Made by a program: the position numbers and the translations under genes. Below the pieces are notes generated by a model. That model saw only the letters and a list, made by a program, of their open reading frames with translations. It did not search any database and was not told the origin of the DNA. This document shows positions 1 through 52,617 of a stretch of DNA of 52,617 nt, piece after piece. Numbering within the stretch: the first letter of the stretch is position 1; the number at the start of each line of letters is the position of its first letter. The stretch comes from Kiritimatiellia bacterium (GTDB lineage: Bacteria; Verrucomicrobiota; Kiritimatiellia; JAAZAB01). The stretch covers positions 1 through 52,617 of the forward strand of contig JAQUQV010000009.1 of assembly GCA_028715905.1 (NCBI GenBank), in the 5' to 3' direction.

Positions 1-887
1 GCCCGGACGAACATGCCCGGCAGAAGCGTTTTGTCGGGGTTGGGAAAGACAATCCGCAGAATGACCGCCCCGCTCGCGGGATCCACGGTAACGTCGCGGA
101 ACTGCAGCGTTCCTTCCAGGGGATACATCAGGCCGTCTTCCATGATGATTTTGACCTTGTTTTGTCCCTCGGTGTCGTGCTTGAGGCGGCCGTCGGCCAG
201 ACTGCGCTGCAAGCGTAAAACGTCGGCGGTGGATTGGAGCAGGTCAACATAAATGGGGTCCAACTGCTGAATGGTGGCCAGCGCAAGGGGCTGATGCGCG
301 GTAACCAGCGCGCCGATGGTTACGGATGACTTTCCAATGCGGCCGGATATGGGCGCGGTAACGCGCGTATAGTCCAGATTGATGCGGGCGGATTCAACCG
401 CCGCCTTGTTGACCGCGATTTCGGCTTCGGCCTGTTTCAAGGCGGCGAAGGCGTCGTCGTAATTCTGCCGGCTGACGGCGTTGATGGCGATCAGCTCCTT
501 GTAACGCTCAACCCTGGCGCGGAGCGCGGTCAAATTGGCCTCGGCCCGCGCCAGCGTTGCTGCGGCGCCGTCGCAAATAGCTTGGTAGACGTCCGGATCA
601 ATCTGGTAGAGCAGGTCGCCCTCCTTGACTTCCGCGCCTTCCTCAAAGAGGCGTTTCTGGATGATTCCGCCGACCTGCGGCCGCACTTCAGCCACCAGAA
701 ATGCGGAGGCGCGTCCGGCCAGTTCCGTGGTAAGCGTCAAACGTTCCGGCCGGATGGTTGCCACGGCCACTTCGGGCGTCGGCATTTGGCCGCCCGTCTG
801 CCTGTTGCCGCAGCCGGCCGGCATCAGCGCGACGATAAGGACGGCCAGCCCGCCGGCGGTTTTTTCAGCGAATTTGCGCGCATTCAT
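1..887 (-). CDS. RND efflux periplasmic adaptor subunit (AcrA/MexA family), partial
   Basis: Periplasmic adaptor (membrane fusion protein) that would link an inner-membrane RND pump to an outer-membrane channel. Only the first 295 codons are visible; the gene runs off the left edge, so its C-terminus is missing. The ATG at 887 follows AAGGAT at good spacing. Residues 1-26 form a lipoprotein-type signal ending MPAGC; Pro at -3 makes the lipobox atypical. The first lipoyl half is near residues 60-95 (VRPQVGGIIQKRLFEEG), an alpha-helical hairpin follows, and the second lipoyl half contains YTRVTAPISGRIG. These are standard HlyD/AcrA features. The start lies 23 bp inside the end of the upstream TetR gene, so the two are co-transcribed; the pump gene is expected beyond the window. 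Confidence 0.9.
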   Translation of the reverse strand, partial: MNARKFAEKTAGGLAVLIVALMPAGCGNRQTGGQMPTPEVAVATIRPERLTLTTELAGRASAFLVAEVRPQVGGIIQKRLFEEGAEVKEGDLLYQIDPDVYQAICDGAAATLARAEANLTALRARVERYKELIAINAVSRQNYDDAFAALKQAEAEIAVNKAAVESARINLDYTRVTAPISGRIGKSSVTIGALVTAHQPLALATIQQLDPIYVDLLQSTADVLRLQRSLADGRLKHDTEGQNKVKIIMEDGLMYPLEGTLQFRDVTVDPASGAVILRIVFPNPDKTLLPGMFVR

Positions 888-1554
888 GTTGATCCTTTTT
901 TTTGATTGATCCCAATTCTCTCCATAAAGTCTGCAGCTGGCGCCGGTAATGGCCTTTTATATTCTTGATATTGCTGAATTTAACCGCGATCATGGTGCCG
1001 GCCATGATCGTCATCAGGGACACCAGCGCGTCGTCAATGTTGACCTGCCGGGGAAGTTCGCCGTTTTCCCGCGCGAGCTCCAGGCATTCCCTGAAAAATT
1101 CATCCATCATAAGGGGGTGAATGTTTTCTATGCCGTCCAAATGCGGGAAAAACAGGCGTTTTTCAATGTTGGAAATGCGGGCAGCCTTCGGTTTTTCATG
1201 CTGGACCACCATGATGGAAATGAGCTCGTAGGTGATATTGATCCCGGCGACGGCGTCCGCCAGTTCTTCAAAAAAGGCGTTCAAGAGCGCGATGTATCGG
1301 CCGCGGAAGGCTCTTTTCCGCGCTTTCCAGATGAACATAACGGCCATCAGGCCGACGTAGTAGGTGATGACGTCTATTTTCTGCGGAAAATAATTAAAAA
1401 ACGTGCCCTCGGAGACCTCGGCGCTCCGGCACACGTCCCGCACGGATATCTTTTCAAAACGGTCTTTCTGCAGCCGCCTGAGAAAGGCCTTCATCAGGGT
1501 GATTTTTGTGCGGGCGTATTTTTTTTCGCGCAACGAATATTCCTTTTTTGCCAT
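865..1554 (-). CDS. TetR/AcrR family transcriptional regulator
   Basis: DNA-binding repressor of 229 residues, a normal length for the family. The N-terminal helix-turn-helix is at about residues 14-62, including KISVRDVCRSAEVSEGTFFN followed by YFPQK, the classic TetR recognition helix. The rest is a helical ligand-binding domain too variable to suggest an inducer. A good ribosome site (AGGGAG) precedes the ATG. The gene leads an operon with the RND adaptor and overlaps its start by 23 bp, the usual layout of a self-controlled repressor of a drug-efflux pump. That regulatory role is inferred from context. Confidence 0.93.
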   Translation of the reverse strand: MAKKEYSLREKKYARTKITLMKAFLRRLQKDRFEKISVRDVCRSAEVSEGTFFNYFPQKIDVITYYVGLMAVMFIWKARKRAFRGRYIALLNAFFEELADAVAGINITYELISIMVVQHEKPKAARISNIEKRLFFPHLDGIENIHPLMMDEFFRECLELARENGELPRQVNIDDALVSLMTIMAGTMIAVKFSNIKNIKGHYRRQLQTLWRELGSIKKKDQHECAQIR

Positions 1555-1586
1555 CTCAAAATCTCCCTTTTATAGTCAACACTTAA

Positions 1587-1615
1587 AATGTAGTATGCTA
1601 TAAAAATAATTTCAA
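1587..1615 (-). promoter_or_regulatory. Candidate promoter of the TetR-efflux operon
   Basis: On the minus strand a TTGAAA box and a TACATT box lie 17 bases apart, with the start codon about 30 bases downstream. The region is AT-rich, and TATAG/CTATA half-sites flank the -10 box, where the repressor itself might bind. Pattern match only. Confidence 0.45.
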
Positions 1616-1636
1616 CATAAAAATATTATTTTTTTA

Positions 1637-1659
1637 CCCCCCCCCCCCTTTTTTTTTTT
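1637..1659. repeat. Homopolymer tract C12 followed by T11
   Basis: Twelve C residues run directly into eleven T residues in the gap between the TetR operon and a remnant lipoprotein gene. Such a tract can change length by slippage, but it can also be a sequencing or assembly weak point. It lies just outside any recognised gene. Confidence 0.9.
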
Positions 1660-1716
1660 CGGGCCGCCATGCGTCACCTTGTTTCTTTTCCGTCGGGGCG
1701 GGGCGGCGGGGGCGGG

Positions 1717-2010
1717 TTATTTCTGGACGATTCTGGCGTTGGCGGATTTTCCGCCGCTGTCCCGGACACTGATGATGTTGGCGCCGGTGTTGGTGGCGTT
1801 CTGGTAAAGCGCAAACGCAGTGTTGGAGGTCGCTATGAAGAGCGTCCCGAGGAGGTCGTTGTTCATTGACCATTTATAGTTGTTGTTCCCGCCATCGGCG
1901 ATGAATTCAATAATGTTTGTCACTTCTGCTTTCAGCGATGCCGATTCGGGATAAATGGTCGCGGAATTCGTGGAATCATTGTCAAGCTCGCAGCCGGCGA
2001 GCATGGAAAC
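1717..2010 (-). pseudogene. Remnant of a small surface lipoprotein (5' end lost)
   Basis: About 95 codons resemble the small PVC-type lipoproteins that carry one Ig-like/beta-sandwich domain. The pattern is a lipobox (SMLAGC), an acidic linker (ELDNDSTNS), then phrases such as NNNYKWSMNN, and GANIISVRDSGG near the end. The reading frame stays open upstream to 2085, but those codons are the reverse strand of a histidine-kinase gene, so they are not the true N-terminus. The usual Lys-rich start of the signal peptide is missing. I infer that a rearrangement near 2005-2015 removed the start. An alternative is a short gene starting at 2025 with a very short signal. Confidence 0.55.
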
Positions 2011-2011
2011 A

Positions 2012-2428
2012 ATGGCGGATGACATCGCGCTTCTGGCATCTGATATTTCCCTTGAAAAGGAAATAGAGCCGGACTTAAAAGTCATGGCGGACGCCGACTT
2101 GATGAATCAGGCGCTCTACAACCTCATCGCCAATGCTGTCAAATATAACCGGAAAGGCGGCTGGATAAGGCTGGTCCTGCGCGCGGAAGGCCCCCGGGTG
2201 AAATTTGTTGTTTCCAATTCCGGCCCTGAAATTCCATTATCTGACCAGGAAAAAATCTTTGACCGATTCTACCGCGTCAGCAAATCAAGGGATAGAACCG
2301 TGGACGGCATTGGCCTCGGATTGAGCCTCGCGCGGGAGATTGTCGCGGCCCATCGCGGCGAACTTGTTCTTGAAAAATCGCTGAACGGCGTAACCTCGTT
2401 TGTCGTGCGGTTGTTCAGGTCAAATTGA
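2012..2428 (+). pseudogene. Sensor histidine kinase, C-terminal ATPase domain only
   Basis: This stretch encodes a HATPase_c domain. It has an N-box-like run (QALYNLIANAVKY), a G1-type region, FDRFYRVSKSRD, and the G2 box DGIGLGLSLAREIVAAHRG, ending shortly after VVRLF. The family normally has membrane, HAMP and HisKA segments upstream, carrying the phospho-accepting histidine. Here homology stops near 2012, where an unrelated lipoprotein remnant begins on the opposite strand. With no dimerisation domain it cannot act as a normal sensor kinase. It is most likely a deletion remnant; an ATG at 2012 or 2003 could still allow translation of the fragment. Confidence 0.7.
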
Positions 2429-2577
2429 AAGAGTCGCCATGCCGAAATATGCGCGGTAGGCGTTGACCGCGGCGAAATAATTTTCAGTTTTGACGTCCTC
2501 ATGCACGGAATGACTGGCGTGCAGGATATGGCCGCCTTTGGCCCGGCGTCCGTAATCCAGGCGCTCAAATGTAAGAG
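2420..2577 (-). pseudogene. C-terminal remnant of a UroD-family gene (118 bp identical to 3955-4072)
   Basis: Minus-strand codons read ERLDYGRRAKGGHILHAS and continue through the last helices of the UroD-like protein encoded at 3938-5122, ending with a different short tail (GMATLSI) and a stop at 2420. Positions 2437-2554 match 3955-4072 base for base. Upstream, the frame meets a stop within about ten codons, so there is no start. It is either the tail of a lost paralogue homogenised by gene conversion or a recent partial duplication. Its end overlaps the histidine-kinase remnant by 9 bp. Confidence 0.8.
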
Positions 2578-2602
2578 CCTGTCAACCGGTTTTGATTTGA
2601 CG

Positions 2603-3799
2603 TCATTTCTCCATTTCCGCAAGTATTTTCATCAGCCCTTCGTGCCAATTCACGGAAATTATTTTTTCCGAAAGCGGAACAGGGGCGTCCTGGAGCGTGA
2701 GCACCGTTCCCGTGGAATAAAACAAATCTTTTACACCATGCTTCAAAGCGGACGCCATGGCCATGTCCGGTGTCTTTGAAAACTTGATCTCGCTGGCGTG
2801 GATATCGCCGCCGATTTCCAACAAAAAATCCATTTCTACTCCAGCCGCGGTGCGATAGAAGAAAATATTGACGCGCCGTTTGACGGTCAAGATGTGTTTG
2901 ACGGTTTCCATCACGACAAAATTTTCAAAGATATTTCCGCGCTCGGCGCTTTTGAGAAACCGATCGGCATTGTCAATTCCAAGCAGGTAGCACAGAAGTC
3001 CCGTGTCAACAAAATACAACTTGGGAGTTTTAACCACGCGCTTGGTTATATTCCGATGCCAGGGTTGAAGAATATACACTATGTATGTGGACTGCAGAAT
3101 CGTCAGCCATTCCTTTGCCGTTGGCTGGGTCACACCGCATTCTTTTGAAATTTCCGAAAGATTCAATAGTCCTCCGGCCCGGGCAGCCAACAGACTGATA
3201 AAGGTCTGAAATTTAGTGAGATCGCCTATTTTTTTGATATTCCTGACGTCGCGTTCAAGATATGTGGCAATATAAGACGCAAACCAGCGGTTCCAATCGA
3301 TACTTTTATTGACGATGAGTTCAGGATAAAATCCGCGGACAATCTGCTCCGCCAAGCCGGCGCTTTGCAGCCATCGTTTTTCCTGCAGTTCATCAACATG
3401 AAATGGGTATAAGTGAAAAACAGCAATCCGTCCGGCAAGCGTTTCAGATACACCCTGCATCATCGGAAATACTTGCGAGCCGGTCAGTATAAATTGTCCG
3501 GGGCGGTCGCGCTGCCGGTCTATTTCCATCTTAACATATGACAGCAATTCCGGTGCATATTGAATTTCATCGATAATAACCGGAGGCCGATTTGTATCCA
3601 AAAAAAGATGCGGGTCTTTTTTTGCCAAAGCGCGCGATATCGGATCATCAAGGTTCGTATAACGACAGGTCTTGAGCAACTCCTTCAGCAAAGTGGATTT
3701 CCCGGATTGCCGGGGACCGGTGACCAAAAGAGCGGGGAAATGTTTCAACGATTTCAGAATCAACGGTTCGATAGCCCGGTGATAGTACTTATGTTTCAT
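2603..3799 (-). CDS. AAA_14/DUF4143 ATP-binding protein (COG1373)
   Basis: Predicted AAA+ ATPase of 398 residues, normal for this widespread family of unknown cellular role, which is often found among mobile or recently acquired genes. The Walker A motif GPRQSGKST is at residues 28-36, Walker B PVIIDEIQ at 73-80, and a sensor-like FILTGSQ near 105. The C-terminal half is a DUF4143-like domain containing a winged helix (NLSEISKECGVTQPTAKEWL) and a nuclease-like core ending in EMDFLLEIGGDIHASEIKFS. It lies between two copies of the UroD C-terminal sequence and just downstream of a perfect 35-bp palindrome. Complete and apparently intact; function unknown. Confidence 0.9.
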   Translation of the reverse strand: MKHKYYHRAIEPLILKSLKHFPALLVTGPRQSGKSTLLKELLKTCRYTNLDDPISRALAKKDPHLFLDTNRPPVIIDEIQYAPELLSYVKMEIDRQRDRPGQFILTGSQVFPMMQGVSETLAGRIAVFHLYPFHVDELQEKRWLQSAGLAEQIVRGFYPELIVNKSIDWNRWFASYIATYLERDVRNIKKIGDLTKFQTFISLLAARAGGLLNLSEISKECGVTQPTAKEWLTILQSTYIVYILQPWHRNITKRVVKTPKLYFVDTGLLCYLLGIDNADRFLKSAERGNIFENFVVMETVKHILTVKRRVNIFFYRTAAGVEMDFLLEIGGDIHASEIKFSKTPDMAMASALKHGVKDLFYSTGTVLTLQDAPVPLSEKIISVNWHEGLMKILAEMEK

Positions 3800-3830
3800 G
3801 GCAAAAGGCTATCACCCCGCCGTTTTTTAT

Positions 3831-3865
3831 CAAGCAAATTCAAAATCTAATTTTGAATTTGCTTG
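3831..3865. repeat. Perfect 16-bp inverted repeat with 3-base loop
   Basis: CAAGCAAATTCAAAAT, then CTA, then its exact reverse complement. It sits 31 bp upstream of the ATPase start and about 70 bp past the UroD-like stop (both on the minus strand). No T-run follows on either strand, so it is not a typical intrinsic terminator. It could be an operator of the ATPase gene or a mobile palindrome. Confidence 0.85.
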
Positions 3866-3937
3866 CCGCCCGCTTTGATTATCCATTGCCATAGCCGGCC
3901 GGTGGCGTCAGATCGGATGGTTAATGGTTGCCAGCAG

Positions 3938-5122
3938 TCAATTTGGCAAAGGTTCCATGCCGAAATATGCGCGGTAGGCGTTGACCGCGGCGAAATAATT
4001 TTCAGTTTTGACGTCCTCATGCACGGAATGACTGGCGTGCAGGATATGGCCGCCTTTGGCCCGGCGTCCGTATGTCAGGCATTCATGCACTTCCGCGTGC
4101 ACTTCTGACGGCGTTCCATGGCAAAGCGTATGGCGTGCGTCAATATTGCCGATGACGCAAATCCGGTCGGCGACGCCTTCTTGTATCAACCGGGGCCAGG
4201 TCATACCGGCGGCCTTGTCCACTTCCTTATAGCCGTCAATGCCGGAGGTGAAGAAAAAATCTTCCTTGATCGGCCAGTGATTGCCGTCGGAAGTGTAAAC
4301 CGCCTTGGCGCCGAGCGAGTGAATCAGGTTTACGTGTTCCTGGATGACGGGCAGGATGAATTCATGATAATGAGCCGGCGAGATGAAAGGGCCCTTGTCG
4401 CAGCTGACATCGCCGCCCATGGCCACCACGGAACAGCCGGCTTTAATGGCGCGCTTTGTGGCGGCAAAAGCGGCCGTCTTTTTCATTTCAATCCAGCGCC
4501 GGAGCAGTTCCGGCTCTTCAATCAGCCACATCAGCATGAACGGCGGATAGGCGGCCACGCCTGTTCCGGCGCCGATTTCCGCCATGTAAACCCAGTCAAG
4601 GCCGTCGCGCCGCGCCAGCTTTTGGACTCCGGCCAAAATCGGGTCAGGTTCCCCGGAATCGTCCGGCGCTTTTCCGTCCCATGTTTCCACGAGGCGTTTT
4701 GTTTCTTCTTCGGATGTTTTCTGGCTGTCGCTCATGGCTTCGGCCGGATTTTCGGGCTCAACCATGAAAGTGCGCTCGTTAAGGTGATATGCGGCTCCTT
4801 CCATTTTCCATTTGTTTTTGCCGGTTTTGACCGGCCGGGCGTGTTCCCGGCCGATAGCGTGGTTTAACCGCACCATATCCAGGCCGAAAAATTTTCTAAC
4901 GGCGTATTCCGCCTTGATCTGGGCCTTCGCCAGCTCTTCACGGGAAATGCCCTCCGCCATGGCGTCCCAGGCCATGGCCATGTCGGTGGCGACGGTGCGG
5001 CCGCATATTTTCCAGTGAATGGGGTGGAATGGTTGAAAGATTTCAAACAAGGGCGTGCGTTCCGTCGTCCGGTGCGCCAGGGCCGCGTGTACCGGATGTA
5101 TTTCACAGGGTGCTTCAGACAT
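3938..5122 (-). CDS. Uroporphyrinogen decarboxylase (URO-D) family protein
   Basis: 394-residue TIM-barrel protein of the URO-D/MtaA/CmuA superfamily. In the superfamily, members act in haem synthesis or in methyl transfer to corrinoid proteins or coenzyme M. The C-terminal core is recognisable: GADPI-like segments are replaced by VVAMGGDVSCDKGPFISP, then AVYTSDGNHWPIKED and ICVIGNIDARHTLCHGTP, then YGRRAKGGHILHASHS. It lacks the haem-enzyme N-terminal signature, so it is more probably one of the many PVC homologues of unknown substrate. GGAGG precedes the ATG. The last 118 bp of coding sequence (3955-4072) also occur at 2437-2554. A distant second member lies at 43836-44966. Confidence 0.87.
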   Translation of the reverse strand: MSEAPCEIHPVHAALAHRTTERTPLFEIFQPFHPIHWKICGRTVATDMAMAWDAMAEGISREELAKAQIKAEYAVRKFFGLDMVRLNHAIGREHARPVKTGKNKWKMEGAAYHLNERTFMVEPENPAEAMSDSQKTSEEETKRLVETWDGKAPDDSGEPDPILAGVQKLARRDGLDWVYMAEIGAGTGVAAYPPFMLMWLIEEPELLRRWIEMKKTAAFAATKRAIKAGCSVVAMGGDVSCDKGPFISPAHYHEFILPVIQEHVNLIHSLGAKAVYTSDGNHWPIKEDFFFTSGIDGYKEVDKAAGMTWPRLIQEGVADRICVIGNIDARHTLCHGTPSEVHAEVHECLTYGRRAKGGHILHASHSVHEDVKTENYFAAVNAYRAYFGMEPLPN

Positions 5123-5457
5123 TTTTTTTATCCTCCGCTTGTTTTAATCTCATTTTCCGCCGCTGAATTGATTTGTTGCCGCAAGTGTCTTTTTGCCAGC
5201 ATAAACAACGGATGTCAAGACCTTATAGCGGTTGAAGGCAACCTCATTCTCGCGGGTGTTTTTGTGATATTGGCGTGGTCTTATGCGCCGCGCGGATCAT
5301 CTCGCGCCACAAAGCGCCCCCGGCGCGATCTCGCCCGCCGGCCTCTTCATGATGAGCCGCAATTTTGCCGCTTTCTGGTTGACAAAGGGAGTATATTTTT
5401 CTGTACTTGCATTCAGCCGCGAATAACGCGACAAACTTTTTGGAAAGGGGCGAATTT
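5123..5457. other. 335-bp intergenic region between divergent genes
   Basis: Separates the UroD-like gene (minus) from the SGNH hydrolase (plus). Apart from the hydrolase promoter candidate at 5379-5407 I see no gene, hairpin or repeat in it. Confidence 0.6.
5379..5407 (+). promoter_or_regulatory. Candidate sigma70-type promoter for the SGNH hydrolase
   Basis: TTGACA at 5379-5384 and TGTACT at 5402-5407 with a 17-base spacer, 50 bp upstream of the hydrolase start. The -35 box is a perfect consensus; the -10 box is fair. Confidence 0.55.
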
Positions 5458-6543
5458 ATGCCATCAGGAACCAAAACAAAGGCGGATAAAAAAAATCCGG
5501 TCATTTGCCGAATGGATGCCCGGGAGCTTTGTGTTGAGGGGCGGGGCTGGAAAGATACCGCCGCGTCTTACGACCGTTTTCCGGCCCGCGCCCGGCCGGC
5601 CGTGCCCGGTCCCGTCTGGGATTTAAGCCGGCATTCGGCCGGGATGGCAGTCCGCTTTATTGCGAACGCATCTGACATTTATTGCCGTTGGGAACTGACT
5701 TCAGGCAAACTTGCCATGCCCCACATGCCCGCGACCGGGGTCAGCGGGGTTGATCTGTACGTGCGTTGGTCAGGCGGTGCCAAACAACGTTGGCGCTGGG
5801 CGGGAAGCGGCCGGCCGGAGATGCAAATAAACGAAGCCGTGATCGCGGCCGGCATTCCGCCCGGCCGGCATGAGTTTTTGCTTTACCTGCCGCTCTACAA
5901 CGGAGTAAAATCGCTTAAAATCGGCGTCCCGCGCCGGGCGAAAATATTTGCCGCCCCGGCCCGTCCGTCTGTCCGGACGCGGTCGATTTTATTCTACGGC
6001 ACCTCCATTACCCAGGGCGGATGCGCTTCCCGGCCGGGTATGGCCTATCCGGCCATAATCGGGCGTTTTCTGGACCGGCCGACGATTAACCTCGGTTTTT
6101 CCGGCAACGGGCGCATGGATCCGCCGGTCGTTGATTTGTTATGCGAACTTGATCCGGCGGTTTATGTTATTGATTGCTGCCCAAATCTTTCTCCGGAATT
6201 AATCGCGGAACGCACCGGGCAGCTCGTGCAAAAAATACGCCGGGCGCGTCCGCGGACTCCCATTATTCTGATTGCAAACATTGAATATCAGGCGGCCGCC
6301 TTTCTGCCGGTTGTGCGCTTTAAGTATACGAAAAAAAATATCGCGTTGGTCGCCGCTTACAAACGCCTTCTGAAAGGCGGCGTAAAGGGACTGCATTATG
6401 TGCCCGGGAAAAATCTTTTCGGCGGGGACGGCGAAGCGACTGTGGACGGCACGCATGCAACCGACCTGGGGTTCCTGAGGATTGCGCGCGTCTTGGCGCC
6501 AGTCATCGGGAAGGCGCTCATGGCAGGCCGGTTCGGCCTTTAA
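5458..6543 (+). CDS. SGNH/GDSL-type hydrolase with N-terminal GxDLY domain
   Basis: 361-residue predicted esterase, probably acting on carbohydrate esters. The N-terminal part is a beta-sandwich with the GVDLY signature (GxDLY domain, about residues 95-105). The C-terminal SGNH_3 domain shows LFYGTSITQGG (nucleophile Ser, block I), NLGFSGNGRMDP (block II Gly and block III Asn), and VDGTHATDLGF (block V Asp and His). The start at 5458 was chosen because GAAAGGGGC precedes it; the frame is open further upstream to 5407 without a ribosome site. I see no clear signal peptide, so the location is uncertain. It stands alone between the UroD-like gene and a MATE transporter. Confidence 0.88.
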   Translation: MPSGTKTKADKKNPVICRMDARELCVEGRGWKDTAASYDRFPARARPAVPGPVWDLSRHSAGMAVRFIANASDIYCRWELTSGKLAMPHMPATGVSGVDLYVRWSGGAKQRWRWAGSGRPEMQINEAVIAAGIPPGRHEFLLYLPLYNGVKSLKIGVPRRAKIFAAPARPSVRTRSILFYGTSITQGGCASRPGMAYPAIIGRFLDRPTINLGFSGNGRMDPPVVDLLCELDPAVYVIDCCPNLSPELIAERTGQLVQKIRRARPRTPIILIANIEYQAAAFLPVVRFKYTKKNIALVAAYKRLLKGGVKGLHYVPGKNLFGGDGEATVDGTHATDLGFLRIARVLAPVIGKALMAGRFGL

Positions 6544-6715
6544 CCGCCGCGTCGCGCTGCGCTCCGGCCGCGAATCACATCGGAGCGGCGTGGCGTCCGT
6601 ATTCTGTTCTTCCGGCGTTACGGGAGGCGCGATCGTGGCTTGCGCCGCGGCGGCGATGAGACTGCAGAGCGTCGTCTAGCGCAAACATAAAAAGCGGATA
6701 TCAAACCATGCTGCC

Positions 6716-8170
6716 ATGAAAATGTTGAAAAAAATAGCAATGCTCTGGACCCGTCCGAACGGGTGCCGGGAGGTGATGCGCATCAGCCTGCCGCTGGTGG
6801 TCAGCATGGGGTCGCATACCGCCATGCTTTTTGCCGACCGGCTCTTTTTAAGCCGTTATTCGGTGGAGGCCATCGCGGCTGCCACGCCCGCGGGTCTGCT
6901 GGCCTTTATGTTCACGTGTTTTTTCATGGGGGTGGTGGGTTTCACCAACACGTTCGTTGCCCAGGCGACCGGTTCCGGCCGGAAGGAACAGGTGGCGCGT
7001 TCAATCTGGCAGGCCGTTTATTTTGCGGCTTTGTCAGGCGTTTTGCTGGCGGGGGTGTCGTTTTTTGGCGATACTTTTTTTCGCTGGGCGGGTCACCCCG
7101 CGGAGGTGCGTCTGCAGGAGAATGTATATTTCCGGATTCTCATGCAGGGCGCGTTTTTCGCGCTGCTGCATGATGCGCTGGCTTGCTTTTATTCCGGCCA
7201 GGGGCTGACCCGTCCCATCATGTTCATCAATCTGGCCGGGGTCTTGATTAATATTCCCCTGGACTATTGCCTGATTTACGGTGCGGCCGGTTTCCCGGAG
7301 ATGGGTATTACGGGCGCCGCCGTTGCCACGGTGCTGAGCCACGTTCTTATGACGGCGCTTTTTATCCTGTTGGTTTTCAGCCGGAAAAACGACCGGCTGT
7401 TCGGCATGCGGCGGCAAAGGGCGTTTGATAAAAATCTTTTCGGCAGGCTCGTAAAATACGGGGCGCCGGCCGGCCTCCAGTTTTTTGTGGACATCTTTGC
7501 CTTTACTTTTTTCCTGATGGTGGTGGGGCGCATCGGGCGCGACGAACTGGCGGCGACCAACATTGCCTTTGCGATCAATTCTCTGGCCTTCATGCCGATG
7601 ATCGGTTTTTCCATCGCCGCCAGTTCGCTCGTCGGCCAGGCGCTCGGCCGCGGCCGGCCAGCGGAAGCCATAACCGCGACCAACAGCTCGCTTTTGCTGA
7701 CCATGATTTACATGTGGCTGGTGGCCTTATTGTTCGTTTTGTTTCCGGAACCGCTTTGCGGAATATTCCGCTCGCCCTCCGGGGACCCGGCGGCCGATGC
7801 GGCCGTGCAGTCCATGGCGGTCATTCTCCTGCGTTTTGTGGCGTTTTATTCCCTGGTGGACGGCTTGAATGTCATTTATTCCGGCGCCCTTAAAGGGGCG
7901 GGGGACACGGCTTTCATCGGCTGGACCATCGCCGTGCTTTCGGTCGGCCTGATGATTTTGCCGATAACTCTGGCCGTGATTGTGTTCGGGGCCGGCCTTT
8001 ACACGGTCTGGACTTTTGGCACGCTCTACGTCTGTGTGCTGGCCGTTGCGTTCTGGTGGCGTTTCCGGCAGGGCAAATGGAAAGCGATGAGGGTTATTGA
8101 GCTCCGTCAGCCGGCCGGCGACATTGTCCTGCCGCGGCCGGAAGTGCCCGGCGCCGAAGAGCTGGTCTGA
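6716..8170 (+). CDS. MATE family efflux transporter
   Basis: 484-residue integral membrane protein with about twelve hydrophobic segments in two six-helix halves, the MATE fold. Typical phrases are REVMRISLPLVVSMGSHTAM at the start, GVVGFTNTFVAQATGSGRKE, and GFSIAASSLVGQALGRGRPA opening the second half. The family exports cationic drugs or metabolites in exchange for Na+ or H+. The substrate cannot be read from the sequence. The ATG at 6716 lacks a clear ribosome site; a second ATG follows at 6722. It converges on the FAD oxidoreductase gene across a repeat-rich 381-bp gap. Confidence 0.92.
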   Translation: MKMLKKIAMLWTRPNGCREVMRISLPLVVSMGSHTAMLFADRLFLSRYSVEAIAAATPAGLLAFMFTCFFMGVVGFTNTFVAQATGSGRKEQVARSIWQAVYFAALSGVLLAGVSFFGDTFFRWAGHPAEVRLQENVYFRILMQGAFFALLHDALACFYSGQGLTRPIMFINLAGVLINIPLDYCLIYGAAGFPEMGITGAAVATVLSHVLMTALFILLVFSRKNDRLFGMRRQRAFDKNLFGRLVKYGAPAGLQFFVDIFAFTFFLMVVGRIGRDELAATNIAFAINSLAFMPMIGFSIAASSLVGQALGRGRPAEAITATNSSLLLTMIYMWLVALLFVLFPEPLCGIFRSPSGDPAADAAVQSMAVILLRFVAFYSLVDGLNVIYSGALKGAGDTAFIGWTIAVLSVGLMILPITLAVIVFGAGLYTVWTFGTLYVCVLAVAFWWRFRQGKWKAMRVIELRQPAGDIVLPRPEVPGAEELV

Positions 8171-8288
8171 GGCGGCAGGCCGCCGTCCAAAACTTTTCCG
8201 ACTGGCGTTCCGCCGGTCTTGTTTTGCCCGCATATTGCGCGAAAACCGTGCAACATGGTTAATCCCGGCGAGGTATTGCAAAGAGATG

Positions 8289-8314
8289 TGGGCGCAGTTT
8301 ATAAAGTGTGCCCG
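8289..8314. repeat. Hairpin repeat shared with 52518-52540
   Basis: Nineteen bases (TGGGCGCAGTTTATAAAGT) are identical to 52518-52536. In both places flanking GGGC and GCCC bases allow a short stem around the AT-rich loop. Confidence 0.7.
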
Positions 8315-8410
8315 GGGTTCTTTCATGCACGGGAGAAGTTGCGCGCGGCAGCCGGCCTGATTAAATGCATAGGAATTTCAAACTTGCCGCAAAAGAGCGC
8401 AAAATCGTGG

Positions 8411-8510
8411 GTAGGAGCCGAACCCCTGTTCGGCGATGCATCTGGTGTTTGGAATCGCCGCATGGGGATGCGGTTCGTCCGGAATCGCCGCATGGGGATG
8501 CGGCTCCTAC
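8411..8510. repeat. REP-like palindromic cluster with GTAGGAGCCG ends
   Basis: One hundred bases begin with GTAGGAGCCG and end with its perfect reverse complement. Inside are two direct 23-base copies (8451-8473 and 8481-8503) that start GGAATCGCCGCATGGGG, each able to fold, plus one more diverged hairpin at the left end. It sits between convergent genes, the usual place for REP elements. Confidence 0.8.
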
Positions 8511-8512
8511 AT

Positions 8513-8533
8513 CTATCAAATACAGTTGCCGCT
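8513..8533. repeat. Dispersed 21-bp repeat, copy 1
   Basis: Begins CTATCAAATACAGTTGCCGC and is identical to 19616-19636. Both copies are followed by a small GC hairpin (CCGC-TCCT-GCGG here; GCCGC-TTTT-GGCGGC there). Confidence 0.75.
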
Positions 8534-8551
8534 CCTGCGGTTCAATGTTTT

Positions 8552-10369
8552 TCACCCGCGTTTCATCATGGCCGTCAATTCGGATAAATGCGTTTCGTAG
8601 ACTGCCCGCGGGAAAACATCATGCTTCCGGCAGAGCGCGGCGGCCATGCCGACGACCTCGCCCATCATGCCGGTTGTTTTCTGGACCCGCACCGTGCCGA
8701 GCGCCGCGTGCGTTACGCTGATGTTGCGTCCGGCCATGAAAAGGTTGCGGATGTTCCTTGAATATAAACAGCGGTAAGGGATCGCGTAGGGCTTGATCGG
8801 CTTGCTTTCCGATATGGCGAGAAATTCTTGCCCGGGCAAATGGCGTTGGTTTTCGGGATCGGGATAATGCAGGTCAAATGGCCAGGTGCAGGTTACGCAG
8901 GCGTCCGGAAATGGTTTCCTGCTTTCAATATCCTGCTGGCAAAGCACGATGTCGCCCTGCAGACGCCGCGACTCGCGCTTGCCGCCGATACAGGCCGCCC
9001 AGGCCAGGGCATGGCGGGCGTATTCGTCCTTTCTCCTGGAGCGGTTTTTTAAAAAGTCCCAGTTGCCGAAAATAGCGCGGAACGAATGGTCGCGTATTTT
9101 TTCAAAATCCGCGATCTGGTCGGCGCCGATGCCGCTTTCCCAGTTCCAGTCGCCCCGGAGAGCGTGTTGGCAGGTTTCCTCGGTGAAGGGAAGCGCCCAT
9201 GGGCATTCCGGGAAAGATACCGGTTCCGGCCGGAGGCCGGCATACCATTGCACGGAAGTTCCCATGACGAGCCTGTCCGTTTTTTCCGGCGCCAGCTCTT
9301 CGCCGGTCTCGGCGCGGTTTTCCCGTCCGACGCGGAAATCGGCGCCGGCCAGCGCTCCGAGCGCGCCGTCGCCGGTGCAATCGGCCGCCAGCCTGGGTTT
9401 GATCAGCTGTTCGCGCCCCGTCCTGATATCCGCGGCCGTGACGGCGGTGATTTCGTCCCCGTTCATTTTAACTGCCGTTACGTGGCAGTTGAGGAAAAGC
9501 CTGATGTGCTCCTCCGCTTGAACGGCCAGCAGTTTTTTTTCATCCTCGTAATTTTCCGCCGGCCCGGCGTTATGGATGCGTTTTGCCGGGTCCAGTTTCA
9601 GAATGCGGCGGCTTTCCGGGGCGGTTGGATTTTGTTCGGCCGCAATGAAGTCATAATATCCGACGGGGGCAATTTCCTTTACGATGTTGCCCAGGGACGG
9701 GTAGGGGGGCAGGTTGATTTCTCCGGAAAGCCCGACTCTGACTTCGGAGCTGTTGTTTCCGCCCAGAACAGGGCGGTCATGAACCAGGGCGACTTTCAAT
9801 CCGCGGCGGGCCGCGGAAAGCGCCGCGCAGATTCCGGCAATCCCTCCGCCGGCCACAACCAGGTCAAATTCTCCCGCTTCTTCCGGCGCGGCCGGCAAAA
9901 CCGCGGCGGAGCGTCGGAATTTTGCCAGTTCCGGCCCGCTTTCCGGCGGACGGAAGTCGGGGTCTTTTGAAAAAACAATGGCGTCACAGCGTCCGTTAAA
10001 CCCGGTTAAATCATGCAGGGCGATTAAGGTTTTGCGCGCGGCAATTTCCACTGTGCCGCCGTCCTGCCAGCGCCATTGCGCGCCTTCGGCGCCGAAGACG
10101 GCCGGAAGCCGGCGCCCGTCAATCGCAAGCTGGAAGCGGCCGGGCGCTCCGGAAGCGCCGAGAGACGCAGCCCAGTCCTTTGTGCGGACCCAGACGCGGT
10201 AAATACCGGCGGCTGGAAATTGAACGGTGGTGAGGGCGTCCTTTACCGGCAAGCCCAAGCCATGCGCCATGAGGTATGGCGAACCCATCTGGTCCATGAA
10301 CTGCTGGTCAACGATCCACCCGCCTGAATCTTCAAAGCTTTCAGCTTCCAATAAAATAATTTTATCCAT
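8552..10369 (-). CDS. FAD-dependent oxidoreductase with N-terminal beta-sandwich domain
   Basis: 605-residue flavoprotein of the FAD_oxidored (PF12831) type. Residues 1-150 look like a carbohydrate-binding-like sandwich (ILLEAESFEDSGGW, then YRVWVRTKDWAA). The FAD-binding Rossmann motif follows at about 170 (FDLVVAGGGIAGICAALSAA) with HDRPVLGGNNSSEVRVGLSG, and the dinucleotide end segment LFMAGRNISVTHAALGTVRV is near the C-terminus. No signal peptide is visible, so it is probably cytoplasmic. Family members are common in PVC sugar-degradation loci, but the substrate is unknown. The gene ends about 20 bp from a dispersed repeat and starts 10 bp after the M28 peptidase stop, suggesting a two-gene operon. 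Confidence 0.88.
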   Translation of the reverse strand: MDKIILLEAESFEDSGGWIVDQQFMDQMGSPYLMAHGLGLPVKDALTTVQFPAAGIYRVWVRTKDWAASLGASGAPGRFQLAIDGRRLPAVFGAEGAQWRWQDGGTVEIAARKTLIALHDLTGFNGRCDAIVFSKDPDFRPPESGPELAKFRRSAAVLPAAPEEAGEFDLVVAGGGIAGICAALSAARRGLKVALVHDRPVLGGNNSSEVRVGLSGEINLPPYPSLGNIVKEIAPVGYYDFIAAEQNPTAPESRRILKLDPAKRIHNAGPAENYEDEKKLLAVQAEEHIRLFLNCHVTAVKMNGDEITAVTAADIRTGREQLIKPRLAADCTGDGALGALAGADFRVGRENRAETGEELAPEKTDRLVMGTSVQWYAGLRPEPVSFPECPWALPFTEETCQHALRGDWNWESGIGADQIADFEKIRDHSFRAIFGNWDFLKNRSRRKDEYARHALAWAACIGGKRESRRLQGDIVLCQQDIESRKPFPDACVTCTWPFDLHYPDPENQRHLPGQEFLAISESKPIKPYAIPYRCLYSRNIRNLFMAGRNISVTHAALGTVRVQKTTGMMGEVVGMAAALCRKHDVFPRAVYETHLSELTAMMKRG

Positions 10370-10378
10370 GGCAAAGTC

Positions 10379-11788
10379 TCATAAAAGAACGGCGGGAGTT
10401 TGCGCTGCGGGCCATAATCCGCCGGTTTTCAGCCTTTCCTCAAGGATTGGATCGCGGCTCAGCCATTGCCGGACTTCGCGTGCGCTGTGATGATGGTCCG
10501 GCCTGTGCCGGGCGGCATCCAGCCGCAAACACGTATCGGCGACAACCATGATTGCTTCCTTTGCGTCAAATATATCCACTTTGTCCGGCGTGTCGCGCCG
10601 GGTGTGTCCATAAGTCAGTTGGGCGGGATCAAACAGCCATCCCCGGCGTTCGCGCGACATCATCCAGACCGCGGGAACACCCTTCAATAAAAAGGGGAAA
10701 CAATCGGTGTTGTAGGCCACGTAGTGTTGGGCCCTGTTCTGCCATCCCGCCGTTTTTGCCGTTTCTTTCAGCCAGCGCAGCGTTTCCGCAAATCCTCCCA
10801 CCCAGTAATTGGTTGAGTTTGCCGGATCAAGGTTGAACATCATGACAATGTTGCGCATTTCGCGCGCGTGTTTCTTGACGTAAGCGTTTGACCCGGCCAG
10901 GCCGAGCTCTTCGCCCGTAAAACAAACGAACCGGATGGTCCGCGCCAGCTTGCCCCGGTAGTATTTTGAAAATACGCGCGCCAACTCCATGACCGCCGCC
11001 GTGCCGGACGCATCGTCGGCCGCGCCGACGGTATTGTCCTTTGTGTCGTAATGGGCCGCCACCAGGATGATTTCATTCGGCCGCTTCACCCCCCTGATTT
11101 CCCCGATGACGTTGCAGGTGACGGCTTGTTTTTTAGGATTGTTCTTCAGGAACATCCTGACTTCCAGCCTGCCGGAATCGCGCGCCAGACGCGCCAGACG
11201 TAATGCGTCTTCCCGTGCAATTCCGGCGGCCGGAATGGGCGGGTTGGCGGCGCTGTCGGACTTTAGAACCGGCGTGGCGATTATCACGGCCCTGGCGCCG
11301 GCCCGCGCCGCCCGCCGCACGATGATAGACGAATGTTCGGAGATGTCGCGTCCGCCTTCTTCCGGTATAACCAGCGCGATTTTGCCGGCCAACGCCCGTT
11401 GATTTTTGAGGGTGGCCAGCGTCCGGAACGAGTTCACCACCGCTAATGCCGCGTTTATTCCCCCGCGGGGCGTGGAGGGCGTAAACCCGATCGCCGTAAT
11501 TTGCAGCCTTTGTTTGTCCGGTTTAAGTTCCAGGAACGCGGGGCCGTGTTTCCAGGTAAAACAGGTGAATTTTTCCTTGTGTGCCTTGTCAAGGTTATAT
11601 GACCGGAATTGGTCCAGGATATAACCGGCTGCCGTCTTTTCGCCGCGGCTGCCTGTGAACCTAACCCCGATGCGGTCGCAAAGTGTCAGCAGATGGCGTT
11701 CAAATTCCCGCGCCGCCCATATGTCGCCCATCAAGCGAATGCGCGCCTCGGGTCCTTGCGGAAAATTGTCCCGCGTAATAATATTCAT
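10379..11788 (-). CDS. M28 family zinc peptidase with PA-like insert
   Basis: 469-residue metallopeptidase. The two-zinc site of family M28 is complete: VAAHYDTK (His, Asp), GAADDASGTAA (bridging Asp), TGEELGLAGS (catalytic Glu and ligand Glu), FNLDP (Asp) and YGHTRRDTPDKVD (His). A PA-like segment precedes it (about residues 100-220). I see no signal peptide from the chosen start, though the family is usually secreted. The start at 11788 was chosen for its ribosome site (AAAGGACGG); the frame stays open to 11950 but those codons lack such a site. It probably shares a transcript with the FAD oxidoreductase, 10 bp downstream. Confidence 0.88.
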   Translation of the reverse strand: MNIITRDNFPQGPEARIRLMGDIWAAREFERHLLTLCDRIGVRFTGSRGEKTAAGYILDQFRSYNLDKAHKEKFTCFTWKHGPAFLELKPDKQRLQITAIGFTPSTPRGGINAALAVVNSFRTLATLKNQRALAGKIALVIPEEGGRDISEHSSIIVRRAARAGARAVIIATPVLKSDSAANPPIPAAGIAREDALRLARLARDSGRLEVRMFLKNNPKKQAVTCNVIGEIRGVKRPNEIILVAAHYDTKDNTVGAADDASGTAAVMELARVFSKYYRGKLARTIRFVCFTGEELGLAGSNAYVKKHAREMRNIVMMFNLDPANSTNYWVGGFAETLRWLKETAKTAGWQNRAQHYVAYNTDCFPFLLKGVPAVWMMSRERRGWLFDPAQLTYGHTRRDTPDKVDIFDAKEAIMVVADTCLRLDAARHRPDHHHSAREVRQWLSRDPILEERLKTGGLWPAAQTPAVLL

Positions 11789-11974
11789 TATGCCGTCCTT
11801 TTGGACAACAAAATCGCATGATTTATCGCTTTGTTCAAGCTGAATCTGACGGTGTGTCGTAAATATTAAAACGGACGCTAAATACAATCCCCTTACGTTA
11901 TCAGAAGAGTCTTGCAAAGCAAACAGGGGCGAGTGTATTATCTGCCGCAAGAAATTGTATATCTGTATTTATTT

Positions 11975-12048
11975 CGGGGTGTAGCGCAGCCTGGCAGCGC
12001 GCCAGCCTTGGGCGCTGGAAGTCGTGGGTTCAAATCCCACCGCCCCGA
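11975..12048 (+). tRNA. tRNA-Pro (anticodon TGG)
   Basis: Full cloverleaf: acceptor CGGGGTG pairs with CGCCCCG, the D-arm holds AGCGCAGCCTGGCAGCGCG, the anticodon stem CCAGC/GCTGG encloses CTTGGGC with TGG at 34-36, and the T-arm is GTGGGTTCAAATCCCAC. CCA is not encoded. It marks the left edge of the accessory island. Confidence 0.96.
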
Positions 12049-12158
12049 TCCACAAAACGCTTGACAAATATAGCTTTTCTTGTTTTTCGTGCAGTCGGCA
12101 AACTTGCTTTTTTCCGTTTTAGGGGTTGAATTATTTTCACTTTTTTACTTACCTTATT

Positions 12159-12176
12159 CGCTATTCGCGAATAGCG
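12159..12176. promoter_or_regulatory. Perfect 18-bp palindrome, candidate operator
   Basis: CGCTATTCGCGAATAGCG is a perfect two-fold palindrome 8 bp before the start of a truncated helix-turn-helix reading frame. The position suggests an autoregulatory operator of the lost regulator; this is an inference. Confidence 0.6.
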
Positions 12177-12183
12177 TATCTCT

Positions 12184-12243
12184 ATGTCAATGAAGCCACA
12201 AGATATATTAGTTACACTTAAACTGCTGGTTTCGGAATGGCCA
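12184..12243 (+). pseudogene. N-terminal fragment of a putative HTH regulator
   Basis: About twenty codons (MSMKPQDILVTLKLLVSEWP) look like the start of small winged-helix regulators of the type that begin MKPQDILV-LKL. Beyond 12243 the protein no longer resembles a helix-turn-helix, and another frame encodes a radical-SAM C-terminus instead. I infer a deletion that joined two unrelated genes. A perfect palindrome lies directly upstream. Confidence 0.4.
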
Positions 12244-12512
12244 AAATCATTTCGGACGGAGACGTCTATCCCTGCTCGCATCTTTGCCGAAGCGAATTCA
12301 GAATTGGCAACGTTACCGAAACACCGTTTCCGGATATCTGGAATTTGTTTTTGGAGATATCAGATCGGAGTTGGCGCAGCAGACTGATCGGTCCATGCGA
12401 CATGTGTACACACAAACCGAGATGTGGAGGTTGCCGGGCCATAGCATTGCACGAATTTGGAAATATCGGTCCCAGTGACCCCGGCTGCCCGATGTCATTG
12501 ACCTTGGCATAG
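12243..12512 (+). pseudogene. SPASM-domain C-terminus of a radical SAM protein
   Basis: Reads IISDGDVYPCSHLCRSEF, then IGNVTETPFPDIWNLF, then CDMCTHKPRCGGCRA and DPGCPMSL. This Cys pattern binds the auxiliary iron-sulfur cluster of SPASM-type radical SAM enzymes such as haem-d1/AhbD relatives and peptide maturases. The radical SAM barrel with its CxxxCxxC motif, normally upstream, is absent. A nominal ATG at 12237 overlaps the HTH fragment. Non-functional remnant. Confidence 0.75.
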
Positions 12513-12590
12513 AACGGGGATTTTGTTTCACATGATGAAAGAATATATTGAGGAATTTCAAATAAAAACGCACAAATTTTGATAGGAAAA

Positions 12591-12920
12591 ATGAACTTAT
12601 CCTCTAAGTATCAACCGTGGGTGGAAGCGCGAAATAAATTCCATTTGTCTCATGCCCACATTCAGATGGCGCGAGAACTCGGCCTTAATCCTAAGAAATT
12701 CGGGCGTCTCGCGAATCACAGGCAGGAGACCTGGAAGGCGCCATTGGCCGAATTTATCGCCGAACTTTACAGAAAACGGTTTGGCAGGAGTCAGCCGGCT
12801 GATACCCGGCCGCTTGAACGGATCATTGAGGACGGAAAGCGCAAGAAGGCCGAGCGCAAGGCCCTGCGAAGAGAAGAAATCTCCAATATCCTTCATGGCG
12901 CGAACGGGGGCGCCGCATGA
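12591..12920 (+). CDS. Conserved hypothetical protein (109 aa), first gene of a three-gene cluster
   Basis: Small basic, hydrophilic protein. The N-terminal half (SSKYQPWVEARNKFHLSHAH, MARELGLNPKKFG) is a motif I recognise from many uncharacterised bacterial proteins without a known function. The C-terminal part is charged and helical (ERIIEDGKRKKAERKALRRE). AGGAAAA lies just before the ATG; a TTG four codons upstream is less likely. Its stop overlaps the next gene's start (ATGA), so the two are translationally coupled. No enzymatic motif is visible. Being inside the island, it may be accessory. Confidence 0.75.
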   Translation: MNLSSKYQPWVEARNKFHLSHAHIQMARELGLNPKKFGRLANHRQETWKAPLAEFIAELYRKRFGRSQPADTRPLERIIEDGKRKKAERKALRREEISNILHGANGGAA

Positions 12921-13735
12921 CGCCAGCGCAGGAAGTTCGACGATTCCTCGCAAGCGGAGAATATGATGCGCTTTATAGCGCGTGGCCTGGCGGCGACCTG
13001 ATCGTCAAAGCGCGCAAGGGCGAACATGCGTTGAAACAGGCCCTGGTTACTGAGGTCCGCCGTCGTGCGAAAGGTCGATATTTACCGCCGCTACCTCCTG
13101 GCTTCAATCCATCGCAATTCACGCTCGGTAAGGTGGGTTCGATGGTGCGTGGCCTTTTCCCGCGAAAGGAACAACGGACTGTGTTCAGGCTGTTTGACAA
13201 GTCGCTCGTGTTCCTCACCCCTGGCAGTATCGGGCAGATTCTTGCCGGAATGACTTGGATGGAGACCGCATGGCAGGTCGCCAACCTGTACCTCGGCAGT
13301 CTTGACCTTCCTGGCTTGGACGGTAAACCAGTGCGCCTTGTCGGTCTGAGTGAGGAAACAACGTTTTTTGTTTCCATGGCTTACTTCCAGGAGAAAAATC
13401 CCTTTGCGGACTACGTGGTGCACGAAGCCGCGCATGTCTTCCACAACTGGAAGCGCAATCGGGAGGGTCTGCGCCACACTCGCGCGCGAGAGTTTCTGCT
13501 CCCAATCGCTTTCAAAAAGAGAGAACTCTTTGCCTACGCCTGCGAGGTCTACAGCAGAATACTGGAACAGGCCAGGAATCCGGCCGACAGAAAACGCCTT
13601 CACACCGACTATGCGGCAAAATGGATTCCAGCAGGGGATGGTCTCGATCAAACCGAACTGGCTGATATTCTTGCAAAGGCTGTAACTGTCCGAAACGGTT
13701 GGCAACACATCCTCCAACGCTGCAGCCATCCTTGA
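12917..13735 (+). CDS. Uncharacterised protein with HExxH motif, possible zinc metallopeptidase
   Basis: 272-residue soluble protein. HEAAH at residues 169-173, set in an amphipathic helix (YVVHEAAHVFHNWKR), fits the HExxH zinc motif, and a conserved-looking ELFAYACEVY about 30 residues on could supply the third ligand. No signal peptide or membrane helix is seen, so the protein is likely cytoplasmic. The start overlaps the previous gene by 4 bp; the next gene begins about 35 bp later. I do not recognise a named family. Peptidase activity is an inference from one motif. Confidence 0.7.
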   Translation: MTPAQEVRRFLASGEYDALYSAWPGGDLIVKARKGEHALKQALVTEVRRRAKGRYLPPLPPGFNPSQFTLGKVGSMVRGLFPRKEQRTVFRLFDKSLVFLTPGSIGQILAGMTWMETAWQVANLYLGSLDLPGLDGKPVRLVGLSEETTFFVSMAYFQEKNPFADYVVHEAAHVFHNWKRNREGLRHTRAREFLLPIAFKKRELFAYACEVYSRILEQARNPADRKRLHTDYAAKWIPAGDGLDQTELADILAKAVTVRNGWQHILQRCSHP

Positions 13736-13769
13736 TCAGTTTGAGGATAATCATAGATTGCAACGAACA

Positions 13770-14444
13770 ATGACTATCGGCCGTGAAAAACTACGAACGG
13801 CCATTCGAAGACTCGGGAATAAGCACGTCTACTTCATGCTTGAGGAAGCCATAGCCTTGCTGCCGCCATCCAAACTGGCTAAACTCGCGGGACAATACTT
13901 CGACGTGAAGAGCCTTAAATCGAATCCCGGTAACGGCTTGGGGCTTCTCGCTCAAGTGAAGGAATTTGAAAAGGCAAGCCTTGCGGGTGACTACTACGAG
14001 AGCTTCGCCGTCAACTCCAAGAACTACCGAGAAATGCCCGGCGGCACGCAAGCTTGGATTGCCGAATGCCGGCGTTTGCTGGGCCGCTGCGTGATTGCGG
14101 CCAAGAAGAGCGATCCTGCCGAAGCCAGGGAGGCCATGGAAACCATTTTCGGCCTGTTGCGTCATATTGACGAGTGTCTCGACGATGTTGTTTTCTTTGC
14201 CGACGAGGGATGTTCATGGCAGATTGGCGTTGACTGGAAAACTGTTTTGCCGTCGTGGTTCGCCTGCCTTTCGGCAACGACTGACGCGGTCGAATACGCA
14301 CGCCGGGTTATTGAAGTCGTGGACGAGTTCGTGAAATACGATCGGGAAATGTTTCTTGTCGTGGCTTGCCGTAAAGCTTCTTCCGCGCAGAGAAAAACCC
14401 TTGTTGGTCTTTTAGGAACAAAATGGCGCAAGAACAGTTCGTAA
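13770..14444 (+). CDS. Conserved hypothetical protein (224 aa)
   Basis: Mostly helical, soluble protein with no signal peptide, membrane segment or catalytic motif that I can name. Features visible are HVYFMLEEAIALLPPSKLAK near the start, an acidic helix (RHIDECLDDVVFFADEG) and WQIGVDWKTVLPSWFACL in the middle. The ATG at 13770 is chosen for similarity to a normal start (MTIGREKLRTAIRRL); a TTG at 13758 has a better-placed AGGAT and could be used instead. It follows the HEAAH protein on the same strand with a 35-bp gap, so the three genes 12591-14444 are probably one unit. Downstream lies only gene debris. Confidence 0.65.
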   Translation: MTIGREKLRTAIRRLGNKHVYFMLEEAIALLPPSKLAKLAGQYFDVKSLKSNPGNGLGLLAQVKEFEKASLAGDYYESFAVNSKNYREMPGGTQAWIAECRRLLGRCVIAAKKSDPAEAREAMETIFGLLRHIDECLDDVVFFADEGCSWQIGVDWKTVLPSWFACLSATTDAVEYARRVIEVVDEFVKYDREMFLVVACRKASSAQRKTLVGLLGTKWRKNSS

Positions 14445-14569
14445 TTGGCTCTTCACCCTGCGGGACAGCTTCTGGAGCGAAGTTTCGAGCCAGTCGTGGT
14501 TCGTTCATGGGACGAGTCGCGGCGAAGATTTGTTCTCGCCATTCCATGAGTGACCGGTCGGAAGGGAGT

Positions 14570-14719
14570 CCACGCATGCATGACTACCAACGCAGTGCCG
14601 TCGATATCCAGATCGATTTCCGCTCTTTTCCAGCCGCCGTATCCTTCGCCTGGAACCTCAAGCGAATAGTCCGCAGGGAACTGCTGATAGTAGTTGGCTA
14701 TTATTTTTGTCTTGGGCAT
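14570..14719 (-). pseudogene. N-terminal fragment of an isochorismatase-like cysteine hydrolase
   Basis: Fifty codons from ATG 14719 read MPKTKIIANYYQQFPADYSL, then VPGEGYGGWKRAEIDLDIDG and TALVVMHAW. This is the opening of isochorismatase-like hydrolases, in which Asp of the VVMHAWD-type strand starts the active site. At 14570 the homology breaks off before the catalytic Asp, Lys and Cys, and unrelated codons follow. The gene was truncated. Confidence 0.6.
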
Positions 14720-14800
14720 TTCACGGTCTCATTTCCTGCAGAACTTGTTATTAAGACGTAAACTTTGATCGGCTTATCCAGAATTATCAAGGATAAAGAT

Positions 14801-15083
14801 TCAATCCCAGACACGGGACTGAAGGGTCTCCCTCAGGATCAGTTTCAAGCCTTTTCGTCCTGCCGTTGTCTTCAGATACATTTCGTGGCGTTCGGCGTCT
14901 TCCTTGGAAAAGAATTACTCACAAAAGATTAGCCGAAATGGGCGGCGGGGTGCAGTGGCGGCGGATTGACCATGGAAATGTTCGGTTAAACGGCGTTTGA
15001 GGTCGGTTGTAAAGCCTACATAATAAGTCGCCGTCGTGCATAGAGAGCAGGACGTAGACGCAGTATTGGAGCTTGGCGGGCAT
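14801..15083 (-). pseudogene. GIY-YIG endonuclease-like gene, frameshifted and with an internal stop
   Basis: The minus strand reads MPAKLQYCVYVLLSMHDGDL, then (in another frame) YVGFTTDLKRRLTEHFHG, then RPFRLIFCE, a stop, and FFSKEDAERHEMYLKTTAGR to a final stop at 14801. This is the small YhbQ-type GIY-YIG domain. One extra base breaks the frame at about codon 20, and a TAA-type change interrupts it at CE-stop-FF. The frameshift lies exactly at 15025, where the 209-bp repeat begins, so the first twenty codons belong to the repeat. Confidence 0.85.
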
Positions 15084-15233
15084 GTTTCAAATAATACGGT
15101 TGGATTGGGTAGAAAGCAATCCTTGTTTCTAACGAAGCGGGAGGAGAATCATGGGAAGAAGAGACAGTGAAGCAGAACCTTCGGTTCGCTTCACCGCCAC
15201 ACAGTGAACCTTGTTCTACTGTGTGGCTCCGCG
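15025..15233. repeat. 209-bp direct repeat, left copy (includes a tRNA-Asn 3' end)
   Basis: Matches 19654-19862 with no indels and about six mismatches. The right end (GTGTGGCTCCGCG) is the last ten bases of tRNA-Asn with its CCA and flank; the left end holds the first twenty codons of the GIY-YIG gene. The two copies bracket 4.4 kb of DNA. Confidence 0.92.
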
Positions 15234-15356
15234 GACTATACACAAAAACGAACAACGTTTGTCCTGAATATAATCATCGGAATGCCGATTTGCAAGCAAG
15301 GTTTTCAACCGTTCGTTCTCCATCCGATTCCCTATCCAGTGGACGTGATTCAAAAG
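15234..15356. other. Short stretch after the left repeat, no supported gene
   Basis: The frame of the next gene is open here and could add 51 codons from a GTG at 15204 or 25 from an ATG at 15282, but the amino acids are unlike a folded domain and neither start has a ribosome site. Confidence 0.4.
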
Positions 15357-15722
15357 ATGACTACCGAAGTAGGCGCAGTAACAAGAAGCGAGACTCGCAT
15401 TCGGCACCCGATTCACTTGGCTCTGGAATGGAAACGAGTGCTGAACTCCGACGGGAATATGACCTTGGCGAAAATTGCCAGAGAAAAGGGGTTTTCGCGT
15501 GCTCGCGTCACACAAATCATGCACCTTCTTTGTCTTGACGAACGGATACAGAAGCACTTTTTGAAAATTACTGCCGCCACTGATATCGCGTTCTTTTCTG
15601 AGCGGCAGTTGAGGGTGATTGCCGCATTGAAAAGTATGGAGCAACAGATAGCGGCATTCAAGGCGCTTGTGGTGGAGCGCGATCATACAGTTGAAGGTCT
15701 CTCCTTTTCGGGACAAGCATAA
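15357..15722 (+). CDS. HTH protein of the type found beside serine recombinases
   Basis: About 121 residues. It contains RIRHPIHLALEWKRVL, then LAKIAREKGFSRARVTQIMH (a helix-turn-helix), LLCLDERIQKHFL, and FFSERQLRVIAAL. This pattern matches the ParB/KorB-like small proteins commonly encoded directly downstream of phage-type serine recombinases. No recombinase is left here. The true start is uncertain: the frame continues into the upstream repeat, and 15357 is chosen because the recognisable sequence begins there. Its presence next to repeat copy 1 supports an origin in an integrated element whose recombinase has been lost. Confidence 0.65.
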   Translation: MTTEVGAVTRSETRIRHPIHLALEWKRVLNSDGNMTLAKIAREKGFSRARVTQIMHLLCLDERIQKHFLKITAATDIAFFSERQLRVIAALKSMEQQIAAFKALVVERDHTVEGLSFSGQA

Positions 15723-15920
15723 TCCTGTTTTTGCCCTATTCATGTTGATTTCAGCCCCGTATTTAATAACAGTCCATCGGCTTTTTTCGGGACATTCGGG
15801 ACAACCCCGCCAGATTTAATACGATAATGGACAGAGCGGATTGTCCCGATTCGCTCGATTATTTCGTGCCGAAAATGCTTTATATCCACAGCCAAATCCA
15901 TATTATAAAACCTATCAGTT

Positions 15921-17309
15921 GTGAAACAGCGATCTAAAAAAACGCAGTTTCCGCCCGAAAGCGAAACGGTGGAATGGAAGCAGTCGCTCGGCGAATGGAA
16001 AGAAATCGTCGAAACGTGCGCTGCTTTTGCCACGGCCCAGGGCGGAACCGTCTATGTTGGCATCAGCCCGGAGGGTAAACGAGTCGGTGTTCAGATTGGC
16101 CAAGGGACGATCGAAGATATCGCCAATAAAATCAGGATCAACGCCGATCCTCCTCAATTCCCCTCCATCGCTATCTCTGGCCCAGAAAATTCGGCGGTTT
16201 TAAAGATTCATATTGAGCAGAATCCTGTAAAACCAGTCTGGGCTTTCGGACGGCCGATGAAACGAGTCGGCAGAACCAACCAGCACCTTCGGCGTGACGA
16301 ATCTCAGCGGTTGTTGGAGATTTCAACGGGACGCACATGGGACACCTTTGTCTGCAGTGAGTTCATAGACAAAGATATCAGCAAAAAGGCGGTCAAGGAA
16401 TTTCTCAGACGAGCCGGAATGAAGATGTCCACATCGGTCGAAGACGTCATGAGGAATCTCAAGCTCGTGACCCATAGTGGTTTCACCAATGCTGCCGTTC
16501 TACTGTTTGGCAAGTACCCCCAGCGTTTCTTTGTGGAAGCACAGACAAAGTGCGCCCGTTTTAAGGGCACAAGTTCTGTCCATTTCCTCGATGAACGTAC
16601 ATTGGAGGGGCCTATTCTGGAACAACTCGACAATGCCATGGCATTTGTCACCCGCAATACCCGCCAGGCAATAGTCATTACAGGCAGGCCCGAGCGTGAT
16701 ATTATTCCAGAGTATCCGGACGATGCTGTTCGCGAAGCCATTACCAACGCCCTATGTCATCGCAACTACGCCGAGGTTGGAACTATACAGGTTCGAATTT
16801 ACGATAACTGTCTTGAGGTCTGGAATCCAGGCTCTCTTCCGAATGATATCTCTGTTAGCGAGCTATATCACAAGCACCGTTCATGCCCCCGGAACATGCT
16901 ATTGGCTGGCGCTCTTTTCAGGGCACGGCTCATAGAGCATTGGGGTACGGGTACGCTTCGGATCATTGAGGCGTGCAAGAAACACAACATCAAGGTTGAA
17001 TTCGAGAACAAGGCCAGTACGTTTATCGTCCGCCTTAAACAGAGGTCTCAAAGGGTAGGGTCGCCGACCCAGTCGCCGACCCAGTCGGGCGACCCAGTCA
17101 CACGCCTGCTGTCCGCGTTGCAAACCGGTGAGTTATCTTCCGGTGAACTGCGGAACATGTTGGGCATCAAGCACAGGCCAACGTTTCGGCAAAACTATCT
17201 TCATCCGGCACTATCTTCTCATTTGATTACGCTTACCATTCCCGACAAGCCCAACAGCCGGCTTCAGAAATATCGGCTGACGGAAAAGGGTAAGGCCATG
17301 CTGTCGTAA
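15921..17309 (+). CDS. AlbA_2/HATPase_c_4 regulator-like ATP-binding protein (COG2865)
   Basis: 462 residues. The N-terminal AlbA_2 (Schlafen-like) domain is at about 14-130 (ESETVEWKQSLGEWKEIVET, FATAQGGTVYVGIS). A GHKL-type ATPase segment at about 265-350 has PDDAVREAITNALCHRNY as the N-box and IEHWGTGTLRI as a G-box. The C-terminal winged helix at about 380-462 ends in KYRLTEKGKAML. Between them is a short SPTQ tandem repeat. The family is labelled predicted transcriptional regulators, and some relatives act in defence or toxin-antitoxin settings. The start is GTG with no clear ribosome site. It heads a tight operon: the CcbP gene follows after 16 bp and the nuclease 17 bp after that. Confidence 0.85.
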   Translation: MKQRSKKTQFPPESETVEWKQSLGEWKEIVETCAAFATAQGGTVYVGISPEGKRVGVQIGQGTIEDIANKIRINADPPQFPSIAISGPENSAVLKIHIEQNPVKPVWAFGRPMKRVGRTNQHLRRDESQRLLEISTGRTWDTFVCSEFIDKDISKKAVKEFLRRAGMKMSTSVEDVMRNLKLVTHSGFTNAAVLLFGKYPQRFFVEAQTKCARFKGTSSVHFLDERTLEGPILEQLDNAMAFVTRNTRQAIVITGRPERDIIPEYPDDAVREAITNALCHRNYAEVGTIQVRIYDNCLEVWNPGSLPNDISVSELYHKHRSCPRNMLLAGALFRARLIEHWGTGTLRIIEACKKHNIKVEFENKASTFIVRLKQRSQRVGSPTQSPTQSGDPVTRLLSALQTGELSSGELRNMLGIKHRPTFRQNYLHPALSSHLITLTIPDKPNSRLQKYRLTEKGKAMLS

Positions 17310-17325
17310 TGAAAGGTGTAACACC

Positions 17326-17673
17326 ATGCCGCGCAAACAAATTCAACTCAAATGTCCCTCGCATGTTCTCAGTCAACAGCGACTGGACGAGATGATAGAA
17401 GAGGCTACGGTAGACTGTTACAACGAATCCGAACAGGTCACCGGACTGTTCACGATGCTGGAAGAAAATTTAGCTCTTCCATTTAGGACTACCTTGCTCG
17501 GCATGGAGGTCGCAGTCGAGAAAATCGATCTAAACGATGCAGAGGAAATCGTGGTGGTCTGCAAACGAGGTTCGGAGAGACAGCGGGTGCCGATCCTTGA
17601 TTTGCCTTTGCCGACTCCAAAACCGGTCGGGTCAGATTGGATTGAAGCGTATCGTGAATGGGCGAAAGGATAA
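17326..17673 (+). CDS. CcbP-like putative calcium-binding protein
   Basis: 115-residue acidic protein. The central part (EEATVDCYNESEQVTGLFTM, then EENLALPFRTTLLGMEVAVE) matches the family named after cyanobacterial CcbP, a calcium-binding regulator of heterocyst formation (PF11535). The later DLNDAEEIVVVCKRG and DWIEAYREWAKG are also typical. Outside cyanobacteria the role is unknown, and calcium binding here is only inferred. A ribosome site (GAAAGGTG) precedes the ATG. It lies between the AlbA_2 protein and the nuclease with gaps under 20 bp, so it is probably part of the same functional unit. Confidence 0.8.
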   Translation: MPRKQIQLKCPSHVLSQQRLDEMIEEATVDCYNESEQVTGLFTMLEENLALPFRTTLLGMEVAVEKIDLNDAEEIVVVCKRGSERQRVPILDLPLPTPKPVGSDWIEAYREWAKG

Positions 17674-17690
17674 AATAAATCAACAAAGCC

Positions 17691-18443
17691 ATGGATGACA
17701 ACATTCCGCAATGGGTTTTTCCTGAGCCAGACAAGTTCGGCTTCAGCGAAGGAGGAATCAAGATAGAGACTTCATACAATCGCTCAAGACCATTGGAGAT
17801 TGTGGCAGACGATCGCGAGCAACCGTCGGGCGTGATCGAACACCTGCTGTCACATGAGGTGTTCCGGGTTACCGTTCGCCGCTTGAAACTGGGCGACTAT
17901 CTGGTCGGTAATCGCGTGCTCATTGAGCGCAAAACGGTTTCCGATCTCTCGGCTTCAATCATTGACGGACGTTTATTTCGCCAGGCATGTCTCCTTGCGG
18001 AAAGCGCTTATCGTCCCCTCATGCTTATAGAAGGGCATGTTTCCGAGGGGGATGTATCCGGCGTAAGCAGAGAGGCTATTCAGGGAGCACTCATTACACT
18101 CGCCATTTTCTTGAATATTCCCTGCCTGCGTTCTTTTGATGTAAAGGAAAGCGCAAATCTAATCTATTACGCGGGGTTACAAATGCATCGCAACATCAGC
18201 CGCGGTGTATATCGGCATGGCTATCGTCCAAAACGTCGAAGAAACAGACAGCTTTTCATCCTTCAAGGGCTTCCCGGCATTGGTCCGGCCCGGGCCGAGC
18301 GGTTGCTGGAGACATTTGGCAGTATTGAGAACGTATTCCATGCCGATGTCGAAACGTTGTCACGTGTTGTTGGGATAGGACGTAAAACAGCAGAAGCCAT
18401 CAGGGAACTGGTTGGTCCTGACGTTGACCGGAATTCAGAATAG
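17691..18443 (+). CDS. ERCC4/XPF-type nuclease with C-terminal helix-hairpin-helix
   Basis: 250-residue predicted structure-specific DNA endonuclease. The nuclease motif is intact: VADDRE (residues 39-43), then GDY (68-70), IERK (78-81) and D85, the GDxnERKx3D signature that binds the metal. A (HhH)2 DNA-binding domain fills about 187-245 (LPGIGPARAERLLETFGSIE, VVGIGRKTAEAIREL). The layout equals the C-terminal half of archaeal XPF/Hef without the helicase. These enzymes cut 3'-flap or branched DNA. In bacteria such genes are uncommon and usually accessory. It is last in the operon; the ATG has AAAGGA rather far upstream. Confidence 0.9.
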   Translation: MDDNIPQWVFPEPDKFGFSEGGIKIETSYNRSRPLEIVADDREQPSGVIEHLLSHEVFRVTVRRLKLGDYLVGNRVLIERKTVSDLSASIIDGRLFRQACLLAESAYRPLMLIEGHVSEGDVSGVSREAIQGALITLAIFLNIPCLRSFDVKESANLIYYAGLQMHRNISRGVYRHGYRPKRRRNRQLFILQGLPGIGPARAERLLETFGSIENVFHADVETLSRVVGIGRKTAEAIRELVGPDVDRNSE

Positions 18444-18867
18444 AAAAGTGTGTTATCGTTGAAGCATCAGTGAGTAAGGAGCAAACTGATTGTTCAGTAT
18501 GACGCCAGAGAGATTCTCGATGGCGTGAGCAGTCGCGAATCTATCCGAAACGAGAAACAGCAAGAGGAGATATAGACATGCGAATTACAGCCTGCCGCAG
18601 ACAGTATCTATCAGATCACAGTTCTACGAACTATCTGTTCCAAAGCGGGCTCTGCCCGCAACCCAATGTTATTAATGCTTCCTTCCCCATGTGGTGCGAA
18701 TTTGGTTCGAAAAAGGCGGCGGCGATTCCGGCTCATCTGGCCCGTTGCCGCCCTCGCGCATACACGAGTATAGCGCTTCGCGCGGCGCCGGCCCATCTGA
18801 ACCGGACTGGCCTTTCTTTTTCGAATCCGGCTCCGCCGGAAGCCAAATTCGCCCCACGCTTGCATCG
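18444..18867. other. Non-coding stretch containing a long imperfect inverted repeat
   Basis: No gene is supported. From about 18686 to 18870 the sequence folds back on itself: GTGCGAATTTGG and TTCGAAAAAG on the left recur as reverse complements on the right (TTTTTCGAA, CCAAATTCGCCCC), with the centre near 18775 (GCATAC-ACGA-GTAT). Both strands are therefore open over this stretch, which explains several misleading reading frames. Confidence 0.65.
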
Positions 18868-19653
18868 GGCTTCGCTCTGCGCTACGCCCGAGTTCAGACT
18901 TTCTCTGTTGCTTCTTCCAATGAACGCAAGGAAGCCATTGCCCATCAACGCCAACGCGACTTGGGCATCAAACACGGTCTCATCGGCGTCTGGTCCTGCG
19001 TCGAAGCCTGTTCCTCTTTCCGCGCCCACTATGACGCCCAGGCCGGTTTCCCTCAGCCGCGGCATCTCTTTTCCCGCTGCAAACATCTTTACTTTTATTA
19101 CGACCATCCCCTCTTCGGCTTTATGAGTGTCCGCCTCCAAACCTGGTTTCCCTACGGCATTCAGATCGCATTCAACAACCGCTTCATGGATCAAATGGCT
19201 GCCGTTAAAGACACGCAACCCTTCCGCCAAATCCTTGATGCTCTCTCAAAACCACGCCTTCAAAACTCCCGCCGTATCCGCTCCCTGGAAATAACCGGCA
19301 AAGACCGGGAATTCCTTCAGGCCTTGTCCGATCCGAAGTTTGCCGTCTCCGGCCTGACCAATAAAGACCTGCGTCAAATACTCCGCCTTACCCCCTGGGC
19401 CAAGGGCGGATCCGAAAAACAGCTTTCCGCCCGCATCAGCCGCCATTTGCGCCTTATGCGCGAGCACGGCCTCATCCGCAAAATGCCCAACCAGCGCCGT
19501 TATCTTCTCACTTCCTCAGGCCAAATATTAACCACCGCGCATATATTTCATCCCACATCATCCTTACCCGGCATTCTTTTCTTGCTTCTCATCACGGCTT
19601 TTGACATTTCAGGTGCTATCAAATACAGTTGCCGCTTTTGGCGGCCTAATTGA
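18868..19653 (+). pseudogene. Conserved hypothetical protein with a large internal deletion
   Basis: The first part (NERKEAIAHQRQRDLGIKHG, GVWSCVEACSSF, CKHLYFYYDHPLFGFMSVRL, TWFPYGIQIAFNNR) and the last part (KDTQPFRQILDAL, FAVSGLTNKDLRQIL, RLMREHGLIRKMPNQRRYLL) belong to one uncharacterised bacterial family that I recall as having about 200 more residues between them. The join is near 19201 and stays in frame, so a shortened protein could be made. The upstream codons come from the inverted repeat and are not a natural N-terminus. The last twenty codons are encoded by the dispersed 21-bp repeat. I cannot assign a function. The winged-helix-like C-terminus suggests DNA binding. Confidence 0.6.
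19616..19645. repeat. Dispersed 21-bp repeat, copy 2, with GC hairpin
   Basis: Positions 19616-19636 equal 8513-8533. The following GCCGC-TTTT-GGCGGC forms a tight stem-loop. It lies just outside the right 209-bp repeat. Confidence 0.75.
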
Positions 19654-19862
19654 AAGTCGCCGTCGTGCATAGAGAGCAGGACATAAACGCAGTATTGGAG
19701 CTTGGCGGGCATGTTTCAAATAATACGGTTGGATTGGGTAGAAAGCAATCCTTGTTTCTAGCGAAGCGGGAGGAGAATCATGGGAAGAAGAGACAGTGAA
19801 GCAGAACCTTCGGTTCACTTCACCGCCACACAGTGAACTTCGTTCTACTGTGTGGCTCCGCG
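19654..19862. repeat. 209-bp direct repeat, right copy, ending inside tRNA-Asn
   Basis: Partner of 15025-15233. Its last ten bases are the 3' end of the intact tRNA-Asn gene. Only the first twenty codons of the GIY-YIG gene are present here, ending at 19654. Confidence 0.92.
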
Positions 19863-19927
19863 AGCAGGGCTCGAACCTGCAACCTAGTGGTTAACAGCCA
19901 CCCGCTCTACCATTGAGCTATCGCGGA
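19853..19927 (-). tRNA. tRNA-Asn (anticodon GTT)
   Basis: Acceptor TCCGCGA pairs with TCGCGGA, discriminator G, CCA encoded. D-arm GCTCAATGGTAGAGC, anticodon loop CTGTTAA with GTT, T-arm GCAGGTTCGAGCCCTGC. Its 3' end is duplicated at 15222-15233, making it a likely past integration site. With its G34 it is a target of queuosine modification, for which queC/E/D are present in the window. Confidence 0.97.
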
Positions 19928-19986
19928 ATCAGAAATCGCGTCATCAACGTAACATGCAAACAAGAGTTGTCAAGCCCGAAAATGAA

Positions 19987-20015
19987 TTGACTTTTCACGA
20001 CGGACAAATTAACTT
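19987..20015 (+). promoter_or_regulatory. Candidate promoter for mraY-murD
   Basis: TTGACT and TAACTT separated by 17 bases, 18 bp before the mraY start. It would give mraY its own promoter, in keeping with its separation from the rest of the division cluster. Confidence 0.45.
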
Positions 20016-20033
20016 GCATCCGGGTAAGTTGTC

Positions 20034-21146
20034 ATGTTTTATTATTTGCATTTATTGTCGGATTATGTCTCCTACCTGCGGGTATTTCAGTATATCTCCG
20101 TCCGCGTCGTGGCCGCGGCCGGGACAGCTTTCCTGCTAAGCCTTTTGCTCGGGCCTGTTTTCATCCGCCGTTTGACAAACGTGTGCTGCGGCAATGAGAC
20201 CCGTTATCGGAGCGATTTGCCCGTCTTGGACACGGTGCACGGGGAAGCGAAAAAGAGGACGCCCACCATGGGGGGGCTGCTCATCATCAGCGCCATTCTG
20301 CTTGCGTCCCTGCTCTGGGCGGTGCCAACCAACCCGCTGGTGTTGATAACCTTGGCGACCATGTGTTACATGGGATTGATCGGATTCAAAGACGACTATC
20401 TTAAAACGGCCGGGCGCGATGCCCGCGGCCTGAGCTCGCGGCGGAAGCTGTTTCTTCAGGCGGGCTGGGCCGCTCTGCTGGCTTTGTTTCTTTTTGTCAT
20501 TCCCGACACGCGTGATTTTGCCAGGCAATTGATGGTCCCGTTGTTGAAAACGCCGCTGGCGGCGGAACTGCCTTTCCTCGCGGCGGGTTTGTTTATCATG
20601 CTGGTGATTGTCGGTTCCAGCAACGCGGTGAATCTTACCGATGGCCTGGATGGGCTGGCCATCGGGTGTGTTTGCACGGTAACCTTTGCCTTTGCGGTCA
20701 TGGCGTATGTGGCCGGGCATGTCAATCTTGCGGGCTATCTGCAGGTTCCCTATATCGCCGGCGCCGGCGAGCTCACGGTTTTTTGCGGGGCGGTTCTGGG
20801 CGCCGGGCTCGGGTTTCTCTGGTTTAATTGTCATCCCGCGTTGATTTTTATGGGGGACACGGGCAGTCTGGCGCTTGGCGGCGCCCTGGGCTGTGTGGCC
20901 GTTCTCATCAAACATGAACTGGCGCTTTTGATTGTCGGCGGCATTTTTGTGCTGGAGGCCATGAGCGTGATTCTGCAGGTGGGTTGCTTCAAGCTCACCG
21001 GGAAACGCATCTTTTCCTGCGCGCCTCTGCACCATCACTTTGAGCTTAAAAAACCCGCCTGGAGCGAGACCCAGGTAACCGTGCGTTTCTGGATTGTTTC
21101 CGCGATTTTCGCCCTGCTGGGCATTCTGCTGCTGAAGATGCGGTAA
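20034..21146 (+). CDS. mraY: Phospho-N-acetylmuramoyl-pentapeptide transferase
   Basis: Integral membrane enzyme that transfers phospho-MurNAc-pentapeptide from UDP to undecaprenyl phosphate, making lipid I at the cytoplasmic face. The 370-residue length is normal, with about ten membrane helices. Diagnostic segments are KKRTPTMGGLLI, the metal site GFKDDYLK, NAVNLTDGLDGLA, FMGDTGSLALGGALG and the APLHHHFEL loop. It is followed by murD after 113 bp; the usual neighbours murE and murF upstream are replaced by tRNA-Asn and the accessory island. Confidence 0.97.
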   Translation: MFYYLHLLSDYVSYLRVFQYISVRVVAAAGTAFLLSLLLGPVFIRRLTNVCCGNETRYRSDLPVLDTVHGEAKKRTPTMGGLLIISAILLASLLWAVPTNPLVLITLATMCYMGLIGFKDDYLKTAGRDARGLSSRRKLFLQAGWAALLALFLFVIPDTRDFARQLMVPLLKTPLAAELPFLAAGLFIMLVIVGSSNAVNLTDGLDGLAIGCVCTVTFAFAVMAYVAGHVNLAGYLQVPYIAGAGELTVFCGAVLGAGLGFLWFNCHPALIFMGDTGSLALGGALGCVAVLIKHELALLIVGGIFVLEAMSVILQVGCFKLTGKRIFSCAPLHHHFELKKPAWSETQVTVRFWIVSAIFALLGILLLKMR

Positions 21147-21259
21147 GCATGCGCGAAGCGTGAAACGCATGAATGGAAAAATATTTCATCAAATGAGTTT
21201 TACGAATTACGCTTCTTTTGCCTGCCTCGTTCGGGGCCGCCGACAATCTAAAATCGTAA

Positions 21260-22651
21260 ATGGCAAATGATCAATGTAAATCCGTCCTGATCCTGGGATT
21301 GGCCGCCAGCGGCGAAGCCGCCGCGCGCCTCTTGCTGGCCGAAGGGCGCAAAGTTACGGTTCTGGACGGGAAAAACACCCCGGAAATCAGGGGCCGCGCT
21401 GGTAAAATCCAAAAATACGGCGCGGTTGTTTTTGCCGGCGCGTCAAAAATTCCGGACGGTGATTTTGAACTTTGCGTGGTCAGCCCGGGCGTGCGCCCGG
21501 ATTCGCCGGTTTTGAAGGAGATTGTTTCCCGGGGCATTCCCGTCCTGCCCGAATTTGAACTGGGCTGGCTGCGCGCCAAATGCCCGGTAATTGCCGTTAC
21601 CGGTTCAAACGGCAAAAGCACCCTTGTGAAATTATGCGCGGAGACCATGCGGCTGGTGGGCCTGAAAACCTTTGCCGCCGGCAATTACGGGCCGCCGGTT
21701 TCGCAAATCGTCCTTGACCATCCCGCGCTTGATTGGCTGGTGATTGAAGTCAGTTCGTTTCAACTGGAGACGGCCCGCAATTTCCATCCCGATATAGGGG
21801 TTCTTTTGAACGTCTTTCCGAACCACCTGGACCGGCACCATGATTTGCGCAGCTATACCGCCGCCAAGGCGCGCCTCTTTGCGCGGATGACGGATAAACA
21901 CCGGGCGGTTGTGAATGAAAATAATTTGTCCGAAATAAACGGGATGCTCGGCGGGAAACTGCGGCTGGTTTCATTCGGCCTGTCGGCGGAAGCCGATTGG
22001 TTTTTTCGCGAAAATTTTGTCGGCACGCGGTTCTCCGATCAAAAGGTACAACTGGAGAACACCGTTTTTGCCAACGAAATCATGGGGCAGGCCGCGGCTG
22101 CGGCCGCGGCCGTCATGGCGGCCTGCAAAATTCCATTTTCCTGCCTGGAACGCGCGGCCCGTGATTTTAAACCTTTGCCGCACCGCCTGGAAAGCGTGGG
22201 TATGTTGCGCGGTGTGCGTTTTGTGGATGATTCCAAGGCGACCAATGCGGCGGCCTTGGCGGCGGCTTTAAAAATAACGGCGGGCAAGGTGCGCCTGATC
22301 GCCGGCGGCCTGCCGAAAAATGAATCTTATGCGCCGCTCAAGCCGCTTCTGGCCGAAAAAGCGAGCGGAGTGTATTTGATCGGCCAGGCGGCCGGGGAAA
22401 TGGGAACGGCATGGGGGGAGACGGTTGCCTGCCGCATTTGCGGCACGCTTGAAAAGGCGGCGGCGGAAGCGTGGCGCGAGGCGGTTCCCGGCGAAACGAT
22501 TCTGCTTTCTCCGGCCTGCGCCAGCTTTGACCAGTTCCGCAGTTTTGAAGAGCGCGGCCGGCGCTTCCGGCAATTTTATGATTCGCTGGCGGCCGAACAG
22601 GCGGGCCGGGAAGCCAAGCCGGCGCCCGGCGCTAAAAAGCAAGGCGTTTGA
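21260..22651 (+). CDS. murD: UDP-N-acetylmuramoyl-L-alanine--D-glutamate ligase
   Basis: Cytoplasmic Mur ligase adding D-Glu to UDP-MurNAc-L-Ala with ATP. 463 residues. The N-terminal Rossmann-like domain starts SVLILGLAASGEAAARLL; the ATP loop is VTGSNGKSTLVKL; the central domain has VIEVSSFQLET and NVFPNHLDRH; the C-terminal domain contains PHRLESVG, FVDDSKATN and LLSPACASFDQF. No strong ribosome site precedes the ATG. The last 20 bp overlap the convergent MGMT gene. ftsW and murG, the usual next genes, are absent. Confidence 0.96.
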   Translation: MANDQCKSVLILGLAASGEAAARLLLAEGRKVTVLDGKNTPEIRGRAGKIQKYGAVVFAGASKIPDGDFELCVVSPGVRPDSPVLKEIVSRGIPVLPEFELGWLRAKCPVIAVTGSNGKSTLVKLCAETMRLVGLKTFAAGNYGPPVSQIVLDHPALDWLVIEVSSFQLETARNFHPDIGVLLNVFPNHLDRHHDLRSYTAAKARLFARMTDKHRAVVNENNLSEINGMLGGKLRLVSFGLSAEADWFFRENFVGTRFSDQKVQLENTVFANEIMGQAAAAAAAVMAACKIPFSCLERAARDFKPLPHRLESVGMLRGVRFVDDSKATNAAALAAALKITAGKVRLIAGGLPKNESYAPLKPLLAEKASGVYLIGQAAGEMGTAWGETVACRICGTLEKAAAEAWREAVPGETILLSPACASFDQFRSFEERGRRFRQFYDSLAAEQAGREAKPAPGAKKQGV

Positions 22652-22991
22652 CAATTCGGCCCGGTTCCGCCAATCGGCCGCGCCGGAATTTGATTCCTTC
22701 CGCCTTCAGTAAATCCAGTTTCCGCCTCAGGGCCGCGCCGTGTCTTTTGCCCCGGAAACCGCCCGGGGTCAGGTCCGCGGCAATGACCCGGTGGCAGGGG
22801 ACTTCCGGCGCAAAGGGATTGCGTTTCAAGGCCTGGCCGACGGCGCGGGGCGAGGCGCAATGGATGTGGCCGGCGATAATTTTATATGTTGTTACGCGGC
22901 CGCGCGGGATTTTTTTTACCGCTTCATAAACGCGCATTTGAAAACGGGTTATTCCGCCGGGGCGGAACGAATGAATATTGTTATCGTTCAT
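22632..22991 (-). CDS. MGMT-family DNA alkyltransferase (catalytic domain only)
   Basis: 119-residue protein equal to the C-terminal domain of O6-methylguanine-DNA methyltransferase. It carries the helix-turn-helix region PRGRVTTYKIIAGHIHCASP with RAVGQALKRNP, and the active site PCHRVI with the accepting Cys, so it is catalytically plausible and not an Atl1-type Trp variant. Repair would be stoichiometric: one alkyl group per protein. The N-terminal domain of Ada/Ogt is missing, which is normal for this short class. Its 3' end overlaps murD by 20 bp in convergent orientation. Confidence 0.9.
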   Translation of the reverse strand: MNDNNIHSFRPGGITRFQMRVYEAVKKIPRGRVTTYKIIAGHIHCASPRAVGQALKRNPFAPEVPCHRVIAADLTPGGFRGKRHGAALRRKLDLLKAEGIKFRRGRLAEPGRIVKRLAF

Positions 22992-23106
22992 GGTTATGCG
23001 CGCCGACCATGTTTTGCCGGAAAGAGGCGGGGGCCAATTCCTTGTTTTCCGCGGGCCGCCTGTTTATTGTCCGCGGCCGGGCCGTTTTGCGGTTTGTGCG
23101 TATGGC

Positions 23107-24075
23107 TCATTTCAACCGCAAACAGGTCGGGGATGCGCTTGAATTTTGCGCGGCAAAATCGGGGTTAATTTTTTCCAGCGACACATTGCCGGAAAAGATT
23201 GTCATGAGGCCGCACTGCGCGCAGTCAAATAAAAGCGCGCCTTCCGCATTAAGGCCTTTGATTGCGCCTCGGTGCGTTTTTCCCGTGGCATGCAGGTTGA
23301 CCGTTGCGTCCCGGTATGCCAGCCGTTCGTTTATTTGCCCGGCAATCGGAGCGAAGCCGCCGGTTTTGAACAGAAGAAAGAGAGGCATAATGGCGTCCAG
23401 CAATTCGTCAAGGATTTCCCGCAGGTCCGCCGCGCGCCCGGTTTCCGCCGCGAAAGATGTGGCCGGCGCATCCATGGCGGCTGGGGCGCCCGGCGAGCTG
23501 TTTATGTTGATCCCCACTCCCACCACCATGGAATCGGCGGCGCCGGCGGCCGCGCCGCGTTTCGCGGTTTCGCATAAAATTCCGCAGATTTTTTTACCGG
23601 AGACCAGCACGTCGTTGGGCCATTTGACAACCGGCTGAAGGCCGCGGGACTGCAGGACGCGGCAGACGGCCAGCGCCGTTACCTGGGTTAGGTTGGGATA
23701 ACGCGCGCCGGGTATGTTTTCCAGCGGCAGGATGAATGAAAAACAGAGGTCTTTCCCCGGTTCCGAAATCCACTTTCTTTCAAACTTTCCGCGCCCGCCG
23801 GTTTGGTTTATGGCCCAGACCGCGCTGTAGTCCGGGAAGGAATTCAGGCTGGTTTTCAGGAAGGTGTTGGTGGATGCGAGCGAATCGTAGACAAAAACAC
23901 GGAACGGCTCCCGGTAAAAATCCGGCCGGCGGCCGGCCGGCGGCGCGAAACTCCGCGCCGGATCGCCGTCTGTCCTGACGGAGCGCTCTGATTCCCTGTT
24001 CACGGACGGCATTAAAACAAAAACGCGCGCCGGGATCAATATTCGCTTCCTGTTTTTTTTACATCTGTCATTCAA
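23107..24075 (-). CDS. birA: Biotin--[acetyl-CoA-carboxylase] ligase
   Basis: Attaches biotin to the biotin-carboxyl-carrier protein via biotinyl-AMP. The catalytic domain is clear: DSLASTNTFLKT, the adenylate-binding loop TGGRGKFERKWIS (GRGxxxxxW), VVKWPNDVLVSGKKICGILC with the catalytic Lys, then VVGVGININ and the SH3-like C-terminal domain. No N-terminal DNA-binding winged helix is present, so it is a non-repressor (monofunctional) type. The N-terminal 60 residues are unusual and rich in Arg; a start at 24012 is an alternative. It is divergent from rpe with a 40-bp gap. Confidence 0.93.
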   Translation of the reverse strand: MNDRCKKNRKRILIPARVFVLMPSVNRESERSVRTDGDPARSFAPPAGRRPDFYREPFRVFVYDSLASTNTFLKTSLNSFPDYSAVWAINQTGGRGKFERKWISEPGKDLCFSFILPLENIPGARYPNLTQVTALAVCRVLQSRGLQPVVKWPNDVLVSGKKICGILCETAKRGAAAGAADSMVVGVGININSSPGAPAAMDAPATSFAAETGRAADLREILDELLDAIMPLFLLFKTGGFAPIAGQINERLAYRDATVNLHATGKTHRGAIKGLNAEGALLFDCAQCGLMTIFSGNVSLEKINPDFAAQNSSASPTCLRLK

Positions 24076-24115
24076 GATTGCGCCCGCGGAGGCGTTCTGT
24101 TATGCTTCCGCCCTT

Positions 24116-24793
24116 ATGAAGAAAACAATTCCGGAAGTGCGTATAATGCCGTCCCTGCTTGCGGGCGATTTCGGCAACCTGGAGTCCTCCGCCAAAAAAG
24201 CCGAGGCCGCCGGCGGGGACGCTTTGCACCTTGACATCATGGACGGCGTTTTTGTGCCGAACATCAGTTTCGGGCCGGACGTCGTCCGCATGGCGCGGCG
24301 GGTTGTCAAAATGCATTTACACGTGCACCTGATGATGATCCGGCCTGATTTGTATGCGGAAACTTTCGTGAAAGCCGGCGCGGGCACGCTTTTGATCCAG
24401 GTGGAATCGGACTGCGATGTTTCCGGAACGCTTCGGCATATCCGCCGGCTCGGCGCCCGGCCGGGAATTGTGCTGAATCCGGAGACGCCGCATGAGGTGG
24501 TTCTCCCGCACCTCGGCGAGGCCGATGGAATTCTTTGCATGAGCGTTCATCCCGGGTTTGGCGGCCAGAGTTTTCTGCCGGAGGTTCTGCCGAAAATACG
24601 CGCATTGCGCGCGGCCGCCGGCGCGAAGGATATTGCCGTGGATGGCGGCATTGACCTGGAAACCGTGGCGCTGGTTGCCGGCGCCGGCGCCAACGCCATT
24701 ATTGCGGGAAGTTCGCTTTTCAGGGCAAAGGACATGGCCGCTGATCTGCGGAAAATGAGGGCAAAAGCCGAAGAAGCGCGGGAAAAGAAATAA
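24116..24793 (+). CDS. rpe: Ribulose-phosphate 3-epimerase
   Basis: Interconverts ribulose-5-phosphate and xylulose-5-phosphate in the pentose phosphate pathway. 225 residues, TIM barrel. Metal and catalytic residues appear in MPSLLAGDFGNL, HLDIMDGVFVPNISFGPDVV, HLHVHLMMIRPD, MSVHPGFGGQSF and DIAVDGGIDLET; the phosphate loop is AIIAGSSLFRA. lepA starts 49 bp downstream on the same strand, so they may be co-transcribed. Confidence 0.97.
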   Translation: MKKTIPEVRIMPSLLAGDFGNLESSAKKAEAAGGDALHLDIMDGVFVPNISFGPDVVRMARRVVKMHLHVHLMMIRPDLYAETFVKAGAGTLLIQVESDCDVSGTLRHIRRLGARPGIVLNPETPHEVVLPHLGEADGILCMSVHPGFGGQSFLPEVLPKIRALRAAAGAKDIAVDGGIDLETVALVAGAGANAIIAGSSLFRAKDMAADLRKMRAKAEEAREKK

Positions 24794-24842
24794 CTTTGTT
24801 TTGCCTCCGCGGCCTCTGCGTCTCGGCGGTCAAAGGCGTCAC

Positions 24843-26651
24843 ATGGATAATTATTTATCGTTGATCCGCAATTTCTGCATCATTGCCCACATTGACCACG
24901 GCAAGTCAACCCTGGCCGACCGCATGCTGGAACTGACCCGCACGGTTGAAGCGCGCGATTTCCGCGACCAGATGCTGGACAGCATGGATTTGGAGCGGGA
25001 ACGCGGTATAACCATAAAATCCCATCCCGTTACCATGCGTTTCCAATCCTCCGGCGGAAACAATTATGAGTTTAATCTGCTGGATACTCCCGGCCACGTT
25101 GATTTTACCTACGAGGTTTCACGCAGCATGGCAGCCTGCGAAGGGGCCATTTTGCTGGTGGATGCCGCCCAGGGCGTTGAGGCCCAGACCGTGGCCAACG
25201 CATTCCTGGCGATGGAACACAACCTCAAAATTATTCCGGTGCTGAATAAAATTGACTTGCCGACCGCCGACATCGCCGAAGTGTCCGGGCAAATTGAGGA
25301 GGTGCTGGGCATAAGCATCGCGGAGGGGGTGATGGTCAGCGCCAAAACCGGCGCGGGCGTGCGGGAGATGATGGAGCTGATTGTCGGAAAGATGCCGCCG
25401 CCTTCGGCAGAGGCCGGGGCGGGCCGCACCAGGGCGCTTATCTTTGATTCGGTCTACGACGCCTACCGCGGCGTCGTGCCGTATGTGCGCGTCTTTGAGG
25501 GAGAGATCAAGGCTGGCGAGCGGGTCTTTATGATGGGCACGGGGCTTGCCTCGGAAATCAAGGAGGTCGGAATTTTTACCCCGAAAATGATGCCGGTGAA
25601 AACGCTGCGCGCCGGCCAGGTGGGTTACATTGTCGGCACCATCAAATCCCCGCGTGATATAAAAGTCGGGGACACCGTCACCGCCGCCGTCCGCCCGGCG
25701 CAAATCCCCCTGCCGGGATTCAAGAACGTCCAGCCGATGGTTTTCAGCGGCGTGTACCCGGTTAATACGGCCGATTATGAAAAACTTAAATCAAGCCTGG
25801 ACCGGCTCGCGCTTAACGACAGCTCCTTTACCTGCCAGAACGAGTCGTCGGTTGCCCTCGGGTTCGGTTTCCGTTGCGGGTTCCTCGGCCTCCTTCACCT
25901 TGAAGTTGTCCAGGAACGGCTGCGGAGAGAATACGATCTTGACATTATCAGCACTTATCCGGCGGTGGTTTACAATGTGATCCTGAAAGACGGCGCCGTG
26001 CGCACAATTGACAATCCCACCAATCTGCCTGATCCGACCCGCATTGAACGGATTGAGGAGCCGATGGTGAAGGCTTTCATCATCTGCCGCAACGAGCAGA
26101 TAAGCGACTTGATGAAACTTATCATGGACCGCCGCGGCGTCCTGGACAAAACGGATTCGCTGGATACAAAACGCGTCATGCTGACATGCACGCTGCCCTT
26201 AAATGAAATCCTGGTTGACTTTTATGATTACCTCAAGAGCCTGAGCCATGGATACGCGTCCATGGATTACGAACACAGCGGCTATGCGGCGAGCGACCTG
26301 GTCAAGGTTGACATTTTATTGAACGGCGAGCCGGTGGACGCTTTTTCTTCCCTGATGCACCGCTCCAAGGCCGAAGGGCGGGGGCGGCAGATGTGCGCGG
26401 CCTTGAAAGAGGTCATCCCGCCGCATCTTTTCGCCATTCCGGTTCAGGCGGCCATCGGCAAGACGGTCATTGCCCGCGAAACTATCCGGGCCCTTCGCAA
26501 GGATGTGACCGCCAAGTGTTACGGCGGGGATATTACCCGGAAAAGGAAACTGCTGGAACGCCAGAAGGAAGGAAAAAAACGGATGAAGCAGGTGGGGCGG
26601 GTCAATGTTCCCCAGGAAGCTTTCATCAGAATATTAAAATCAAATGCCTGA
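24843..26651 (+). CDS. lepA: Elongation factor 4 (LepA)
   Basis: Ribosome-associated GTPase that can back-translocate stalled ribosomes. 602 residues, the usual length. G1 AHIDHGKSTL, G2/switch RGITIKSHPVTM, G3 DTPGHVDF, G4 NKIDLPTAD, G5 SAKTGAGV. Domains II, III, V-like and the LepA-specific C-terminal domain follow (AKCYGGDITRKRKLLERQKE, GKKRMKQVG). The start at 24843 (MDNYLSLIRNF) fits the family; the frame is open to a TTG at 24801. lepB follows 15 bp after the stop, an arrangement found in many bacteria. Confidence 0.97.
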   Translation: MDNYLSLIRNFCIIAHIDHGKSTLADRMLELTRTVEARDFRDQMLDSMDLERERGITIKSHPVTMRFQSSGGNNYEFNLLDTPGHVDFTYEVSRSMAACEGAILLVDAAQGVEAQTVANAFLAMEHNLKIIPVLNKIDLPTADIAEVSGQIEEVLGISIAEGVMVSAKTGAGVREMMELIVGKMPPPSAEAGAGRTRALIFDSVYDAYRGVVPYVRVFEGEIKAGERVFMMGTGLASEIKEVGIFTPKMMPVKTLRAGQVGYIVGTIKSPRDIKVGDTVTAAVRPAQIPLPGFKNVQPMVFSGVYPVNTADYEKLKSSLDRLALNDSSFTCQNESSVALGFGFRCGFLGLLHLEVVQERLRREYDLDIISTYPAVVYNVILKDGAVRTIDNPTNLPDPTRIERIEEPMVKAFIICRNEQISDLMKLIMDRRGVLDKTDSLDTKRVMLTCTLPLNEILVDFYDYLKSLSHGYASMDYEHSGYAASDLVKVDILLNGEPVDAFSSLMHRSKAEGRGRQMCAALKEVIPPHLFAIPVQAAIGKTVIARETIRALRKDVTAKCYGGDITRKRKLLERQKEGKKRMKQVGRVNVPQEAFIRILKSNA

Positions 26652-26666
26652 ACGGAGAAAGTATTC

Positions 26667-27743
26667 ATGCAGGTAAAATCATTTTTAACGCGGCGAAGAA
26701 TCCGGAGACAGGCCGTCCATCTCTTGAGAAGCGCCCGGCACATCTGGCGCCTGCGCGAAGATGTCGCTGTGCCGGCCGATTTGCAGCGCATGGAGGCATC
26801 AATGCGGGACCTTTCCGGGCGGTTGAAGGAAAAAGACTGGCCGGGGGCGGAACGGGCCTTTCCCGTGCTGGCGGAGGCCATCCGGAAGCTCAATCCGCCC
26901 CGTCCGTACGCGGTCCTGCGTGAAAACATTGAAGTGCTGGTGGTGGCCCTGGCCGTGGCCATGGCTTTTCGCACTTATTTCGTCCAGCCTTTTAAAATAC
27001 CCACTTCTTCCATGTTTCCCACGCTTTCCGGCATTCATTATGTTGGAAAGGAAGGCAAGGGGGTTTTTGATTATTTCCCTTTCAATATCGTTAAGTGGAT
27101 TGTCTTCGGTGAAAAATATGTTGAAATTAAAGCACGCGTGTCGGGGACGGTTGCCGTGGGGCAGACCCGGGAAGGCCCGCTGATCAGCGTGGGCGGCATT
27201 CTTCATCCGCTTTTCCCGAACATGATTTTGCGCGTTTCGCACGGCGAAACCGTTATCCGCGGACAAATCCTGGCCACGGGCGCCAAGACCGCCGGCGACC
27301 ATATATTCGTCAACAAGATCAAGTGGAACTTTGTCAGCCCGGAACGCGGCGAAATCATGGTGTTTAAAACCGATGGCATCCGCCATCCTCAGATCAAGCC
27401 GAATGAACATTACGTCAAGCGCATGGTCGGCATGCCGGACGAAACCATCGGCATCGCAACGCCGTTTTTTTATGTCAACGGCCGTCGGATGGCCGGGATA
27501 GATGTCATGGACAGAATTCAGTCTTGCGCGGACGGTTATAACGGCTATATTCAGTCCGGTGATTTTATGACCGGCGGCGTCCATTCCGTGAAGCTGGGGG
27601 AGGGGCAGTATTTTGCCTGCGGCGACAACCAGCGCAATAGTCTTGACAGCCGCTACTGGGGCCCGGTTCCGCGCGAGAACCTGGTGGGTCCGTCTTTTTT
27701 TGTCTATTGGCCGCTGTCCGCCCGATGGGGGCCGGCACGGTAA
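26667..27743 (+). CDS. lepB: Signal peptidase I
   Basis: Membrane serine protease that removes signal peptides from exported proteins. 358 residues. A 90-residue charged N-terminal region precedes the membrane anchor IEVLVVALAVAMAFRTYFV. The catalytic Ser is in FKIPTSSMFPTL (box B), and the general base Lys in DHIFVNKIKWNFVSPERGE (box D). Box E reads GDNQRNSLDSRYWGPV. A long insert lies between boxes B and D (residues about 120-215, containing SGTVAVGQTREG), as in several PVC and Bacteroidota enzymes. It is in operon with lepA. Confidence 0.95.
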   Translation: MQVKSFLTRRRIRRQAVHLLRSARHIWRLREDVAVPADLQRMEASMRDLSGRLKEKDWPGAERAFPVLAEAIRKLNPPRPYAVLRENIEVLVVALAVAMAFRTYFVQPFKIPTSSMFPTLSGIHYVGKEGKGVFDYFPFNIVKWIVFGEKYVEIKARVSGTVAVGQTREGPLISVGGILHPLFPNMILRVSHGETVIRGQILATGAKTAGDHIFVNKIKWNFVSPERGEIMVFKTDGIRHPQIKPNEHYVKRMVGMPDETIGIATPFFYVNGRRMAGIDVMDRIQSCADGYNGYIQSGDFMTGGVHSVKLGEGQYFACGDNQRNSLDSRYWGPVPRENLVGPSFFVYWPLSARWGPAR

Positions 27744-27781
27744 GCGAGAAGACAAAGAGCAGAAGTCAGGGTTCGGCGGCC

Positions 27782-27869
27782 AGAAACTTTGAACGTTCAA
27801 CGTCCGAATGTGCGGTCAGGAGTTCAATGTTGTCCGCCCTGGCGGAAAAGTTGAAGGTTGAAAGTTTCT
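27782..27869. repeat. Imperfect 20-bp inverted repeat, long stem-loop
   Basis: AGAAACTTTGAACGTTCAAC (27782-27801) is reverse-complementary to 27850-27869 with two mismatches; the loop is 48 bases and includes a second CCGCC-type pairing. It lies between lepB and the outer-membrane protein gene. It may act as a terminator-like or leader structure; no T-run is present. Confidence 0.7.
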
Positions 27870-27902
27870 ACAGTCTCGGCGTTTCCATGGGACGTCAATG
27901 CA

Positions 27903-28661
27903 ATGAAATCATTATTTAGAGTATCATTCCTGATTGCCATTGTTGCGGTATTGGCCGGCCCGGCCCATGCCGCTTCGCTCTCCGGCGCCGGAACGCGCGA
28001 GACCCTGATTACGCAGGAATATCTCGGATTCCTCACCATCGGCGCCGATTACCAGCAGCAGGAGCGCGATATCAGCATCGCCTCGCAGGGCGAACTGCGG
28101 CTGAAATCGCAGACGTTTGACGGTTATATCGGCGTTGATCCCTGCCAATGGATGGTGATTTTTGCGACCTTCGGCGGCACGGCCGCAAAAACCACCGTGG
28201 AAGAAACCTATAATGATTCCAAATTCAAATGGTCGGCCGGCTTTGACGTCAGCTGGTGGCGTTATTCTCTCAAAAATCCCGCTTTTATGGCAGGCGATTT
28301 AAGTCTTAAAACGCATGCCGAGTTTGCCGCTTACCGCTCGGGTTCCGGCGCTGAAAAAATCAATTGGAACGAGATATTTGCCGCCCTCCTTGTCAATTAC
28401 GAAGTGTTTGTTTTAAATAAGGGCGATATGGCAAAATACCCATATAGCCTTGCGCTTTATGCCGGCCCGGCCTTGTCATGGCTGGAAGGGGATTGTTATG
28501 CCGGGGGGGACGCCGGCCGGAAAACCGATTTTCACGAGGCTAACCTGGCCGGGATCATTGCCGGCGCCGAAATTTTCGCGGCCCCTAATGTTTCATTCGG
28601 CGGCGCGTTTCAATATTACGACGCCATGACGTTTAATCTTGGAGTGCGCTACCATTTTTAA
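27903..28661 (+). CDS. Putative outer-membrane beta-barrel protein
   Basis: 252 residues. A signal peptide (MKSLFRVSFLIAIVAVLAGP, cut after AHA) precedes a domain of alternating polar and aromatic beta strands, such as LTIGADYQQQERDIS, GYIGVDPCQWMVIFATFGG, KWSAGFDVSWWRYSL and GGAFQYYDAMTF, and the last residues VRYHF end in the aromatic C-terminal signature of outer-membrane barrels. The sequence suggests eight to ten strands. I do not recognise the family and cannot assign a cargo. The start at 27903 gives the signal peptide; the frame is open 15 codons further up. Confidence 0.8.
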   Translation: MKSLFRVSFLIAIVAVLAGPAHAASLSGAGTRETLITQEYLGFLTIGADYQQQERDISIASQGELRLKSQTFDGYIGVDPCQWMVIFATFGGTAAKTTVEETYNDSKFKWSAGFDVSWWRYSLKNPAFMAGDLSLKTHAEFAAYRSGSGAEKINWNEIFAALLVNYEVFVLNKGDMAKYPYSLALYAGPALSWLEGDCYAGGDAGRKTDFHEANLAGIIAGAEIFAAPNVSFGGAFQYYDAMTFNLGVRYHF

Positions 28662-28692
28662 GCCTTCCGAGTCCGGCGATTGAAGCCGCGGC

Positions 28693-29835
28693 TTAATTTT
28701 GGCGCAGGGAAGATTCGCCGAACAGGTTCAAAAATTCCGGCAGCAGAAAATCCCTCTGCCAGTTTCGAATGCGTCCGGCGATATACGGCGGCGCGGGCCG
28801 GCCGGGGTTGCGCGCAAACCATACCATCACTTCCGCGTCAAATAGGAGATGTTGTTCAAGGTTAAGGGCCGTGGCTTTTTCCAGCCGCCAGCGGCGCATG
28901 TCTTTCAGCCTTTTTTCCCAGTTCTGCGCCGCCGGGGGCAGGCTGTGCCGGCTTTTCCGCGCCGGATGAATTTCTTCGGGCGCGTTCAGTCCGGCCTGAA
29001 TGGCCTGCATCAGGCCGTCCCGGCCATGTTTTCGGTAAAGCGCGGGATGAAGTCCGCGAAATGATTTTATTTTTTCGCCGTCTTTCGGCGGCCGCCGGGC
29101 GAGTTCAATTAAGAGCGCGTCGCGGATTACGAATTGCGGTGGCAGGTCAAAGCGGCGGGCCGCGCTTTCCCGAAAATCAACAAGCGCTTTCAAAACGGAC
29201 AGCGAGCGCGGGGAAAGGGCGGCGGAATGCTTTATGCGGCAGTGCGCGCTCACGGGATAAGCAGAGGCCAGCGTTTTCTCGGCGCGTCCAAATTCTTCCT
29301 TGGCCCATTCCAGCCGGCCGGCCAGCCGGACCGTAAGGATTTCCTGAAGCGCGTGCAGCATATTCACGTCCCGCGCGGCGTAATCAAGGGCGGGCCTGGA
29401 GAGAGGCCGTTTCAGCCAGTCCTGTTTCTGGTAGCGCTTGTCAATTTTCATGCCGAACAATTCGTTGAGCAGATTGGCCAGGCCGGGCTGTTTGAAGCCG
29501 CAGAACATGGCGGCAATCTGGGTGTCAAAGGTTTTGCCCAGAATCCAGCCGTAAAGCTGGAAACAAGTTCGCCGGTCAAAATCGGCGTTGTGCATGATCA
29601 GTTCGTGGCGGGAGCCGGCCAGCAGGGCGCCGAGCGGTTTCAAGTCGTGAAGCGCGAGCGGGTCAATGATAAAGACGTCGTTTCCCGGGGTGGCAATCTG
29701 GATTAAAGCCAGGTGCAGGCCGTAATGATGGAAATTGTTTTCCATTTCCATGTCAACGGCCAGCGGGTTCATATCCCTGATTTGCGCCAGCGCCGAATCC
29801 AGGCCGCTTTGATCGCTGATCAATTGGTAATTCAT
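28693..29835 (-). CDS. rnd: Ribonuclease D
   Basis: 3'-5' exoribonuclease that trims tRNA and other stable RNA ends. 380 residues. DEDD exonuclease residues appear in LAVDMEMENN (ExoI; DxE), IMHNADFDRRT (ExoII) and DYAARDVNMLHAL (ExoIII, DEDDy-type context with Tyr). An HRDC domain follows (SLSVLKALVDFRESAARRFD). The start at 29835 (MNYQLISDQSG) is taken as natural; the frame is open to 29955 but those codons are Arg-rich and without a ribosome site. It converges on the outer-membrane gene. Confidence 0.92.
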   Translation of the reverse strand: MNYQLISDQSGLDSALAQIRDMNPLAVDMEMENNFHHYGLHLALIQIATPGNDVFIIDPLALHDLKPLGALLAGSRHELIMHNADFDRRTCFQLYGWILGKTFDTQIAAMFCGFKQPGLANLLNELFGMKIDKRYQKQDWLKRPLSRPALDYAARDVNMLHALQEILTVRLAGRLEWAKEEFGRAEKTLASAYPVSAHCRIKHSAALSPRSLSVLKALVDFRESAARRFDLPPQFVIRDALLIELARRPPKDGEKIKSFRGLHPALYRKHGRDGLMQAIQAGLNAPEEIHPARKSRHSLPPAAQNWEKRLKDMRRWRLEKATALNLEQHLLFDAEVMVWFARNPGRPAPPYIAGRIRNWQRDFLLPEFLNLFGESSLRQN

Positions 29836-30040
29836 TTTTAAAGCCGGATTGCGTCCGCGGCCATGAACGGTTTTTGCCGGTTTTTTTGTTGTTTCCTGCA
29901 AGGCCGGAAGTTTAAGGCAATGGCGCATTATGCCCGATCGGGCGCGTCCCTGCAAGCGCGGAAGATTGCCGCGCCCGTTGCGTCAGGGTTTATTTAATAA
30001 TTGCAACCGGCGGAGCTTTCGGTTAACTTTTTCGGAATAA

Positions 30041-30937
30041 ATGAGCACGATCGACCTCCATCTTCATTCCACATTTTCCGACGGAAGTTTTTCGCCGGAA
30101 CAGCTGGTGCGCGCCGCAAAGAAAGCCGGTCTGGCGGCGATTGCCCTGACCGATCATGACAGCGTCAGCGGCGTGCCCTTGTTCCTGGAAGCCTGCCGGC
30201 GTGAAAACATCCGCGGCGTGCCGGGCGTTGAAATCAGCGTGGATTATCCGCGCGGCACCATGCATATTCTCGGCTATTTTATTGACTGTAATTCCCGCGA
30301 ATTAAACAACCATATTGAGAAATTGAAGGCCGGGCGCGCGGCGCGCAATGAAAGAATCATGAAAAAACTCAATAACCTCGGCATTCCGTTGACGCTTTCC
30401 GAGGTGGCGTCTTTTGCCGGCGAGGGCAATGTCGGCCGCCTGCATTTTGCGCAGGCCCTCGTGGCGCGCGGATATGTCAAAAGCAATCAGGAGGCTTTTG
30501 ATCGTTACCTGGGCAAGGGTCGGTCGGGCTATGTTGAGCGCCGGCGGCTGATGCCCCGGGGCGGCGTGGAAATGATTGTCAAGGCCGGCGGCTTGGCGGT
30601 TCTGGCGCATCCCTTTACCCTGGAACTTAATCCGGAAGCCCTTACAAAACTCGTGGCCGAACTCGCGGCGGACGGATTGCAGGGCATTGAAGTCTATTAT
30701 CCCCAGCATAACCCCAACCTGCTCAAAAGATACCTGGCGCTGGCGCAAAGGTTCAATCTGGTCGCCACGGGCGGAACCGATTTCCATGGCCGGGCCATGC
30801 CGGATATAAAAATCGGACGCGGCTTCGGGACGCTCAACGTGCCCGCCGGCGTCTTGGACCGGCTTGAAGAGCGCCGCGCGGGAAAAAAAACGGCCGCCCC
30901 GGCGGCGCCGGCTGGCGGGAACCGGGATGCGGAATGA
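30041..30937 (+). CDS. PHP-domain phosphoesterase (YciV/TrpH type)
   Basis: 298-residue metal-dependent hydrolase of the polymerase-and-histidinol-phosphatase superfamily. Metal ligands are visible in IDLHLHSTFSDGSFSP, ALTDHDSVSG, GVEISVDYPRGTMHILGY, LAHPFTLELNP, EVYYPQHN and GGTDFHGRAMPD. E. coli YciV acts as a 3',5'-nucleotide phosphatase and 5'-3' exonuclease (RNase AM); a similar role is likely but not shown. Its stop overlaps the hemW start (ATGA), so the two genes are translationally coupled. Confidence 0.93.
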   Translation: MSTIDLHLHSTFSDGSFSPEQLVRAAKKAGLAAIALTDHDSVSGVPLFLEACRRENIRGVPGVEISVDYPRGTMHILGYFIDCNSRELNNHIEKLKAGRAARNERIMKKLNNLGIPLTLSEVASFAGEGNVGRLHFAQALVARGYVKSNQEAFDRYLGKGRSGYVERRRLMPRGGVEMIVKAGGLAVLAHPFTLELNPEALTKLVAELAADGLQGIEVYYPQHNPNLLKRYLALAQRFNLVATGGTDFHGRAMPDIKIGRGFGTLNVPAGVLDRLEERRAGKKTAAPAAPAGGNRDAE

Positions 30938-32079
30938 ACCCCCGGCCTGATTCCCGCCGCCGCGGACTTTATATTCATGCGCCCTTCTGCGACGGCAAAT
31001 GCTTTTATTGCGCTTTTTATTCGCGGCCTTATGAAAGCACATTGGCGCGCCGCTATCTCTCCGCGCTGGAAACGGAATTGAAACAGCGTCCGCCCCTGGT
31101 CGTGGAAACAGTTTATTTCGGCGGCGGCACGCCGACCGTATTTTCATCTTCGGAGCTGCGCGAACTGTGCCGGATAGTGGCGCGGAATGTTTCCCTGACC
31201 GGCCTGAAAGAATGGACCGTTGAGGCCAATCCGGGTTCGCTCACGCCCGGCAAGCTGGACGTGCTGGCCGCGGCCGGCGTCAACCGCATCAGTCTCGGCG
31301 CGCAGTCGTTTGACGATGCGGCGCTGAAATGGCTCGGCCGCCGCCACACTGCGGCCGATATTTACAAGGCCGTGCGGATGGTTAAGTCGGCGGGGTTTGA
31401 CAATTTCGGGATGGATATCATCGCCTGTATCCCGGGTTTTCCCCCGGACACTTGGCGCCAAACAATCTCCGCTGTTGTTGCGCTCGGGCCGAAGCATATT
31501 TCGGTTTACGCCCTCACCGTGGAGGAAGGCGCGCGGCTGGCCGCCGGTGCGCCGTCAAAAAAGCGCGCTTTCAGGCTTCTCTCCGAGGATGAGGAGCTTG
31601 CGGATCTTTATCTTGCCGAAAAAATCCTGGCGGACGCGGGGTATGAACATTATGAAATTTCAAACTACGCCCGGCCGGGTTTTGAATGCCGGCATAACGT
31701 TGCCTGCTGGCGAGGAGGGGAGTATATCGGAATTGGCCCCGCAGCCGCCTCGCATGCCGGATTAAAACGCTGGACAAACCGGGCGGATCTTGGAAAATAT
31801 CTTGCGTCCCTTGAACGCGGCGAAAAACCGCCGCGTTCCGTTGATGCGTGCGGCGAAAAAACCAGGCGGATTGAGAAAGTTGTTTTTGGCCTGCGTTTGA
31901 GCGCGGGCGTCAGCGCGGAAACGGCGGCCGGCTGCGAAAAACCGCTGCGCGCTTTGCGCGCGCAGGGACTGGTTGCATGCGCAAACGGCTGCTGGCGGCT
32001 GACGGAGCGCGGAAAATACCTGGCGGATTACGTCGGGATTGAAATCATGACCTGGGCGGACCGGCCCGGCGGGGGATAG
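30934..32079 (+). CDS. hemW: Radical SAM haem chaperone HemW-like
   Basis: 381 residues. The radical SAM cluster motif reads CDGKCFYCAF (CxxxCxxC), followed by YFGGGTPTVF, VEANPGSLTPGKLD, NRISLGAQSFDD and GMDIIACIPGFP. The C-terminal HemN-type domain contains HYEISNYARPGFECRHNVAC and GIGPAAASHAG. HemW proteins lack coproporphyrinogen oxidase activity and are thought to insert haem into respiratory enzymes. No haem genes are nearby. It overlaps the PHP gene by 4 bp and is followed by fmt after 1 bp. Confidence 0.9.
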   Translation: MNPRPDSRRRGLYIHAPFCDGKCFYCAFYSRPYESTLARRYLSALETELKQRPPLVVETVYFGGGTPTVFSSSELRELCRIVARNVSLTGLKEWTVEANPGSLTPGKLDVLAAAGVNRISLGAQSFDDAALKWLGRRHTAADIYKAVRMVKSAGFDNFGMDIIACIPGFPPDTWRQTISAVVALGPKHISVYALTVEEGARLAAGAPSKKRAFRLLSEDEELADLYLAEKILADAGYEHYEISNYARPGFECRHNVACWRGGEYIGIGPAAASHAGLKRWTNRADLGKYLASLERGEKPPRSVDACGEKTRRIEKVVFGLRLSAGVSAETAAGCEKPLRALRAQGLVACANGCWRLTERGKYLADYVGIEIMTWADRPGGG

Positions 32080-32080
32080 C

Positions 32081-33037
32081 ATGAGAATAATTTTTATGGG
32101 ATCGTCTGAATTCGCCTGCCCGGCGCTGGAATTGATCCTGAAAACCGGGCGCGATGAAGTTGTTGCGGTCGTCAGCCAGCCGGAGCGGCCGAGCGGCCGG
32201 CGCCGGCGGACTAAAAAATGCCCGGTTGATGAATTTGTCTCACGCGCATCCATCCGGACGCTGACGCCGGAAAATGTGAATGCGCCGGAAAGCATCGCGG
32301 CATTGCGGGCGCTTGCGCCGGAACTCATCGTGGTTGTGGCCTATGGCCAGATATTAAAGTCTTCCCTGCTCAAGCTCCCGCCGCAAGGCTGCGTCAATCT
32401 GCATGGTTCGCGGTTGCCACAATACCGGGGGGCGGCTCCGATTCAATGGGCCATTGCCCGCGGCGAACGGATGACCGGCGTAACGACCATGTTCATCAAT
32501 GAAAAAATGGACGGAGGCGACATTATTCTGCGGGCGGAGGAAAGGATTGCGCCGGATGACACCGCCCTTTCCCTTTCCCGCCGGCTGGCCGAAAAAGGCG
32601 CCGAGCTTCTGCTTGAATCGCTGGCGCAGATCCGGGACGGCCGCGCCCCGCGAATAAAACAGGACGAATCGGAAGTTTCCTATGCCCCGCGCCTGAAAAA
32701 AACCGACGGCCGGGTTGACTGGATTATGCCGGCCAAAGAGCTTTCCGACCGTATTCGGGGTTTTCAACCCTGGCCCTGTTGTTATTTTACACTGCAGGCG
32801 GAAACGGCGCGGCTTGCATCCGGCGCCGCAACCGTGAAGATTCTGCGCGCCCGGGTTGAGCCCGGCGGCGGAGCGGAACCCGGCGCGGTCCTTGAAACCT
32901 GCGGCGCCGGCCCGCTGATTCAGACCGGTTCCGGCGCTCTGCGCCTTCTTGAAGTCCAACCCGAGGGGCGGAAACCGATGGAAGGAAAAGCCTTTCTTTG
33001 CGGCGGAAAAATTTCGCGGGGGGAAATTTTAGCGTAA
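32081..33037 (+). CDS. fmt: Methionyl-tRNA formyltransferase
   Basis: Formylates initiator Met-tRNA using 10-formyl-THF. 318 residues, normal length. IIFMGSSEFACPALE at the start, the folate/catalytic region NLHGSRLPQYRGAAPIQWAI (Asn and His of the active site), VTTMFINEKMDGGDII (catalytic Asp), and a C-terminal OB-fold domain. The stop codon TAA belongs to the inserted 147-bp element at 33034-33180; the ancestral sequence also ended Ala-stop, so the protein is unchanged. 10-formyl-THF would come from the ligase at 48665. Confidence 0.97.
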   Translation: MRIIFMGSSEFACPALELILKTGRDEVVAVVSQPERPSGRRRRTKKCPVDEFVSRASIRTLTPENVNAPESIAALRALAPELIVVVAYGQILKSSLLKLPPQGCVNLHGSRLPQYRGAAPIQWAIARGERMTGVTTMFINEKMDGGDIILRAEERIAPDDTALSLSRRLAEKGAELLLESLAQIRDGRAPRIKQDESEVSYAPRLKKTDGRVDWIMPAKELSDRIRGFQPWPCCYFTLQAETARLASGAATVKILRARVEPGGGAEPGAVLETCGAGPLIQTGSGALRLLEVQPEGRKPMEGKAFLCGGKISRGEILA

Positions 33038-33180
33038 GGCCTCAGTTTTGAGGGGGAGAGAGAAACCGTAGGGGCTTCGCTTGCGAAGTCCTCTTCAATA
33101 AAGACGGGCGCGCGACAAGCGCGGCCCCTACGAAGACTGGCCAATTGAATTGCCATCCACCCACATAACTGAGGGGTTAC
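33034..33180. mobile_element. 147-bp IS66-type MITE, copy 1
   Basis: Starts GTAAGGCCTCAGTT and ends AACTGAGGGGTTAC, inverted ends of 14 bp with two mismatches. Flanks are ATTTTAGC (33026-33033) and ATTTTGGC (33181-33188), an 8-bp target duplication with one change. The GTAA tips and 8-bp duplication are hallmarks of the IS66 family. The interior contains nested inverted repeats (GTAGGGGC and GCCCCTAC) and no gene. It is identical base for base, in reverse orientation, to 52303-52449. Confidence 0.93.
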
Positions 33181-33257
33181 ATTTTGGCATAAAAAACGTT
33201 TGTATTTGTTCCGCCGGCGTAATAAAATATATTGCGTTGCCAATGAAGTTGTCCGCC

Positions 33258-34850
33258 ATGAGTGACGATAAAACCAAACCATCTCCGGAGGATCTTCGCC
33301 GACAGGTTGAAGACATGTTGCGCAACGGCCGCTTTGCGCCGATCATGGGCTTTCCGCGGCCGGAAGACGCCGCCGCCGGCGGCCGGGAGGAAGCCGCGGC
33401 CGGAAATGCGGAAAAATTGCGCAAAATCAGCGAATTCAACCTGAAACCGCGTGAGATCAAAGACTATCTTGACCGCTTTGTCATTCAGCAACAGGAGGCC
33501 AAAAAGGCGCTCGCCGTGGCGATCTGCGACCATTATAACCATGCGCGGCAATGTTTGCGCAATCCCGACCTGCGCGAGCGTGAATACGCCAAGCAGAATA
33601 TAATCCTGCTCGGGCCGACCGGCGTCGGGAAGACTTACCTGATGCGCTGCATTGCGCGGCTGATCGGCGTCCCGTTCGTAAAATCGGACGCCACCAAGTT
33701 CTCGGAGACCGGCTACGTGGGGCACGACGTTGAAGATCTGGTGCGCGATCTTGTCCGCCTCGCCGGCGGCGACGTTGCGCTTGCCCAGTACGGCATCATT
33801 TATATTGACGAAATAGACAAAATCGCCTCGGCTCCGAATGCGGCCGGCCGCGACGTTTCCGGGCGCGGCGTGCAGGTCAACCTCTTGAAACTGATGGAGG
33901 AAACCGATGTCAATCTGCAGAGCCAGACGGACATTCTCGGCCAGATGGAAGCCATCATGCAGTTCCAGAAGACCGGCAAAACGGCTTCGCGCACCATCAA
34001 TACCCGCCATATCCTTTTTATCGTCAGCGGCGCCTTTGAATCAATCGCCGATTGTGTGCGCCGGCGGATGGCCAAGTCGGCGATCGGTTTTGCGGTGGAA
34101 ACGAAGGAGCGGGAGTCCTGCGAGTATCTGAAAAAAGCCCGGACCATGGATTTTATTGCGGGCGGTTTTGAGCCGGAATTTATCGGGCGCCTGCCGGTGC
34201 GGGTTGTCTGCGACCAGCTGACCGCGGAAGATTTGAAACAGATTTTGATTTCTTCGGAGGACAATATATTGACCCAGTATCAGCGTGATTTCAGCGGTTT
34301 TGGCATAGATTTTTCCATTACCACCGAGGCGATTGACGAAGTTGCGCGGCAGGCAATCACGGAGCAAACCGGCGCGCGGGGCCTGATGACGGTGATGGAG
34401 CGGGCCTTCCGGAATTACAAATTCCAACTGCCCTCTACGGTTGTTAAATCTTTTGAGGCCACCCGTGAAACCATCCTTGACCCGGACGCGGCCCTGAAAA
34501 AAATACTGCGCGCCAACCGCGACTCGCAGAGGGTTTTGCTGCGCGGTGAAATTGCCGATTTCATAAGCCGTTTCCGGGAAACGCACGGGCTGGAACTCGT
34601 TTTCAGCGACGATGCCGTTGATTTGCTGGTGGAAATGAGCGTGGAACAGGATAAATCCGTCCGGGCAATCTGCGCGCGGAAGTTCAAGGATTTTCAACAC
34701 GGCCTGAAAATCATCGCCAACAACACCGGCCAGACTTCGTTCGTGATCGCTCCGGAAACGGTCAGAAATCCGGACGAGGCGCTTTCCGCCTGGATCGTTG
34801 CGAGCTTTCAAACCAAGGCGGACGGCCCGCCATCCAAAACTTCCCGCTGA
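33258..34850 (+). CDS. ClpX-like AAA+ unfoldase lacking the zinc-binding domain
   Basis: 530 residues. Walker [12 protein letters not shown], the pore loop [13 protein letters not shown] (GYVG), Walker [30 protein letters not shown], the sensor region [13 protein letters not shown] and [12 protein letters not shown] match ClpX closely. IGF within [12 protein letters not shown] occupies the place of the ClpP-docking loop. The N-terminal four-Cys zinc finger of ClpX is absent, replaced by a 60-residue Ala-rich lead-in. About 100 extra residues at the C-terminus (from about 430) do not match ClpX. A start at 33243 is also possible. It probably partners ClpP or acts alone. Confidence 0.87.
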
Positions 34851-34936
34851 CGCGCCGCTGTTGAGATTAAAAGCTTTGCCGCCGAACTCGCATGCGTTGG
34901 ACAATTGGTTTTCCGGGCTGTGCGCCGGGCAGGGAT

Positions 34937-35620
34937 TTATTTGTATTCCAGCGGATCGCGGACTTTGTTCGCCTTGAAGGCGGCCATGCGTTCCACGCAG
35001 GACGGACACTGGCCGCAGGCTTTTTTATGGCCGCGATAACAACTCCAGGTATGCGCGTAGTCCACGCCGAGCGCCAGGCCGGTCCGCAAAACCTGTTTTT
35101 TCCCGGCCCCGGCGAAAGGCGCTTCTATGCGGACCGCCTGCCGGTGATTCAGCCGCAGAACTTTATTCATACCCGCCACGAATTGTTTTGAACAGTCCCA
35201 GTAACCGTAGTAATCCTGGCGCTGGGCCGCGTAATACACTCTGGTTATGGCCAGCGCCTCGGCATGGGCGCAGGCCAGCGCGAGCAGGATCATGTTGCGG
35301 TTGGGCACATAAGTGGGCGGCTGCGAAAGTTCCCGCGGCCGGATGGCGGCGTAATCCGGAATCGGATTAAAGCGGGAGGTCAATGCGGAAGATTTTCCGA
35401 TAAACCGTTTAAAAAAAGAAATATCAACAACGAGATGCTCGCGGACGGACAGGCGGCGGATTTGCCAGCGCGCGCAGGAGAGTTCGCGCGCAAAATGTTT
35501 CTGGCCGTAATTGAAGGTAAGCGCGTAAATCGCCTCGCATTCCAGTTGCTTGCGCAGATAGTGCAGGAGGGTCGTTGAATCCAGCCCGCCGCTTAATAGA
35601 ATGACTGCTTTTTCTTTCAT
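34937..35620 (-). CDS. queC: 7-cyano-7-deazaguanine synthase
   Basis: Converts 7-carboxy-7-deazaguanine to preQ0 with ATP and ammonia in queuosine biosynthesis. 227 residues. The PP-loop LLSGGLDSTTLLHYL is at the N-terminus and the zinc site CYRGHKKACGQCPSC at the C-terminus. TFNYGQKHFARE and PNRNMILLALA are typical. It overlaps queE by 4 bp and is the last gene of the queD-queE-queC run. Confidence 0.97.
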   Translation of the reverse strand: MKEKAVILLSGGLDSTTLLHYLRKQLECEAIYALTFNYGQKHFARELSCARWQIRRLSVREHLVVDISFFKRFIGKSSALTSRFNPIPDYAAIRPRELSQPPTYVPNRNMILLALACAHAEALAITRVYYAAQRQDYYGYWDCSKQFVAGMNKVLRLNHRQAVRIEAPFAGAGKKQVLRTGLALGVDYAHTWSCYRGHKKACGQCPSCVERMAAFKANKVRDPLEYK

Positions 35621-36270
35621 TTCGCGCGTTCAGCTTGCGGCCAGATTTGCCGGTGCAGCTGAAGATTGAAACGCACCGGCAGGCCGTCTCGGGCAATCCA
35701 GGACGCCAGCGTCCGCGGCTTCAGGAATCCGGCGGCCGGGCTGAAATTGACCGCTTTGCAGCGCGCGGCCAGGCGGTGTTTTTCTGTTACCCGGCGGGCC
35801 CATTCGTAATCCTTTCTGCTGCAGATGACAAACTTAACCTCGTCGTTCGTCTTCAAGCGTGGTATGTTTTTCCAGTGAACCGTGTTGGCAAAACCGCTGC
35901 CCGGGCATTTTATGTCCAGAATGGTTATGACGCCGTCGGGGACGCGCGCCGTGTCGCAAGCGCCGTTTGTTTCCAGCAGGATTTTTCCTTTTCGGCGCCG
36001 GAGGAGCAGTTTCAGGAGGTCGTAAACGTTTTCCTGCAGGAGGGGTTCTCCGCCGGTAATTTCCGCCAGGGGCGTTTTGGCGGCCGCGAAACCGGCCGCC
36101 AGTTCGAGGATGGGGCGGGCCCGGCCGCCGCGCCAGGCATATTTTGTGTCGCAATAGCGGCAGCGCAGGTTACAGCCGGCGAGGCGGATGAAAAAACACG
36201 GCCAGCCGCTCCAGGTTGTCTCGCCCTGGATGGAGATGAATGTTTCGCAGACCAGCAGTTTTTTTTTCAC
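35617..36270 (-). CDS. queE: 7-carboxy-7-deazaguanine synthase
   Basis: Radical SAM enzyme contracting the ring of 6-carboxytetrahydropterin to CDG. 217 residues. FISIQGETTWSGWPCFFIRL is followed by the cluster motif CNLRCRYCDTKYAW, EITGGEPLLQENV, ILLETNGACD and DIKCPGSG. Its stop overlaps the queC start (ATGA). It starts 83 bp after queD on the same strand. Confidence 0.97.
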   Translation of the reverse strand: MKKKLLVCETFISIQGETTWSGWPCFFIRLAGCNLRCRYCDTKYAWRGGRARPILELAAGFAAAKTPLAEITGGEPLLQENVYDLLKLLLRRRKGKILLETNGACDTARVPDGVITILDIKCPGSGFANTVHWKNIPRLKTNDEVKFVICSRKDYEWARRVTEKHRLAARCKAVNFSPAAGFLKPRTLASWIARDGLPVRFNLQLHRQIWPQAERAK

Positions 36271-36353
36271 GGCGTTGCGTTGTTATTATTTGCGGCCGCC
36301 GGGGCGGACGCATGGTTCGTTTGCAAACTGGCGAATGGTGGTTTGTCCGGGAA

Positions 36354-36734
36354 TCAGTTTTTTTTACAATACCAGGCGGCCGTGCCGTGGTTTTCGCTGA
36401 CCCGCACGCGGTGCAGCCGGCAACGGGCGGCCGGGAACGCGGGGGCAAGCGCTTCAAAAATAAAGCGGGCGATATTTTCGGCGGTCGGATTTCTTCTTTT
36501 AAACATCGGCAGGTCGCTCAGGTTCCGGTGGTCAAGCTTTTCCAGCGCGGCCCGGAGCGTCGTTTTTACCTGCTTGAAATCAACCAGCATGCCCAGACGG
36601 TCGGTCGTTTTTCCCCGCAGGAAAATTTCAACTTCCCAGTTGTGGCCGTGCAGATTGGCGCACGGGCCCTGGTAGCCGGCCAGCCTGTGCGCTCCGCAAA
36701 AACTTGCCTTTATGCTGATTTCAAACACAAGCAT
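36354..36734 (-). CDS. queD: 6-carboxytetrahydropterin synthase
   Basis: Makes 6-carboxytetrahydropterin from dihydroneopterin triphosphate, the step before QueE. 126 residues. FEISIKASFCGAHRLAGYQG has the first zinc His, and CANLHGHNWEVEIFL carries the catalytic Cys and the second and third zinc His; VDFKQVKTTL and PTAENIARFIFE complete the fold. Upstream I find a candidate promoter but no preQ1 riboswitch. First gene of the queD-queE-queC cluster; no queF or GTP cyclohydrolase is in the window. Confidence 0.96.
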   Translation of the reverse strand: MLVFEISIKASFCGAHRLAGYQGPCANLHGHNWEVEIFLRGKTTDRLGMLVDFKQVKTTLRAALEKLDHRNLSDLPMFKRRNPTAENIARFIFEALAPAFPAARCRLHRVRVSENHGTAAWYCKKN

Positions 36735-36776
36735 TATCCCCGCGTTGCTGAAAGTTTGCGCCGTGATTTGTAACGC

Positions 36777-36804
36777 ATCTTACTCTCTCCGGCGGAAACA
36801 TCAA
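36777..36804 (-). promoter_or_regulatory. Candidate promoter for queD
   Basis: Minus-strand TTGATG and TAAGAT with a 16-base spacer, about 45 bp upstream of the queD start. Confidence 0.35.
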
Positions 36805-36858
36805 CCGGAAAACTTAAGGCGGCGGGGCCGCAATCCGGCGTTTGTTTGCACCGTAGTT

Positions 36859-37791
36859 TTACGCTTCCGGAGACTGGCGTTTGTTTTCAGTTTTCGCAAG
36901 GGGGTCAAAAATCCAGCGTTTGTTGAACCAGAACCATTGTTCCGGTTCGTTCCGGACGCATGCAGTCAGTATGTCAAAAACGGCTTGGGTTATCCGGAGG
37001 GCGTCGGTCCTTTTTTCGGCATGAGGGTCCGGAAAAATCGGCTCGTAAATCCGGCAATGGTGTTCGCCCCAGCCGATGCGGCTGATCATAACCGGGAAAA
37101 CCGGCGCGTCGGCCTGATGGGCGATGAACCCCATGCCTTCGGCCACGTTTGCGGTTTTTCCCAGGAATTTGACGGGCAACGCGTCGGTTTTTCCGCGCAC
37201 ATCCGATAAAATCGCGAGCATGCGGCCGGTCTTTATCTTACGCAGGATTGTTTTCAGGACGGAGGCCGAGCGCAGGACGGTTTCAAACCCGGTGCCGGCC
37301 CGGGCCCGGTTGTAGAATTCATCCACGAGCTTGTTTTTCTGCGCGGCGGCCAGCGAAAAAAGCGGAATGTCATGGACCAGACAGGCCAGTGCCGCCAGTT
37401 CCCATGCACCCATGTGCGCGGTGGCGATAATTCCACCCCGGCCGGAGCGCACCCATTCTTGCATCCGGACAATCAGCGGATTGATCTTCACTGCCTTGAG
37501 CGCCCAGGCCCGGCTGGAGACCGGCAGGCGGATCGCCTCCACAACCGTAAATATGAAGTTGCGCCATGAAATCCAGGCAATCCGCCGTATTTCGCCCTTT
37601 GAGAAACGGGCTCCGAATACCTCGCGGATGCGTCCCTGTGCTTCGCGCACGCGGTAACGGACAATGTAAAAGCCGATTCCGGCGGCGCACCAGCCCAGAA
37701 ACAGGGCGGCGCGGTAAGGAAGACGGCGGAGAAGCGCCGCCGCCAGCCGAACGAGGACATATTCCAGAATATGTTTCAGACTATATTTCAT
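36859..37791 (-). CDS. LpxL/HtrB-type lysophospholipid acyltransferase
   Basis: 310-residue inner-membrane acyltransferase, likely adding secondary acyl chains to lipid A. The catalytic HxxxxE motif appears as HMGAWE in GGIIATAHMGAWELAALA; ILSDVRGKTDALPVKFLGKT and VFPVMISRIGWGEH are typical downstream blocks, and EPEQWFWFNKRW is the C-terminal signature. A hydrophobic N-terminal segment (AALFLGWCAAGIGFYIV) is the anchor. Its presence supports a diderm with lipid A. No other lpx gene is nearby. Confidence 0.92.
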   Translation of the reverse strand: MKYSLKHILEYVLVRLAAALLRRLPYRAALFLGWCAAGIGFYIVRYRVREAQGRIREVFGARFSKGEIRRIAWISWRNFIFTVVEAIRLPVSSRAWALKAVKINPLIVRMQEWVRSGRGGIIATAHMGAWELAALACLVHDIPLFSLAAAQKNKLVDEFYNRARAGTGFETVLRSASVLKTILRKIKTGRMLAILSDVRGKTDALPVKFLGKTANVAEGMGFIAHQADAPVFPVMISRIGWGEHHCRIYEPIFPDPHAEKRTDALRITQAVFDILTACVRNEPEQWFWFNKRWIFDPLAKTENKRQSPEA

Positions 37792-37970
37792 TTTTTTTCA
37801 GGACTCAAAATTCAGGATGTCCTGCAAATATGCCTCCTGTAATTTGCAGGATAACCGTGTCCGACAATAGACAACCGGCGCGTGCCGCACGGCCAAATTT
37901 ACAAATGTTTTTACCGGCGTTCTCGTTCTGACTCCTGCATCCCCGCTCCTGACTGCCCTGATCGGCAACT

Positions 37971-39134
37971 TCATTTTTTTGATTTTTGCGGCGAAAGCAA
38001 GGCAAACAACGGACTCCGCATCATTTTTATCGCGCGCTCCGGGCAGACTTCATGACAGCAACAACAGCCGATGCATTTTTTCCGGTCAAGCCGCGGCCGC
38101 GTCCCGTCAATCCGGCCGGTTTTATCCGGCTGGTTTAAAGCAAGCGCCCCGACCGGGCAGGCCCGAACGCACCGTCCGCAGGCCGTACAGTTTTCAGTGA
38201 AGACAGGCCTGACCCAGAGGTAAGGTTCCGCCAGCCGCACCAGCCGCCGCGGAATGAATCTGGCCGCTTTTGCGGACGCCGGCAGTTTGATCGGGGGTAT
38301 CCGGCCCAAGTCGCGGGTGTCGCCAATCAGGTCAATATTTTCCGGGTCTGTTTCGCCGCTGCCGGCGCGCCGCAGGCTGTCCAGATAAAACACGTCCTTT
38401 ACATTTATATTGAGCATTTTGCAGAACGCTGTGTCAAGCGCAACCCCGTCCGTTGAGGCGGCCATGAACCCCAGTTGAAGGGGGGTTCCGGCGGAAGGCC
38501 CGTCGCCTTCCATGCCGATTACGGCGTCGCATACGGTCAACCCCGGCCGGACGAGTCCATAGAGAAAAGCCAGGCAATCGCCGAACTGGCGCGGGTTCGG
38601 GAAGGTTTTGTGCAGCATCGTTTTTTGAAAACCAGGTAAAAGCCCGAAAAGGTTTTTTGCCGCGTTGGTAAAGAGCGTGAAGGCATGGGTCTTTAATTTG
38701 GGAACATTGATGACCAAATCGGCGTCGCAGGCCGTGCGGGCGATGGCCAGCGGCACGCCTTGGTAATCGTGCGCAATACAGGACTCTTTTTCAAAGACGA
38801 CGAATTTAACTTTCTCTTCATCGCACAACGCGCGGAATCCCGTTTTTTCCAGAACGGAATCCATTTTCATCACGCCCGCGGGGCTGTCGCCGACCAAAGG
38901 CGTTCCGCCGCATCGGCGCACCGTTTTAATCAGGGCGCGCACGATTTCCGGATGGGTCGTAACCGCCTTTTCCGGAGCGCGGTCGGTCAAAAGGTTCGGT
39001 TTGATCAGCACCAATGCTCCCGGCGGAATAAATTGTTGCGGTCCGCCGAGGGAGACAAAAAGCTTTTCCAAGGCAGCCGTGATTTCCTCCGGGCGGTATG
39101 TGCTGCATTTTGCAAGGGCAACGCGGGTTTTCAT
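37971..39134 (-). CDS. DUF362 protein with two C-terminal 4Fe-4S motifs
   Basis: 387 residues. The DUF362 domain fills residues 1-300 (GALVLIKPNLLTDRAPEKAV, VGDSPAG, DLVINVPKLKTHAFTLFTNA, NLFGLLPG). Two ferredoxin-type cluster motifs follow: CTACGRCVRACPVGAL and CIGCCCCHEVCPERAI. The second has extra Cys residues. No function is proven for the family; some members are membrane-linked electron carriers. No signal peptide is seen. It stands alone on the minus strand. Confidence 0.9.
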   Translation of the reverse strand: MKTRVALAKCSTYRPEEITAALEKLFVSLGGPQQFIPPGALVLIKPNLLTDRAPEKAVTTHPEIVRALIKTVRRCGGTPLVGDSPAGVMKMDSVLEKTGFRALCDEEKVKFVVFEKESCIAHDYQGVPLAIARTACDADLVINVPKLKTHAFTLFTNAAKNLFGLLPGFQKTMLHKTFPNPRQFGDCLAFLYGLVRPGLTVCDAVIGMEGDGPSAGTPLQLGFMAASTDGVALDTAFCKMLNINVKDVFYLDSLRRAGSGETDPENIDLIGDTRDLGRIPPIKLPASAKAARFIPRRLVRLAEPYLWVRPVFTENCTACGRCVRACPVGALALNQPDKTGRIDGTRPRLDRKKCIGCCCCHEVCPERAIKMMRSPLFALLSPQKSKK

Positions 39135-39244
39135 GAAGCCTGCTTTTTCAACCGGCCCGTCAATTAACGGACAATTTTATCGTCAACGGACCGATGGCCG
39201 CTTGTTTTGGACGGCGGTGCGGCCGTTTTGAATTTGAAACTGAC

Positions 39245-39658
39245 TCATATGATTTTCTGATTTCCCGCCGCCGGGGAGGGGAGGGGAGTAACACGCAGGG
39301 GGAAGCGGATTTTTAAGTCGTTGTCTAGCAAAACTTCAATCCAGTGCACGCCCGATTCGGTGAAGGCAATGTTGATGAAAAATTCAATGTTGGTGACAAT
39401 CGCCTCCGTGTTCTGCAGTTTGACCGGAATGCTTCTTCCCTGGGCGACGACCTTTTTCTGGTCTGGTTTCAGCAGGCGGCTCATCTGTTGAAATTCGCCC
39501 TCCCCGTTGCACCAGCGGGAGACCAGGCACATGCGCGGAAAAACGAGCGGATACTGGTTCGCGTTGATGACGTCAAAAAGTCCGATCAGGATGAATTTTC
39601 CGTTTCGTTCCTGCCGCACGTCATCGCACAATAGACAAGCCTGTATGTCTGGAATCAT
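39245..39658 (-). CDS. DUF6941 family protein
   Basis: 137 residues. It begins MIPDIQACLLCDDVRQERNG, followed by KFILIGLFDVI, the recognisable opening of the DUF6941 family, and has a beta-rich body (EAIVTNIEFFINIAFTESGV). Function unknown. The frame continues 39 codons upstream to 39775 but that part does not resemble the family; a start at 39658 is preferred. A run of Pro and Ser ends the protein. Confidence 0.8.
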   Translation of the reverse strand: MIPDIQACLLCDDVRQERNGKFILIGLFDVINANQYPLVFPRMCLVSRWCNGEGEFQQMSRLLKPDQKKVVAQGRSIPVKLQNTEAIVTNIEFFINIAFTESGVHWIEVLLDNDLKIRFPLRVTPLPSPAAGNQKII

Positions 39659-39831
39659 GGTTTGTTTTTTTCCCAGGTTTTTATCATGGCCCGCGCCGGC
39701 ATGTTGAATCGCGCCGGTTGGCCCGGTTTTGACTGTTGCGGGTGTAAAACCACAAATTCCCGGAAACTCTATCACTGACGGCCGTGTTTCTCCACTACAT
39801 TTTTGACTAAAACATGGGAATTTTTGATGGC

Positions 39832-39925
39832 TGGCGGAGAGGGGGGGATTTGAACCCCCGGTACCGGCAATTACCAGTACGACGGTTTAGCAAACCGCTG
39901 CTTTAGACCGCTCAGCCACCTCTCC
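39832..39925 (-). tRNA. tRNA-Ser (anticodon GCT)
   Basis: Acceptor GGAGAGG pairs with CCTCTCC, discriminator G, CCA encoded. Anticodon loop TTGCTAA carries GCT. A long variable arm (class II) containing TACTGGTAATTGCCGGTA follows, and the T-arm is GGGGGTTCAAATCCCCC. An integrase remnant lies 180 bp away. Confidence 0.96.
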
Positions 39926-40103
39926 GTTTTTACTTAATTGCTTGAAAATCAATAATTTGCAAAAATAAAATATTTTTGTAATTCAATGCTTGCCGCCTGA
40001 TGTTGCAACCTGTGTGATGTAGGCATTATGAAAAAGGTTTCAACGAATCAAATTCTTAATAAAGTCGTTCATTGCCTTTATCGCTCCGATAAAATCAAAG
40101 ACA

Positions 40104-40397
40104 TACTATGCCATTTTAAAGCGTTATGGCAATCAAATAAAACGGTCTTTGAGAACCACGGACCTGGCCCTTGCCGAACGCCGCATTTCAGAATTACAGG
40201 AAAAGGCATCGCGGCTCTGCACGGGCGACAATGCTGAAATTACGTTTGCGGAGTTAGGGAAAAAATGGTTGCAAGTTATTATTGCCTCATTGAAACAGTC
40301 ATCATACCTGCGTCAAACCCAGCTAGTGAGATCGCTTGACAGATTTCTTGATAAGATGGTAGTGCGTAGAAATGTCCGCCGCAAACAGGCAATATAA
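40104..40397 (+). pseudogene. Tyrosine integrase, N-terminal fragment
   Basis: Codons read YYAILKRYGNQIKRSLRTTD, then LALAERRISELQEKASRL, ITFAELGKKWLQVIIASLKQ and SSYLRQTQLVRSLDRFLDKM. This is the arm and core-binding part of phage-type tyrosine recombinases. The catalytic domain (Arg-Lys-His-Arg-His-Tyr) is missing; the frame ends soon after. No start codon is visible in frame before 40149. It lies beside tRNA-Ser(GCT), the sort of site such integrases use, so it is taken as the relic of an element that has since been lost. Confidence 0.75.
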
Positions 40398-40427
40398 TTG
40401 CGCGATGGCCGTTAAGCGAAATACGGG

Positions 40428-41489
40428 CTAAACGGCCGTTTCGCGTCCGTTTTTGCCGGAAGCATAAACGGCGTCAATCAGTTTCATGACCGTAACGCCT
40501 TCTTCGGCCGTGGCGGCCGGCGGGCATTTTCCGCGGCAGGCCTTGATGAATATGCCGGCCTGGCGATGAAATATATTTTCGGACTCGTTGGTCAACGGGG
40601 AAACATTCGCGATCCGGTTGTTGTTTTCAGTGAAAATCGCGAGCGGTTTTCCGTCAAGGAACCGGGCCCCGCCCTTGTCCCCGAGCACGTCAATATAGTT
40701 CTGTTCTTCCGTGTTGGCCGCCCAGGCTATTTCAAAAACCATGGTGGCTGTTTTGCCGAATCGGACCAGGCCGACGGAATAGTCTTCAACGTCGCATGTG
40801 CCGTTGTAATTCGGCGGTCCGGCCCACATGCTGACGTAACGGTATTGGCGCATATTCCGGCCGAACTTGGCGTAGTTCATGGCGCTGACGCTGGTCGGGT
40901 TCCAGAGTCCGCTGACGTGCATGGCGGCGTCAAACCAGTGCACTCCCAGGTCAATCAGGGGGCCGCCGCCCGAAGCGGACTTGGTGGTGAACCAGCCGCC
41001 CAGGCCCGGGATGCCGCGCCGGCGGATGAGAACCGTTCGCAAATGATAAATGTTGCCGAAGAATCCCTTCTGGATGTAATCGCGGACGATTTTCACCTGT
41101 TCGTTCTGGCGTCGGACCATGCCGATTTGAATGATTTTTTTTGCTTTCTTGCCGGCCGCGGCGATCCGGGCGGCTTCCGCGGCGTTCATGGCCATCGGTT
41201 TTTCCAGTAAAATATGCTTGCCGGCCCTGAGGGCGGCAAGCGCCACCTCGCAGTGCAGGGCATTGCCGACGCAGATGCTGACCGCTTCCACGCCGCTTTT
41301 GAGCAGTTCGCGGTAATCGTTATATTTTTGGCGGACATTGTATTTGTTTCCGATCTCATTCAGCCGCGTGTTGGCGACGTCGCAAACGGCCGATATTTCG
41401 GCGTCGGGCAGGGCGCGGTAAGCGTCCGCATGGACGCTGCCGATGGCGCCCAGCCCTATGATGCCGACTTTGACTTTGTTTTTACTCAT
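40428..41489 (-). CDS. Gfo/Idh/MocA family NAD(P)-dependent oxidoreductase
   Basis: 353 residues, the normal length. The N-terminal Rossmann fold starts KVKVGIIGLGAIGSVHADAY; AGKHILLEKPMAMNAAEAAR includes the conserved EKP, and GGPLIDLGVHWFDAAMHVSG in the second domain holds the D and H of the substrate site. The family oxidises sugars or inositols with NAD(P); the substrate cannot be deduced. A start at 41531 is open but 41489 (MSKNKVKVG) is preferred. It is divergent from the leuB-like gene. Confidence 0.92.
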   Translation of the reverse strand: MSKNKVKVGIIGLGAIGSVHADAYRALPDAEISAVCDVANTRLNEIGNKYNVRQKYNDYRELLKSGVEAVSICVGNALHCEVALAALRAGKHILLEKPMAMNAAEAARIAAAGKKAKKIIQIGMVRRQNEQVKIVRDYIQKGFFGNIYHLRTVLIRRRGIPGLGGWFTTKSASGGGPLIDLGVHWFDAAMHVSGLWNPTSVSAMNYAKFGRNMRQYRYVSMWAGPPNYNGTCDVEDYSVGLVRFGKTATMVFEIAWAANTEEQNYIDVLGDKGGARFLDGKPLAIFTENNNRIANVSPLTNESENIFHRQAGIFIKACRGKCPPAATAEEGVTVMKLIDAVYASGKNGRETAV

Positions 41490-41656
41490 GTTTTTTTGTT
41501 TTTCCGTACAATTATGCAGTGATTGCCGCAAACGTTAACGGCCGCAGGTTGAAAAGCAAGAAAATTTTTACGGCCGGCCGGCCTCAAAAAAAAGGTTGCA
41601 CTTGCGGTAAATATTGATAAATTACGGGCTTTTATTGGAAAGAGGAAGGGAACCAT

Positions 41657-42724
41657 ATGGCAAAACAATACAAGATTGCGGTGATTCCCGGCGACGGGAC
41701 CGGGCCGGAAGTTATCAGGGAAGGATTGAAAGTCCTGGAGGCGGCCGCCTCTAGATTCGGATTCAAGCTTGATTTTACGCATTACGACCTGGGCGGCGCC
41801 CGTTACCTTAAAACGGGCGAAACCTGCCCGGCTTCGGTCGTCCAGGAACTGCGCAAATCTGACGCGATTTACCTCGGCGCGATCGGCCATCCCGACGTTA
41901 AGCCCGGCATCCTGGAAAAGGGAATTCTGCTGGCCCTCCGCTTTGAACTGGACCAGTATATTAATCTGCGGCCGGTCAAACTGTTTCCGGGGGTGGACTG
42001 CCCCCTCAAAGGCAAGGGGCCCGAACAGATTGATTACGTCGTTGTCCGCGAAAATTCGGGCGGAATGTATACCGGAACCGGCGGCATCATGATGAAAGGC
42101 ACGCCCAACGAGGTGGCGGTGCAGAACATGTTGTATTCGCGCTTTCAGGTTGAACGCTGTTTGCGCTATGCCTTTGAATATACGCGCAAACGCAACAAGC
42201 GCAAGACCCTTGCCTTGAGCGGCAAAACCAATGTCTTGACTTATGTCTTTGACCTGTGGGAGCGCGCTTTCCATGAAATCGGGCAAAAAGACTATCCCGA
42301 GATCAAGCGCGATTATTACCATGTGGACGCCACTACCATGTGGATGGTTAAAAACCCGGAATGGTTTGACGTGATTGTCACGGAAAACCTTTTCGGCGAT
42401 ATAATCACGGACCTGGGCGCCATGACCCAGGGCGGCATGGGCATCGCCGCCGGCGGCAATATCAACCCCGAGGGGGTGAGCATGTTTGAGCCCATCGGCG
42501 GCTCGGCCCCAAAATACACCGGAAAAAATGTCATCAACCCCCTCGCGGCCGTTTGCGCCGGACAGATGATGCTGGCCGAGCTCGGCGAGGCAAAGGGCGC
42601 GGACGCCATTGAACAGGCGGTCATGTTCGTTACGGCCAACAAGGTGAAAAACCTCGGCGCCGGCAAGATGGGATATTCAACCAGCGAAGTGGGGGACATG
42701 GTGGCCGAAAAAGTCGCCGGTTGA
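41657..42724 (+). CDS. 3-isopropylmalate dehydrogenase-like (isocitrate/isopropylmalate dehydrogenase family)
   Basis: 355-residue beta-decarboxylating dehydrogenase, probably of leucine synthesis (LeuB). IAVIPGDGTGPEVIREGLKV, LRFELDQYINLRPVKLFPGV, YVVVRENSGGMYTGTGGIM, the metal/NAD segment VIVTENLFGDIITDLGAM, and EPIGGSAPKYTGKNVINP are diagnostic of the family. Related tartrate, isocitrate and homoisocitrate enzymes share these motifs, so leuB is the likeliest but not the only reading. GAGGAAGGG precedes the ATG. asd follows 55 bp downstream, consistent with an amino-acid biosynthesis pair. Confidence 0.88.
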   Translation: MAKQYKIAVIPGDGTGPEVIREGLKVLEAAASRFGFKLDFTHYDLGGARYLKTGETCPASVVQELRKSDAIYLGAIGHPDVKPGILEKGILLALRFELDQYINLRPVKLFPGVDCPLKGKGPEQIDYVVVRENSGGMYTGTGGIMMKGTPNEVAVQNMLYSRFQVERCLRYAFEYTRKRNKRKTLALSGKTNVLTYVFDLWERAFHEIGQKDYPEIKRDYYHVDATTMWMVKNPEWFDVIVTENLFGDIITDLGAMTQGGMGIAAGGNINPEGVSMFEPIGGSAPKYTGKNVINPLAAVCAGQMMLAELGEAKGADAIEQAVMFVTANKVKNLGAGKMGYSTSEVGDMVAEKVAG

Positions 42725-42779
42725 TTTTTATCCGGAAAAAATCTTTATTGCGGTCTGTTTTGCTTAAAGGGATAAAGCG

Positions 42780-43793
42780 ATGAAAAAACACAAGGTCGGC
42801 ATAGTCGGCATAGGCGCGGTTGGGGCCGAAATGATCCGCGTCCTCCGCCAACGCAATTTCCCGGTTGAGGAAATAAGGATTTTGGCGCGTTCAGAACGGG
42901 ATGAGGTCATTGACGGCGAAACCTTTCATGTTATCCCGGCTTCGCCGGAGGCTTTCCAGGGATTGGATTTTGCCTTTTTCGCCGGCACTGAAGGGGCGAA
43001 AGGCGCGTCCCAGCAGTTCGGCTGGCCCGCGGTTGAAAAGGGCGTCATTGTTATTGATAACGGCGATGATTTCCGCATGGATTCACGCGTGCCCCTCGTG
43101 ATACCGGAAATCAATCCGCAGGCATTGGACAAGCACAATGGTTTTATCGCCAATCCGAATTGCAGCAGCATCATAGTGTTGATGGCCTTAGCCCCTCTGC
43201 ACCGGGTGGCGCGCATCCGCCGGTTTGTGGTGAGCACCTACCAGGCCGTCTCCGGAACGGGCCGGCCGGCGATGGTGGAACTTGAGCAGCAGGTCCGGGA
43301 CTATGCCGCCGGCAAAGAACTGAAACATTCCGTCTATCCCCACCAGATCGCCTTCAACCTGATCCCCAAAATCGGCGGGCCGAAAGACGAGCTTCCGGGA
43401 TATACCAGCGAAGAGCTGAAAATGCTGAAGGAGACCCGCAAGATATTTGAGGATAAAAGAATCAGGGTTTGCGCCACCTGCGTGCGCGTGCCGGTACTGA
43501 ACGGACACTGCGCGGCCGTTAACATTGAATTTGACCGCCCGATGACCGTGGACGAGGCCCGCGCCATCCTGGCCAAGTCGCCCGGCGTGGTGGTTTACGA
43601 TAACCTGCCGGCCGATGAGTATCCGATGCCGGTCAAAATTTCCGGCCAGGATAACGTTTACGTCGGCCGGATCCGCCCCGATGAAAGCGTCAAGAACGGG
43701 CTGGCGCTGTTTGTCAGCGGAGACAATATCCGCAAGGGCGCGGCCACCAACGCGGTCCAGATTGCCGAGCATCTGATTGCGTCCGGCAAGTGA
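42780..43793 (+). CDS. asd: Aspartate-semialdehyde dehydrogenase
   Basis: NADPH-dependent reduction of aspartyl phosphate to the semialdehyde, feeding Lys (and diaminopimelate), Met and Thr synthesis. 337 residues. KVGIVGIGAVGAEMIRVLRQ begins the nucleotide fold; the catalytic Cys is in IANPNCSSIIVL; VVSTYQAVSGTG and NLIPKIGG belong to the substrate region; RVCATCVRVPVLNGHC carries the conserved His. It follows the leuB-like gene on the same strand. Confidence 0.95.
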   Translation: MKKHKVGIVGIGAVGAEMIRVLRQRNFPVEEIRILARSERDEVIDGETFHVIPASPEAFQGLDFAFFAGTEGAKGASQQFGWPAVEKGVIVIDNGDDFRMDSRVPLVIPEINPQALDKHNGFIANPNCSSIIVLMALAPLHRVARIRRFVVSTYQAVSGTGRPAMVELEQQVRDYAAGKELKHSVYPHQIAFNLIPKIGGPKDELPGYTSEELKMLKETRKIFEDKRIRVCATCVRVPVLNGHCAAVNIEFDRPMTVDEARAILAKSPGVVVYDNLPADEYPMPVKISGQDNVYVGRIRPDESVKNGLALFVSGDNIRKGAATNAVQIAEHLIASGK

Positions 43794-43796
43794 GCG

Positions 43797-43833
43797 GAAA
43801 AATCTTACGAGTATGCTTAATCCCGGATTTTTC
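43797..43833. terminator. Possible bidirectional terminator between convergent genes
   Basis: GAAAAATC and GATTTTTC pair as an 8-bp stem around a 21-base loop; TTTT follows on the plus strand. It lies between the asd stop and the UroD-like stop. The long loop makes this a weak call. Confidence 0.35.
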
Positions 43834-43835
43834 TT

Positions 43836-44966
43836 TTACAACCAGCCCGTGGCTTTGGCCAGCAAACGCACGTAATTGACGTAATCGGGCCAGGAAACGT
43901 CCGGCGGGACGCCGTGGTCGCAGCCGGGGATATAGCCGTCGTCTTCAATCACGGGGCGCAGTCTTTCTATTTCCGCTTCTATCACGCGGCCGCCCCTGGC
44001 CATGGCGCGCTTGTCCACTCCTCCGCGGAAAGCCATGTTTTTCCCGAATTGCTTGCGGAGCGCGGCAATGTCGTTGCCGGCCGCAACTTCCATGGGGTCG
44101 CAGACATTGATGCCAGCTTCAATCCAGAGCGGGATCAGTTCGCCGACGTAGCCGTCGGAATCGCAGGCGTAGACCGGCACGCCCGCGCCGCGAATGATCT
44201 CGCCCCAGCGCTTCCAGGTCGGCAACATGAATTTTCTGGCCATTTCCGGGGAAATCATGGAAAAATTCTTGTAAGCCATGTCTTCGGAGATGTGGATGCT
44301 GTCCGGGATGCAATATTTGAAAGTTTGCCTGAGCACCCCGGCGATATATTCCTGCCAGAAGGCGATCATATCGGCGGCCAGGGCGGGGGCGTCGTAAAAC
44401 AGCATGCAGAGCCCTTCAAATCCAACCCATTCGCGCAACTGCCAGAAAGGGCCGTAAATGTTCGGCTCAACAAACCAGTCGCGCCCGCGCAACCGCCGGC
44501 CGAGTTCTTCGGCTTTCGGCGGCAGCCGCGCCGGGTCATTCGCATTATAACGTTTTTTCATGTCTTCCCAGTCCTTGCGGTTTTCCACCGGGCATTTGAG
44601 CCAGCGCCGGGTCACAAAATCCCTGCCGCTGCGCAGATATTCCACGGAATATTTCTTGTCAATCTCGCAGACGTTGCCTTTCCAGTCCTGAACGATTATG
44701 GAATTTTCATTCTCCTCAATGGTTTTTTCCTCAAACTGCGGGATCATCATAAAATTGACAGAAAAATTTGTTCCGCCCTGCGGCCAGGGCAGTTTTCCCC
44801 CCGCCAGGCGGTAGGCGTATTCGTTGTATTGATTGGCCTGGTCCGCGGGCAATCCCTGTTTCCGCCAGGCGGCAATTGTTGATTCCCGTCCGCAACCCGG
44901 CGTCAGTGGGACCATGTCGGGTTTTTTAAACAACAACGTTTGCAGGCATCGGTCGCGTTCGTTCAT
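43836..44966 (-). CDS. Uroporphyrinogen decarboxylase (URO-D) family protein
   Basis: 376-residue TIM-barrel protein, only distantly related to the one at 3938-5122. Recognisable segments are RDRCLQTLLFKKPDMVPLTP, GFEGLCMLFYDAPALAADMI, HISEDMAYKNFSMISPEMAR, PVYACDSDGYVGELIPLWIE, and FRGGVDKRAMARGG near the end, followed by YIPGCDHGVPPDVSWPDYVN. The family includes methylcobamide:CoM methyltransferases; PVC genomes carry many copies of unknown role. Its start lies opposite an AraC regulator, so that regulator may control it. A TATAAT -10 box lies at 44985-44990. Confidence 0.87.
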   Translation of the reverse strand: MNERDRCLQTLLFKKPDMVPLTPGCGRESTIAAWRKQGLPADQANQYNEYAYRLAGGKLPWPQGGTNFSVNFMMIPQFEEKTIEENENSIIVQDWKGNVCEIDKKYSVEYLRSGRDFVTRRWLKCPVENRKDWEDMKKRYNANDPARLPPKAEELGRRLRGRDWFVEPNIYGPFWQLREWVGFEGLCMLFYDAPALAADMIAFWQEYIAGVLRQTFKYCIPDSIHISEDMAYKNFSMISPEMARKFMLPTWKRWGEIIRGAGVPVYACDSDGYVGELIPLWIEAGINVCDPMEVAAGNDIAALRKQFGKNMAFRGGVDKRAMARGGRVIEAEIERLRPVIEDDGYIPGCDHGVPPDVSWPDYVNYVRLLAKATGWL

Positions 44967-44984
44967 GGTGGTTTTCCTTCTCTG

Positions 44985-44990
44985 ATTATA
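44985..44990 (-). promoter_or_regulatory. Candidate -10 box for the UroD-like gene
   Basis: A perfect TATAAT on the minus strand, 18 bp before the UroD-like start codon, with GAAGGA as ribosome site. No good -35 box is visible 17 bases up, which would fit an activator-dependent promoter. Confidence 0.45.
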
Positions 44991-45085
44991 TACTATTCGC
45001 TTATGTTATGAATTAGCTTGAATTGTTTATGGGGCAATGTTAGTAAATGCTTTCATGTAAAACAATGCACAAAGCGATCATTTGT

Positions 45086-45961
45086 ATGGACAAAACAATC
45101 GCAAAGATAACTGTCTTCCGCGAAACGCGGTTCCGGACGCCCGGCGTTTATGAGCGCCGGGCCGGACTATGGGTGGACCGTATCGGCAGCGCGCGGGACG
45201 CGGGAAAAGACCTTTGCCGGCTGCGCATTCTGGGACAGTGCGCGGTTGTGGCGGTGGAATCGGGCGCAGGCGTTTTAATAACGCAAAGCGGTGGCCGTTA
45301 TCCCGTTCAAGCCGGCGATGCGTTTCTGCTCCTGCCGGAAGAACCGGCGGTTTACGGTCCGGACCGGACCTGGTTCAGCCGCTGGATTCTCTGGAACGGT
45401 CCGCTGGCGACGACACAGCTTGACATTGCCGGGCTCGGTTGCCGCGGGCCGGTGCTTCATCGTGCGGCCGAAATCGTGCGCCCGTCATTTTATGAGTTGC
45501 TGCGGCTGATGGATATTGAGGACCGGGCCGCGGCGCTGGAGCGGCAGGCCGTGATCCTGAACATGCTGGCGGGGTTATTTCGTCTCCAATCCGCCGGGAA
45601 TTTTAAGGCGTCCGGCCCCGGCTTGGAAGCCGCGATCGGACATATTCGGCGCCGCTTGGGGGCCCGGCTGACGGTCGGCGAACTGGCCGCGGTCAGCCGT
45701 TTGAGCGTGCCGCACTTCCGGAGAATGTTCCGCCGGCACACCGGCCGCAGTCCCGTGGAATTCATCATGGCCGCGCGCATTTCCCGCGCCAAGGATTTGC
45801 TGCTGCGGGGCGCTTCCATCAAGGAGGCCGCCGAAGAGACCGGGTTCGCCGACCAGTTTTATTTCATGCGCGTATTCCGGAATGTTGCCGGACAGACCGC
45901 GGGAGAATTTATCCGGGGGATGCCGCGCGCGCCGGCGCGCCAAGGCGGGGGCGGGTTATAA
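45086..45961 (+). CDS. AraC family transcriptional regulator
   Basis: About 291 residues. The N-terminal part has a cupin-like sensor (SGGRYPVQAGDAFLLLPEEP, RWILWNGPL). The C-terminal HTH_18 domain is complete: LTVGELAAVSRLSVPHFRRM with FRRHTGRSPVEFIMAARISR, then LRGASIKEAAEETGFADQFY and the closing FMRVFRNVAGQTAGEF. Such proteins usually activate neighbouring sugar-use genes. It is divergent from the UroD-like gene at 43836-44966 with a 119-bp gap. The start is uncertain; ATG codons at 45047, 45065 and 45086 all lack a strong ribosome site. Confidence 0.88.
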   Translation: MDKTIAKITVFRETRFRTPGVYERRAGLWVDRIGSARDAGKDLCRLRILGQCAVVAVESGAGVLITQSGGRYPVQAGDAFLLLPEEPAVYGPDRTWFSRWILWNGPLATTQLDIAGLGCRGPVLHRAAEIVRPSFYELLRLMDIEDRAAALERQAVILNMLAGLFRLQSAGNFKASGPGLEAAIGHIRRRLGARLTVGELAAVSRLSVPHFRRMFRRHTGRSPVEFIMAARISRAKDLLLRGASIKEAAEETGFADQFYFMRVFRNVAGQTAGEFIRGMPRAPARQGGGGL

Positions 45962-46080
45962 CCGCCGCCGGCGGCAAAAGGCGCAAAATAATGTTTTTTT
46001 TCCTTGCGTTCTATCCGCAAGTCATGTTAGAAAAGTAACGCAACTTTGCAATTATGGTAATTACCGGAGGTAGATTGAAT

Positions 46081-47415
46081 ATGAAAAAGTTTCTGATGGC
46101 GGGCTTGTTAATCGGGGCGGGTTTAACGGTTGCATGGCCTTCATTTGCGGAAACCGCGCCGCAGAGCGAGGAGATTCCGCCGTGGTACCTCGGGCTCGGC
46201 GGCGGTTATATCAATTTTGAAGGCGACGAGGCCACCAAATCCGGGGGCTTTATCCAGTTGAAAATCGGCTATGATTACAATCCCCGCTGGTCATTTGAAG
46301 GCTCTCTCCTCGTTTTTCCCAAATTGAACCGCAATACCGTTTATGACTATGACGCCAATAATGTGCCGCATCCCCGGAAAGGGCTTGACGGCGAGTCCAC
46401 ATGGGCGCTCGGCTTGGCTGCGGACGCGCTTTTTCACATCATTGCCGCCGATGACCGCCACTGGGATCCGTATTTCCGGGTGGGTGTGGGTGGAAATTAT
46501 TTCCAGCGCGAACGCGAGGACTGCTGGCGGATTGACCCCGTTCTGCGTTACGGCGGCGGTTTGGCTTATCACTTTAATCCGGAATGGTCCCTCGCTGTGG
46601 ATTTGATGTGCGCTTCGCCGATCCACAAGGAACGGGATGCCATTGAGTTTAATTTCATGCCGAGCGTCGGCGTCAATTGGAAATGGGGCGCGCATGTCCC
46701 CGCGAAATACGTGGTTTCCGGCGGCCCGCTTGACAGCGACGGCGACGGTCTTTCCGATGCCGAGGAGCTTCAACTGGGCACCGACCCGCATAATCCCGAC
46801 ACGGACGGCGACGGTTTGACGGATGGGGAGGAAGTCAAAAAATATTTGACCGATCCCCTGAATCCGGATACCGACTATGACGGTCTGAAAGACGGCGCCG
46901 AAGTGTACAATTATAAAACCAATCCGCTTGTGCGCGATACCGACGCCGGTGGCGTGGCCGACGGCCATGAGGTCATTGAAGACGGCACCAATCCGCTGGA
47001 TCCCAGCGACGACCTTTTGCTGTTCACCCTCCATATTGAATTTGAAACCGACAAAGCAGTCATTCGCAGCCAGTATTTTGCCGACCTGAACAAGATTGGC
47101 AAGGTGCTTGCCCGCGATCCGGGCGCAACCGCCCGCATTGAAGGCCATGCCGACAAGCGCAAAACTTCGGTTTTCAAATACAACATGGAGCTTTCCGCGC
47201 GCCGCGCCGCGGCCGTCCGGGATTACCTCCACAAAAACTTCAATATCCCGGTCAGTCGCATGAAGCCGGTCGGCTACGGTTATACCCGGCCGCTGGCGCC
47301 CAATGATTCCGTCAACGGCAATGAGAAGAACCGGCGCGTGGAAGTCTATATCCGCAAAGGTTCGGAACAGGCCGCCGCCCAACCTGCCGCCAAGCCGGAA
47401 GCCGGCAAACCGTAA
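46081..47415 (+). CDS. OmpA-family outer-membrane protein with calcium-binding (TSP3) repeats
   Basis: 444 residues. The signal peptide MKKFLMAGLLIGAGLTVAWP is followed by an OmpA-like beta-barrel (about residues 35-215; YLGLGGGYINFEGDEATKSG). Four Asp-rich thrombospondin type 3-like units come next (DSDGDGLSDAEELQLGTDP, DTDGDGLTDGEEVKKYLTDP, DTDYDGLKDGAEVYNY, DTDAGGVADGHEV), the last one degenerate. The C-terminal OmpA domain binds peptidoglycan (FETDKAVIRSQYFADLNKIG, IEGHADKRK, LSARRAAAVRDYL, NRRVEVYI). It should anchor the outer membrane to the wall. GGAGG lies before the ATG. Confidence 0.94.
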   Translation: MKKFLMAGLLIGAGLTVAWPSFAETAPQSEEIPPWYLGLGGGYINFEGDEATKSGGFIQLKIGYDYNPRWSFEGSLLVFPKLNRNTVYDYDANNVPHPRKGLDGESTWALGLAADALFHIIAADDRHWDPYFRVGVGGNYFQREREDCWRIDPVLRYGGGLAYHFNPEWSLAVDLMCASPIHKERDAIEFNFMPSVGVNWKWGAHVPAKYVVSGGPLDSDGDGLSDAEELQLGTDPHNPDTDGDGLTDGEEVKKYLTDPLNPDTDYDGLKDGAEVYNYKTNPLVRDTDAGGVADGHEVIEDGTNPLDPSDDLLLFTLHIEFETDKAVIRSQYFADLNKIGKVLARDPGATARIEGHADKRKTSVFKYNMELSARRAAAVRDYLHKNFNIPVSRMKPVGYGYTRPLAPNDSVNGNEKNRRVEVYIRKGSEQAAAQPAAKPEAGKP

Positions 47416-47449
47416 GGAAACGTCCGGTTAACGTTCGGTCGGGGGTATA

Positions 47450-48646
47450 TCAGCGCCGCCAGCGCCGGCGCGAAGGACGGAAGGAGCGGGTCATGACCTT
47501 CGGCGGAGGATAAAATTTTTCCGCCGGCATGTCCGGGTGGGTGGACAAGGGGATGCTCGCGCGGATAATCTTTTCAATCCGGAGCACATCCTGTTTCTGG
47601 TCAGGCATGGCCAGCGTGATGGCATGGCCGGTTTTGCCCGCCCGCCCGGTGCGTCCGATCCGGTGGACGTAATTTTCGGGATCGTCCGGCAAATCATAAT
47701 TTATTACAAGCTCAATCCCGGCCACATCAATGCCCCTTGCGGCAATATCGGTTGCCACGAGAATGCGGTATTGCCCGGATTTGAAGCCCCGCAAGGCGTC
47801 CTTCCTCTGGCCTAAAGACCGGTCGGCGTGAATTTCCGCGACGGAGTGCCCCTTGTTTTCAAGCAGCCGCGCCACCCTGGCGGCCGACCGCTTTGTCCGC
47901 ACAAATAAAAGCACCGAACCGGAATATTGTTTCAGCAATTCGTTCAGGAGATTTCCTTTCAATTCCCGCCGCGTGACGAAAAGTTCCTGCGAAACCAGTT
48001 CTGCGGCCGTGCCGGAGGGAGCGATTTCGGTCTGGACCGGCATTTGCATGTGCCGCGAAGCGATCTTGACTATGCTCGGCGGGATTGTTGCCGAAAAAAG
48101 CATGGTCTGCCGCGCGCGGGGAATAGTTTTCAATATGCGCTCAATCTGCGGTAGAAACCCCATGTCCAGCATTCGGTCGGCCTCATCCAGCACGAGGACG
48201 CCGACATCGTCCAGCCGCAGACGGTGATGTTCAATATGGTCGTTCAGCCGGCCGGGCGTGGCGATGATTATCTGGGGATTTTGTTTAAGCCGGAGAAGTT
48301 GTTCGTGCATGGAAGCCCCGCCGATGACGACGGTGGTTTTTAGTTTATAGACCGGCGTGATTTTTACCAGGGCGTCATTGACTTGCATGGCCAATTCGCG
48401 GGTCGGCACCAGCACCAGTCCGCGTTGACCCGGTTTTTGCCCCAGGCGCTGAACCATGGGAATGCCGAAGGCGAGCGTCTTGCCGGTGCCGGTCTGGGCG
48501 ATGCCGATAAGGTCCTTTCCCTCAATGGCGATGGGAATGGCCTTGTATTGAATCGGGGTCGGCGTAATAAATTTATGCTCGTCAAGGGCATTTAACAGCC
48601 CGGGTTCTATGCCGAGCCCGCGGAAATTAATCTGGGAATGTGTCAT
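47450..48646 (-). CDS. DEAD-box ATP-dependent RNA helicase (RhlE-like)
   Basis: 398 residues. Q motif FITPTPIQYKAIPIAIEGKD, motif I AQTGTGKT, Ia PTRELA, II VLDEADRMLDMGF, III SATIPP, V DIAARGIDVAG and VI HRIGRTGRAGKTGH are all present. The tail is short and basic, as in RhlE and CsdA-like helicases that help ribosome assembly or RNA decay. Cold response is possible but nothing here shows it. The gene begins 19 bp after the fhs stop, on the same strand. Confidence 0.95.
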   Translation of the reverse strand: MTHSQINFRGLGIEPGLLNALDEHKFITPTPIQYKAIPIAIEGKDLIGIAQTGTGKTLAFGIPMVQRLGQKPGQRGLVLVPTRELAMQVNDALVKITPVYKLKTTVVIGGASMHEQLLRLKQNPQIIIATPGRLNDHIEHHRLRLDDVGVLVLDEADRMLDMGFLPQIERILKTIPRARQTMLFSATIPPSIVKIASRHMQMPVQTEIAPSGTAAELVSQELFVTRRELKGNLLNELLKQYSGSVLLFVRTKRSAARVARLLENKGHSVAEIHADRSLGQRKDALRGFKSGQYRILVATDIAARGIDVAGIELVINYDLPDDPENYVHRIGRTGRAGKTGHAITLAMPDQKQDVLRIEKIIRASIPLSTHPDMPAEKFYPPPKVMTRSFRPSRRRWRR

Positions 48647-48664
48647 CCTGTCTCCTGTTTATTT

Positions 48665-50428
48665 TCAGAACAATCCCCTGACTTTGCCGGTCTGGACGTC
48701 CACGTCAAGGTTGCGGAAGGCCGGGCTTGATGATGTGCCCGGCATGAGTTTGATGTCGCCCGCCACGGGCACGACGAATCCCGCGCCCTTGTAAATCAGG
48801 ATATCGCGGATCGGCAGAGTCCAGCCGCGCGGCCGCCCTTTCACGTTCGGGTCGTGCGAGAGGCTTAAATGCGTCTTAACCATGCACGTGCCGAGTTGCG
48901 CGATTTCCGGGTCGGCTTCAAACGCCCGGGCCTTGGCTGCGGCGGTGTCGGTGTAAGTTACGCAGTCGGCGCCGTAAACTTCCTTCGCAATTATTTCAAT
49001 CCGCTGGCGCAGCGGCATGGAAAGATCATAGAGGAATTTGAAATGGTTCTTTTCGCCGCAGGCGGCCATGACCGCCTCGGCCAGCTCCCGCGCTCCCTCG
49101 CCGCCCTTGAGCCAATGCTCGGAAAGCGCCGCCAGGGCGCCGTTTTGCTCGGCGATCTTTTTTATCAGCGCCACTTCCTCCCGGGTGTCGGTATGGAAAC
49201 CGTTGATGCAGACCACCGGCCGCACGCCGCTTTTCTTGACGGTTTCAATATGGGCCGCCAGGTTTTCGCAGCCCTTTTCAAGCAGGGGCAGATTTTCGCG
49301 GCGATAGGCTTCGTCCAGCGGCAGCCCCGGTTTAACCGCCGGGCCGCCGCCGTGCATTTTAAGCGCGCGCACGGTTGCCACAATCACGACCGCGTTCGGT
49401 TGCAACCCTGAAAAACGGCATTTCAGGTTCCAGAATTTTTCAAAACCGATGTCGGCCGCAAAGCCGCTTTCCGTGACATGGTATTCGCCGAGGCGGATGC
49501 CGATTTCGTCGGCGATGATTGAGCTTTGCCCGATGGCGATATTGGCAAACGGTCCGGCATGGACAAAGACCGGCTGGCCTTCTATCGTTTGCAGGAGATT
49601 AGGGTTGATGGCGTCCGTCATCCAGGCCGTCATGGCGCCGTCAACTTCCAGGTCGCGGGTGGTAACCGGGTTGCCTTTTTTGTCATAGGCCACCACGATC
49701 CGCGCCATGCGCGCGCGCAAATCCTGCAGGTCGCGCGCCACCGCCAGGATGGCCATGATTTCACTGGAGACGGTGATTTGAAATCCGGATTCCATTTCAA
49801 ATCCGTCCATTTTGCCGCCTTTGCCGATGGTGATGTTGCGCAGGGCTTGCGCGCAGAAGTCAATCGCCCATTTGATTTCAATCCGCCGCGGGTCAATGTC
49901 CAGCCGTTTCAGGCCGGCTTTGGCGAGGCGCGCGTCGTCGTAATTGCGCTCGTGCTGCATCCGGGAAGTGAGCGCCACCATGGCCAGGTTATGGGCATTG
50001 GTGATGGAATCAATGTCGCCGGTGAGGCGGATGGAGAGAGGCGCGAGCGGGATGCACTGCGCCAGGCCGCCGCCGGCGGCCGACCCCTTGATGTTGAAGG
50101 TCGGCCCGCCGCTTGGCTGGCGGATCGCGCCCGCGACTTTTTTGCCGAGCCGGCCGAGGCCTTCAATCAAGCCCATGGTGGTCGTGGTTTTGCCTTCGCC
50201 GAGCGGAGTGGGGGTAATGGCGGTTACGTCAATGTATTTGCCACGGGGCGCGTTATGCAGCCGTTTCAGGGCGCGCAGGGCGTCAATTTTTCCGATTTGC
50301 CGGCCCATCGGGATTATTTCTTCGTCCTTGAATCCTATTTCGGCGGCCAGTTCGGAGAACGGCCGCATATTTTCTTCGGCCGCCTCGGCAATCTGCCAGT
50401 CTTTCATTTTAATCGGGTCTAATTTCAT
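48665..50428 (-). CDS. fhs: Formate--tetrahydrofolate ligase
   Basis: ATP-dependent synthesis of 10-formyl-THF from formate and THF, cytoplasmic. About 587 residues. The P-loop [20 protein letters not shown] is clear, with [35 protein letters not shown] at the C-terminus and [15 protein letters not shown]. It supplies one-carbon units for purines and initiator-tRNA formylation, and in acetogens starts the methyl branch of the Wood-Ljungdahl pathway. No other pathway genes are nearby. The start at 50428 ([12 protein letters not shown]) is preferred; 50449 is possible. Confidence 0.95.
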
Positions 50429-50460
50429 GCTATTTGATTTTCTCGGCATTTTATAACCCG

Positions 50461-50497
50461 AATATTGCACGAATTTCATGCAACGTGGTTAACCCCG
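50461..50497. repeat. Diverged dispersed repeat shared with 8229-8266
   Basis: ATATTGCACGAA, then TGCAACGTGGTTAACCCCG, matches ATATTGCGCGAA and TGCAACATGGTTAATCCCG with a few changes. It lies in the 60-111 bp gap between the decarboxylase stop and the fhs start. Confidence 0.5.
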
Positions 50498-50539
50498 CGT
50501 GAGCGACGACATCAAGCTTGCATAGCGCGTTATTCATCA

Positions 50540-52249
50540 TCAATCCGCCGGCGGCAATTTGCGGCCGGCGGCTCGGCCGCCTTCGGGAAGCTTGCTCAAA
50601 CCGCGCACTTCCCGGCCAAGAACGGCGAGCACTTCCGAGCAATCCCGCGGTTCCAGGACAATTTCAATAAGCGCCGGACGGGTGTTGTCCGCCAGCGCGG
50701 CTTCAATCGCCTTTTCAAGCTCGTCCTCGGCGCGGACCGCCGCGCCGGGATTGCCGCTGCCGAACGCTTCGCCCAGTTTATGGTATTTCCAGTTCTGGAT
50801 ATCGTTGTAAACCCCGTCGTGGATCATTCTTTCAATCACGTAGCCCTGGTTGTTCAGGACAAAAATTATGGGATTGCATTCTTTGCGGATGATGGTGGAA
50901 AGCTCCTGGGCCGTCATCTGGAAGGCGCCGTCGCCGATTAAAACCACCGCGCGCTTGCCGGGGCTGGACAGCGACACGCCGAGCGCCGCGGGCAGGGAAA
51001 ATCCGATGGAAAGGTAATAGGCCTGGGCGATGAAGTTTTCGGCCTCTTCAATGTATAAATCCGCCGCCGCGCAGATGCAGTCGCCGGTGTCTGAAATAAG
51101 GATCATGTTGTCATCCAGCAGGTTGTTGATTCTTTCGTAAAACCGCCGGACAGTGATCTTTTGCCCGGCCTGCGCCCGGTAATTGCGGCGGGGCAGGGCG
51201 CGGGCCAGGGGATGCGATTGGATGAATGACCGCGGCCGCAGAAGGGGGATGAGCCCCGCGATAAAGTCGTCCAGCCGGATATTGTTGTAGCCATGGTGCT
51301 TGATTTGCAGATAATCTGAATGCGCGTTGAGCAGGCTGTTTTCATCCAGTTTAGTCGTGAACATTCCCGTGTTGAAATCGTTCATCCAGACTCCGAGGCA
51401 AAGTACGCAATCCGAGGATTCAATCTGGGCGCGCGTGCTTTCGCGGCTGAAGGCGCCCTGGTATACGCCGACAAACTGCGGGTGAAGCTCCGGCAAAACC
51501 GACTTGCTGCTGATGGTGGTGGCATAGGGTAGCTCGGCCGTTTCCACCAGTTTCAGCGTCGGCGCGGCAAGCTGAAACCGGGCGATTTCCACCCCGGCGA
51601 TAACGACCGGATTTTTTGCCGTGTTAATCATATCGGCGGCTTCCCCGGCCGCTTCCGCCAACGCCGCTGGATTGGACGGGTGTACGGGGGCAACCGCCGG
51701 CCGGGAACCTGCGCTGGAACGCGGGTCGCAGGGCTGGTCAACGGCGTCAACCGGGATTTCAAAATAAACCGGTTTTTTGCGGGCAAGGCAGTTTGCCAGA
51801 ACGCGTTCAATGTCCGCGGCGGCGGTGCGGGGGTTGTCAAGGACTGCCGAGTCAATTGTCATTTTTTTGAAAATTTCGGACTGCAGGGCGTAGTCGCCTG
51901 CAAGGTGGTGGACCAGCGCGCCCGCGCGGCGTTGGCGCGAATGGGGGGCGCCGCTGATGACGATCAACGGCACCTGTTCGGCCCAGGCCCCGGCCACGGC
52001 GTTGAGAATGCTGAATCCGCCGACCCCGTAGGTTACAATCGCCGCGCCGGCGCCTTGCGCGCGCGCGTATCCGTCGGCGGCGTAACCGGCGTTCAGTTCA
52101 TTGCAGGTGCCGACGAATTCCAGTCCGCTTTCAATCACCCGGTCCAGGAAGTCCAGCGCATAGTCCCCGGGGACGCCGAAGACGTGTTTGATGCCGATGT
52201 TTTTCAGGCCGTCTATCAGAACGCCGCCAATGGTTGTTTCTTTATTCAT
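50540..52249 (-). CDS. Thiamine-diphosphate alpha-keto acid decarboxylase (pyruvate/indolepyruvate decarboxylase)
   Basis: 569 residues with the three ThDP-enzyme domains. GIKHVFGVPGDYALDFLDRV opens the PYR domain; the catalytic Glu is in VGTCNELNAGYAADGYARAQ, typical of decarboxylases. The PP domain has ILISDTGDC, the ThDP motif GDGAFQMTAQELSTIIRKEC (GDG) and NNQGYVIERMIHDGVYNDIQ (closing NN). It could convert pyruvate to acetaldehyde (ethanol fermentation) or act on indolepyruvate. Bacterial homologues are not common. The start at 52249 is preferred over 52264. Its upstream flank holds the second 147-bp mobile element. Confidence 0.92.
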   Translation of the reverse strand: MNKETTIGGVLIDGLKNIGIKHVFGVPGDYALDFLDRVIESGLEFVGTCNELNAGYAADGYARAQGAGAAIVTYGVGGFSILNAVAGAWAEQVPLIVISGAPHSRQRRAGALVHHLAGDYALQSEIFKKMTIDSAVLDNPRTAAADIERVLANCLARKKPVYFEIPVDAVDQPCDPRSSAGSRPAVAPVHPSNPAALAEAAGEAADMINTAKNPVVIAGVEIARFQLAAPTLKLVETAELPYATTISSKSVLPELHPQFVGVYQGAFSRESTRAQIESSDCVLCLGVWMNDFNTGMFTTKLDENSLLNAHSDYLQIKHHGYNNIRLDDFIAGLIPLLRPRSFIQSHPLARALPRRNYRAQAGQKITVRRFYERINNLLDDNMILISDTGDCICAAADLYIEEAENFIAQAYYLSIGFSLPAALGVSLSSPGKRAVVLIGDGAFQMTAQELSTIIRKECNPIIFVLNNQGYVIERMIHDGVYNDIQNWKYHKLGEAFGSGNPGAAVRAEDELEKAIEAALADNTRPALIEIVLEPRDCSEVLAVLGREVRGLSKLPEGGRAAGRKLPPAD

Positions 52250-52302
52250 GCCGGCATTATACATTTGGTTTTTTGTTTGGCAAGCTAATCAGGAGCTGGC
52301 GG

Positions 52303-52449
52303 GTAACCCCTCAGTTATGTGGGTGGATGGCAATTCAATTGGCCAGTCTTCGTAGGGGCCGCGCTTGTCGCGCGCCCGTCTTTATTGAAGAGGACTTCGC
52401 AAGCGAAGCCCCTACGGTTTCTCTCTCCCCCTCAAAACTGAGGCCTTAC
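52303..52449. mobile_element. 147-bp IS66-type MITE, copy 2
   Basis: Starts GTAACCCCTCAGTT and ends AACTGAGGCCTTAC. It is flanked by a perfect 8-bp target duplication, GCTGGCGG at 52295-52302 and 52450-52457. It is the exact reverse complement of 33034-33180 over all 147 bases. It lies about 50 bp upstream of the decarboxylase start, so it could affect that promoter. Confidence 0.95.
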
Positions 52450-52617
52450 GCTGGCGGCGATCTGCAGTAAACGCGCGCAAACTTTTGGATTCAAGACGTC
52501 CGTTTTCATGAAATGTATGGGCGCAGTTTATAAAGTCCGCCCTTAAAAATCAATTAAAGAAATATCTTCGGTTAATCTTTTGCCCGCTTGATTTTTTTTT
52601 GTAATTTTAATATCGTT
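52450..52617. other. Right edge, no gene seen
   Basis: Contains the hairpin repeat shared with 8289-8314 at about 52518-52540 (GGGCGCAGTTTATAAAGTCC, then GCCC) and an AT-rich end. No reading frame with recognisable homology is visible. Confidence 0.5.

Follow-up and report, generated by a model that had tools for sequence, protein, structure and literature searches.

A probable remnant of a tRNA-Asn element with a self-splitting serine integrase gene and three candidate conflict genes in a Kiritimatiellia bacterium

The window analysed here, positions 1–52,617 of contig JAQUQV010000009.1 of a Kiritimatiellia bacterium (GCA_028715905.1), contains at positions 15225–19853 what is quite probably the immobilised remnant of an element directed to tRNA-Asn, with its attachment site (attP) inside its own large serine integrase gene and with three genes as cargo. 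Anatomy, homology, split reading frame and target tRNA are matters of sequence in this explanation, which adds by inference the recombination activity and the role of the cargo in conflict. In the circular form of such an element, a single frame would begin with the resolvase domain, pass the core GGCTCC and continue into the C-terminal HTH domain, and the integrase would attack the 3′ end of tRNA-Asn. Integration would cut the gene into two parts, of which int(N) would end antisense in the tRNA and int(C) would stay at the far end, and the split element should not excise unless an intact integrase is provided in trans. In the window, int(N) would be gone and int(C) kept at the left edge, and the AlbA_2/GHKL, CcbP-like and ERCC4 genes would form the cargo, probably as one transcript encoding a conflict (anti-mobile-element) module. 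In what follows, G-numbers designate genomes and L-numbers loci.

The tRNA-Asn segment

The segment is bounded by two direct repeats of 209 nt that are 97% identical (Table 1). The right copy extends into the 3′ end of tRNA-Asn and stops within it, and the core GGCTCCGC is the complement of this 3′ end. Both G+C and GC3 of the segment are below those of the adjacent housekeeping genes. An earlier note on this DNA had placed the three genes in a tRNA-bounded, repeat-flanked accessory segment where defence systems often occur. This description is right, the segment being accessory, mobile and linked to a tRNA. A dispersed repeat was also considered for the 209-nt sequence, and was ruled out by its presence in two copies only in the genome.

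Two adjoining ORFs of 272 and 228 aa, with no family matches and of lowered GC, lie at 12917–14444 between tRNA-Pro and the element. Small GIY-YIG genes are found beside a strong hairpin, just 3′ of or near target tRNAs (Asn, Glu), at L156, L155 and L256 as well as in the window, and may belong to the host flank or to an older element.

Table 1. Features of the tRNA-Asn segment and its borders (positions of the window).
Feature	Position	Strand	Remarks
GIY-YIG pseudogene	14804–15083	−	Frameshift and internal stop; tblastn 86% identity to the GIY-YIG gene of L155
Left copy of 209-nt direct repeat	15025–15233		
Putative distal attachment-site core GGCTCCGC	15225–15232	+	Copy of tRNA-Asn 3′ end; same core ahead of most int(C) genes of the family
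Putative int(C), stand-alone C-terminal HTH part of large serine recombinase	15225–15722	+	ORF start 15204; annotated ParB-like HTH
SLFN_AlbA_2, HATPase_c_4 (GHKL) and Fic-like_C winged-helix protein, 462 aa	15921–17309	+	
CcbP-fold protein, 115 aa	17326–17673	+	
XPF-type ERCC4-HhH nuclease, helicase-free, 250 aa	17691–18443	+	
ORF without family, 320 aa	18691–19653	+	Between cargo and tRNA-proximal repeat
Right copy of 209-nt direct repeat	19654–19862		Hairpin beside tRNA 3′ end and first GIY-YIG codons
Core GGCTCCGC	19854–19861	+	Inside tRNA-Asn 3′ end
tRNA-Asn(GTT)	19853–19927	−	Putative integration target

A candidate split integrase

Stand-alone homologues of the HTH ORF upstream of the cargo were detected in 15 of the 240 genomes of the class. 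In a profile (HMM) search the same HTH domain was found as the C-terminus of intact large serine recombinases of about 700 aa in three genomes (L236, L238, L239), and recombinase and HTH are present as two adjacent ORFs in some others (L162, L163, L237). At most 90 nt ahead of the HTH gene, the window and 10 of 12 homologous loci feature the motif GGCTCC(G/C)C with CGAAC behind it at a nearly constant distance, compared to a background of 6 out of 1115 ORFs in the same loci with the octamer upstream. The layout of the window, i.e. core, int(C), cargo and intact tRNA-Asn in this order, recurs in G366 (L156), G248 (L160) and G421 (L161), and the cargo behind the HTH homologues varies (AbiEi/AbiEii, TOTE, other AlbA_2 proteins, a DUF4143 ATPase). 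These comparisons indicate that the “ParB-HTH” ORF corresponds to the DNA-binding C-terminus of a large serine recombinase. Such an integrase half, which the earlier note had overlooked, would explain the presence of a tRNA and of an attachment-site copy in the window. A 148-aa coiled-coil ORF that L156 carries at its tRNA end was considered as an int(N) remnant, a link that comparison did not demonstrate.

The candidate counterpart of this ORF was found in G369, which contains two PF07508 recombinases that both run antisense into tRNA-Asn (L249/L252 and L251/L253). These proteins of 580 and 576 aa combine Resolvase, Recombinase and Zn-ribbon domains (PF00239, PF07508, PF13408) with a coiled coil. 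Their C-termini read ...PRGWLLGQGSNLQPSG or differ from it slightly, and the final residues are encoded by the tRNA complement. One of these int(N) genes shares its contig with an HTH gene that is preceded by the core and located 60 kb off (L155). All relatives are draft or metagenome assemblies, and this is the only complete int(N) and int(C) pair among them, the second int(N) of G369 being located on a contig that breaks off early. When the two parts are fused in silico at the core, they yield a single frame of 723 aa, which aligns with the intact recombinase of L236 (33.5% over 617 columns, E = 3e-124) unbroken across the junction, and also with those of L238 and L239. The open joined frame is weak evidence by itself because a random stretch of 153 codons was open in 13% of trials; distal halves joined in frame in five of five cases tested, with conserved residues across the core (WLRRPLPDTNF).

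Two further genomic situations bear on the position of the attachment site. In G248, an int(N) fragment corresponding to the last ~85 residues (about 492–576) is kept beside tRNA-Asn, and the core is read as GIGS in this relic and in int(C) alike, in a frame that differs from that of G369. A second subfamily (G271 and G419) features the core GGCACCCCCAAC; the tRNA 3′ end predicted from it, TTGGGGGTGCC, occurs once in each of the two genomes and is that of tRNA-Glu. In G419, moreover, an intact tRNA-Glu on a different contig is followed by the same sequence as the distal core, and serves as the unoccupied site. We conclude from this body of sequence comparison that attP would be situated within the integrase gene, with the coiled-coil part on one side and the HTH on the other, and that the integrase would be split on integration in the manner of the archaeal “suicidal” integrases.

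It is very unlikely that the HTH ORF is instead an ordinary ParB-like regulator that lies beside the tRNA repeat by chance. Such a regulator would fit the best Pfam name of the ORF, HTH_ParB, and the state of the stand-alone gene, which is intact and under apparent purifying selection (dN/dS mostly 0.2–0.5), but it would account neither for the HTH being fused, in three genomes, to the catalytic domains of serine recombinases nor for a gene start at the att core, a joined frame that aligns through the junction, and the agreement of the core frame between int(N) relic and int(C) in G248.

The element of the window reads as a relic of such a split integrase element. Its int(C) gene and distal core are intact, with a decayed GIY-YIG gene just outside, and this native flank is also found past the core in G369. 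No int(N) relic was found in the window, and no PF07508 recombinase in the window genome, which is 96% complete. On the tRNA side the structure is not that of a clean attR, with 199 nt of native flank following tRNA-Asn before the 320-aa ORF is reached. A later rearrangement of the tRNA-proximal end is assumed because this flank separates tRNA-Asn from the cargo side. With int(N) absent and the tRNA end rearranged, the element would therefore be a relic consisting of int(C) and cargo, the latter probably fixed in the chromosome.

Relation to known integrating elements

The closest parallel to this arrangement is provided by the archaeal suicidal (SSV-type) integrases of SSV1, pTN3 and pT26-2, which are tyrosine recombinases described as exclusive to archaea (PMC8371274). 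They likewise have the att site inside the integrase gene, which is split into int(N) and int(C), and require an intact integrase in trans for excision. Self-splitting is apparent in G369, where the att site lies inside the gene and one part at the tRNA, and the window holds int(C) only. Unlike the archaeal enzymes, the integrase here is a large serine recombinase of bacteria, and its distal fragment is the C-terminal DNA-binding part rather than a catalytic one. Membership in the archaeal tyrosine family was considered and is ruled out by the serine recombinase domains PF00239, PF07508 and PF13408.

With the large serine integrases of phiC31, A118 and Bxb1, the proteins described here share the Resolvase, Recombinase and Zn-ribbon domains and the coiled coil; they differ in the extra C-terminal ParB-like HTH, in the predicted location of attP within the gene and in the target, the 3′ end of tRNA-Asn (or tRNA-Glu). 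Defence islands that integrate at tRNA genes by prophage-like integrases, including immobilised derivatives devoid of integrase, have been described in E. coli (PMC12458937). Common to these and to the present elements are defence cargo, direct repeats with one copy at the tRNA 3′ end, sequential integration and immobilised forms lacking an integrase, whereas the remnants found here keep half of a self-splitting serine integrase.

A search of the open-access literature for serine integrases with attP inside their own gene found none, which does not by itself prove novelty. If the proposed reading is correct, self-disrupting integrases would be extended for the first time beyond archaea and to the serine type, and their occurrence in bacteria would represent a convergent solution to one-way integration. 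The combination of int(C) and tRNA core would also help to locate small defence cassettes whose integrase has been lost.

Cargo genes and their associations

Three genes on one strand with gaps of 16 and 17 bp had been reported in the earlier note, together with their domain content, and both were recovered here, the genes with the same coordinates and strand. The first protein features SLFN_AlbA_2 (3e-14) and HATPase_c_4 (3e-18) domains, both above Pfam cut-offs, and a Fic-like_C winged helix (8e-28). Its residues 25–317 also match the PADLOC pAgo model (3e-18), probably due to an AlbA_2 region fused in that model. The second protein shows a weak sequence match to CcbP (5e-5, over the Pfam cut-off), and the best PDB match (Foldseek) of its AlphaFold2 model (pLDDT 84) is CcbP of Anabaena (3urg, probability 1.00, TM 0.68). 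Judged on this predicted structure, the CcbP assignment is sound at the level of the fold. The protein differs from Anabaena CcbP in its sequence (16% identity) and in its link to conflict genes; its calcium binding is putative only, and a calcium response is speculative.

The third protein consists of an ERCC4 domain (2e-23) and a tandem HhH, with no helicase domain, and its nearest solved relative is an archaeal XPF (2bgw, 1e-29). The protein retains D69, E79-R80-K81 and D85 from the GDXnERKX3D motif, all of them invariant in 24 homologues. The NCBIfam Hef model is matched only at its positions 563–776 out of 781, i.e. without the N-terminal SF2 helicase of Hef; an AlphaFold2 model built from the single sequence (pLDDT 42) was left out of the analysis. 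The protein thus resembles archaeal XPF/Hef nucleases in its ERCC4 nuclease core and HhH2 region, and differs from them in being bacterial, helicase-free, sporadic and also present on Pseudomonas megaplasmids.

Domain knowledge suggests nucleic acid binding for the AlbA_2 part of the first protein and ATP-dependent regulation for its GHKL and winged-helix parts, and the ERCC4-HhH enzyme should, on the same grounds, cut flaps, forks or bubbles. In the proposed module, the AlbA_2/GHKL-winged-helix protein would act as a nucleic-acid-binding sensor or regulator and have the CcbP-fold protein for a small partner. Branched or flapped DNA would be cut by the XPF-type enzyme, which would take the place of the TOTE primase-helicase of related cassettes.

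Next to int(N), the 60-kb element of G369 carries a gene with a 1312-bit match to the PADLOC PDC-M23B model and a weaker one to Hachiman HamB helicases, together with genes for a type IIG methylase and an HKD-Snf2 helicase. The cargo of smaller cassettes includes AbiE and TOTE genes, and that of the tRNA-Asn cassette of G248 an AlbA_2 gene with TOTE. The three genes of the window are most likely conflict genes because the elements of relatives carry such defence company; an anti-mobile-element function of the three-gene operon is given slightly less than an even chance. Taken as a family, these are likely to be defence elements with a self-split serine integrase directed to tRNA-Asn or tRNA-Glu, leaving HTH-half relics and exchangeable cargo that includes an AlbA_2/CcbP module with TOTE or XPF-type effectors. 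Another pair of cargo genes, for a family-less protein of ~410 aa and an ankyrin-repeat protein, recurs at L161 (4785–7210) and L154 (2742–5128). TOTE primase-helicase genes are often located less than 0.5 kb from a tRNA (L194, Glu; L207, Met; L209, Phe; L219, Asn; L232, Phe), suggesting that TOTE genes in general travel on tRNA-targeting elements.

The closest five AlbA_2 homologues are 58–70% identical to the protein of the window, and one of them (70%, in G395) is directly followed by a CcbP-like gene. A TOTE gene is oriented divergently to this pair, and the three genes are enclosed by tRNA-Gln on one side and, 5.3 kb away, by a perfect 43-nt copy of the 3′ half of this tRNA on the other. 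AlbA_2–CcbP is thus a possible module of tRNA-linked conflict cassettes, with ERCC4 as the odd member. The two proteins could then form a two-gene module with changing effectors (TOTE in G395, ERCC4 in the window), in which ERCC4 is replaceable. CcbP genes also adjoin the TOTE primase-helicase in L046 (Deltaproteobacteria), L050 (Acidobacteria) and G211, and the AlbA_2 and TOTE genes of the G248 cassette point in the same direction. We nevertheless hold this two-gene reading to be possible rather than probable, given that the AlbA_2–CcbP pair occurs in two genomes only (that of the window and G395) and that CcbP is absent beside TOTE at 39 other TOTE loci of the class. ERCC4 is tied to AlbA_2/CcbP nowhere outside the window. 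The window resembles TOTE conflict systems (PF22548 AEP primase-helicase) in that CcbP-like and AlbA_2 genes adjoin TOTE in related cassettes, and differs in carrying an ERCC4 nuclease instead of a TOTE gene; the window genome (G000) has no match to the PF22548 core protein. Acceptance of the proposed family would tie CcbP-fold and AlbA_2/GHKL proteins to conflict genes of the TOTE type.

A dedicated, undescribed defence or repair operon made up of an AlbA_2/GHKL regulator, a calcium-responsive CcbP and an ERCC4 effector is improbable. The close spacing on one strand, the intact domains and catalytic residues, and the mobile, tRNA-linked site in an element whose relatives carry defence genes would all be expected of such an operon, but the families go separate ways elsewhere. 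Full-length ERCC4 homologues are scattered over about 30 of 388 genomes of the phylum. In 29 phylum neighbourhoods no CcbP-like gene was found beside ERCC4, and an AlbA_2-like gene occurs within 5 kb in two, adjacent in neither. ERCC4 genes on plasmids (155 records, mostly Pseudomonas megaplasmids) had unrelated neighbours in all eight regions read. The CcbP-like relatives known from other phyla and from Rhodococcus plasmids likewise stand beside different genes, and AlbA_2 homologues, present in 150 of 240 genomes of the class, mostly occur without CcbP or ERCC4. The idea of the earlier note that the three genes form a conserved system thus fails on its own co-occurrence check: the triplet was not seen again, ERCC4 lacks the other two as adjacent genes in 29 of 29 phylum loci and in the eight plasmid regions, and CcbP and AlbA_2 relatives are also found without ERCC4. 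Only 1 of the 29 ERCC4 loci has a tRNA within 1 kb, which indicates that ERCC4 is not itself a tRNA-element gene.

That ERCC4 is a housekeeping repair gene of the lineage, the rest being incidental, can be dismissed as barely credible despite its full-length relatives in the phylum, in view of sporadic distribution, variable neighbours, plasmid carriage, low GC3 and the lack of a full-length homologue in the four family members searched.

Phage records contained no ERCC4 gene, and viral contigs neither CcbP relatives nor the att motif. Three viral contigs encode ERCC4-like proteins distant from that of the window, and on one viral contig (L037, 6580–8927) a distant ERCC4-like gene adjoins a serine recombinase. 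XPF-type ERCC4-HhH genes are present on more than 130 Pseudomonas plasmids (e.g. pQBR103), mostly annotated simply as ERCC4 domain protein, and a single genome features two ERCC4-HhH genes 5 kb apart (L062, G257:C91).
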